Positions 1 to 40,010 of a DNA stretch of 40,010 nucleotides are shown piece after piece. Numbering within the stretch: position 1 is the first letter of the stretch; each line of letters begins with the position of its first letter. Source of the stretch: Lachnospiraceae bacterium (GTDB lineage: Bacteria; Bacillota; Clostridia; Lachnospirales; Lachnospiraceae); assembly GCA_018384375.1 (NCBI GenBank), contig JAHAYJ010000059.1, positions 1 to 40,010 on the forward strand. Reading direction: 5' to 3'. The notes beneath the pieces are model-generated. The model was not told where the DNA came from. It did no database searches and worked only from the letters and a program-made list of their open reading frames with translations. Both the position numbers and the translations under genes were made by a program.

Positions 1-233
1 TTCACTGCCAGATAGCAGCTACTGCCATTATGATGGATAATTCAGGTGATTAAAAGCGGACTACGTCCGACCGCTCAGCTACGCATCGCGACCGTTTTGC
101 TCCGCAAAACAGACCGAAGGGATGCGCCATTTGCACTTCTAAGGTGCCCGCAGATTTACTGGGGTTTTGAGGTCAGTTATATATCACGTGTATAGAATGA
201 TTGTCGGACAATTTCGATTAACACCAAATAAAA
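1..233. other. Gene-poor left edge with small hairpins
   Basis: No convincing gene is visible here. A short open frame enters from the left on the plus strand and stops at 51-53 after 16 codons; it could be the C-terminus of a gene outside the window, but it is too short to identify. The stretch carries several small palindromes: CGGAC-tac-GTCCG near 58-70, TTTTGC-tcc-GCAAAA near 94-109, and ATTGTC-g-GACAAT near 201-213. Such clustered hairpins occur in conjugative or phage element ends, but that reading is inference only. Confidence 0.3.
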
Positions 234-708
234 CTATTTGGAATACAAATATTTTTGTTCTCTCTTTTTAAATGCCCCCTCGCCACCTTCCATAATGTCA
301 CAAATTCCATCTCTAATAAGTTTTTCCTCAATGCATCCAGCTTTTTTGCTATTTCTGAATGCTACCTTACCATCTGAATTTCTCTCTAATATTATGATAC
401 CTTGCATCCTCAATCTGCGTAACTGTTAACGCATCATTAAATATTATCAATATATGTGTAAACTCTGCTGACACACATAACTCTATTCCATAAAAGACTT
501 TAAAACTATCATCTACATAATTCTTTTTGACCTCCTCTATCTTACTTATGAAGCCAACCGAATTATGGTCTGTAACAACTACTGCATTTAATCCAGATTG
601 CTTTGCTGCTCCTAACCACTGTTCCGCGGTAATGGACTTGTCCGGAAAGCACTTACTCTCTGGTGTATGTGTGTGAAAATCTACTTTATACCACTTTGCT
701 AATGCCAT
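234..708 (-). pseudogene. PHP-domain (TrlF-like) ATPase gene, internally deleted
   Basis: The 5' part (708 down to about 400) encodes a PHP phosphoesterase start with metal-site motifs DFHTHT (residues 9-14) and VVTDHNS, followed by a GIEL strand. Proteins of this kind are usually several hundred residues long, with a C-terminal ATPase. Here the frame stops at 367 after 113 residues. A second frame, open across the same junction (about 410 to 234), reads IILERNSDGKVAFRNSKK and ends in IMEGGEGAFKKREQKY. That ending resembles the C-termini of PHP-associated ATPases (from memory, not searched). The simplest reading is one gene with head and tail kept, the middle lost and the frame shifted. Both surviving metal-binding motifs are N-terminal, so the product, if any, would lack most of the PHP fold and all of the ATPase. 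Confidence 0.6.
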
Positions 709-792
709 TTTTATCCTTCTTTCTTATTAAAACATTTTCATCAATTTAGTTTACCTTGTTCATTTTTTGCACTTTATCTCTATTGTAGTAAG

Positions 793-1089
793 TTAAAAAA
801 TCTTCGTAATATCCTGATACCGATTCACAACCCGGTAAATTTCCACACATTCTTCCCCAATCTTATATAGCACGACATAATTCCCGCAAATCACATATTT
901 ATAATCCGTCCGGAAGCTGACCCTCTTAGCAAGATTAGCTCCCATATACGGAAATTGCTGTATATTCTCAATTCGAGCATATATTTCCTGAATGGTCTTT
1001 ACTGCCATTTCTTCATTGTCTTCCGCAATATACTCTTTAATGTTCTTCAAGTCCTCTGCCACAATAGGGTTAATCCGCAATTTCATCAT
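793..1089 (-). CDS. RelE/ParE-family toxin of a type II toxin-antitoxin pair
   Basis: A 98-residue protein with the RelE/ParE plan: an N-terminal strand (KLRINPIVAEDLKNI), two helices (EDNEEMAVKTIQEIYARIENI), the FPYMGANL turn, and a C-terminal strand pair with YVVLYKI and IYRVVNRYQD. ParE toxins poison gyrase and RelE toxins cleave mRNA on the ribosome; the sequence alone does not decide between them, though the short helical hairpin and VNRYQDI ending look ParE-like. It starts 3 bp after the antitoxin stop, so the two are co-transcribed and probably translationally coupled. Two adjacent ATGs (1089 and 1086) are possible starts. Confidence 0.85.
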   Translation of the reverse strand: MMKLRINPIVAEDLKNIKEYIAEDNEEMAVKTIQEIYARIENIQQFPYMGANLAKRVSFRTDYKYVICGNYVVLYKIGEECVEIYRVVNRYQDITKIF

Positions 1090-1092
1090 AGG

Positions 1093-1341
1093 CTATACCC
1101 CGACAGATTTCTTCAGTTCATCCAAACTCATCCAGGCACTTTCATCCTTAACTGCTTCTTCTGCTTCCTGCAGCTTCATCAACAGCTTTTTCTCCGCCTT
1201 TTCACGCTCATAGTCCTCAATATCCATAACCACAAACTTGCCTCTTCCATTTTTGGTCAAAAACACGGGTTCTCCAACCTGGCAATTTTTCAGTACTTCA
1301 TTATAATTTCTTAAATCTGATACAGGTAATATATTCGGCAT
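1093..1341 (-). CDS. Phd/YefM-family antitoxin
   Basis: An 82-residue protein. The N-terminal half (NILPVSDLRNYNEVLKNC...EPVFLTKNGRGKFVVMDIEDYE) is the Phd/YefM DNA-binding fold. The charged helical C-terminus (EKKLLMKLQEAEEAVKDES, then SLDELKKSVG) is where these antitoxins wrap the toxin. It is first in the operon, as usual for Phd/RelE-type pairs, and follows an AGGAAAGGAAG ribosome-binding site. The complex normally represses its own promoter; a good promoter lies at 1389-1417 with a long perfect inverted repeat over the -35 box. Confidence 0.88.
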   Translation of the reverse strand: MPNILPVSDLRNYNEVLKNCQVGEPVFLTKNGRGKFVVMDIEDYEREKAEKKLLMKLQEAEEAVKDESAWMSLDELKKSVGV

Positions 1342-1388
1342 AAAATCAACTTCCTTTCCTACTTAATATAGTTTCTTCATTTATATAT

Positions 1389-1417
1389 ATTATACGCAAG
1401 GAAGCTGTAAAATTCAA
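1389..1417 (-). promoter_or_regulatory. Promoter of the toxin-antitoxin operon
   Basis: On the minus strand TTGAAT (1412-1417) is separated by exactly 17 nt from TATAAT (1389-1394), a near-consensus housekeeping promoter about 50 nt upstream of the antitoxin start. The -35 box lies in the loop and inner stem of the inverted repeat at 1398-1439. Confidence 0.65.
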
Positions 1418-1439
1418 CGTGGAATTTTACAGCTTCCTT
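1398..1439. terminator. Perfect 18-bp hairpin, terminator and/or operator
   Basis: Arms 1398-1415 and 1422-1439 are perfectly complementary over 18 bp with a 6-nt loop (AACGTG). It lies between the end of the helicase-loader gene (1484) and the toxin-antitoxin operon, so it can terminate the former. It also overlaps the spacer and -35 box of the toxin-antitoxin promoter, where an autoregulatory operator would be expected. The T-tract on either side is short. Confidence 0.6.
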
Positions 1440-1483
1440 TATCTTCCTAACAATCGCCCTTTCACTTTCACTTAATCAACTTT

Positions 1484-1846
1484 TCAAATCATGGCATCGA
1501 ATCCATTTTTTCGTATCTTCGCATCTGCTTTTGACATCTTTTCCATTGCAACTTCCTCCTGATACATTCCGTAATGCCCGATTGCCCTGCTGACTTTCTC
1601 CCAGCCTTCGCTCCAATCGGAAACCGTTGGACTTACTAGTTCTGCATAAATCTCTCGTAACTCTGCAACGGTCGGCTTGAATTTATTTGTCAGCATATAT
1701 TGTTGAAGTACCTTTAATAATATGTGATAGTCCAGATCATGTAATAGTGCGTACCACACGTCCAAAGCTTCTTCCGTCCCAATAAAATTTTCTCCATACA
1801 TTGCCTGCATGGCTACAACTAATGTCGCAAATTCCTGTTTAGTCAC
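1484..1846 (-). CDS. Phage-type replicative helicase loader/inhibitor (G39P-like)
   Basis: A 120-residue protein that begins (V)TKQEFATLVVAMQAMYGENF and continues with LLKVLQQYMLTNKFKPTVAELREIYAEL, matching the helical N-terminal domain of the phage SPP1 G39P helicase loader/inhibitor family. The start is taken as GTG at 1846 because GGGAGGTG lies 6 nt upstream; a longer frame opens at 1879 but has no ribosome-binding site. The start overlaps the stop of the upstream replisome-organizer remnant in GTGACTAA, a layout typical of phage replication modules. Its natural partner is disrupted, so it is probably a leftover. Confidence is good for the family and low for activity. Confidence 0.7.
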   Translation of the reverse strand: MTKQEFATLVVAMQAMYGENFIGTEEALDVWYALLHDLDYHILLKVLQQYMLTNKFKPTVAELREIYAELVSPTVSDWSEGWEKVSRAIGHYGMYQEEVAMEKMSKADAKIRKNGFDAMI

Positions 1847-2504
1847 CAAAAACACCTCCCGTACTTTGTATCTTTTCACGCTCCAGCCACGAACTCATAT
1901 TGTTTCCGCTTCCCTTTTCTTTGTTCCTTTTCAGTGGAAAGAAATCTGTCCATCCATTCTGAATTGTCTGCTTAATAATTGCCACTTGTTCTACAGGAGA
2001 ATTTGATAAACTTTCCGGCTTATCAATTCAATAACCGATTGCTTTCCCCTTCACTTCCTTGCCATTTTCTTTTCGATATTCCAAGTAAGAAAGAAACATA
2101 CTATTCAGCACCGTATCAGCAAAGTAGGAAGGAATTTCCTCTATCTCTGGTTCTCCCTCTTTCTTTGGCTTCTTCTCTTCCTTTTCACTATTCTCTATCT
2201 CTGTGCTACCGGAAATTTCTGAGGTGTTACCTTCCGTTACAGTTGCATTACATTGTAACGCTGTCTGCTCTTTCTCCTTTAGGAGCTTTTGAGTCGCCCT
2301 GTGATTTCTGACTCTGGCTGCTGAAGCGCTCTCACTGCCAACCATGTCCTCAAAGTACAATAACTGTAACTCCTTCGAATCATTATCTATTTTATGTGCT
2401 AATGATGTTTTACACTCCTTGCAAAGCCAGCGTTGTGAACCAGCTTTTGTCTTTCCGGACTTTACACATTTCTTTCCACAAACAGGGCAATTTACTTGAT
2501 TCAT
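1839..2504 (-). pseudogene. Replisome-organizer gene fused to an IS transposase N-terminus, with a nonsense codon
   Basis: The frame opening at ATG 2504 starts with a zinc ribbon (CPVCGKKCVKSGKTKAG, then CKEC) typical of IS1249/IS256-like transposases. At about residue 46 it switches to YFEDMVGSESASAARVRNHR, a segment typical of phage replisome organizers/DnaD-like proteins, followed by a low-complexity linker. A TGA at 2028-2030 stops the frame after 158 residues. The same frame continues beyond it with IDKPESLSNSPVEQVAIIKQ and NGWTDFFPLKRNK, the C-terminal domain expected for this family, and ends at TAA 1839-1841, overlapping the loader start. So there are two lesions: the N-terminal DNA-binding domain is replaced by transposase sequence, and the C-terminal domain is cut off by one nonsense codon (TGA where a Leu codon would fit). 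Confidence 0.7.
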
Positions 2505-2536
2505 TTAATCTTCCTCCAAGGTTACTGTCTCAAGAA

Positions 2537-2603
2537 AGATTAAACCCTTTCAACCCCAATATTTACAAGGGTTGAAAGCACTTTTCATCAACACTTTTTG
2601 TCC
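2537..2603. repeat. 67-bp hairpin repeat, copy 1
   Basis: First of two tandem copies, about 80% identical to the copy at 2626-2692. The ends AGATTAAACC and ATCAACACTTTTTGTCC are identical. The centre is an inverted repeat (CTTTCAACCC / GGGTTGAAAG). Read on the minus strand it begins GGACAAAAAGTGTTGA, upstream of the transposase-like start at 2504, so it may be a terminal or subterminal repeat of the lost IS element. Confidence 0.75.
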
Positions 2604-2625
2604 ACCCTCAAAGTTCTTTAAAAAA

Positions 2626-2692
2626 AGATTAAACCGCCTTCAGCCCTCTATTCACAAGGGTTGAAGACGGTTTTTATCAACACTTTTTGTCC
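2626..2692. repeat. 67-bp hairpin repeat, copy 2 (island border)
   Basis: Second copy of the repeat at 2537-2603. The stem is longer here (ACCG.CTTCA.CCC pairing with GGGTTGAAGACGGT) and is flanked by T-tracts on both strands, so it may also act as a bidirectional terminator. It ends 9 bp before the gdhA terminator, which makes it the natural boundary between the accessory island and the core chromosome. Confidence 0.75.
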
Positions 2693-2700
2693 TATAACTC

Positions 2701-2734
2701 GAAAAGTCCCATAAACACTGGGTTTACAGGACTT
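2701..2734 (-). terminator. Terminator of gdhA
   Basis: On the minus strand AAGTCC-TGTAAAC pairs with GTTTATG-GGACTT (two wobble pairs) around a CCAGT loop and is followed by TTTT. It lies about 35 nt beyond the gdhA stop. Confidence 0.7.
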
Positions 2735-2767
2735 CTCCATATAATCTTATATCTTAGAATTCCGCTA

Positions 2768-4191
<1,424 letters not shown>

Positions 4192-4212
4192 CTTATTCTT
4201 TGGTTACCATAC

Positions 4213-4245
4213 AAAAATACACAGGCGCTTTTGTCCTGTGTATTT
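4213..4245 (-). terminator. Terminator of the 4333-4776 gene
   Basis: AATACACAGG pairs with CCTGTGTATT over 10 bp and is followed by TTT on the minus strand. It separates the small conserved gene from gdhA. Confidence 0.75.
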
Positions 4246-4332
4246 GACTTCTTTGCCCATATTGTATTATATAACGTACTTTCGAAATTCGCAATACACT
4301 TTAAGCAATTAAATTGTAAAAGTTATAGAATT

Positions 4333-4776
4333 TTACAAATACTGCTTTAGTCTTTCAATATTTTTCTCCTCAAAATCCATCAGTTCCTTGGCCACCTCCA
4401 TTGAAACCTCTCCGGCTCTCTCATGATGATTAATGGCCTTCCACATACTTGTCAGCCCTCTGTTAGAGCCTTGAATCAAAAGCTCTGCAATATGACTTGT
4501 GCTGGTGTTTAACATCGTATTTGCACGCACAGCCCCCTTCAGCATCACATCCTGAAAGCCGGTACTTTTGTAGGATGCTGCTTTCCCGGAAAGAAGCTTG
4601 TCTGTTGCTTTATGATAGATTTCAGAATATTTCATAGCCTCTCTGGCTACCTGCATGGAAAGATCGTCATCGAAGACCTTTTCACTGATTGCATCCAATG
4701 CTTTCATTGCCATTCCCGTATTTCTCTGAACCTCCTGCAGAACTCCGATATCATCATTTCTTAACTTAGAATTCAT
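4333..4776 (-). CDS. Conserved hypothetical helical protein
   Basis: 147 residues, strongly predicted helical, with no signal peptide or membrane segment. The start at 4776 is chosen because CAGGAGGG sits 4 nt upstream; a longer frame to 4854 runs back into the upstream terminator. Segments such as LQEVQRNTGMAMKALDAIS, EAMKYSEIYHKATDKLL and MWKAINHHERAGEVSMEVAKELMDFEEKNI suggest a long helical bundle. I recall similar short proteins in Lachnospiraceae genomes but know no function for them. It lies between the oxidoreductase and gdhA, with terminators on both sides, so it is a single-gene unit. Confidence 0.75.
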   Translation of the reverse strand: MNSKLRNDDIGVLQEVQRNTGMAMKALDAISEKVFDDDLSMQVAREAMKYSEIYHKATDKLLSGKAASYKSTGFQDVMLKGAVRANTMLNTSTSHIAELLIQGSNRGLTSMWKAINHHERAGEVSMEVAKELMDFEEKNIERLKQYL

Positions 4777-4833
4777 TTTCCCTCCTGAAAAAGCACTCCG
4801 CAAGACAGCGCTCCATTTGTCTGTTAATTGAAA

Positions 4834-4863
4834 AGACAGAGTGAACTTCCTCACTCTGTCTTA
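4834..4863 (-). terminator. Terminator of the oxidoreductase gene
   Basis: AAGACAGAGTGA pairs with TCACTCTGTCTT around a short loop and runs into TTTTC on the minus strand, about 25 nt after the oxidoreductase stop. Confidence 0.8.
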
Positions 4864-4885
4864 TCATTCCCTCATTTTAACTTTT

Positions 4886-5878
4886 TTATTCTTCCTCTTT
4901 CTCAAAAGGATATTCGATTCCCCATTCCCTACGCAATTCATCCATCAGACGCATCACGCGAAGCGTTTCACTGTGAGGCATCTCCTGACACTCAAGCTGA
5001 TGGGAACGAATTGCCTTGATACTTGCCTCCACCTCGTATTCATAACCGGATATCTGCTTCGGTGCCTTGTAAAATGCAATTTTTTTGTAGGAAGAATCAT
5101 ATACGGAAATGCTCTCGAAATTGTTGATATTCTCTACAATGGCAAACCCCTTCGTTCCGTAAATAATTCCCTGTCTGTCACTGATTGAAACCATGGAGCT
5201 GTTCAGCACAGCCGTCTTTCCATCCATGTATTGGAGCGTCACGGTATTCTGTTCATCCACACCAGTCTCCGTATAGGTACAGCAGGAATGGATCTTTTCA
5301 ATACTGTTGCCAAACAACATCAATGCAAAATTCAAGGTATAAACTCCAACATCCAAGAGTGCACCGCCGGCCAACGCCGGATTCTGCAAGCGCTCTACCC
5401 CATTGATCTGATATCCCAGATTTGCAGTCAGGGTCTTCGGTTCTCCGATCACGCCGCTTCCCAGCACCTCTCGTATAGTTGTAAGCATTGGCATGTAGCG
5501 TGTCCAAATCGCCTCCGTGATGAAAACACCCTTTTCCTCTGCAAGCTGAAAAAGCTCTTCTGCCTGCTTTGCGTTAGCAGTAAATGCCTTTTCGCACAAA
5601 ACCGGTTTCCCATTCATAATACAGAGCTTTGCATTTTCATAATGCTCGGAATGCGGCGTGGCAATATAGATCAGATCTACCTTGGGATCCTTTACCAGTT
5701 CCTCGTAGGAACCATATGCCTTCTTACATCCATGTTTTCCGGCAAATACATCTGCCTTTACCTTCTCCCTGGATGCGACTGCATAGACCTTGACACCTTT
5801 CATCCTGTCAATTGTCTGTGCCATAATGGTTGCTATATTTCCGGTTCCCATTACTCCTACGTGAAACTTACCAAGCAT
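4886..5878 (-). CDS. Gfo/Idh/MocA-family NAD(P)-dependent oxidoreductase
   Basis: 330 residues. The N-terminal Rossmann fold starts with VGVMGTGNIATIMAQ; the family signature CEKAFTANAKQAEEL carries the conserved Lys of the E-K-P/A-x active site, and WTRYMP plus GGALLDVGVYTLN mark the C-terminal alpha/beta domain of the dihydrodiol-dehydrogenase-like branch. Members oxidise or reduce sugars and related polyols; the substrate cannot be told from sequence. The start is set at 5878 because GGGAGGG lies just upstream; the longer frame from TTG 5893 would place that ribosome-binding site inside the gene. It has its own terminator, and a long hairpin lies just before it. Confidence 0.88.
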   Translation of the reverse strand: MLGKFHVGVMGTGNIATIMAQTIDRMKGVKVYAVASREKVKADVFAGKHGCKKAYGSYEELVKDPKVDLIYIATPHSEHYENAKLCIMNGKPVLCEKAFTANAKQAEELFQLAEEKGVFITEAIWTRYMPMLTTIREVLGSGVIGEPKTLTANLGYQINGVERLQNPALAGGALLDVGVYTLNFALMLFGNSIEKIHSCCTYTETGVDEQNTVTLQYMDGKTAVLNSSMVSISDRQGIIYGTKGFAIVENINNFESISVYDSSYKKIAFYKAPKQISGYEYEVEASIKAIRSHQLECQEMPHSETLRVMRLMDELRREWGIEYPFEKEEE

Positions 5879-5896
5879 TATTTTCCCTCCCAAATA

Positions 5897-5951
5897 AAAA
5901 GCACTTTATTTTGTAAGTATACTACAAATTCCTACAAAATAAAATGCTTTT
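5897..5951. repeat. Long hairpin between the oxidoreductase and SH3 genes
   Basis: Arms 5897-5917 and 5932-5951 are complementary over about 20 bp with one mismatch and one bulge (AAAAGCANTTTATTTTGTA in both orientations). The 14-nt loop holds TATAC. On the minus strand the stem is followed by TTTTTATTT, so it is a plausible terminator of the SH3 gene. It ends just before the oxidoreductase ribosome-binding site. Confidence 0.75.
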
Positions 5952-5987
5952 CTGTGCTGAATGATTATGCCACTCTTATCAGATATA

Positions 5988-7292
5988 TTATTTTACATAG
6001 TCTGACTTCACATATGCAGTCTGGCCTTCGTATTTCACTTTTGTCCAGCCATCCGCCTGTTTCATAATAAGCTCCAGCTCTGTGCCCGCATAAACGGTTC
6101 CCAAAACCTCGCCATCTGTGCTGGCGCTCTTACGCACTCTTACGCTTTCAATCACCGTAACTTTTCCATTTGTGCTTTCGTTTGAAGCTTCACTAGAAGC
6201 TGTTGACTGTTCTGCAGGCTCTTGCTGCTGCGACTCTGCCTCCACTGTCTCAATCACCTCTTCGTCAACCACCTCAAGGTAATCGCTCTTGATAAAGGCC
6301 TCTCCGCCGTTGTAGGATATCTTACTCCATCCGTTTCCGCGCTCTTCAAGCAGAGTGAACTCCTGCCCGATCTGCGCCTTATCAATCTTGTCTGCTTCCT
6401 CGCTGTCCGATTTCCTGATATTTACCACATCGGTTGTACGGACAGTCTTTACAACATTCTGGGTTGCATCAGCGGAGGCTTCTTCCTCTGCATTTTCGGT
6501 ATCTGCCGGAGTTTCTTCCTCTGCAGGCTGCTCTACCTCTGCAAGGATCTCACCCACATCCTCATTGATCTTTTCCTTCAGATAAGCGATAAACTCACTG
6601 AGTTCTTCATCCTCCGCAAGAAGATCGTTGTATTCCACTACAATCTTATTATTCAGATCTACCACATCATCCTGGAGGGTAACCTTCTTAATGTATTCCT
6701 TAATGGAATCCTCATAGGTCCCGTCGTTAATGAAATAATCTCCGTTTTCATTCATACCGATGTAATAGGTCTGCATTCCCGGAAGAGCTATATCTACATC
6801 TGTAAATTTCACCTCGGAGCACACATACGCCACATAAGTGCTTTCTGTCAGTCCCGGCTTAGTATATACATTGATCACAGGATAGGAATCAATATACTTG
6901 CTCAATTCCTGCACACGTATCTTTTCGATATCATTCAGATACGTGTTTAAGGAAGAAATGGTCTCCATGTCCCCTGATGCCTGCGCATCATAATAGGTTT
7001 TCACAAGATTATTTATTTCAGGATGAGCATTCTCTTCCAGTTCAAAGACCGGGGTTTCCAGTCCCTGTATCGAAGCATTTGTCTCTTCTGAAGCTACGGC
7101 CATTGCTGCCTGTTGAGCCTCCTTCTGAAGTGCTTCCCTCTGGTTGGCATTCACGGCTGCTACAACGGTAATGAGCACGCAGACAATTAGAACAAGTGGC
7201 ATTACAATCTTATTATGATCCATGATCCAGTCTCTGGCTGTCATGAATTTTTCCTTCAGCACATGCTTTTTGTTCTGGTCTGATTGTTTCAT
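5988..7292 (-). CDS. Membrane-anchored protein with two SH3b domains
   Basis: 434 residues. The N-terminus has a short basic cytoplasmic stretch and one membrane segment (about 30-48, IVMPLVLIVCVLITVVAAV), giving a type II anchor with the rest outside. Residues 60-260 form an alpha/beta domain of unknown function, followed by an acidic Glu/Ala-rich linker. Two bacterial SH3 (SH3b) domains follow at about 283-345 (DVVNIRKSDSEEADKI...GNGWSKISYNGGEAFIKSDYL) and 375-434 (SVRVRKSASTDGEVLGTVYAG...DGWTKVKYEGQTAYVKSDYV). SH3b repeats usually bind peptidoglycan, so a cell-wall-associated role is inferred. It lies 36 nt downstream of tRNA-Arg on the same strand and may be read from the same promoter. 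Confidence 0.85.
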   Translation of the reverse strand: MKQSDQNKKHVLKEKFMTARDWIMDHNKIVMPLVLIVCVLITVVAAVNANQREALQKEAQQAAMAVASEETNASIQGLETPVFELEENAHPEINNLVKTYYDAQASGDMETISSLNTYLNDIEKIRVQELSKYIDSYPVINVYTKPGLTESTYVAYVCSEVKFTDVDIALPGMQTYYIGMNENGDYFINDGTYEDSIKEYIKKVTLQDDVVDLNNKIVVEYNDLLAEDEELSEFIAYLKEKINEDVGEILAEVEQPAEEETPADTENAEEEASADATQNVVKTVRTTDVVNIRKSDSEEADKIDKAQIGQEFTLLEERGNGWSKISYNGGEAFIKSDYLEVVDEEVIETVEAESQQQEPAEQSTASSEASNESTNGKVTVIESVRVRKSASTDGEVLGTVYAGTELELIMKQADGWTKVKYEGQTAYVKSDYVK

Positions 7293-7309
7293 AGCTTTCC
7301 TTTCTTTTC

Positions 7310-7442
7310 ATATTCAAGGTGATGTAAATGCACCCGACAGGAATCGAACCTGCATTAAAGGCGTCGGAGGCCTCCGTTCTATCCATTAGACTACGGGTGC
7401 ATAAAAAGAAATATTACAAATTTGTTACATCACCTTGAATAT
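7310..7442. repeat. Perfect 18-bp inverted repeat enclosing tRNA-Arg
   Basis: ATATTCAAGGTGATGTAA at 7310-7327 is repeated exactly in inverted orientation at 7425-7442, 97 bp apart, with the tRNA gene between. The upstream arm abuts the -10 box (7441-7446) of the tRNA promoter; the downstream arm lies just before the SH3-gene ribosome-binding site. Confidence 0.9.
7329..7400 (-). tRNA. tRNA-Arg (anticodon CCG)
   Basis: A 72-nt cloverleaf on the minus strand: acceptor GCACCCG / CGGGTGC with discriminator A, D arm with GG in the loop, anticodon stem GAGGC / GCCTT with loop CTCCGAC (anticodon CCG, reading CGG), and T arm with TTCGATT loop. CCA is not encoded. It lies inside an 18-bp perfect inverted repeat. 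Confidence 0.95.
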
Positions 7443-7469
7443 CATATCATAAGCGATTGCGATTGTCTA
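7441..7469 (-). promoter_or_regulatory. Promoter of tRNA-Arg
   Basis: TAGACA (7464-7469) and TATGAT (7441-7446) are spaced by 17 nt on the minus strand, about 40 nt upstream of the mature tRNA 5' end. Confidence 0.55.
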
Positions 7470-7517
7470 GTCTGTCAATTGCAAAAAAACTGTGAACTCT
7501 TCTGGGAAATAATTGAA

Positions 7518-8507
7518 TTATGCAATCCAGATCAGCTGATCCTTACTTCTGCTGTAGTAATAGACGGAATCTGCAAGCACCTCATCCTCCGCCACCTGTG
7601 TTCTGTTGATATCGGTTACTATCTCCCGTAATGTGTCTTTGTCTGTCCCCTTTCCTGCAGGCACGAGAATGGTCTCATGCACGGAACTGGGAAGTACATA
7701 AAAATCCTGTTCCAGCTTTTCTGCAAATGCTTTCAACACTCCCGGATACAGCATACATACCGCTCCATACAGCTTCTGACTGTTAGTAAGCACATACATG
7801 GGAAGCCGTATCTGCGTGATCTCCCCTGTCATCTGAGCAAGGATCTCCTCAACCCATTCCTGCGTAAATTCTTCTCTTTCTTCAAAGCCTTTCGGCAGGT
7901 CCTTCAGCAGGCCCTCCGCAAGAACCTCCTTCATGACCGTTTCCATACTCTCTATTTTACTTGGGAAAAGCTTTGGGGTATTCTGAAAGGCTATCTGAAA
8001 CAGCTCATCCACATTGGTGTTCCAAAGCTTCATATGCGTATTATGAATAAGAATAGCAGCCTTTCCGCAAAAGGGCGGTTCCTGAACAGAATAGTAGAAA
8101 ACTACTGCCAGATTAAAATAGGTCTTATAGGGGATTTCTTTTAACAGTTCTCTGTTCTTTTCCCTATTGATCAATCGGAATGCCAATCTCTCACGTGCCT
8201 GCTTAAATTCCAGGAAGCCGGACAAATCCATATCCTCTTTGATTTCGGCCTTCCGAAAATCTCTGGTTAAACGCTCTGCAATTTCCGTCATTTCTCCCTC
8301 TGTCATTTCCTCATGATAGAATGGATCAAGATAAATCGTCGGAGATGCATTGCAGCCGGATCTTCGCGCCACAATTCCCGTCAATTCTATTCCGTTGTTT
8401 TTCCGGACCATATGGGAAAATACTATGTATTCTTCTCCCAGCTCCTGCCTTAAATACTCCAATATTCTGTTTTTAAAAGATGTGAAATCAATAGATGTGT
8501 TCTTCAT
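7518..8507 (-). CDS. DUF5688 family protein
   Basis: 329 residues, soluble, no signal peptide. The N-terminal pattern (SFKNRILEYLRQELGEEYIVFSH, then KNNGIELTGIVAR and PTIYLDPFY) and the C-terminal segments (LPMYVLTNSQKLYGAVCMLYPGVL, then ILVPAG) fit the DUF5688 family, common in Lachnospiraceae and of unknown function. The start is set at 8507, where GAGGTATCT precedes ATG; the frame stays open to 8690 but that extension overlaps the efp terminator and efp itself. The gene stands alone between efp and tRNA-Arg. Confidence 0.8.
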   Translation of the reverse strand: MKNTSIDFTSFKNRILEYLRQELGEEYIVFSHMVRKNNGIELTGIVARRSGCNASPTIYLDPFYHEEMTEGEMTEIAERLTRDFRKAEIKEDMDLSGFLEFKQARERLAFRLINREKNRELLKEIPYKTYFNLAVVFYYSVQEPPFCGKAAILIHNTHMKLWNTNVDELFQIAFQNTPKLFPSKIESMETVMKEVLAEGLLKDLPKGFEEREEFTQEWVEEILAQMTGEITQIRLPMYVLTNSQKLYGAVCMLYPGVLKAFAEKLEQDFYVLPSSVHETILVPAGKGTDKDTLREIVTDINRTQVAEDEVLADSVYYYSRSKDQLIWIA

Positions 8508-8571
8508 AGATACCTCATTTCTAAAGTAGTAGGCGTCTTTTTCACATGCGGAAGCGCATACTTCCGTACAC

Positions 8572-8603
8572 AAAAAAGACAATGAATAAAATTCATTGTC
8601 TTT
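8572..8603 (-). terminator. Terminator of efp
   Basis: AAGACAATGAA pairs perfectly with TTCATTGTCTT around a TTTTA loop and is followed by a T6 tract on the minus strand, about 35 nt after the efp stop. Confidence 0.9.
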
Positions 8604-8637
8604 CAGGCTTGTCTTATCAATCGGACATTGTAACGGA

Positions 8638-9195
8638 TTATACTCTGGAAAGGTATTCCCCTGTTCTTGTATCAATCTTAATGACGTCATGCAGTTCTAC
8701 GAACAAAGGCACATTTACGGTTGCCCCTGTTTCTACTGTAGCGGGCTTGGTTGCACCGGTTGCGGTATCCCCTTTAAATCCCGGCTCTGTATCTGTGATC
8801 TCCAACTCAACAAATAAAGGAGGCTCAACTGAGAATACGCTGCCATTGTGAGAGCAAACCTTAACCATTTCATTTTCCTTAACAAATTTGAGTGCATCGC
8901 CGACAGTATCCGCATTTAATGCAATCTGATCATATGTTTCAACGTCCATAAAGTTATACAGTTCTCCGTCTGAGTACAGATACTGCATATCTTTTCTATC
9001 AATACGTGCCTGTGGACACTTTTCAGTAGGTCTGAAAGTCTTTTCCACTACGCCGCCACTCTTGATGTTTTTCAGTTTGGTTCTGACAAAAGCTGCTCCT
9101 TTACCAGGCTTAACATGCTGAAACTCGATAATCTGGTAAACGTTATTATCTAGCTCAATTGTAATACCATTTCTGAAATCACCTGCAGAAATCAT
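8638..9195 (-). CDS. efp: Translation elongation factor P
   Basis: 185 residues, full length. EF-P enters the ribosomal E site and relieves stalling at polyproline stretches. The KOW-like N-terminal domain carries the tip loop [12 protein letters not shown] with Lys32 at the position that is post-translationally modified in other bacteria; the two OB domains follow, and the EF-P signature (near [19 protein letters not shown]) closes the protein. AGGAGG lies 7 nt upstream of ATG. It follows the aro genes on the same strand but has its own promoter (9237-9265) and a strong terminator. Confidence 0.98.
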
Positions 9196-9236
9196 AAAAT
9201 ATTCCTCCTAAAATTTTCACGTTATAATTCTTTAAC

Positions 9237-9265
9237 AGTTTAATATAAAAAGCGATATTTTTCAA
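9237..9265 (-). promoter_or_regulatory. Promoter of efp
   Basis: TTGAAA (9260-9265) and TAAACT (9237-9242) with a 17-nt spacer on the minus strand, about 40 nt upstream of the efp start. Confidence 0.5.
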
Positions 9266-9279
9266 CCACTTTCTTAAAA

Positions 9280-9714
9280 TTACTTTATCATCTCCAGGAC
9301 AAAATCAATAGCTTCCAGATAGCCATTCAATCCATGACCGTATATCTGCTTATCACAGGCAGGTGCAGTCACCGAAATCTTGCGAAACTCTTCCCGCTTC
9401 GTAATATCGGAAATGTGAATTTCCACTTTGGGAATCGTTATACTTGCAAGCGCATCATGAATGGCATAGCTGTAATGCGTAAAAGCACCGGGGTTGATCA
9501 CAATTCCGTCTGTTCCGTCAAAGTAAGCATCCTGAATGCGGTCAATGATGGCTCCTTCATGGTTGCTCTGAAATACTTCAACCGTTGCTCCGCATTCCTC
9601 CCCCTTTTTTCCGATCATGTTCAGCAGATAATCATAATCCTGCGTTCCGTAAATATTTTTTTCCCGGATACCGAGAAAATTTAAGTTCGGTCCGTTTATC
9701 ACCAAAATTTTCAT
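9280..9714 (-). CDS. aroQ: 3-dehydroquinate dehydratase, type II
   Basis: 144 residues, full length for the dodecameric type II enzyme, which dehydrates 3-dehydroquinate to 3-dehydroshikimate (third step of the shikimate pathway). The N-terminus ILVINGPNLNFLG, Arg17 and Tyr22 in the flexible lid, NPGAFTHYSYAIHDAL with the catalytic His, and VEIHISDITKREEFR are all present. Its start overlaps the aroK stop by 4 nt (ATGA), which implies translational coupling. Confidence 0.97.
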   Translation of the reverse strand: MKILVINGPNLNFLGIREKNIYGTQDYDYLLNMIGKKGEECGATVEVFQSNHEGAIIDRIQDAYFDGTDGIVINPGAFTHYSYAIHDALASITIPKVEIHISDITKREEFRKISVTAPACDKQIYGHGLNGYLEAIDFVLEMIK

Positions 9715-10220
9715 TTGCCGTTCCTTTCAATCTTTTCCGTAATTTCTTCAAGTGTCAGATCTGAGGCCTCCAGAATCACATCTGCACAAGCCTCATATAC
9801 CGGAGCGCGTTTTTCCATTAAGGTTCTGATTCTTTCCATCGGATCTTCCACTTGCAGAAGCGGCCTTGTGGTATCATTTTTCACTCTCTCATAGACAGTT
9901 TCCGGCGTCACCTTCAGATAAAACACCCTGCCAAGCTCCTTTAACAGTTCATGATTTTCCTCCCGCATAGGAAGCCCGCCGCCCACAGAAATAATCTGCC
10001 TGTCCGCAGTTCGAATCAATTCCTTCAGGCATTCCGTCTCCATCTGTCTAAAAGCCTCTTCACCGCTTTCCTGAAAGATTTGGGATATTGTCTTTTTCTG
10101 CCTCTGCTCTATCCATTTATCGGTATCAATCATTGTCCTGCGCAGCTGATAGGACAGTCGGATGCCCACACTGCTTTTGCCACAACCCATAAAACCGATC
10201 AGAATGATATTGTCTTTCAT
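9711..10220 (-). CDS. aroK: Shikimate kinase
   Basis: 169 residues. Phosphorylates shikimate at O3 with ATP. The P-loop GFMGCGKSSVG lies at residues 9-19, followed by the shikimate-binding DTDKWIE (residues 32-38), SGEEAFRQMET, and the GGG motif (SVGGGLPM). The adenine-binding and lid regions (TTRPLLQ) are intact. It sits 3 bp after aroE and overlaps aroQ, so aroE-aroK-aroQ form one transcript. Confidence 0.96.
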   Translation of the reverse strand: MKDNIILIGFMGCGKSSVGIRLSYQLRRTMIDTDKWIEQRQKKTISQIFQESGEEAFRQMETECLKELIRTADRQIISVGGGLPMREENHELLKELGRVFYLKVTPETVYERVKNDTTRPLLQVEDPMERIRTLMEKRAPVYEACADVILEASDLTLEEITEKIERNGK

Positions 10221-10223
10221 ATG

Positions 10224-11096
10224 TCAATCCTTTATCTTCATTTCTTTCTTTAACGCTTCATACACCTTCAGAGCCATCTCCTCCGGTACAGATATGTCAT
10301 TCCACAGTTCATAGGCAATAATACCCTGATAAAGCAGCATTTTCAGGCCATGATAAGCCCTTCCTCCCTGAGCCCTGACAAGCTGCATAAAACGGGTATC
10401 GGAAGGTTTATAGATCAAGTCATATCCGGTATGAATCTTTTTATAAAATGCCTCATCCTCAAGCACTGCCCTATCCACATCCGGATACAGTCCCACACTG
10501 GTTGCCTGGATAGCAAGAAAGCGTTGCTCCGGAAGCTTATGATAGTCGGTAAGCTGCATCGGGTATATACAATCCGTGCCACATTTCTGATTGACCTCCA
10601 AGGCAACTGCCTGGGCCCTTTCCAGAGAACGATTCAGTAGATAAACTCTTTTCACCCCTCTGGATGCACACAGAAATGCAACTGCCCTTGCTGCGCCACC
10701 GGCCCCAAGCAAAATCACTTCCTGTCCTTCTATCTGAATGCCTTCACTGCACATGGCACGATACAGCCCCGGCATATCCGTATTGTAGCCCTTAAATCCG
10801 CCCTCACATCGAACCAGGGTATTTACTGCACCGATTTTCTCAGCCAGCTCATCTATTTGAACCAGTTCCTTCATCACAAGGCTTTTATAGGGAACCGTCA
10901 CATTCATCCCAAGAATATTCAGACCGTAAGCCCCTCTTACAGCCTCCCGGAGGCATCCCTCCTCCACGTGAAAAGGCACATAAACCAGATTGTGGGAAAG
11001 CATCCCGGCCAATGTATTATGTATTACAGGTGACATGGTGTGCTCTACGGGATTTCCGATCAGCCCACAGGTTCTTGTATGTCCGTCAATCAGCAT
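10224..11096 (-). CDS. aroE: Shikimate dehydrogenase
   Basis: 290 residues, NADP-dependent reduction of 3-dehydroshikimate to shikimate. The N-terminal substrate domain has GNPVEHTMSPVIHN and NVTVPYKSLV with the catalytic Lys; NTDMPGLY carries the catalytic Asp; the cofactor domain begins VILLGAGGAARAVAF; the C-terminal GLKMLLYQG(I)IAYELW is typical. The start overlaps the end of yqeG by 7 bp, linking the two. Confidence 0.96.
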   Translation of the reverse strand: MLIDGHTRTCGLIGNPVEHTMSPVIHNTLAGMLSHNLVYVPFHVEEGCLREAVRGAYGLNILGMNVTVPYKSLVMKELVQIDELAEKIGAVNTLVRCEGGFKGYNTDMPGLYRAMCSEGIQIEGQEVILLGAGGAARAVAFLCASRGVKRVYLLNRSLERAQAVALEVNQKCGTDCIYPMQLTDYHKLPEQRFLAIQATSVGLYPDVDRAVLEDEAFYKKIHTGYDLIYKPSDTRFMQLVRAQGGRAYHGLKMLLYQGIIAYELWNDISVPEEMALKVYEALKKEMKIKD

Positions 11097-11605
11097 TTAC
11101 CTTCTTCTCCTTTGCATTTTCTCCGGTAAAAGAAAAGAACAATCTTTTCCAGATAACGCTTTAACACGATCTGAATCTCTTCCTTTTTGTCAATGGGCTC
11201 AACCAGAATTGAAAAAATACCGGTATTTCTGGCTCCCCATACATCTGTAAACAGCTGATCACCCACAAAGAGCGTATTTTTCTCGTTTGTTCCCATCTGC
11301 TCCATTGCCTTGCGGTATCCTGCTCTTCCAGGCTTTCCCGCTTTGTAAATGTAATGCACATGTACCGCATCATTGAACATTTTTACCCGTGGTTCTTTAT
11401 TATTGGACAAAAGCAGAATTTGAAAGCCCATTGCTTTCAGGTTCTCTATCAGAAGAATGCTTCTTTCATCCGCCGGTGCTCCGTGGGGAACCAAGGTATT
11501 ATCAATATCAAAAATAATACCCCGGTAACCGGAGTCATAGTATTTCTGAAAATCTATTTGATAGGTTGAGCTAATGAAAACATCCGGATAAAAACACTGA
11601 AGCAT
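11090..11605 (-). CDS. yqeG: YqeG-family HAD-IIIA phosphatase
   Basis: 171 residues. HAD superfamily phosphatase with motif I FDIDNTLVPHG (nucleophile Asp33 and Asp35), motif II LLLSNN, a Lys in KAGKPGRAGYRKA, and the acidic motif VGDQLFTDVWGARN. The in vivo substrate of YqeG is not settled. The start is taken at 11605, where GAAGGAG lies 5 nt upstream; the frame is open to 11713 but that part overlaps the upstream terminator. It is first in the yqeG-aroE-aroK-aroQ unit; in Bacillus too yqeG is immediately followed by an aro gene (aroD) further along its operon. Confidence 0.92.
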   Translation of the reverse strand: MLQCFYPDVFISSTYQIDFQKYYDSGYRGIIFDIDNTLVPHGAPADERSILLIENLKAMGFQILLLSNNKEPRVKMFNDAVHVHYIYKAGKPGRAGYRKAMEQMGTNEKNTLFVGDQLFTDVWGARNTGIFSILVEPIDKKEEIQIVLKRYLEKIVLFFYRRKCKGEEGKC

Positions 11606-11641
11606 AGGTACTCCTTCACGCACAAATTCTTTCTCTATTGT

Positions 11642-11672
11642 ACAAAACACCCTGCCGTTTGGCAAGGTGTTT
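11642..11672 (-). terminator. Terminator of the 11715-12122 gene
   Basis: AACACCTTGCC pairs with GGCAGGGTGTT (one wobble) around AAAC and is followed by TTTTG on the minus strand. It lies about 45 nt after the stop of the hypothetical gene. Confidence 0.8.
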
Positions 11673-11714
11673 CTCATCGTAAACGCAATATTCAAGCAAT
11701 GCTTCTCTTCCATA

Positions 11715-12122
11715 TCATTCAGTCTCTACAGGCTTTGGTATCACAATACCATCCTGTGTTTCCTTGAGCAGGTTCTGTGCACTTCCGACAAAATATTGGT
11801 ATTCCTGCAAAACGGAATCCTTTCTCATGTCGGAAACTGCCTTCTGCACATCCAGATTGGCAAGACCGCTTTCGCTTCCTATGTAATCGTAACTCTCCTC
11901 CTTGTTAAAGGTAAGAGATATATTTTCAAGGTCAGCCACTCTGGAACGTGTATCCTGAACCGGCTGTATTTCCTGTGAAGAGTATGGCAAAGCCTGCGCT
12001 TCCTTCTCAGGAGTCTGTGCCTGCTGTGACTTCTTTATTTCTTCAACACTCACTGCAGGAATTTCAGATGTTCTGTAATATGACTGCATATTACCGAATC
12101 CGCTTAATAACTGAATGCCCAT
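11715..12122 (-). CDS. Conserved hypothetical protein
   Basis: 135 residues, soluble, without signal peptide or membrane segment. The N-terminal half is polar and Gln/Glu/Pro-rich (probably disordered); the C-terminal part (DLENISLTFNKEESYDYIGSE, then KAVSDMRKDSVLQEYQYFVGS) looks folded and is what I recall as conserved in Lachnospiraceae. Function unknown. It is monocistronic, with a good promoter at 12161-12189 and its own terminator. GGTGAAG lies 4 nt upstream of ATG. Confidence 0.75.
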   Translation of the reverse strand: MGIQLLSGFGNMQSYYRTSEIPAVSVEEIKKSQQAQTPEKEAQALPYSSQEIQPVQDTRSRVADLENISLTFNKEESYDYIGSESGLANLDVQKAVSDMRKDSVLQEYQYFVGSAQNLLKETQDGIVIPKPVETE

Positions 12123-12160
12123 TTCTCTTCACCACCCTTCTGATTTTGATTTACATAACT

Positions 12161-12189
12161 ATTTTATCGCATTCCTTTTCACTTTGCAA
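12161..12189 (-). promoter_or_regulatory. Promoter of the 11715-12122 gene
   Basis: TTGCAA (12184-12189), 17-nt spacer, TAAAAT (12161-12166) on the minus strand, about 40 nt before the start codon. The rest of 12123-12290 is AT-rich with no gene visible; an inverted repeat TTTTAACC...GGTTAAAA spans about 12212-12258. Confidence 0.6.
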
Positions 12190-12290
12190 GGATTGTTTAC
12201 ATAATATTTTAACCAAAATGAAATTTTTTATACCTTCACTAATAATATCGGTTAAAATTTCATATTGTTTAGCCCTGTATTACCAAATTT

Positions 12291-13052
12291 TCATATATGA
12301 ATTCCGGCCGCCTGAAGCAGATTTCCGGTATACTCATTTTTATGATGAAAATAGACCTCCTCCACAGTTCCCTGTTCCACTAATTCTCCGCCTTTCATGA
12401 TCATCACATTGTCACACATCTGGTAGACAACCCGAAGATCATGAGATATAAAAAGAATGGATAGTCCCATTTCCTTATGAAGTCTTTCAAGAAGCTCCAG
12501 AATTTGTGCCTGAATCGTCACATCAAGCGCAGATACCGGTTCGTCTGCAATCAGAAGTCTGGGCTCCTGCATCAGCGCCCCTGCTATGCAGACACGTTGT
12601 CTCTGGCCACCTGACAACTGATTCGGATAGCGGTCTGCAAACTTTTCGTCAAGTCCAACCCTGATCAGCATTTCCCGGACTCTTTCCTTTCTTTTTGCAG
12701 AATCCGGTCCTCCCTTCAGGCGCAAGGGTTCCTCCAAAATCCAACCCACTTTTTTTGCAGGGTTTAAAGAACCATATGGATCCTGAAAAATCATCTGTGG
12801 ATAGCTTGAGACCTGCGTAATCTTTCCCTCATAGGGAATAAGACCCAGAATTGCTTTCGCCAGAGTGGATTTTCCACTTCCACTTTCCCCTACCAGGCCG
12901 AGAACCTCTCCTTCCTTCATGGAAAAGGATACATTCTTCAGCACCTGTATCCGATTCTTTTTTTGAAACAGTCCCTTACTGCGATCCTGAAAGGATACAC
13001 ACAGCGAGGATACCGTGAGAATATCTTTTTGCTCTGTCATACGCACTCTCAT
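12291..13052 (-). CDS. Peptide/nickel-type ABC transporter ATP-binding protein (OppF-like)
   Basis: About 253 residues. Walker [18 protein letters not shown] loop [12 protein letters not shown], signature [15 protein letters not shown], Walker [14 protein letters not shown] and switch His in SHDLRVV are intact. It is the second ATPase of a heterodimeric pair. The frame is open to 13106, overlapping the upstream ATPase gene; I prefer ATG 13052 (19 bp after that stop), but 13040 is also possible because neither has a strong ribosome-binding site. It is the last gene of the five-gene importer operon. No DPP/OPP C-terminal extension is visible beyond [12 protein letters not shown], so it is shorter than the usual 310-330 residues. 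Confidence 0.93.
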
Positions 13053-13071
13053 TCTGCCGTTCTGCGGCTTC

Positions 13072-13875
13072 CTAACTTTTGCGAACCACCTTTGGTATTG
13101 CTGCAATCAGTTTCTGTGTATAAGCTTCCCTGGGATGATTGAAAATTTCCTCTGTATCCCCTGTTTCCACCACATAACCGCCCTGCATCACCATCACCCT
13201 ACGGCAAAGCTGCCTCACAAGACTCAAGTCATGGGAAATAAATAAAATAGAGGTTTGCTTTTCTCTGTTAAGGCGCTTTAAAAGCTCTACAATCTGCGCC
13301 TGAATCGTCACATCAAGAGCTGTGGTCGGTTCATCTGCGATCAGGATCTTCGGATTGCAGATCATTGCTGCCGCAATCATGACCCGCTGGCGCATACCGC
13401 CGGAAAGCTCATGAGGATACTGATGATAGATCCTCTCTGCATCCTCAAGCTCCACATCCCTCAGCATCTCAATGACCCGGTAGTATCGTTCTTCCTTGGA
13501 AAGCTCTGTATGAATCCGCAAAGCTTCCTCCACCTGCCAACCAATTTTTTTCAAAGGGTTTAATGAAGTCATGGGCTCCTGAAAAATAATCCCGATGTCA
13601 TTCCCCTGTATCTTACGAAGTACATTTCTCTCACAGGTCAGAATATCCACTCCGTCAAACAGAATCTGTCCTCGCTTCTTCATGTCCTTGCGGCTTAGAA
13701 GCCCCGCAATGGCAAGAGCGCTCATGGATTTTCCGGAGCCGGATTCTCCCACAAGCCCTACGATCTCTCCCACTCTCAGATCAAGGTCAAAGTCATAAAC
13801 CACCGTTTCAGGAATCAAATGGTCGTGAAATTCGATATTCAGATCCTTTACCTGTAAAATCAAATTCTTTTCCAC
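13072..13875 (-). CDS. Peptide/nickel-type ABC transporter ATP-binding protein (OppD-like)
   Basis: 267 residues. Walker [18 protein letters not shown] loop [17 protein letters not shown], signature [15 protein letters not shown], Walker [14 protein letters not shown] and SHDLSLV are all present. It pairs with the downstream ATPase to energise import. The C-terminus ends at [17 protein letters not shown], so the Cys-rich oligopeptide C-terminal extension seen in full OppD proteins is missing. It starts 2 bp after the permease gene; co-transcription is clear. Confidence 0.95.
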
Positions 13876-13877
13876 TC

Positions 13878-14681
13878 TTACTCCTCCCTCTTCAGTGCAT
13901 CGCCCAGAAGGCTGAAGCCAAGTACCATCAGGATAATTACCAGCCCCGGAAAAATAGCATAATTGGGTGCACGGAACAGATACGTCTGGGCCTCGGAAAG
14001 CATTCTGCCAAGGCTTGCCTGAGGTGGCTGCACGCCAATTCCCAGGAAGCTCATCCCTGCCTCTGCAAGCACTGCATTGTTAAATCCGATCATTATTGCT
14101 GAGAGAAGTACCGTAAAGGTATTGGGCAGAATGTGAACAAACATAATACGCAGATGCCCTGCTCCCTGGAGCCTTGCATTTTTCACATAGTCCATATTTT
14201 TACATTTGATAAATTCGCTTCGAACAATTCTGGCAAAGCTTGGAATAAAAGCGATTCCAAGGGCAATTACCACCTGATAGGTGCCACTTCCCAGAAGACT
14301 GATAAATACCAAAGCCAGCAAAATGCTGGGAAATGCAAAAATGGCATCATTCACTCTCATCAGGATCTCATCCAGAATTCCTCCAAAATAACCGGTAACG
14401 GCACCTAAGATAATCCCGAAAAAGGTTCCGATAAACACAGTTCCCGCCGCCACCGACAGCGTCGTCCCCGCCCCTTTCATGACGCGGCTCAATATGTCCC
14501 TGCCAAAATTGTCGCACCCCATCAGATGCTTTAAGGAGATACCGGCAAATTTTGCTGACGGGTCCATCGCATTGGGATCATATGGCGTATAAAAAAAGCC
14601 GATGATGATGAAAATAAGCATCAATCCGGTAATCGTCCCGCCGACAATGAAATTGTAATTCTTCTTTTTTCCACTTTTCAT
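13878..14681 (-). CDS. Peptide/nickel-type ABC transporter permease (OppC/DppC-like)
   Basis: 267 residues, with an N-terminal membrane segment (about 10-30), the OppC-type N-terminal motif (YDPNAMDPSAKFAGISLKHLMGCDNFGRDILSRVM) and five further helices carrying the binding-protein-dependent transport signature (EAGMSFLGIGVQPPQASLGRML). Start at ATG 14681, right after the upstream stop (TAG-C-ATG) with GGTGGA upstream; the longer frame to 14717 overlaps that gene. It forms the membrane channel together with the next permease. Confidence 0.94.
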   Translation of the reverse strand: MKSGKKKNYNFIVGGTITGLMLIFIIIGFFYTPYDPNAMDPSAKFAGISLKHLMGCDNFGRDILSRVMKGAGTTLSVAAGTVFIGTFFGIILGAVTGYFGGILDEILMRVNDAIFAFPSILLALVFISLLGSGTYQVVIALGIAFIPSFARIVRSEFIKCKNMDYVKNARLQGAGHLRIMFVHILPNTFTVLLSAIMIGFNNAVLAEAGMSFLGIGVQPPQASLGRMLSEAQTYLFRAPNYAIFPGLVIILMVLGFSLLGDALKREE

Positions 14682-14682
14682 G

Positions 14683-15624
14683 CTATTCCACCGAAATTCT
14701 TGGATCAATAAGGCCATAGATCATATCCACTATCATATTCACAACAAGTACCAGCAGGGAAATACATACGATAATTGCCATCACGACCGGATAATCCCTG
14801 TTTGAGATGGAGGTGAGAAGGATTCTTCCAAGCCCCGGTATGCTGAACACCTGCTCAATAATAATGCTCCCTGCAATCATATCTGTAAGCGCCATTCCAA
14901 GGAAGGTCACTACAGGAATCAAAGCATTTTTCAAAACATGCTTATATAGTACATCATTGGTACGGTTTCCTCTGCTGTATGCAGTCCGCACATAATCAAG
15001 CCTGGCCTCTCCGATGACTGAGCTTCGAAGAAGCTTCACCGCCATTGCCGCTTTGGGAAGTGCAATGGCAAGTGCCGGAAAAAACAAGTATCCCACAAAC
15101 CCCCAGAAGTTTTTCTCATAGGAGATATATCCGCCGGGGGTAAACAGCTTAAAGATCCGTCCGAACAACAGCGTAATCAATATTCCGGAAAAGAATGGCG
15201 GAAACGCCATGATAATCTGATTAAAAATATAGATAATTCTATCAATCACGCCTCCTGCATGCTTTGCCGTATAAATTCCAAGCGGAATCGATATCAGTAC
15301 CATCATGAAGAAGGCCAGAATTGTCAAAGTCAGTGTGACGGGAATCTTATCCGTCACCATATCACTTACCGGCATCCGGTAGCTGTAAGAGGTTCCCATG
15401 TCCCCTGTAAGGAAACGGCCTGCCCACCTGGCATACTGCACGAGAACAGGATCGTTAAGTCCCATTTCCTCCCGAAGCGCCTCAAGTCTTGCAGGGGTCG
15501 CTTCAGTTCCCAGCATAGAGGACGCCGGATCTCCTGAAATCACATGAAATGCAAGAAAGACAAAGAGAGTTACCGCAAACAGCGTCAAAAACATGGTTAA
15601 CAGCTTCTTGCCCGCATACTTCAT
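14683..15624 (-). CDS. Peptide/nickel-type ABC transporter permease (OppB/DppB-like)
   Basis: 313 residues, six membrane segments. N-terminal helix LLTMFLTLFAVTLFVFLAF, the OppB motif GDPASSMLGTEATPARLEALREEMGLNDP, and the C-terminal EAA-like loop with IIEQVFSIPGLGRILLTSISNRDYPVV. The start is ATG 15624, with GCAGGAGG 7 nt upstream. Downstream permease and ATPases follow with 1-20 bp spacings. Confidence 0.95.
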   Translation of the reverse strand: MKYAGKKLLTMFLTLFAVTLFVFLAFHVISGDPASSMLGTEATPARLEALREEMGLNDPVLVQYARWAGRFLTGDMGTSYSYRMPVSDMVTDKIPVTLTLTILAFFMMVLISIPLGIYTAKHAGGVIDRIIYIFNQIIMAFPPFFSGILITLLFGRIFKLFTPGGYISYEKNFWGFVGYLFFPALAIALPKAAMAVKLLRSSVIGEARLDYVRTAYSRGNRTNDVLYKHVLKNALIPVVTFLGMALTDMIAGSIIIEQVFSIPGLGRILLTSISNRDYPVVMAIIVCISLLVLVVNMIVDMIYGLIDPRISVE

Positions 15625-15649
15625 CTCTTTGTCCTCCTGCATTTAGAAC

Positions 15650-17167
15650 TTATTCCTCTGCCAATCTCAATTTGGCAATATCCTGCACATATAAAGGATA
15701 GAATTCATATCCTGTATACTTTTTATTGATTGCTACAAATTCAGGTAAATCCTGAATATATACGTTTGCGGCATCTTCTGAAAGAATACGCTCGCATTCC
15801 TGATAATACTTGGTCTTTTCCGCATCATCCGTACTGTAAATTGCTTTATCAAACGCTTCATCATACGACGCATTGCTATAATTGATAAAGTTATTGTGGG
15901 CATCGGAGGTGAAACGCTGAAGAAGCGCAGCACCGGTCAGATTGGATGCATCCACACCGACTACTGTCGACTGATACTGACGTCCCTGATAGACATCGCT
16001 GAGCCAGCTGTCCCACTCAATCAGCTGAATTTCCGCATTGACACCGATTGCCTTAAATTCCTCTACCAACACCTGTGCGGTATCAATATGGGGCTGATAA
16101 TTGGACGGAACGGTAATGGTAAAGCTGAATCCATCCGGATAACCGGCTTCTGCCAGAAGCGCCTTGGCCTTATCAAGATCCTGATTATAGGTATCGTTGA
16201 GTTCTTCCATATAATACTTGGAAAAAGCAGGGAACATACTGCTTCCCAGCTCTGTGCCCTTACCGTCTGATACCATCATCATGATTTCATCCGGATCGAT
16301 AGCATAGCAGAGTGCCTGACGAACCCTCACATCATCAAAGGGAGCCTCCGCATTGTTCAGGTATAATGCCTGCACCAGATTCATGGTACCCTCAAGCACC
16401 TCAAACTGATCGGAAAGCTCAGCTGCCTGTGAGGCAGTAACTCTGGCAAACATATCGATAGAGCCGCCTTCAAGGTCCATTACCAGAGAATCTGTATTGG
16501 AACAGATCTTAAAGGTAACATTCTCTATATGCGCCGGCTCTCCCCAATACTCATCAAATTTTTCCACCACGAAATTTTCCTGTGGAGAACGGGATACATA
16601 CTTATAGGGCCCCGTACCGATAGGATTGGTGTCCGGATTTTCATTGGAAGCCGGAATGATTGCGGTCGTCATATATGCCAGAAACTCCGTATTTGCCTCC
16701 TTCAGAGTGACAACAATCGTCTTCTCATCTGCAATGTCTACGCTTTCAATATTAGAAAACGCCGCTACCAACGGATCTCCCGCACTGGTATCGGCGCATT
16801 TATCAAGTGAAAACTTAACATCCTCTGCCGTTACCGTACTTCCGTCGTGGAATTTTACACCATCACGCAGGGTGAATGTGTAAACCTTACCGCCTTCTGA
16901 TTCCTCGTATGCACTTGCCACAGCAGGGATAAAACTACCATCGCTTGCCGGTTTAACCAGTCCTTCATACAGGTTAAACAGTACCTCCTTCGTTCCTGCC
17001 GCCACTGCCTTGTGGGGGTCAAGACTATCCTCCAGATCCTGAGGAATACCGATGGTAATCTGAGAAGAATTTTCTCCTTCCTTATCACCTGAGCATGCGC
17101 TCAGTGCAATAGCAAGTGTTGTCAACACGAAAACCAGAAGCAGGCTTTTCAAACCTTTTCTTTTCAT
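15650..17167 (-). CDS. Solute-binding lipoprotein, family 5 (peptide/nickel type)
   Basis: 505 residues. A lipoprotein signal (MKRKGLKSLLLVFVLTTLAI, then lipobox LSAC with Cys25) tethers it outside the membrane. The SBP family 5 signature region is seen in YEGLVKPASDGSFIPAVA, YTFTLRDGVKFHDGSTVTAEDVKFSLD, and VRQALCYAIDPDEI. The family captures peptides, but also nickel, opines or other small molecules; the ligand cannot be assigned. It heads the five-gene importer operon (binding protein, two permeases, two ATPases), with a promoter at 17228-17256 overlapped by a palindrome. Confidence 0.95.
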   Translation of the reverse strand: MKRKGLKSLLLVFVLTTLAIALSACSGDKEGENSSQITIGIPQDLEDSLDPHKAVAAGTKEVLFNLYEGLVKPASDGSFIPAVASAYEESEGGKVYTFTLRDGVKFHDGSTVTAEDVKFSLDKCADTSAGDPLVAAFSNIESVDIADEKTIVVTLKEANTEFLAYMTTAIIPASNENPDTNPIGTGPYKYVSRSPQENFVVEKFDEYWGEPAHIENVTFKICSNTDSLVMDLEGGSIDMFARVTASQAAELSDQFEVLEGTMNLVQALYLNNAEAPFDDVRVRQALCYAIDPDEIMMMVSDGKGTELGSSMFPAFSKYYMEELNDTYNQDLDKAKALLAEAGYPDGFSFTITVPSNYQPHIDTAQVLVEEFKAIGVNAEIQLIEWDSWLSDVYQGRQYQSTVVGVDASNLTGAALLQRFTSDAHNNFINYSNASYDEAFDKAIYSTDDAEKTKYYQECERILSEDAANVYIQDLPEFVAINKKYTGYEFYPLYVQDIAKLRLAEE

Positions 17168-17204
17168 GTCTCAAATTCCTTTCTCTTTGTTTATGAAATT
17201 TTGA

Positions 17205-17239
17205 CGTTAAAATTTTAACGCATGATTATTGTATACAAT
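17205..17239. promoter_or_regulatory. Two perfect palindromes in the transporter leader
   Basis: CGTTAAAATTTTAACG (17205-17220, 16 bp) and ATTGTATACAAT (17228-17239, 12 bp) are both perfect palindromes in the region upstream of the solute-binding protein gene. The second overlaps the -10 box, a repressor-type position, and shares its core with the gdhA leader. Confidence 0.55.
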
Positions 17240-17256
17240 CTTTATCTGAAATGCAA
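17228..17256 (-). promoter_or_regulatory. Promoter of the ABC importer operon
   Basis: TTGCAT (17251-17256), 17-nt spacer, TACAAT (17228-17233) on the minus strand, 61 nt upstream of the start codon. Confidence 0.5.
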
Positions 17257-17275
17257 TGTTTTTTTTACAATACAC

Positions 17276-17310
17276 AAAAATGCTTTTGCAGCTTTCACAG
17301 GCAAAAGCAT
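17276..17310 (-). terminator. Terminator of the nrdR transcript
   Basis: ATGCTTTTGC pairs perfectly with GCAAAAGCAT around an 11-nt loop and is followed by TTTTG on the minus strand, just after the 102-residue membrane-protein gene. Confidence 0.8.
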
Positions 17311-17322
17311 TTCAGCACATTT

Positions 17323-17631
17323 CTATATTTTCTTAACGATCTTATTATATCGCACTGCCAATCCGAACTTGATAAAGGTTGCAAGCAGCATCAACAGAAT
17401 ATCCCACAAAAGGAACTGATACATGCCGGAAACCAGGTGATCAAACCATGCTATTCCCTCCCACAGCTTTCTGCCAAAATAGATAAATACCAGCAAAACC
17501 ACTGCAATAAACATAAAAAATAATCTGATCTTGTTCATGACATCAACCGGTTTTTTGGCCTTTGCCACAATTGCCTTTTCTTCTTCCGTAAGAATGTTGC
17601 TCCCTGTATTACTGCCTGTTCCGACTGCCAT
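17323..17631 (-). CDS. Small two-helix membrane protein
   Basis: 102 residues. A polar N-terminus (about 1-33) is followed by two hydrophobic segments, about 36-52 (RLFFMFIAVVLLVFIYF) and 74-92 (LLWDILLMLLATFIKFGLA), and a basic tail YNKIVKKI. I do not recognise a family. It lies 32 bp downstream of nrdR on the same strand and shares its terminator, so it is probably co-transcribed. It could be a conserved Lachnospiraceae protein, but no function can be given. Confidence 0.7.
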   Translation of the reverse strand: MAVGTGSNTGSNILTEEEKAIVAKAKKPVDVMNKIRLFFMFIAVVLLVFIYFGRKLWEGIAWFDHLVSGMYQFLLWDILLMLLATFIKFGLAVRYNKIVKKI

Positions 17632-17663
17632 CTTTCTTCCCTCTGTTTCTCGTAAATACTGCC

Positions 17664-18113
17664 TTATTCCAGAACCTTTTTCAGTTCATCCATAAAAGTA
17701 TTGATATCCTTAAATTCTCTGTAAACAGAAGCAAATCGCACATAAGCAACCGCCTCCAGATCCTTCAGCTTATTCATCACAAGCTCGCCGATCACACGGC
17801 TGGATATTTCCTTTTCTTCCTTGCTGAAGATTTCTGTTTCCACCTCATCAACCAGCTGCTTGATCTGATTTGCACTGATCGGTCTCTTATGGCAGGCACG
17901 AAGCACACCGGCTTCAATCTTAGATCTGTCGTATGTTTCCCGGTTATTATCTTTTTTAATGATAATCAGCGGAATTGTCTCCACCTTTTCATAGGTGGTA
18001 AATCTCTTATCACACTCATCACAGGCGCGACGCCTTCTGATGGAATTATTATCCTCCGCCGGTCTTGAATCAATTACTCTGGTATTTTCGTGGCCGCAAA
18101 ACGGACATTTCAT
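17664..18113 (-). CDS. nrdR: Transcriptional repressor NrdR
   Basis: 149 residues, the family's usual length. The N-terminal zinc ribbon (CPFCGHENTRVIDSRP, then RRRACDECDKRFTTYE) binds NrdR boxes upstream of ribonucleotide reductase genes; the C-terminal ATP-cone (from about 46, VIIKKDNNRETYDRSKIEAGV) senses dATP/ATP. The start is at ATG 18113, where GGGAGGG lies upstream; the frame continues to 18137 without one. In Clostridia nrdR often sits near sigG and ylmC, as here. It has a consensus promoter (18156-18184). Confidence 0.96.
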   Translation of the reverse strand: MKCPFCGHENTRVIDSRPAEDNNSIRRRRACDECDKRFTTYEKVETIPLIIIKKDNNRETYDRSKIEAGVLRACHKRPISANQIKQLVDEVETEIFSKEEKEISSRVIGELVMNKLKDLEAVAYVRFASVYREFKDINTFMDELKKVLE

Positions 18114-18155
18114 AGGATTTCCCTCCCACAAGAACAATATTTTGATAACAAGACC

Positions 18156-18184
18156 ATTATATTGTGATTTACAAATTATGTCAA
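18156..18184 (-). promoter_or_regulatory. Consensus promoter of nrdR
   Basis: TTGACA (18179-18184), 17-nt spacer, TATAAT (18156-18161) on the minus strand: both hexamers match the housekeeping consensus exactly. It lies about 43 nt before the nrdR start. Confidence 0.85.
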
Positions 18185-18221
18185 CTATTTTATGGAAACC
18201 TATTCTCCCGCATTCGAAGCG

Positions 18222-18839
18222 CTAAATGATATATTCAATCTGATCCATCGTCTGCCTTGTATTCCTATTATACAGCAGCACACTCTCCCTCCAGTCGATC
18301 CTGCTAAAGGCGTATGCTCCTTTTCCCGTACTGTTCATCAGATCCTTATGTACCCGTCTGTTGCGCACCTTCGGCTCATCCCAGATCATGGTGATTCCCT
18401 TCTGGTTAAAGGGCTTCTGCCTGAAATAGGGATCAAACAGATCCACATAATCACCATCGATTCCCGTCAGGAGCACATAATGGCCACAGCCAAGCATGAC
18501 CTTGGCTACCACAACCCCTTTTTGCTGCAGACAGCCTGTTATTCTGGAATTTTGCCCGATATAAACCTGATCTCCGGTAATCGTCTCGCAATGGATCGGG
18601 AATCTTCTTACCTTACCGAAATGATTCAGCCAGCTTGCCAGAAAATCCATGGCATAATAGGTGGTTCCGCTCTTATACGCTTCTCCCTTACTGTTATAAG
18701 CGTCCATACAGTATTGCATAATATATTTGGGAATATCAGGCGAGATCTCTTCTCTCTTAAATAGGAAACTGATCGCATTGGCCATCGAAGTAGGGCCGCA
18801 GTCATATTCTGTCATCTGGTAATTCAATGGATTTTTCAT
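18222..18839 (-). CDS. C39-like cysteine peptidase domain protein
   Basis: 205 residues with no signal peptide or membrane segment. The start NYQMTEYDCGPTSMANAISFLF is the C39 peptidase motif, with catalytic Cys14 in YDCGP, and GCGHYVLLTGI supplies the His followed by DLFDPY as the third catalytic position. C39 enzymes normally sit at the front of bacteriocin ABC transporters and cleave double-glycine leaders; this one stands alone without ABC or membrane domains and without a bacteriocin gene nearby. It follows the aminotransferase gene by 24 bp, so the two are probably one operon. Its target is unknown. Confidence 0.8.
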   Translation of the reverse strand: MKNPLNYQMTEYDCGPTSMANAISFLFKREEISPDIPKYIMQYCMDAYNSKGEAYKSGTTYYAMDFLASWLNHFGKVRRFPIHCETITGDQVYIGQNSRITGCLQQKGVVVAKVMLGCGHYVLLTGIDGDYVDLFDPYFRQKPFNQKGITMIWDEPKVRNRRVHKDLMNSTGKGAYAFSRIDWRESVLLYNRNTRQTMDQIEYII

Positions 18840-18863
18840 CGTGTTCTCTCCGCATAATCTCTG

Positions 18864-20030
18864 TTATCGCCGTGCAGCTTTCTCTCTGAGTGTAGAAAGC
18901 CGCTCCAGTGCTGCCTTCAGTGTCTCATCCTTCTTTGCAAAATGGAAACGAATATAATCATGAATATCTTCCCGGAAAAAGCTGGAACCGGGCACCGCTC
19001 CCACTCCCACTTCCCTTGCAAGCCATTCGCAGAATTCCACATCATCCTTCACGCCAAATTCAGACACATCCATGAGCACATAATAGGCACCCTGGGGCTC
19101 ATGGAAGGAAAAGCCCAGCTCCTTCAGTCCTCCCACGAAAAGTTCTTTCATATGGGTATAATGTGCCTGAAGCTCCCGGTAATACTCATCCCCGAAATGA
19201 AGTCCTGTGACAGCCGCTTCCATCAGCGGTGCTGCGGCTCCCACCGTCAAAAAATCATGCACCTTCTTCACTCTGTCAATGATTTCCGGCGATGCGATCA
19301 CATATCCCAAACGCCAGCCTGTGATGGAATAGGTTTTGGAAAGAGAGTTACATATAATTGTCCGCTCCCGCATTCCCGGAAGAGTTGCAAGATAGATATG
19401 TTTATGTGGCTCATAAACAATGTGCTCATAAACCTCATCCGTGATTACATAAGCGTCATATTTCACTGCAAGCTGTGCAATTATCTTAAGTTCCTCGTAT
19501 GTGAATACCTTACCGCAGGGATTGGAGGGATTACACAGAATCAGCGCCTTTGCTCCCTGTTTAAAAGCCTCCTCCAGCCGATCCCCGTCAAAGGTAAATT
19601 CGGGTGGGACAAGGGGAATATAAATTGGCTCTGCCCCTGAGAGAATCGCATCTGCACCGTAATTTTCATAAAAAGGAGAAAAAACAGCAACCCGGTCTCC
19701 CGGATCTACCACTGTCATCATGGCAGCCATCATTGCTTCTGTACTGCCGCAGGTCACTACGATTTCCCGATCCGGATCAAGCTTCATTCCTGAAAAATGT
19801 TCCTGCTTCTTCGCCAGTGCCTCCCTAAAGTTCTGTGCTCCCCAGGTCAGAGCATACTGGTGGGGTCCGCTTTTTGCTACCTGTGCCAGTCTGTCCGTTA
19901 TCTCAGCAGGAGGATCAAAATCAGGAAATCCCTGTGAAAGATTGATTGCCCCATACCGGAGCGATACTCTTGTCATCCGTCTTATGACAGAATCGGTAAA
20001 ATTTGCCGTCTTGCTGCTCAGTTCTCTCAT
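18864..20030 (-). CDS. PLP-dependent aminotransferase, class I/II
   Basis: About 388 residues, fold-type I. The N-terminal substrate loop INLSQGFPDFDPP, the cofactor segment CGSTEAMMAAMM, the NPSNPCGKVF motif with the pyridine-contacting Asn, D and Y in YVITDEVYEHI, the Schiff-base Lys in SLSKTYSITGWRLGY, and the carboxylate-binding Arg in DYIRFHFA are all present. It resembles the aspartate/aromatic (PatA/kynurenine-type) branch; the amino-acid substrate is not determinable. ATG 20030 is preferred because AGAGGA precedes it; 20042 is an alternative start. Confidence 0.92.
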   Translation of the reverse strand: MRELSSKTANFTDSVIRRMTRVSLRYGAINLSQGFPDFDPPAEITDRLAQVAKSGPHQYALTWGAQNFREALAKKQEHFSGMKLDPDREIVVTCGSTEAMMAAMMTVVDPGDRVAVFSPFYENYGADAILSGAEPIYIPLVPPEFTFDGDRLEEAFKQGAKALILCNPSNPCGKVFTYEELKIIAQLAVKYDAYVITDEVYEHIVYEPHKHIYLATLPGMRERTIICNSLSKTYSITGWRLGYVIASPEIIDRVKKVHDFLTVGAAAPLMEAAVTGLHFGDEYYRELQAHYTHMKELFVGGLKELGFSFHEPQGAYYVLMDVSEFGVKDDVEFCEWLAREVGVGAVPGSSFFREDIHDYIRFHFAKKDETLKAALERLSTLREKAARR

Positions 20031-20140
20031 AGTTCCTCTCATTCCGCTGCCTTAGCAGCTCTTTTGCTTCAGTAAATTCTGCTTCTATTATAATTTCCGT
20101 ATTTGCCTTTCGCAACCTGATTTTTTTACGCATCAGCTTC

Positions 20141-20920
20141 CTATGCTGTCAGATAGGTTCTCATCACCTTTAATGCATTTTTTTCCAGTCTTGACACCTG
20201 CGCCTGGGAAATTCCGATCAGATCCGCCACCTCCATCTGTGTCTTCCCTTCAAAAAAACGCAGACTGATGATTTCATGCTCCCGCTTTCCAAGCTTCTTC
20301 ATCGCTTCACTCAGGGAAAGATTTTCTACCCAATTCTCCTCCTTGTTCTTTTTATCACTAATCTGATCCATTACATACAGGGTATCACCGCCATCCGTAT
20401 AAATCGGTTCATACAGACTCATGGGATTTTGAATGGCATCCAGCGCATAAACCACATCCTCTTTGGCAATACCGATTTCCGCAGCGATCTCATTGATGGT
20501 CGGTTCCTTCATATTCTGCTTGATCAGATTTTCCCTTGCATAAATTGCTTTGTATGCCGTGTCCTTTAAGGAGCGGCTCACACGGATGGCATTGTTATCC
20601 CGCAGGAACCGCCGTATTTCTCCTATGATCATGGGCACCGCATAGGTACTGAATTTTACATTTAAAGAGGCATCAAAATTATCAATTGCTTTGATCAGGC
20701 CGATACATCCGATCTGAAACAGATCATCCACATTTTCGTTGCTGAAGGAAAAGCGCTTGATCACGCTTAAGACAAGACGCAGATTTCCCTCAATATATTT
20801 TTGACGGGCCGCCTCATCCCCTCCTTCTATCTGTTGAAACAGTCTTTCCTTTTCTTCTGCCTTGAGAAGCGGAAGTTTCGCTGTATTAACTCCACATATT
20901 TCCACCTTTCCCTGTGCCAT
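20141..20920 (-). CDS. sigG: Forespore sigma factor SigG
   Basis: 259 residues, the same length as the Bacillus protein. Sigma-G drives late forespore genes after engulfment. It opens with the sigma-G-typical KVEICGVNTAKLPLL, followed by region 2 (NLRLVLSVIKRFSFSNENVDDLFQIGCIGLIKAIDNFD...FSTYAVPMIIGEIRRFLRDN), region 3, and region 4 with the helix-turn-helix TQMEVADLIGISQAQVSRLEKNAL. ATG 20920 has AGGAGG upstream; the frame is open to 20989. A TGAATA hexamer lies about 65 nt upstream and could belong to a forespore promoter, but its -10 is unclear. Unlike the classical layout, sigG does not directly follow sigE here. Confidence 0.96.
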   Translation of the reverse strand: MAQGKVEICGVNTAKLPLLKAEEKERLFQQIEGGDEAARQKYIEGNLRLVLSVIKRFSFSNENVDDLFQIGCIGLIKAIDNFDASLNVKFSTYAVPMIIGEIRRFLRDNNAIRVSRSLKDTAYKAIYARENLIKQNMKEPTINEIAAEIGIAKEDVVYALDAIQNPMSLYEPIYTDGGDTLYVMDQISDKKNKEENWVENLSLSEAMKKLGKREHEIISLRFFEGKTQMEVADLIGISQAQVSRLEKNALKVMRTYLTA

Positions 20921-21043
20921 CGTGAATATCCTCCTGATTCTATTCCAGCTTGTTTTTCTGTAATAAAAATCATTCACCGTTTGGCTCAAAAATATTCATG
21001 CTGCATATGATAAACTATACCGGAAAAAGGCAGGAACCTGAAA

Positions 21044-21277
21044 ATGCTGTTCTCTGAATTAAAATGTAAAGATGTGATCAACCTACGTGACTGCAAGAAG
21101 CTTGGTCGGATCTCCGACCTTGAATTTGACCTTTGCAGCGGGCAAATCTGCAAGGTCATCATTCCCTGTGGAAATAAATTTCTCAATGTTCTGTGCTCTG
21201 AACCCGACATTGTCATCCCCTATAAAGACATCAAGCAAATCGGACCGGATATCATTATCGTCGATATACGCTGCTAG
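21044..21277 (+). CDS. ylmC: YlmC/YmxH-family PRC-barrel sporulation protein
   Basis: 77 residues, the only convincing plus-strand gene. The sequence SELKCKDVINLRDCKKLGRISDLEFDL, then CKVIIPCG and IVIPYKDIKQIGPDIIIVDI, is the PRC-barrel fold of the YlmC/YmxH family found in all endospore formers. A disruptive phenotype is modest in Bacillus and the role is not settled. CAGGAACC lies 8 nt upstream of ATG. It is divergent from sigG (about 120 bp shared leader) and convergent with sigE, with a giant inverted repeat starting 8 bp after its stop. Confidence 0.93.
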   Translation: MLFSELKCKDVINLRDCKKLGRISDLEFDLCSGQICKVIIPCGNKFLNVLCSEPDIVIPYKDIKQIGPDIIIVDIRC

Positions 21278-21284
21278 CATCATC

Positions 21285-21765
21285 CCCCACCGCTATCAGA
21301 GATGTAAGCTGTATGTTTGCAAGAAAATGTCTGTGGATCTGCTTTACGGCAATAACCCGTTTGGGGGATTTTTTGAACCCAGCTGTCACAAATACCAATT
21401 AGATGCCCTCGCGAGAAACTCAAAGCGCATTGCAGCACATCTGCCGTAAGGTCTTAAAGGCTTTTTAGGAAAATCAATCAGCTTATTTCAGAAAATTTAT
21501 CCCCCGATTTCTTTGTTCGAAGCGTAGCAAGTTTGAAATCGGGGGATTAATCATATCTCTGAAATAAGCTGATTAGATTTTCCATAAAGGCTTTATCGAG
21601 CTTACGGCAGATGTGCTGCAATGGCTTCTCAAACACTCGCTCGGGCATCCGTATTATTGTGACAGCTGTTTCTAAAAAATCCAGCCCAAATGGTTAAATG
21701 CCGCAAAGCAGATCCACAGACATTTCTTTAATAAATATTGCATTCATCTTCTGATAGCAGTGGGG
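21285..21765. repeat. Giant inverted repeat filling the ylmC-sigE gap
   Basis: Arms 21285-21511 and 21535-21765 (about 227 and 231 bp) are imperfect reverse complements around a 23-nt loop. Exactly complementary blocks include 21325-21345 with 21705-21725 (21 nt), 21428-21450 with 21601-21623 (23 nt), 21476-21492 with 21558-21574 (17 nt), and the inner stem 21499-21511 with 21535-21547. The outer ends CCCCACNGCTATCAGA match over 15 of 16. Between blocks the arms diverge and have small indels. The element begins 8 bp after the ylmC stop and ends 6 bp before the sigE stop. Either strand's transcript would fold into a hairpin of over 200 bp, so it could serve as a bidirectional terminator or act as dsRNA. 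Both arms carry short open frames (CLWICF..., LQHICRK...KAF) but none is intact in both, so coding is not supported. Confidence 0.9.
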
Positions 21766-21771
21766 AATATG

Positions 21772-22515
21772 TCAGCAGCTTTCTCGAAGGAGTTCCTTCT
21801 TCAACCGCTTCATGATTTTCTTTTCCAGGCGGGAAATATAGGATTGTGAAATTCCCAAAAGATCCGCGACCTCCTTTTGTGTCATTTCCTGTCCGTCCGG
21901 CGTTCCCAGTCCAAAGCGAAGGTGGATGATGGTTTTCTCTCTTTCTGTGAGCTTATCAATCGCCTTTAACAGGAGCTTTCTTTCCACTTCATTTTCAATG
22001 TCTCTGTATATCACGTCCTCGTCGGTTCCCAAAATATCTGAAAGGAGAAGTTCATTTCCGTCCCAATCCACATTTAAGGGTTCATCAATGGACACCTCCA
22101 GTTTTGTTTTATTGTTTCTTCTCAGATACATCAAAATTTCATTTTCTATACATCTTGATGCATAAGTTGCAAGCTTAATGTTCTTTTCCGGATTGAAGGT
22201 GTTAATAGATTTAATCAGCCCTATCGTTCCTATGGAAATGAGATCCTCCACTCCCACTCCCGTATTGTCAAACTTTTTGGCTATATAGACGACCAACCGC
22301 AGATTATGTTCAATCAGGATCGACTTTGCCTCATCCTCATATTCTGTCCCCAGATCACTGATGACAGCGTTTTCCTTTTCTATCTCAAGGGGTGGCGGGA
22401 GTACCTCCGATCCACCTATGTAATGAACATCTCCCTGTCTTGCCAATAAGAACCCGGGTTCTCTGCGATAAAGCTTAAACTGCAGTTTTCCCGGAATTGC
22501 TACCTTAAAAACCAT
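21772..22515 (-). CDS. sigE: Mother-cell sigma factor SigE (pro-form)
   Basis: 247 residues. Sigma-E directs early mother-cell genes. The N-terminus [20 protein letters not shown] is the membrane-associating pro-sequence removed by SpoIIGA, and the mature protein starts near the conserved [13 protein letters not shown] (about residue 30). Region 2 ([37 protein letters not shown]...[17 protein letters not shown]) and region 4 with [24 protein letters not shown] are intact. AGGAGGAAAAT precedes ATG. It follows spoIIGA by 32 bp, so they share the Spo0A-type promoter upstream of spoIIGA. Confidence 0.98.
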
Positions 22516-22547
22516 ATTTTCCTCCTGTTATGCTGTTTTGTGTTTTT

Positions 22548-23351
22548 CTATACGGACAACCCCGGCGGAAGGATCATCTGATATCCCCCCTTACCGGATA
22601 CATTTCCTTTAAATATTGCTACTACTACATTTTCGTACTGCTTATTCTGTGTTTCTCCCTTTACTTCCATGGAATCGATCACATAGCCTTCCAGAAGTCC
22701 TCTGTCTGTGCCAATGCTATGATAGGGAATCATCTTATATTTTTCCGGTCTTTTCCACAGTTTCATATGATTCCACACCTCCTCATCCAGTATTGCTACC
22801 GGTTTCCTGCTGACCGGCTCCACCAGTCCGTTTCCGGTGTCAATCAGCGCCCTGACTTCTATGGGGCCTGTATCTCCAATCAAGCTGACATTACAAAAGC
22901 AATTCTTTCTTTTTTCCCGATATCGCGCTATTCCTCTGTTGCAAATGGCATAACCCGCAAATCCCCAGAACAGCAACAGTAAAATAGAGCTTTCATATTT
23001 TCTGAATACAGGCAGTTTCCCCTTCAAAAAGAGAATGAACCCGCCCAGAAAAAAAGAAAACAGATACAGATATCCGGTTGCCCGAAGCAGCTCCCTGATC
23101 CCTTTTGTACAACATGCAATTTTTATCATCAGTAATCCTGTCGGAATCATTCCGAGCACCACCTTCACTGCATATGGTATTCCCGGAATGCACAGAACGA
23201 TGCAATATCCTGCAGCACCTGTAATGCTTCCTGCAAAGATTCTTAAGTAAGTGGCAGTTTTCCCAAGCATCTTTGCCGTAAGCATCAGCAGGTATAAGTC
23301 CATCACCAGATTCAACAAAAAAATACTGTCGATATAAACCGTTTCCTGCAT
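22548..23351 (-). CDS. spoIIGA: Sigma-E processing peptidase SpoIIGA
   Basis: 267 residues. A membrane-embedded aspartic protease that cleaves pro-sigma-E in the mother cell after a forespore signal. About five hydrophobic segments fill the N-terminal half (YIDSIFLLNLVMDLYLLML, then AAGYCIVLCIP and further segments), and the cytoplasmic protease half carries the catalytic Asp in ALIDTGNGLVEP (Asp171). The start at 23351 gives the family's typical MQETVYIDSIFLLN beginning; ATG 23378 is an upstream in-frame alternative. It is first in the spoIIGA-sigE operon. Confidence 0.95.
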   Translation of the reverse strand: MQETVYIDSIFLLNLVMDLYLLMLTAKMLGKTATYLRIFAGSITGAAGYCIVLCIPGIPYAVKVVLGMIPTGLLMIKIACCTKGIRELLRATGYLYLFSFFLGGFILFLKGKLPVFRKYESSILLLLFWGFAGYAICNRGIARYREKRKNCFCNVSLIGDTGPIEVRALIDTGNGLVEPVSRKPVAILDEEVWNHMKLWKRPEKYKMIPYHSIGTDRGLLEGYVIDSMEVKGETQNKQYENVVVAIFKGNVSGKGGYQMILPPGLSV

Positions 23352-23395
23352 TTGCACCCTGTCATCCTTCACCTCCATTTCTTAAGTACTTGTTC

Positions 23396-23428
23396 ATTAT
23401 AAACATTAAGGTCTTCATAATTTGTCAA
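23396..23428 (-). promoter_or_regulatory. Spo0A-type promoter of spoIIGA-sigE
   Basis: TTGACA (23423-23428) and TATAAT (23396-23401) both match the sigma-A consensus but are 21 nt apart instead of 17. The same over-long spacing (22 bp) is known for the Bacillus subtilis spoIIG promoter, which needs phosphorylated Spo0A for activity. Confidence 0.75.
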
Positions 23429-23470
23429 AACATTGTACGAAACAAAATCTTTCATCGTTCCTGTTCGACA
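23421..23470. promoter_or_regulatory. Two Spo0A boxes upstream of spoIIGA
   Basis: Box 1 (23421-23432) reads TTTGTCAAAACA on the plus strand and fits TTTGTCRAANNA; it overlaps the -35 hexamer. Box 2 (23464-23470) reads TGTCGAA on the minus strand, the exact 7-bp core, about 40 bp further upstream. Two boxes, one over the -35, is the arrangement of the Bacillus spoIIG promoter. Confidence 0.65.
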
Positions 23471-23474
23471 AAAA

Positions 23475-23503
23475 AAGAGTCGCCCTTAAGCGACCCTTTC
23501 AAA
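23475..23503 (-). terminator. Terminator of the aminopeptidase gene
   Basis: AAAGGGTCGC pairs with GCGACTCTTT (one G/T) around TTAAGG and is followed by a T7 tract that runs into the Spo0A box. It lies about 10 nt after the aminopeptidase stop. Confidence 0.85.
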
Positions 23504-23514
23504 AATTATTTTTT

Positions 23515-24798
23515 CTATTTCTGATAAAAGGTTTGAAGCACCTTGACAAGATACTCCACATCCCTGCTCCCTGCTGTTTCCACTGCCGAGTGCATGGCCA
23601 GCTGTGGAAGGCCGATATCCACTGATTGTACCGCAACCTGCGCAGATGACAGGTTGCCCAGTGTAGAACCTCCTGCAATATCGGATCTGTTGTGATAATC
23701 CTGATATGGCACCTGCACCTCACGGCATAAAATCTTCATCACTGCCTCTGAATGTCCATCTGTAGTATACTTCTGTCCACCATGATGCTTAATTACAATG
23801 CCGCCATTTAACACCGGCCTGTTTGTAGCATCCGACTTCTCCGGATGATTCGGATGAAGGGCGTGGGCATTGTCCGCTGAAATCAGGAAGCTGTCTGCCA
23901 CGAGTTGCAAATACTCACTTCTGCTCTTTCCTAAGCTTTCCGCAACTCTTTCCAGGGTATCCTTAAGAAATGTGGAGGCTGCGCCCTGCCTTGTAAGGCT
24001 TCCCACCTCTTCATTATGAAATACCGCACAAACAGCCGCGTACTCCTTCGGCGTACCGGTAAGCAATGCTTCCGTGGATGCATAAACACATTGCAGGTCA
24101 TCAAGCCTCGGTGAAAGAATGAGTTCCTTCTCTGCTCCGGCAAGCTTCCCTTTTTCCCGCACGTACAGATAAAGATCGCTTCCCAGAATTTCTTCCTCCT
24201 GCACCCCTGTAAGCTCCGCAAGCTTCTTTCTGAGAACTCCCTTTGCAGTAATTCCGCCCATCAGAGGAAGCAGATCCGTCTGGGGATTGAATTCTATCCC
24301 CTTATTTGCTTCCCGGTTCATGTGAATCGCTACACTGGGTATCACCAGCAGATCCTCATCCACATTGACGACAGCAGACTTCAGTTTTCCATCTTTTGCA
24401 GAGAATATAACTCTTCCTGCTACAGAAAGAGATCTATCAAACCAGGTAGAATAAATCATTCCTCCATAGGGCTCTGTGTTCAGTCTCAGATAATGATCTT
24501 CCACTGCAATCTCTGCATTTGTTTTCAACTTAAAAGAAGGAGAATCACTATGAGAAGCAACTATATGAAAGCCTTTTACTTCCTTTTCGGGAAGCCTGAA
24601 TGCCACAATTGAGGAATCATTTCTCTTTACATAATAGCCGCATCCCTTGTTTAGCTTCCAGTCCTTCTTTTCCTTGAGTTCTGTAAAACCTTCCTTCACC
24701 AGCCTTTTTTCCATATTGGCAACAGCATGATAGCAGCTCACACTGTTATCAATAAATTTAAGGCATTCCGTTACCCGATCCTTATGCATGGTTTTCAT
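23515..24798 (-). CDS. M18-family aminopeptidase
   Basis: 427 residues, typical for the dodecameric metallo-aminopeptidases of family M18, which remove acidic or neutral N-terminal residues in the cytoplasm. Visible metal and catalytic positions: HSDSPSFKLK (His), LSPRLDDLQCVYAS (Asp), FHNEEVGSLTRQGA (Glu pair), DNAHALHPNHPEK, and HGGQKYTTDGHSEAVM (His). ATG 24798 has GGGGAAAGG upstream; the frame runs open to 24864. It lies between ftsZ and spoIIGA with its own terminator. Confidence 0.94.
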   Translation of the reverse strand: MKTMHKDRVTECLKFIDNSVSCYHAVANMEKRLVKEGFTELKEKKDWKLNKGCGYYVKRNDSSIVAFRLPEKEVKGFHIVASHSDSPSFKLKTNAEIAVEDHYLRLNTEPYGGMIYSTWFDRSLSVAGRVIFSAKDGKLKSAVVNVDEDLLVIPSVAIHMNREANKGIEFNPQTDLLPLMGGITAKGVLRKKLAELTGVQEEEILGSDLYLYVREKGKLAGAEKELILSPRLDDLQCVYASTEALLTGTPKEYAAVCAVFHNEEVGSLTRQGAASTFLKDTLERVAESLGKSRSEYLQLVADSFLISADNAHALHPNHPEKSDATNRPVLNGGIVIKHHGGQKYTTDGHSEAVMKILCREVQVPYQDYHNRSDIAGGSTLGNLSSAQVAVQSVDIGLPQLAMHSAVETAGSRDVEYLVKVLQTFYQK

Positions 24799-24846
24799 TC
24801 CTTTCCCCTTATCGTATTCCCATTTTTCAATGTAACAGATACAGAA

Positions 24847-24885
24847 GGCTGTATACCTTATCACTTTCGGTTTCGGTATACAGCC
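24847..24885 (-). terminator. Hairpin downstream of ftsZ
   Basis: GGCTGTATACC and GGTATACAGCC (11 bp, perfect) around a 17-nt loop, about 35 nt after the ftsZ stop. No T-tract follows, so termination would be weak or factor-dependent. Confidence 0.4.
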
Positions 24886-24917
24886 CTATTCATCTATTAT
24901 TCATTTTCTGACAAAAA

Positions 24918-26135
24918 TTATTTCTTTTGAAGGAAATCCGGTATTTTCAGAGGTTTATCCGCCACATTGCTTCTGATATCCCCAGGATTTGTTATTCCTG
25001 ATACCGGTCTTGCAGGAGCAGCTACCCCATTGGGAAGTGTACCGGTCTTACCCGGCATGACATGAACACCATCCGCACCGCCTACCGCTCCGGAAGGTCT
25101 TACGGAAATGTTTGGAGTAACAGGCTTCATGTACTTATTTGCAAAAGTACCGAATTGGGAAACAGGCTTGTTGGTAGGTAAAGTAGCATCCTCAAGTCCT
25201 GTTGCAATGACCGTAATCGTACAGCTGTCTGACTGAGACTCATCATACATTGCACCAAAGATAATATTAACATCATCTCCCGCCAGTTCCTGAACATAGC
25301 TTGCTGCATCTGATGCATCTGCAAGCGTAATATCACCGGAAACATTAATGATCACATGGGTTGCTCCGGAGATTGTAGTCTCAAGCAGCGGGCTTTCCAC
25401 TGCCATCTTTACAGCCTCACTAGCCTTGTCATCGCCCTTACCTGTACCGATACCGATATGTGCAATGCCCTTGTCCTTCATGACAGTCTGTACATCTGCA
25501 AAGTCAAGATTGATTACCGCAGGGACATTGATCAGATCTGTGATTCCCTGCACTGCCTGCTGGAGAACCTCATCTGCTTTCTTAAGGGCATCCGGCATGG
25601 TTGTCCTTCTGTCAACAATTTCAAGTAATTTATCATTAGGAATTACGATCAGTGTATCTACATTATCCTTGATTTTCTCAATACCGCTGATTGCATTGAT
25701 CATGCGTGCTTTTGCTTCAAAACGGAAAGGCTTCGTGACAACGCCTACTGTCAGAATCCCCATATCCTTTGCAAGCTTGGCCACGATCGGAGCGGCACCG
25801 GTTCCGGTTCCGCCGCCCATTCCGCAGGTAACAAATACCATATCTGCACCCTTCAGGGCTGCTGCAATCTCTTCGCTGCTCTCTTCTGCAGCCTTTTCGC
25901 CGATCTCGGGCTTAGCACCTGCCCCAAGTCCCTTGGTAAGCTTTTCTCCAATCTGTAAAAGCTTAGGTGCCCTACAGAGCTGCAATGCCTGCTTATCAGT
26001 ATTGATTCCGATAAACTCGACACCTGTGATATTCTCATCAACCATTCTATTTACTGCATTATTACCGGCTCCGCCAACACCGATCACAATAATCTTGGCA
26101 GCAGCTTCGGCATCGTTTGTCTTAATCTCCAGCAA
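24918..26135 (-). CDS. ftsZ: Cell division protein FtsZ
   Basis: 405 residues. Tubulin-like GTPase that forms the division ring. Present are the N-terminal [17 protein letters not shown], the GTP-binding G-box [10 protein letters not shown] (about 107-116), the T7 synergy loop [11 protein letters not shown], and a C-terminal flexible linker ending in the conserved short peptide (KIPDFLQKK, the FtsA/ZapA-binding tip). The start is set at TTG 26135: AAGGAGG lies 8 nt upstream, and the protein then begins [19 protein letters not shown], as Bacillus FtsZ begins MLEF. Frames extend to ATG 26198 but those have no ribosome-binding site. A promoter (26237-26265) lies between ftsQ and ftsZ. Confidence 0.97.
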
Positions 26136-26236
26136 GGGTAATTCCTCCTTCATCTCCCACTCAGCGTCTATCAAAACCACATCAGCCTGTCCATTCATCC
26201 CCGGACAGACGAAGCGATTATAGACTCATATAGATT

Positions 26237-26265
26237 ATCATATAATCTTTTCTTTGAATTATCAA
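26237..26265 (-). promoter_or_regulatory. Promoter of ftsZ
   Basis: TTGATA (26260-26265), 17-nt spacer, TATGAT (26237-26242) on the minus strand. It gives ftsZ its own promoter about 100 nt upstream of the TTG start, in addition to read-through from ftsQ. Confidence 0.6.
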
Positions 26266-26287
26266 CCACAAATTTTAGTTTTTTATT

Positions 26288-27103
26288 CTAATCAAGTTCA
26301 AAAGAGATATTTTTCGTGTCCTCAGAATAATTTTCCATCCGAAGAGTTCCCTTTTTCCCCTGAAGCTCAGGAAGCATATATTGTAGCTTCATGATCTTTT
26401 CATCCAGATTTACATCTGTCCCCAGAGCTGCTCTTACATCTCCGAAGTATAACGTAAGTGTTCCGTCATTTCCAAAATAAATTCTGTCCGTAGAAAGATT
26501 GTACTTATTTACAAGCTGTGTGATGCTCAGAATCGACCTGAAAATACTCTCATCCTCCACCGGAAGGGGTTCATACAAAACCACATGATCAAAATTAAGC
26601 CCGGTTACAAGCGGTACACCCTCCGTCTTTTCCAGAGAGCTTTCCACCACGATTCCGTCCTTATCAAAATACATATACCGTTCCAGGTATTCCACATAAC
26701 CGGCAATTGCCTTCTCATAAACCTCAATCTTGATCGTATGAGGATCAAGAACAGAAACGTCCATTTTCTCCACAAAAGGAACACCCACAATACTCTTGTC
26801 CTTATACTTCATGGATAAAAGAAGGGAATTATTTCCATAATACCCTTCCATTACCATCTCAATGATCTCCTCATTGGTATAATGGACATTTCCCTCCACA
26901 TATACGGTAGTCACCGTGTAATTAGCAATCACATAGCGATAGGCACAAATCAATCCAAGAAAAAGAGCCACTGCCATGGCACCGATGATAAACAGGCTTT
27001 TATGCCCTCTCATATATTCCCGGATACTTGACTTTTCCTTCTTCTTAACCACTTTTGTATTTATTTTTTTATTTGCTTTCTTCTTTCTCTGCTTCTTCGC
27101 CAT
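26288..27103 (-). CDS. ftsQ: Cell division protein FtsQ/DivIB
   Basis: 271 residues. A strongly basic cytoplasmic N-terminus (KKQRKKKANKKINTK), one membrane segment (about 37-57, SLFIIGAMAVALFLGLICAYR), then the POTRA domain (VTTVYVEGNVHYTNEEIIEMV) and the beta domain with YMYFDKDGIVVE. DivIB/FtsQ bridges early and late divisome proteins at the septum. It lies 8 bp downstream of murA and upstream of ftsZ, as in many Clostridia; no ftsA is present. Confidence 0.93.
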   Translation of the reverse strand: MAKKQRKKKANKKINTKVVKKKEKSSIREYMRGHKSLFIIGAMAVALFLGLICAYRYVIANYTVTTVYVEGNVHYTNEEIIEMVMEGYYGNNSLLLSMKYKDKSIVGVPFVEKMDVSVLDPHTIKIEVYEKAIAGYVEYLERYMYFDKDGIVVESSLEKTEGVPLVTGLNFDHVVLYEPLPVEDESIFRSILSITQLVNKYNLSTDRIYFGNDGTLTLYFGDVRAALGTDVNLDEKIMKLQYMLPELQGKKGTLRMENYSEDTKNISFELD

Positions 27104-27111
27104 AATTCCTG

Positions 27112-28365
27112 TTATCCGGTATAAATTGTAACGCCAAGGTTTTGAAGATCCCGACAGATATCTTCATATCCTCGCTCTATAAAATGACAATTCTTCACAA
27201 CAGTCTCTCCCTGTGCCATACAACCTGCTATGACAAGTGCTGCACCGCCCCGAAGCTCCTGCGCGGATACTTCGCAACCCAGAAGACTGTCTGTTCCCAC
27301 AATAAGGGCCTGACTTTTTTTCTGTATCTCAATACAGGCTCCCATCCGTTTCAGCTCCTCCACAATCCGGAAGCGATTTTCAAACACTGTCTCTTCTATC
27401 ACGCTGACCCCCTCCGCTGTAGCAAGCACCGGCATAATCAGTGACTGCATATCTGTAGGAAATCCCGGATAGATCTCTGTCCGCAAATAGGGAATTGCTC
27501 TTTTCTTCTCCTGTGCCATGATATTCAGCCCTTCTCTGGATACTGTGATATCTGCACCAATCTGTTCTGCAGCCTTTATCATGCTATGCATTTGTGCTGA
27601 AGGTGCATCCTCCAAAAAGATATGCCCTCCCGCCCCCAGAGCTGCCATCAGATAGGTCCCCGCCACAATCCGGTCAGCAGGGATCCGAAAGCTGACACCG
27701 TGGAGTGGATGCCCCCCCTGAATAATCAGAGTAGAACCGCCGATTCCCTCAATAACAGCACCTGCATCCCGAAGAAATTCACATAATGTTACTATTTCCG
27801 GTTCCTTGGCTGCGTTCTGCAGTACCGTAACTCCCTTTGCCTTGACAGCTGCAAGGATTACATTTTCCGTAACTCCCACACTGGATAAGGGAAGCCTGAT
27901 CACAGTTCCCTCTAATTTACGGACCTTTGCGGTAAAATTGCTTTCCCGCTCGCAAATATCAACGCCCATCCTGCGAAGTGCGCTGATATGAAGATCGATC
28001 GGGCGTTCTCCGATCACACATCCGCCCGGATACGCCATAGTGATTTCTCCCACTCTGCCAAGCATAGCTCCCAGCAATGTGATCGAGGATCTCATCCCTG
28101 TCACATTTTCACCTGACATCGTATCATCCGATACATTTCTTGCATCGATGGTAACGCTTCGGTTTTTCCTGCTCACCCTGCATCCGATTCCTTCAAGCAG
28201 CATCAGCATATGATGTACATCCGAAATCCGGGGGCAATTGTCTATCACACAGACATCTTCTATGAGAAGTGCTGCTGCCAGAACCGGCAGCACGGCATTC
28301 TTAGAACCCTGTACTCTGGTTTCTCCAAATAGGGCATTTCCTCCTCTGATATGAATAGTGTCCAA
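27112..28365 (-). CDS. murA: UDP-N-acetylglucosamine 1-carboxyvinyltransferase MurA
   Basis: 417 residues. First committed step of peptidoglycan synthesis: enolpyruvyl transfer from PEP to UDP-GlcNAc. N-terminal QGSKNAVLPVLAAALL with the catalytic Lys, the loop PGGCVIGERP carrying Cys116 (the residue alkylated by fosfomycin), TEIYPGFPTDMQ, and RGGAALVIAG are all intact. The start is a TTG at 28365 with GGAAGGTG upstream. It stands between ftsW and ftsQ, where murG or murC lie in many dcw clusters. Confidence 0.96.
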   Translation of the reverse strand: MDTIHIRGGNALFGETRVQGSKNAVLPVLAAALLIEDVCVIDNCPRISDVHHMLMLLEGIGCRVSRKNRSVTIDARNVSDDTMSGENVTGMRSSITLLGAMLGRVGEITMAYPGGCVIGERPIDLHISALRRMGVDICERESNFTAKVRKLEGTVIRLPLSSVGVTENVILAAVKAKGVTVLQNAAKEPEIVTLCEFLRDAGAVIEGIGGSTLIIQGGHPLHGVSFRIPADRIVAGTYLMAALGAGGHIFLEDAPSAQMHSMIKAAEQIGADITVSREGLNIMAQEKKRAIPYLRTEIYPGFPTDMQSLIMPVLATAEGVSVIEETVFENRFRIVEELKRMGACIEIQKKSQALIVGTDSLLGCEVSAQELRGGAALVIAGCMAQGETVVKNCHFIERGYEDICRDLQNLGVTIYTG

Positions 28366-28443
28366 ATTATCACCTTCCGCCTTCCGGTTAAAGAGTAAGA
28401 CCTATTCTAAACTATGTCACTTAAGAGGAAATGGTTCCTTGTA

Positions 28444-29619
28444 CTACAAATCTTTCAGTCTGATTCCCCTTCCCACACTCAGCACGATCCCGATTTCAAT
28501 CAGAAGAAACATGACCGCGGAACCTCCATAGCTGATGAACGGAAGGGAAATACCTGTATTGGGAATCGTATTCGTGACAACGGCAACGTTCAGGATTACC
28601 TGAATGGCAATATGTCCCATCACACCAACCACCAGAAGAGCTCCAAACAGATCCGGTGCATTGTTTGCAATTACCATAAATCTCCAGATCAGCAAAATAA
28701 ACATAATCAGAATGGAAATTGCTCCAAATAAGCCAAGTTCCTCACAAATAATGGAAAATATCATATCGTTCTGGGCCTCCGGCAGGAACCCCAGCTTCTG
28801 CATACTCTGTCCAAGCCCCTTGCCTAGTATTCCTCCGGAGCCGATAGCATAAAGAGCCTGCAGTGTCTGAAACCCTTTTCCGCTGGCATACGCCTCCGGG
28901 TCAAGCCATGCAAGAATTCTGGTTCCACGTACACCAAGACTATCCGAGCTGTCAGCGCTTACGATCAAAAACACAGCCAGTGCGCAGACCGCTAGTCCTG
29001 CAAGCGCCAGCAGAATGAATCGCTTGTAATCCGGAGTTGATACAAACAGCATTAAAGCAGCAATACCGAAAATAATAATGGCAGAACTCAGGTTTTCCGT
29101 AATCTGCCAGACCATGGCACATATCGGCATAGGGATCATCAGAACAAACAAAAAGCCTTTCCCTGTCCTGATTTTTCGTCCCATCCGGCAAATGGTACTT
29201 GCCAGGAATAAGATCATTCCCAGCTTGGCAATTTCTGCAGGCTGAATGGATAATCCGGCAATACGCAGCCATCTTTTTGCACCGTTTGCCTCAATACCAA
29301 ACGGTATGATCAGAAGAATCAACACTGCAGAGCCCAAATATCCAAGCATGGCAAAGCGTTCCCAAAAATGATAGGGGATGTTAGCTACCACTATCATGGC
29401 AATAAGCCCCAATATCGTAGATACAAGCTGCTTTTTTAAAAAGTAGGCTGAATCTCCGTTATATTGGAGACTGGCATCATAGCTGCTGGTGGAATACAGC
29501 ATAACCAGTCCAAACCCCAACAGGAATAACACAATAAACAGCAGTGTATAATCGAAAAATGACTCCTGTTGATTCCTTATTCTTCTTCCTGTCCCGGTTC
29601 TGTCTCTTCTTTCCGCCAC
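28444..29619 (-). CDS. ftsW: SEDS peptidoglycan polymerase FtsW
   Basis: 391 residues, about ten membrane helices. SEDS polymerase working with its class B PBP at the septum. The family signatures are visible: YSTSSYDASLQ after helix 1, IPFGIEANGAKRWLRIAGLSIQPAEIAKLGMILF, the catalytic-loop region with FLPEAQNDMIFSIICEELG, and PNTGISLPFISYGGSA near the C-terminus. The start is GTG 29619, 3 bp after the murD stop, with GGAGT upstream. The position next to murD and the mraY-murD-ftsW order point to FtsW rather than RodA or SpoVE, although SpoVE cannot be excluded. Confidence 0.93.
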   Translation of the reverse strand: MAERRDRTGTGRRIRNQQESFFDYTLLFIVLFLLGFGLVMLYSTSSYDASLQYNGDSAYFLKKQLVSTILGLIAMIVVANIPYHFWERFAMLGYLGSAVLILLIIPFGIEANGAKRWLRIAGLSIQPAEIAKLGMILFLASTICRMGRKIRTGKGFLFVLMIPMPICAMVWQITENLSSAIIIFGIAALMLFVSTPDYKRFILLALAGLAVCALAVFLIVSADSSDSLGVRGTRILAWLDPEAYASGKGFQTLQALYAIGSGGILGKGLGQSMQKLGFLPEAQNDMIFSIICEELGLFGAISILIMFILLIWRFMVIANNAPDLFGALLVVGVMGHIAIQVILNVAVVTNTIPNTGISLPFISYGGSAVMFLLIEIGIVLSVGRGIRLKDL

Positions 29620-29622
29620 AGT

Positions 29623-30984
29623 TTAAACTCCAATCTTTCCTACAAGTTCTTTAAACATCTTACCACGCACTTCGTAATTCGGGAACATTCCCCAGCTTGC
29701 ACATGCCGGTGAAAGAAGCACCGCATCTCCCGGCTGTGCCTGCTTTACACAAATAGCAAAGGCTTCCTCAAAGGTATCTGCCAGAATAATATTGGAAATA
29801 CCATGCTTTCTGGCGCACTCAGCGATCTTTTCTCTTGTCTGCCCGATCAGGACAAAGGCTTTCACTTTCCCTTCAAAGGCTTCTATCCATTCATCATATT
29901 CACTCTGTTTGTCATATCCGCCTCCGATCAGTACCGTAGGCTTACTCATGGCTCTGATCCCCTGGATTGCCGCATCCGGATTGGTTCCCTTGGAATCATT
30001 ATAGTAGTCCACACCGTTCTTGGTTGCAACAAACTCAATTCTATGCTCAACTGCCTTAAATTCCCGGATGGTATTTAATATCATCTCCATCGGCACATTC
30101 ATGGCACGGCTGATTGCAATTGCCGCCATTACGTTTTCCACATTGCACATACCCACCAGATTCATATCATGGATATTCATGAGGCGAAGCTCTTTTCCTC
30201 CCTCGGAAAGAACAATTTCTTCTCCGTCCAGATAAACACCCTCTTCCAGCTTTCTCCTGGAAGAAAAAAAGATTACCTTTGCCGGACATCTGTTTCCGAA
30301 CTCTCTGGTGTAAGCATCCTCATAATTGAGTACACAGGTATCCTCCGCTGTCTGGTTCTGTGCAACCTTTTCCTTGGTTGCCACATAACACTCCATTGTA
30401 TGATGCCGGTTCAAATGATCCGGTGTAATGTTCAGGATTGCCGATACCCTGGGATGAAAGGTATGTACGGTCTCCAATTGAAAGCTGCTGATCTCTGCAA
30501 CGGTTACCGTCTCCGGCTTAGTCTGAAGCGCAATATCTGTATAAGGATTCCCGATATTGCCAACCACATAAACAGAATCAAAATAGGCCTTCATAATCTG
30601 TCCCACCAGCGTTGTTGTGGTGGTTTTACCGTTTGTTCCCGTAATGGCAATTACATTTCCCTGTGCAAACGCATAGGCAAGTTCAATTTCTCCCCAGATA
30701 GGAATATTTTTCGATCGGTATTCCTCCAGCATAGGAGCATCTATCGGTACCCCCGGACTAATCACAACAAGTCCAATTTCTTTTTTCTTTTCTTCATCCA
30801 GCTCTCCTAATACGATCTCAAGTCCCGGAACATCTCCGGTCTTTTCTCTCAGTTCTGTCATATCCAGCTTTTCATTGCTGTCAAACAGTACGGGAAGTGC
30901 TCCTGCCTTTCCGAGAAGTCTTGCCGCTCCGATTCCACTTTTGCCGCTTCCCACTACCAGCACTTTTTGACCCTTTAGTTCCAT
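29623..30984 (-). CDS. murD: UDP-N-acetylmuramoyl-L-alanine--D-glutamate ligase MurD
   Basis: 453 residues. Adds D-Glu to UDP-MurNAc-L-Ala. N-terminal Rossmann domain VLVVGSGKSGIGAARLL, the ATP-binding AITGTNGKTTTTTLVG, the MurD-typical ISSFQLET, NITPDHLNRHHTMECY, and VDYYNDSKGTNPDAAIQGIRAM, with SPACASWGMFPNYEVRG at the C-terminus. GGAGGAATAGG precedes ATG. It lies 17 bp downstream of mraY. Confidence 0.97.
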   Translation of the reverse strand: MELKGQKVLVVGSGKSGIGAARLLGKAGALPVLFDSNEKLDMTELREKTGDVPGLEIVLGELDEEKKKEIGLVVISPGVPIDAPMLEEYRSKNIPIWGEIELAYAFAQGNVIAITGTNGKTTTTTLVGQIMKAYFDSVYVVGNIGNPYTDIALQTKPETVTVAEISSFQLETVHTFHPRVSAILNITPDHLNRHHTMECYVATKEKVAQNQTAEDTCVLNYEDAYTREFGNRCPAKVIFFSSRRKLEEGVYLDGEEIVLSEGGKELRLMNIHDMNLVGMCNVENVMAAIAISRAMNVPMEMILNTIREFKAVEHRIEFVATKNGVDYYNDSKGTNPDAAIQGIRAMSKPTVLIGGGYDKQSEYDEWIEAFEGKVKAFVLIGQTREKIAECARKHGISNIILADTFEEAFAICVKQAQPGDAVLLSPACASWGMFPNYEVRGKMFKELVGKIGV

Positions 30985-31001
30985 GATAAACCTATTCCTC
31001 C

Positions 31002-31964
31002 TTAAAAAATGCCCAGCAGAGCAATCAGGCAGAGCGCAGCCGTAGCAATGGAAAACACCGCTACAATCCTCGTCTCAGTCCACCCGCACAGTTCAAAATG
31101 ATGATGCAGGGGTGCCATCTTAAAAATTCTCTTTCCTCCGCTGACTTTATAGTAAATCACCTGAATGATTACAGATAATACTTCAATTACATAAATAAAG
31201 CCCACAATCAGCAGAAACAGGGGCATCTGCATCATATATGCGCATGCCGCCACAAATCCGCCGAGGGCAAGGGAGCCTGTATCTCCCATAAAGACGCTGG
31301 CAGGATGTACATTAAAAAGAAGAAATCCTAACAGCGCGCCTGTCACAGCACAGGTGATCGGTACGATCGGTACCCCGGTTCCGATTGCCGCCACCGTAAA
31401 AAAGGTTGCCACCATAACCGTCACGCTGCTGACAAGGCCATCCAGGCCATCAGTAAAATTGGTTCCGTTCGCCGTTCCTGTTATCACCACAAATAAAAAC
31501 GGGATATTCAGCCATCCGAGATCCAAATAATAGCCCCCGGAAAAGGGAATCTTCATTGCCAGTGAAATATCTGTCCCCCGGGTAAGATAATAGGCAAACA
31601 TTCCGGTTACCAGAAGCTGTAACAGCATTTTCTGCCATGCCCTCAGTCCCATGGAGCGTCTTAAAACAACTTTAATATAGTCATCCAGGAAACCGATCAA
31701 TCCAAACCCCAGAGTCAGAAACAGGACCGGCACAATTTTGGGATAATCTCCGGCATATAGCACAGTAGTAACTGCTACACTGACAAGGATCAGAATACCA
31801 CCCATAGTAGGGGTTCCTGTTTTTTTCAGATGCGTACGGGGACCATCATCCCGTACCGTCTGCCCCACCTTCAATTTTCTTAAAAAGGGGATTATCAGCG
31901 GACCAAGTGCCGCGCTGAGTCCAAAGGATATCAATATGGGCATGATAATATCATTGCCTGTCAT
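31002..31964 (-). CDS. mraY: Phospho-N-acetylmuramoyl-pentapeptide transferase MraY
   Basis: 320 residues, about ten membrane helices. Transfers phospho-MurNAc-pentapeptide to undecaprenyl phosphate (lipid I). Motifs: GPRTHLKKTGTPTMGGILIL, FGLIGFLDDYIKV with the catalytic Asp pair, GTANGTNFTDGLDGL, and PLHHHFELCGWTETRIV near the end. ATG 31964 with AGAGGTG upstream is preferred to the GTG at 31973. Start lies 12 bp after the upstream PBP stop. Confidence 0.96.
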   Translation of the reverse strand: MTGNDIIMPILISFGLSAALGPLIIPFLRKLKVGQTVRDDGPRTHLKKTGTPTMGGILILVSVAVTTVLYAGDYPKIVPVLFLTLGFGLIGFLDDYIKVVLRRSMGLRAWQKMLLQLLVTGMFAYYLTRGTDISLAMKIPFSGGYYLDLGWLNIPFLFVVITGTANGTNFTDGLDGLVSSVTVMVATFFTVAAIGTGVPIVPITCAVTGALLGFLLFNVHPASVFMGDTGSLALGGFVAACAYMMQMPLFLLIVGFIYVIEVLSVIIQVIYYKVSGGKRIFKMAPLHHHFELCGWTETRIVAVFSIATAALCLIALLGIF

Positions 31965-31976
31965 TGCCTGCACCTC

Positions 31977-33707
31977 TCAATTATAATCCTTTTTCTCCAA
32001 ATAAGGAAGAATATTTTCAAAAAGCTGTCTTACCACCGGTGCTGCAACCTGACCTCCATAATAGACTCCCTTAGGATTATGTATAATGGCAAGTGCAAGC
32101 ACCTGCGGGTTATCTGCCGGTGCAAAGCCGATAAAGGAGGCAATGTATCTTCCACTGCCTCTTGGAAGGGTCTGGCTGGTAGCTGTCTTGCCGCCAACTC
32201 TGGCACCTTCCACATATCCGTTTTTTCCTGTTCCGTTTTCTACCACCTGCTCCAGAATCATCCGCATGGTTGCAGAGGTTTCCTCTGATACAATATTCGG
32301 TGTAACAGGATATGAGAACTTTTTCATTTCTGTTTTTTCTCTGTCTGCCGTCATGACACCCACATGCGGTGTCACTCTGTTTCCCCCGTTAATTATGGAA
32401 GAAACCGTTGTTGCCAGCTGGATCGGTGTGATCTGAAAGGACTGCCCGAAGGATACTGTTGCCAGCTCCACCGCCTTCATGTCCTCCATTTTATGCATTA
32501 TGGTTCCCGCTTCACCAGGCAGATCCACCCCGGTTTTGTTAAGCAATCCGAACCTGGTGAAGTAGTCATAGTATCTCTCCACTCCCAGACGCAGCCCCAC
32601 TGTAATAAACACCGGGTTACAGGAATTCATGGTTGCCTGAACAAAATTTTCCGCTCCATGCCCGGTGGTCTTGTGACATCGGATCCGCCTGTCCTCCACC
32701 ATAATATATCCGGGGCAGCTGAACTGATCTTCCGTGGTGACCACACCACTTTCCAGTCCTGCGGCAGCCGTAATGATTTTATAGGTTGACCCCGGTTCAT
32801 AAGTATCACTGATACAACCATTACGCCATTTCTGATTCAAAAGCTCCTGTTTTTTCTCCTGCGAAAGCTTTTCTTCCTCCATCTCTTCCGGCAATGCATA
32901 AGGATCATTCAGATCAAACTCGGGCACATCTACCATCGCCATGATCTCACCGTTTTGAGGGTTCAGGACAACGATAGAGACTCTCTCTGCCTGCTTGGTC
33001 TCCATGACCTGCTTTGCCAGCTGGGTTGCATAGCTTTGAATATTAACGTCAAGACTGGTATACAAGTCATTTCCGATAAGGGGCTCCACCCGTTCCTCGC
33101 CGGCTTCATCAATTTCCACCCCCCTTGCATCGGTGACAGTAAGAATCGTTCCTTCCTCTCCCTTCAGATATTCCTCGTATTTTACCTCCAATCCGATGAT
33201 CCCCTGATTGTCTCCCCCTGTAAAGCCAAGTACCTTGGAGGCAAGTTCTCCGTATGGGTAATAGCGCTTGTAGTCTTCATCTACCTTAACGCCCTCCAGC
33301 TTATATGCCCGGATCGCATCTCCCTTTTCCTTCTCCACATTGCTTTTGATCCGTTCAATGGAAGAATACTTTTCCACACGCTTTCTGACATATTCCTCAG
33401 AAAGCTCCAGTTCTTTGCAAAGAACCTCTACAATTCTGTCCGGATCCTTGATCTGATTATGAATCACGGAAACCGTGCAGACCGTCTTATTATCCGCAAT
33501 CACGATTCCGTTGGCATCCAGGATCCTGCCTCTTGCCGCCTTGATGCTCCTCTCCCTTTCGTGGAGCTCCTTCGCCTGCTCTGTATAATAATCTGACTGA
33601 AATATCATCAAATATACCAGTCTGCCTGCCAGAATCAGAAAGACGGCCAGACTTGCAAAAAATACGGTGACGATCTTTTTTCTGGTAAAGGTTTTATTCT
33701 TTATCAT
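31977..33707 (-). CDS. Class B penicillin-binding protein (SpoVD/PBP2-like)
   Basis: 576 residues. Transpeptidase with one N-terminal membrane anchor (about 12-32), a PBP dimer domain (about 50-200) and a transpeptidase domain. Active-site motifs: S307-TYK (SxxK), S362-CN (SxN), and K507-TAT, where the canonical third motif is KTGT. No PASTA domains follow; it ends soon after the transpeptidase domain. The clostridial dcw cluster often has a SpoVD-type PBP at this place, and the sporulation-linked role is inferred from position only. It starts 77 bp after the previous PBP gene, and its ribosome-binding site lies in the arm of a hairpin (33711-33760). Confidence 0.93.
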   Translation of the reverse strand: MIKNKTFTRKKIVTVFFASLAVFLILAGRLVYLMIFQSDYYTEQAKELHERERSIKAARGRILDANGIVIADNKTVCTVSVIHNQIKDPDRIVEVLCKELELSEEYVRKRVEKYSSIERIKSNVEKEKGDAIRAYKLEGVKVDEDYKRYYPYGELASKVLGFTGGDNQGIIGLEVKYEEYLKGEEGTILTVTDARGVEIDEAGEERVEPLIGNDLYTSLDVNIQSYATQLAKQVMETKQAERVSIVVLNPQNGEIMAMVDVPEFDLNDPYALPEEMEEEKLSQEKKQELLNQKWRNGCISDTYEPGSTYKIITAAAGLESGVVTTEDQFSCPGYIMVEDRRIRCHKTTGHGAENFVQATMNSCNPVFITVGLRLGVERYYDYFTRFGLLNKTGVDLPGEAGTIMHKMEDMKAVELATVSFGQSFQITPIQLATTVSSIINGGNRVTPHVGVMTADREKTEMKKFSYPVTPNIVSEETSATMRMILEQVVENGTGKNGYVEGARVGGKTATSQTLPRGSGRYIASFIGFAPADNPQVLALAIIHNPKGVYYGGQVAAPVVRQLFENILPYLEKKDYN

Positions 33708-33710
33708 AGA

Positions 33711-33760
33711 AACCTCATAGAAAAGGTATTATTATAATTTATTACCTGTTCTATGAGGTT
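33711..33760. repeat. Hairpin over the ribosome-binding site of the second PBP gene
   Basis: Arms 33711-33732 and 33740-33760: AACCTCATAGAA pairs perfectly, followed by one mismatch and AGGTA. On the minus-strand transcript the downstream arm contains GAGGTT, the ribosome-binding site of the gene starting at 33707. The loop contains TATAAT on the minus strand. Without a T-tract it is a poor terminator. Confidence 0.7.
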
Positions 33761-33784
33761 ATTCTCTCAAACTGCTTATTCTTC

Positions 33785-36028
33785 CTAAGTGTTTCCTTCA
33801 GTGCCGCCTTCTCCGGTATTACCTTCCTCCCCGGTATTTTCACCGGATGTCTCCGTCTCTCCGCCGTCAAAGCTGCTTCCGTACACAAATCCGGTAATCG
33901 GATCTACATAATCTCCGGTACTGGGATCCACCGCATATCCTGTTGCGGGATCAATGGGGAATTCCTTCCAGGGCTCGCTTTTTTCCTCCGGTGCGCCCTC
34001 CTGCGTTCCCGTTCCTTCTGCGCCCTCTCCTGCTCCTTCCTGTCCGCTCTCTCCGTCGCTTCCTTCTTCTCCCGTTTCTTCCGGCTCCGGCGGTGTCATG
34101 ATCTCAATCTGTAATTCCTCCAGCTCTGCGATCTCCTTCTCCGACAGCTCCTCCGTCATAAAGATTCCCAGATAAGGTAACACCTCCGTCAGGATATTGC
34201 GCACTATTCTTGTGGCATACTTGGCGTCATCCTGAGGCCAGTTGTTGGCTCTGTCCACCACCACATAAATGGCAATCTGCGGGTCATCTGCAGGTGCATA
34301 GCCCATAAAGGATACCACGTACTCATTATTTCCTCTGGGCAGCGTCTCTGCCGTTCCGGTCTTACCGCCGATCATATAGCCTGCCGGTCTTGCCGTTTTA
34401 CCGGTACCGTTTTCACTGGCTACAACCTGATTGCACATCTCACGGATCCTTGCCGAAGTAGTCTCCGAAATCGTCTGTTTCAACAATCTTGGCTCAATAT
34501 TCTGCACCGTAGCCCCGGAGGGACTGACTATTTTCTTCACCATATGAGGCTCGTAATAATAGCCTCCGTTGATCAGAGAGCAGAAGCCTGCCATCATCTG
34601 GATCATGGTTGCATTATACCCCTGTCCGAAGCTGTTGGTGGCAAGATCCGTCACTCTCATCGTATCTTTGGTGTAGATCAGGCTTGCCGTTCTTGCCTCT
34701 CCTGCAAGGTCTATATTGGTTTTTAGTCCGATATTAAAAATATGCTGGAACTCTGTAAAGGTATTCACTCCCGTTGCCATTGCAACATACATCATATTCA
34801 CGTTGCAGGAACGCTCAATCCCTTCCGTCACCGTCAAGTAACCGTCTCCATAGGTATTATGACAGGCAATATCATGATCTCCCACATGCAGCTCTCCTTC
34901 ACAGTAATAACTTTCATTTCCCGTGATACTTCCGCTTTCGATTCCTGCCGCCACGGTAAAGGGTTTCGATACGGAACCGGGTTCATAGGTATCACTGATA
35001 CAGAAATTTTTCCAGAGTGCATTCAGATTCTGATACATCACGTTTGGATCTTCTCCAAGAGTGGAAAGATTCTCTTCATTAATATATTCTTCCGTCTTCT
35101 TTCCCTCTGCATCCAACAGTCGCATTCCGATCAGAGCATCCAGATTTCTCACATCATTCAGATCAAATGTCGGATAGCTTGCCATAGCAAGGACCTCTCC
35201 GCTGTTGACATCCATAATAATACAGCCCGTATTGTTGGCACCATTTCCTTCGTGACGATTATTCCTGTATTCCTCATCAAATTTCTTCAAGTATTTTTCC
35301 ACAATGCTCTGGATATTGGCATCAATGGTCGTCACAATACTGTTCCCATCCTCTGCCGGAATGGTCGTTCTCTCCAGATTGGCATCATCGTTCAAATAAC
35401 CGTATTCCCTTCCGGGAGTTCCCGAAAGGACATCATTGTAATACTCCTCCAGTCCATAAGAACCTACATTGTCATTGGTCGTAAAGCCGATGACATCACA
35501 TGCAAGAGATCCACCGGGATAACTGCGCTTATATTCCTCCTCAAACCAGACTCCCTTAACCAGAGATTCTTCCTCACTAATCAGTTCCATCAACCCTTGA
35601 ATCTGTTCATACTCCTGGCGTTTTGCGAGCACATAGTAGCGTGAGGTTTCCCCGTTTGCGGCAATATAGGAGCGCACCGACGAGGTATCGATCCCGATCT
35701 GACTTCTCAAGGCCTCCAGCGTAGGCTCCAGATATTCTTCCTTTTCCGAGACAGCAACCGCATCCAGAATTACGTTATATACCTTTTCACTGGATGCAAG
35801 AATACTGCCGTTTGCATCCAGGATCGAGCCTCTCTTATAAGGAAGTGTAAGGCTGTCATATTTCTGCTGGGACAAAACCTGTTTTTTGTACTGTCCCCCG
35901 TTGTCTCTGGTAATTGCAAAAAGACGATACGATAACCCCACAAAAGCCAGCAGTACCAAAATAAACAGTACCACCAGCTTCTTTTGCATTTTGATTGTAA
36001 ATTTACTGTTTTTTCTGTTATTGTTCAA
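33785..36028 (-). CDS. Class B penicillin-binding protein (FtsI/PBP2B-like) with an acidic tail
   Basis: 747 residues. Single N-terminal membrane segment (about 17-38), PBP dimer domain (about 60-210), and transpeptidase domain with S352-VSK, S407-CN and K556-TGT, all canonical. After the domain ends (near 625) comes a roughly 100-residue extracytoplasmic tail very rich in Glu/Gly, including three near-repeats of the type DPxTGxxV (IDPATGYA, VDPSTGDY, VDPITGFV). The start appears to be TTG 36028, with GGGTG 5 nt upstream; the next ATG (residue 14) lacks a ribosome-binding site. It follows ftsL by 13 bp, the FtsI position in the cluster. Confidence 0.93.
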   Translation of the reverse strand: MNNNRKNSKFTIKMQKKLVVLFILVLLAFVGLSYRLFAITRDNGGQYKKQVLSQQKYDSLTLPYKRGSILDANGSILASSEKVYNVILDAVAVSEKEEYLEPTLEALRSQIGIDTSSVRSYIAANGETSRYYVLAKRQEYEQIQGLMELISEEESLVKGVWFEEEYKRSYPGGSLACDVIGFTTNDNVGSYGLEEYYNDVLSGTPGREYGYLNDDANLERTTIPAEDGNSIVTTIDANIQSIVEKYLKKFDEEYRNNRHEGNGANNTGCIIMDVNSGEVLAMASYPTFDLNDVRNLDALIGMRLLDAEGKKTEEYINEENLSTLGEDPNVMYQNLNALWKNFCISDTYEPGSVSKPFTVAAGIESGSITGNESYYCEGELHVGDHDIACHNTYGDGYLTVTEGIERSCNVNMMYVAMATGVNTFTEFQHIFNIGLKTNIDLAGEARTASLIYTKDTMRVTDLATNSFGQGYNATMIQMMAGFCSLINGGYYYEPHMVKKIVSPSGATVQNIEPRLLKQTISETTSARIREMCNQVVASENGTGKTARPAGYMIGGKTGTAETLPRGNNEYVVSFMGYAPADDPQIAIYVVVDRANNWPQDDAKYATRIVRNILTEVLPYLGIFMTEELSEKEIAELEELQIEIMTPPEPEETGEEGSDGESGQEGAGEGAEGTGTQEGAPEEKSEPWKEFPIDPATGYAVDPSTGDYVDPITGFVYGSSFDGGETETSGENTGEEGNTGEGGTEGNT

Positions 36029-36041
36029 TCCAACACCCGCT

Positions 36042-36539
36042 TTAATCCGGCAACTCGCCAGCCTGTCTTACATAGTCGCTGCCCTCACCATCAAAGGTGA
36101 TGATCTGGCCCTCTTCCGCATAGCGCATACCCAATTCCTGAATCGCAACCCTTTTAACCTCTTCAAGATTGATGCTACTTGTAATTCTACTATAATTCTC
36201 ATCATTTTCAAGCTTCAGTTCATTCAATCTGCTTTCCATCTGAGAAATGTGCTTAATGCTGTTTGTAATATCAGACTGCAGTCTCAGATATCCTGTAAGG
36301 ATAATCGCTGCTGCTATCATCGCTCCGACAAGGAAAAGCACATAGCCCACATTCATATAAAGGGCACGTTCCCTGTTCCTGCGCACATTATGAGCGCTCT
36401 TTCTTACAGGTACCTCACGCTCCGCAGGCACTGCATAGATTCTTCCCCGCTCTACCTGTCTTCTGGCGGCAGTATTTCCCTGTACATAAATGCTGTTTCG
36501 ATATGCACTTTTGTGTCTTTCTCTAGCTGTTACCGCCAT
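36042..36539 (-). CDS. ftsL: FtsL-like septum protein
   Basis: 165 residues. A basic cytoplasmic N-terminus (about 1-60, rich in Arg), one membrane segment (about 63-83, VGYVLFLVGAMIAAAIILTGY), and an extracytoplasmic coiled coil (DITNSIKHISQMESRLNELKLENDENYSRI), then the conserved short helix LEEVKRVAIQELGM. The layout is that of FtsL, which binds FtsQ/DivIC in the divisome. Sequence conservation is low in this family; position between rsmH and the first PBP gene supports the call. GGAGGG lies upstream of ATG. Confidence 0.85.
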   Translation of the reverse strand: MAVTARERHKSAYRNSIYVQGNTAARRQVERGRIYAVPAEREVPVRKSAHNVRRNRERALYMNVGYVLFLVGAMIAAAIILTGYLRLQSDITNSIKHISQMESRLNELKLENDENYSRITSSINLEEVKRVAIQELGMRYAEEGQIITFDGEGSDYVRQAGELPD

Positions 36540-36559
36540 TTCTACCCTCCTGCCGGTTC

Positions 36560-37504
36560 TTATTCCTGACCGGCCTTTTCAAAAATTCTAAGCTTGGCAC
36601 TTTTCGATCTTGCATTTTCCAGAAGCTCTTCTTCTCCCGGCAAGATAGGCTTACCGCTTACCACCCTCCCCAGGCTTGTCCTTCCACAGACACATACCGG
36701 AAAACTTGGCGGGCAGGTACATGGATTTTCTGCCCTCTTAAATGCCGTCTTTACAATTCGATCCTCCAACGAATGAAACGTGATGATGCAGAGCCGTCCA
36801 CCCGGATTTAAAAGTCCGATCAATTCATCCAGGGATTCCTTTAAAACCTCCAGTTCTCTGTTACACTCTATTCTGATTGCCTGAAAGGTTCTCTTGGAAG
36901 GATGGCCCCCCTCCGCCCTCATCTTCGCAGGGATCGCTGCCCTGATAATCTCATTCAGTTCGCCCGTAGTTTCAATTGCTTTTGTTTCTCTCGCCTTCAC
37001 AATATGCTTGGCAATATTCTTTGCGAACTTATCCTCACCATAATCCCGGATCACATGAAACAGCTCCGTCTCGCTGTATTCATTGACAATGTTCTTCGCT
37101 GTAAGGCTTTGTCTTTGATCCATTCTCATATCAAGAGGGGTATCAAACCGATAGGAAAATCCCCTTTCTTCAGTATCCAGCTGGTATGAGGAAACTCCCA
37201 GATCCAGCATCATACCGTCAATACCCGTAATTCCCAATGAGGAAAGAACCGATTTTGTATTTCTGTAATTGCTTCTCACGATCGTGACCTTGCTTCCGAA
37301 CTCAGAAAGTCTGATGCCTGCCGCCTCGATTGCCGCCTCATCCTGATCAATTCCGATCAGTCTGCCCTTTTCGTTAAGTCTCGCCGCAATTTCATAGGAA
37401 TGTCCGCCGCCGCCCAGTGTTCCGTCAACATAAATACCATCCGGTCTGATTCTCAATCCTTCAATTGTTTCGTTAAGCAACACTGATTTATGTGAAAAAG
37501 CCAT
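36560..37504 (-). CDS. rsmH: 16S rRNA (cytosine1402-N4)-methyltransferase RsmH
   Basis: 314 residues, full length. Methylates C1402 in the ribosomal P site. The N-terminal [16 protein letters not shown]-binding [41 protein letters not shown], and [18 protein letters not shown] are all intact. ATG 37504 is preferred (GAGGATG upstream). The gene lies 15 bp after mraZ, the invariant second position of the dcw operon. Confidence 0.97.
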
Positions 37505-37519
37505 CGTCATCCTCAATGA

Positions 37520-37951
37520 TTAAATTCCAATTCCCAGTTCTATCATATGCTTGGAAATCTCTTCCATATCCTGATAGGTAACCGTTCCTTCCCATCTTTC
37601 CTTGCTCCAGATCTCCACTCTGCTTCCGACGCCGACCAGAACCGCATCCTTGGTGATTCCTGCAAACTCACGAAGCACTGCAGGGATCAGGATCCTTCCC
37701 TGCTTGTCCACCTCTACGCTGGCTGCACCGGCCAGAAAAAAACGGGTGAACTGTCTTGCTTCCTTATCAATCATTGGTAATCCGTGTAATTTCTCTTCAA
37801 AGGCCTGCCACTCAGGATCATCAAACACAAACAGACAGCCATCCATTCCCTTCGTCACCACGAATTCGTCGCCTAAGACCTCGCGGAACTTAGAAGGAAT
37901 GATAAGTCTGCCCTTGGCATCTATTGTATGGTTGTATTCCCCCATAAACAT
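37520..37951 (-). CDS. mraZ: Transcriptional regulator MraZ
   Basis: 143 residues, two SpoVT-AbrB-like DNA-binding repeats: MGEYNHTIDAKGRLIIPSKFR and GAASVEVDKQGRILIPAVLREFAG. MraZ binds short repeats near its own promoter and represses the dcw operon. Five repeats of the expected type lie upstream at 38041-38090. It is the first gene of the operon. GGTGAGAG precedes ATG. Confidence 0.97.
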   Translation of the reverse strand: MFMGEYNHTIDAKGRLIIPSKFREVLGDEFVVTKGMDGCLFVFDDPEWQAFEEKLHGLPMIDKEARQFTRFFLAGAASVEVDKQGRILIPAVLREFAGITKDAVLVGVGSRVEIWSKERWEGTVTYQDMEEISKHMIELGIGI

Positions 37952-38040
37952 ATGCTCTCACCCATTCCTTCAGGTCTACAGTTTGCTTATCCTGTCCAAG
38001 TCAGTATTTAGTAGTCTGCCACGGAAAGCGTAGGCGATAA

Positions 38041-38090
38041 TCTACCACTTTCACCCACATATATAACACTTCCTACCACTTTCCACCACT
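38041..38090 (-). promoter_or_regulatory. MraZ-binding repeats
   Basis: On the minus strand a 10-bp period runs AGTGGTGGAA, AGTGGTAGGA, AGTGTTATAT, ATGTGGGTGA, AAGTGGTAGA: five GTGG-type repeats in tandem, with the third degenerate. This is the MraZ box arrangement and lies just downstream of the predicted transcription start. Confidence 0.8.
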
Positions 38091-38099
38091 TTTAGATAC

Positions 38100-38128
38100 A
38101 TTTTAACCCAAAATCCTTCTGAAAGCAA
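38100..38128 (-). promoter_or_regulatory. Promoter of the mraZ-led operon
   Basis: TTGCTT (38123-38128), 17-nt spacer, TAAAAT (38100-38105) on the minus strand, directly upstream of the MraZ repeats, about 150 nt before mraZ. It lies just after the lgt terminator. Confidence 0.6.
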
Positions 38129-38130
38129 GC

Positions 38131-38163
38131 AAAAAAAACGCCTTGCGGATGCCCGCAAGGCGC
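38131..38163 (-). terminator. Terminator of lgt
   Basis: CGCCTTGCGG pairs with CCGCAAGGCG around a short loop and is followed by a T8 tract on the minus strand. It shields the mraZ promoter from upstream transcription. The rest of 37952-38250 has no gene. Confidence 0.95.
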
Positions 38164-38250
38164 TAAAATACTGGTTTTTTCTCACTTTTCCCATATCTGG
38201 TGTTTCATTCATCTCTCAATCACTAGATATAGTGAAAACCATGAAAAAAT

Positions 38251-39114
38251 TTATTTATTTTTTTTCTTTTTTAAACAAATTCTCACCGCTCCATCACAGA
38301 TCACAGAACCAATCAGCAATACGACCGCAAGCACCTGTGACACCGGAAGCTCAGTTCCGGGAATAAAAAGCTGATCCGTTCTGATTCCCTCGATCCAGGC
38401 CCTTCCCAACCCATAGCCGCCCAGATACAATAGTGCTCCTTCGCCGTCAAATTTTCTGTGTCTAAAGTAAACGAGCATCAGAAACATCAATGCCAGATTC
38501 CAAAGACTCTCATAGAGGAACGTGGGATGTACCTGAATATAATTGATACCTTCTGTCACATGCGCCGCTATCGATTCCGAAATATCCTGTGCCCGAACTG
38601 CCGCAATGGGCAGACGCATTGCCAGAAGATTGTCCGTATATTCCCCAAAGACCTCTCGGTTAGTGAAATTTCCCCATCTGCCGATTGCCTGTCCAAGGGC
38701 AAGTCCCACGACACCGGTATCAGCCATAAGAAAAAAATTTTGTTTTTTTACCTTTGCATAAACAAATGCGGTCAGGAAAGCCGCGATCACTCCACCGTAA
38801 ATTGCCATGCCGCCTTCCCTAGTATTGATTATGCTCAAAAGATTATTTCGATAACGATCCCAATTGAAGATCACATAATAAATTCTGGCACCGATAACGG
38901 AAAAAATCACGGCATAAATGGAAAAGTCCCAATATAGGTCAGGATTCTGTCCCGATATCTTAGCCAGTCTTGCTGCCATCAGGATACCGGCGATTACGCC
39001 GATACCGATGATCACTCCATAAAGTGCTATCGTAAACCCAAACACCTCAAAGCTTTTGGGCACGTCCCTCAGGTAAATCCCCAGATTGGGAAATGCAATA
39101 TCCATTAAGTCCAT
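38251..39114 (-). CDS. lgt: Prolipoprotein diacylglyceryl transferase Lgt
   Basis: 287 residues, about seven membrane helices. Attaches diacylglycerol to the lipobox Cys of prolipoproteins (such as the solute-binding protein in this window). Motifs: ARIYYVIFN, GGMAIYGGVIA, the signature GQAIGRWGNFTNREVFG with the catalytic Arg and essential residues, HPTFLYESLWN, and GRAWIEGIRTDQL. The C-terminus is strongly basic (KKKKNK). It lies 18 bp downstream of ychF, so the two may be co-transcribed. Confidence 0.96.
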   Translation of the reverse strand: MDLMDIAFPNLGIYLRDVPKSFEVFGFTIALYGVIIGIGVIAGILMAARLAKISGQNPDLYWDFSIYAVIFSVIGARIYYVIFNWDRYRNNLLSIINTREGGMAIYGGVIAAFLTAFVYAKVKKQNFFLMADTGVVGLALGQAIGRWGNFTNREVFGEYTDNLLAMRLPIAAVRAQDISESIAAHVTEGINYIQVHPTFLYESLWNLALMFLMLVYFRHRKFDGEGALLYLGGYGLGRAWIEGIRTDQLFIPGTELPVSQVLAVVLLIGSVICDGAVRICLKKKKNK

Positions 39115-39132
39115 GAACTATCAGCCTTTCTG

Positions 39133-40010
39133 CTATACATTGAAGCGGAACAGAATCACATCGCCATCCTTCACGACATAATCCTTTCCCTCCATACCGA
39201 CCAGACCCTTTTCTCTGGCTGCCGCAAGAGATCCCTGCTCTAAAAGGTCTTTATAGTTGACAACCTCTGCCTTAATAAAGCCTCTCTCAAAGTCGGTATG
39301 TATCTTACCGGCTGCCTGGGGCGCCTTCGTGCCGATCCTGATCGTCCACGCTCTGGTCTCATCCTCACCGGCTGTCAGAAAGCTCTGGAGTCCAAGAATC
39401 TTATAGCTGGCCTTAATGAGCTTTTCAAGACCGGATTCCTTGAGTCCCAGATCCTCCAAAAACATTGTCTTTTCCTCATCATCCAGCTCGGAAATCTCCT
39501 GCTCGATCTGGGCACAGATCACAAACACCTCACTACCTGTTTCCTTAGCGAAGTCTCTCACTGCCTGCACACCGGCATTGCCAGCACCGTCATCGGCAAG
39601 ATCATCCTCTGCCACATTGGCTGCAAAAATAACCGGCTTATAGGTCAGCAGATTATAGGAGTTCAGAAGTGCAAGCTCGTCCTCATCCTCTGTCACAAAG
39701 CTTCTTGCAAGCTTTCCCTCCTCAAGATGTGCCTTAAGTGCCTCCAGCAGTGCTGCCTCCTTGGCAAGAGATTTATCCATTCTGGCTGCCTTGCCTGTCT
39801 TGGCAATTCTTCTTTCCAGAATCTCAATATCGGAAAAGATCAATTCCAGATTAATGGTTTCAATATCACGCATGGGATTGATGCTTCCATCCACGTGAAT
39901 CACGTTCGTGTCCTCAAAGCAACGCACCACATGCACCACAGCATCCACTTCCCTGATGTTGCTCAGGAACTGGTTTCCAAGACCTTCCCCCTTGGAAGCG
40001 CCCTTCACCA
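39133..40010 (-). CDS. ychF: Redox-regulated ATPase YchF (3' part)
   Basis: The last 292 or so residues; the 5' part with the P-loop lies beyond the right edge. Visible: [40 protein letters not shown], the coiled coil around [20 protein letters not shown], and the TGS domain at the C-terminus ([32 protein letters not shown]...[14 protein letters not shown]). YchF is an Obg-like NTPase unusual in preferring ATP. The in-frame ATG at 40008 is internal and not the true start. Confidence 0.95.

Follow-up and report, generated by a model that had tools for sequence, protein, structure and literature searches.

The attC sites of integrons are imperfect hairpins that are recombined as folded single strands, structure outweighing the letters of the stem; their ends are conserved, with R/L boxes at the base, their tip is variable, and an integrase is linked to them. 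MITEs such as ERIC and QMITE2 are described as intergenic repeats that are dispersed, non-coding and AT-tolerant and that, once transcribed, would form stable stem-loops, with direct repeats of 7-9 bp given for QMITE2 (PMC10969869). YPAL has internal inverted repeats, target duplications of 3-26 bp and targets near dyad symmetry; YPAL/RU-2 of Yersinia and the Rickettsia palindromic elements measure at most 168 bp and occur in few genera (PMC2229807). REP sequences are palindromic units of 20-40 bp with a GTAG/CGTC tag, some dimers of which lie inside longer palindromes (PMC3733652). SMR-A and the PATEs of Haloquadratum are mobile repeats that lack both a transposase and a known mobiliser, SMR-A being approximately 110 bp in length with conserved inverted ends, inserting inside palindromes and generating no target duplication (PMC3119063).

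The window, the whole 40,010-nucleotide stretch of DNA that was analysed, carries between the genes ylmC and sigE an imperfect hairpin, termed a rod below, which belongs to a dispersed, multi-copy family of such hairpins. Like ERIC and QMITE2, rods are non-coding, dispersed, intergenic stem-loops; they differ from the elements described in the parts of that source drawn on here in reaching approximately 500 bp, in the absence of shared termini in the window's genus and in a tip common across phyla (PMC10969869). Rods resemble YPAL/RU-2 and the Rickettsia elements as apparently mobile palindromic repeats, but a conserved tip with covarying stems is not described in the sections of that report used here (PMC2229807). 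They share palindromy with REP (PMC3733652, in part); unlike REP/RAYT, six rod-bearing draft genomes (G025, G012, G015, G018, G032 and G005) gave no match to the Y1 transposase (PF01797). From SMR-A, as far as the portion of the account used here describes it, rods differ in size, ends and target duplication (PMC3119063). Rods are nearest to MITEs and to the palindromic repeats YPAL, RPE and SMR-A, without clearly passing the tests that define any one of these. The division of labour within rods, a fixed tip, free stems and private ends, is unusual. It is the opposite of the pattern of attC in that the tip is conserved and the ends are variable.

The preliminary description of a giant imperfect inverted repeat filling the ylmC-sigE gap was borne out: the arms, 21285 to ~21508 and ~21538 to 21765, are imperfect reverse complements around a central loop, the exact block lengths given for the hairpin having been looked at by eye only. 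Self-alignment and folding placed the whole rod at 21285-21765, on the + strand as judged by its tip motif. Six nested inverted-repeat blocks, 74-94% complementary, pair 21282-21511 with 21535-21768, and in a wider slice a weak self-alignment extended into both gene ends (21261-21787). The convergent neighbours are ylmC (YlmC/YmxH family, TIGR02888; 21044-21277, + strand) and sigE (TIGR02835; 21772-22515, - strand), with sigG and spoIIGA in the neighbourhood. As + strand RNA the repeat has a minimum free energy of -268.5 kcal/mol, compared with -117.0 ± 5.8 kcal/mol for shuffled sequences (z = -26.2; none of 100 shuffles as stable); the corresponding values were -276.9 kcal/mol (z = -26.7) for - strand RNA and -164.3 kcal/mol (z = -27.6) for the + strand folded as DNA. 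When self-complementarity was scored across the window in 132 tiles of 600 nt, the two tiles of the repeat yielded 196 and 64, the next best tile 38 and the median tile 12.

Comparison of copies placed the core common to most others in the genome at 21365-21681 (+ strand; query positions 81-397). Motif scans and tip alignment placed the conserved tip, TGTTCGAAGCGTAGCAAGTTT, at 21514-21534, with its GCGNAGC centre at 21522-21528; the apical stem on either side (left strand 21495-21511, right strand 21535-21551) differs in its letters among copies and retains pairing. The outer arms are locus-specific, the left (21285-21364) pairing with the right (21683-21765); in the sister species G025 the former is present on the sigE side and the latter is absent. 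Two conserved internal loops were recognised by eye, AAACTCAAAGC at 21416-21426, which is like the left half of the reverse-complemented tip, and GCTTCTCAAACA at 21624-21635, which is like the right half; all of these features are given on the + strand. An assembly artefact can be discounted because G025, assembled separately, has a rod of 89% identity at the same site. No support was found for the proposal that the arms are decayed copies of a repeat encoding a small protein: stem letters vary freely among copies, and mirrored short frames occur in the arms because any inverted repeat yields them. The coding test covered ORFs of 60 amino acids or more, and only one such ORF (21087-21449) extends into the rod, where the frame differs from that of ylmC, which it overlaps.

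A foldback element, or a mobile or family-specific repeat, had also been proposed. This is upheld in substance by dispersed copies, by empty sites and, in a distant relative, by target duplications of 9 bp. One correction applies: since the copies are themselves palindromes, it is the entire hairpin, not a single arm, that forms the repeat unit. Searching the genome of origin (G000; 3.1 Mb in 125 contigs) with the 481-bp query yielded, apart from the query's own reverse strand, nine additional loci at E<1e-8 and numerous weaker matches; the exact tip motif occurs 19 times. Sixty relatives were searched, and matches at E 1.1e-7 or better were present in 11 of 35 congeners, with nothing below E 0.01 in the other 24 and no match at E<1e-3 in any of 24 genomes of other families. 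Fetched copies were palindromes, mostly of 200-500 bp and approximately 62-87% self-complementary where a palindrome was found, and in several genomes contigs terminate inside a copy, as multi-copy repeats do. At L009 (G012), L117 (G007) and L120 (G017), orthologous sites bear rods of different core subfamilies, suggesting a hot spot, replacement or conversion.

The tip, 21 nt of sequence TGTYCGAAGCGNAGCAAGTTT, is nearly invariant, while the stems differ among copies yet stay complementary. In an alignment of 55 sequences by 13 stem pairs, 84.6% of cells were paired, a score lowered because approximately eight cross-phylum rows misfit the register, compared with 57.8% after shuffling and at most 57.7% after sliding by 1-3 positions; two-sided changes in the same alignment numbered 201 against 74 when shuffled. 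At least seven of nine apical pairs were formed at 102 of 121 distinct tip sites, and all nine at 74, across 53 distinct stems. Random combinations of left and right stems reached seven of nine in 388 of 3000 trials, a good number of these within a single subfamily. At its centre the tip nearly always reads GCGNAGC, where N is A, T, G or C; d(GCGAAGC) is a very stable DNA mini-hairpin.

In the distant relative G386 the tip lies within a palindrome of 198-201 bp with shared ends, both of which were present at 11 of the 30 loci examined. Of these 11 copies, eight have perfect 9-bp repeats on either side and two have repeats that match at 8/9 and 7/9; the last, 264 bp in length, has an 8-bp repeat. 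The cross-copy control reached 7/9 at most in 110 pairs. The remaining loci have no recognisable partner end, some through central deletion, and end truncations are common. At one G386 locus, L284, the tip is reversed relative to its own end sequence, another sign of inner inversion. Within the window's genus, comparison of G012 with G018 gave two filled and empty pairs. At L069 (flanks 97% and 89% identical) an entire 470-bp palindrome, outer arms included, is missing from the empty site, and the flanks overlap by 12 bp (CTGTGCTAAAG / CTGGTTAAAG against CTGCGTTAAAG), giving a direct repeat of approximately 10-11 bp with one indel, the only one seen in the genus. At L067 (flanks 87-88%) 433 bp in G012 stand against 5 bp in G018, with no clear direct repeat. 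On sequence comparison, whole rods insert as units at these two loci. There was no clean empty site for L051 in G025, because another gene occupies the locus, and repeats of 9 bp at the ends of 27 copies from the window's genus did not exceed the cross-locus control.

With a probability of roughly 0.6, we consider the ylmC-sigE region to be a mobile element of the non-autonomous kind, which is defined by its hairpin, depends for its movement on a factor acting in trans and is tolerated where genes converge. The identity of such an element would reside in a long DNA hairpin with a near-invariant tip, stems in which paired letters change together and, along its length, unpaired positions that are conserved. 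An enzyme supplied in trans may recognise the folded tip or rod and move the hairpin as a unit, with a staggered cut of the target; a stagger of 9 bp is seen in G386 only, the window's genus offering the single direct repeat at L069. The termini differ among the copies of the genus, which is unusual for a transposon and counts against a mobile element.

The copy in the window would have been acquired on the lineage of G000 and G025, in which the tail-to-tail gap may tolerate a rod. A rod is present at this site only in those two genomes; the gap is convergent, rod-free and 22-138 bp in length in 13 of 19 congeners for which the sigE locus was fetched, the other six being not comparable. The G025 rod is inverted, core identity being 0.87-1.00 when it is turned and 0.4-0.8 when compared directly, and one outer arm is missing. 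Five of seven orthologous rods of the two species are flipped (the window, L004, L006, L046 and L055) and two (L002 and L005) are not. A later inversion of the rod in one of the two species is envisaged, for which recombination between the two arms of the rod, or template switching from one to the other, is the probable route. The rod now probably lies at the 3' ends of both the ylmC and sigE transcripts. Among the sigE loci compared (L148-L167), sigG is opposite to sigE in six congeners (G015, G008, G013, G003, G005 and G011). In most of the genus ylmC lies, inverted, in the interval from sigE to sigG, whereas the loci of other families (L168-L171) have it after sigG, on the strand of that gene.

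The least improbable of the competing explanations, though still unlikely, is that rods are resident functional hairpins, acting in cis as bidirectional terminators or as 3'-end or dsRNA structures, selected in place and only occasionally copied. Placement in the window's genus fits: of the 45 copies scored, 17 have convergent genes on either side, 21 are tandem and 7 divergent (a further 14 were incomplete), whereas 4 of the window's 42 gaps are convergent. In this count the ylmC-sigE copy was wrongly scored as tandem, ylmC being shorter than the 90-amino-acid limit. In G386, however, only 4 of 29 copies are convergent. No simple promoter or terminator was found in the window's ylmC-sigE gap, whereas short hairpins occupy that of congeners, which also fits. 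In five pairs compared between sister species, identity declines from 98.0% over the innermost 60 nt to 85.7% at 120-150 nt, with flanks at approximately 78-97%. Such likeness exceeds that expected of dead copies and points to function in place, at the expense of a mobile element. Against residency, stem changes between sister species are mostly one-sided (51 versus 2 two-sided, and 24 versus 2; the outer arms of the first pair are confounded by the flip), and a terminator would not need a tip conserved across phyla. Taken with the high identity near the tip, these changes make the tip look constrained in place while the arms decay.

The outer arms of rods are private to each locus, yet at L069 they arrived with the insertion; pre-existing target hairpins as their source were rejected, the L069 arms being absent from the empty site. 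Where cores are near-identical (at least 0.85 near the tip, G017 and G007), likeness is gone approximately 190 nt from the tip, and the arms are still mutually paired. At L067 (~715-745 and 1165-1185) the left arm's outermost bases look like the 3' end of the neighbouring gene in inverted form, a gene end that the empty site (L363) has on one side only, and at L107 the end of an AraC-like gene is likewise mirrored. Flanking or target sequence may have been captured into the arms by template switching or by insertion of one rod into another, of which the tip-like half motifs at 21416-21426 and 21624-21635 could be a trace.

That rods are ordinary MITEs of a known insertion sequence family, in which the long palindrome is incidental, is improbable. 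The size of the G386 element, its shared ends and its 9-bp duplications fit, as do the common end truncations and central deletions. Shared terminal inverted repeats are present among the G386 copies; copies of the window's genus have differing ends, and variable termini with tip and pairing kept across phyla are the reverse of what a MITE defined by its terminal inverted repeats predicts. Neither the window copy nor the G386 loci have coding capacity for a transposase. Whole-genome searches covered two transposase families, Y1 and UPF0236/ISLre2, and found no parent element; UPF0236/ISLre2 matches were weak in G386 and absent from several carriers. Y1/RAYT and UPF0236/ISLre2 were not supported as mobilisers, since neither tracks the element. 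G334, a rod-free congener of G386, has 44 matches of UPF0236/ISLre2 type. No autonomous element with the same ends was seen at 30 G386 loci, and no transposase was noted in the ORF listing beside 21 of them.

A long structured RNA at many loci per genome is highly improbable despite the very stable fold and clear covariation, given the orientation flips between sister species, the absence of an Rfam covariance match to the rod (the best sub-threshold hits were to microRNA precursor models, because any long hairpin gives such hits) and the absence of G.U excess among isolated mismatches (G.T 165 and A.C 144 in 83 copies; 6 and 4 in apical stems), a weak test because near-neutral decay also gives equal G.T and A.C.

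The tip extends beyond the genus. Scanning genome contigs for exact TGTYCGAAGCGNAGCAAGTTT gave 62 stretches, with approximately one expected by chance (an estimate), and about 22 of the 62 lie outside the window's genus: in a Clostridia MAG (8 stretches), Desulfuromonadaceae (5), Desulfuromonas (1), Bacteroidales, Proteiniphilum, the complete chromosome of Flavobacterium sp. xlx-214, Clostridium celatum, Clostridium sp. (2), Cellulosilyticum ruminicola and one further Lachnospiraceae record. Most are flanked by complementary stems of unrelated sequence; at several, blastn found no long palindrome. A search of 391 genomes of the class with a wider tip pattern found it in 25, and the reversed control in none; carriers are scattered, the genus of G386 having the tip in only one of five genomes. 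Single rods had no blastn match in plasmid and phage collections. Exact tip variant A was absent from viral contigs and variant B occurred in nine stretches, four of which (L140, L141, L142 and L144) fold by eye as tip hairpins. Inspection by eye showed another hairpin, with a sequence resembling CTTGAT...TATCAAGACAAAAG, downstream of the tip hairpin in Flavobacterium and some viral contigs (L135, L140, L141 and L144). In G283 (L237-L245) the tip hairpin lies inside a longer repeated unit whose flanks are also common to the copies. A literature search, thin on subscription journals, found no paper on the tip motif or the rod family.

A broader proposal, which we regard as possible but doubtful, is that rods are a class of mobile DNA that spans phyla and is set apart by its fold, not by the sequence of its ends. 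Clostridia, Bacteroidota and Desulfuromonadales would each have an enzyme, whether shared or arrived at by convergence, that recognises a GNA-type tip, excises the hairpin at its base whatever the letters and inserts it with a staggered cut, and rods would grow by mutual insertion or by copying flanks into their arms.

If correct, rods would represent a mobile element recognised by the shape of a DNA hairpin, the tip of which has remained unchanged across phyla while the rest has changed, and structure-directed mobility would become testable outside integrons and IS200-type elements. Giant palindromes of the kind at which short-read assemblies break would also be accounted for. The hundreds of covarying hairpins would form a natural set for finding the mobilising enzyme.
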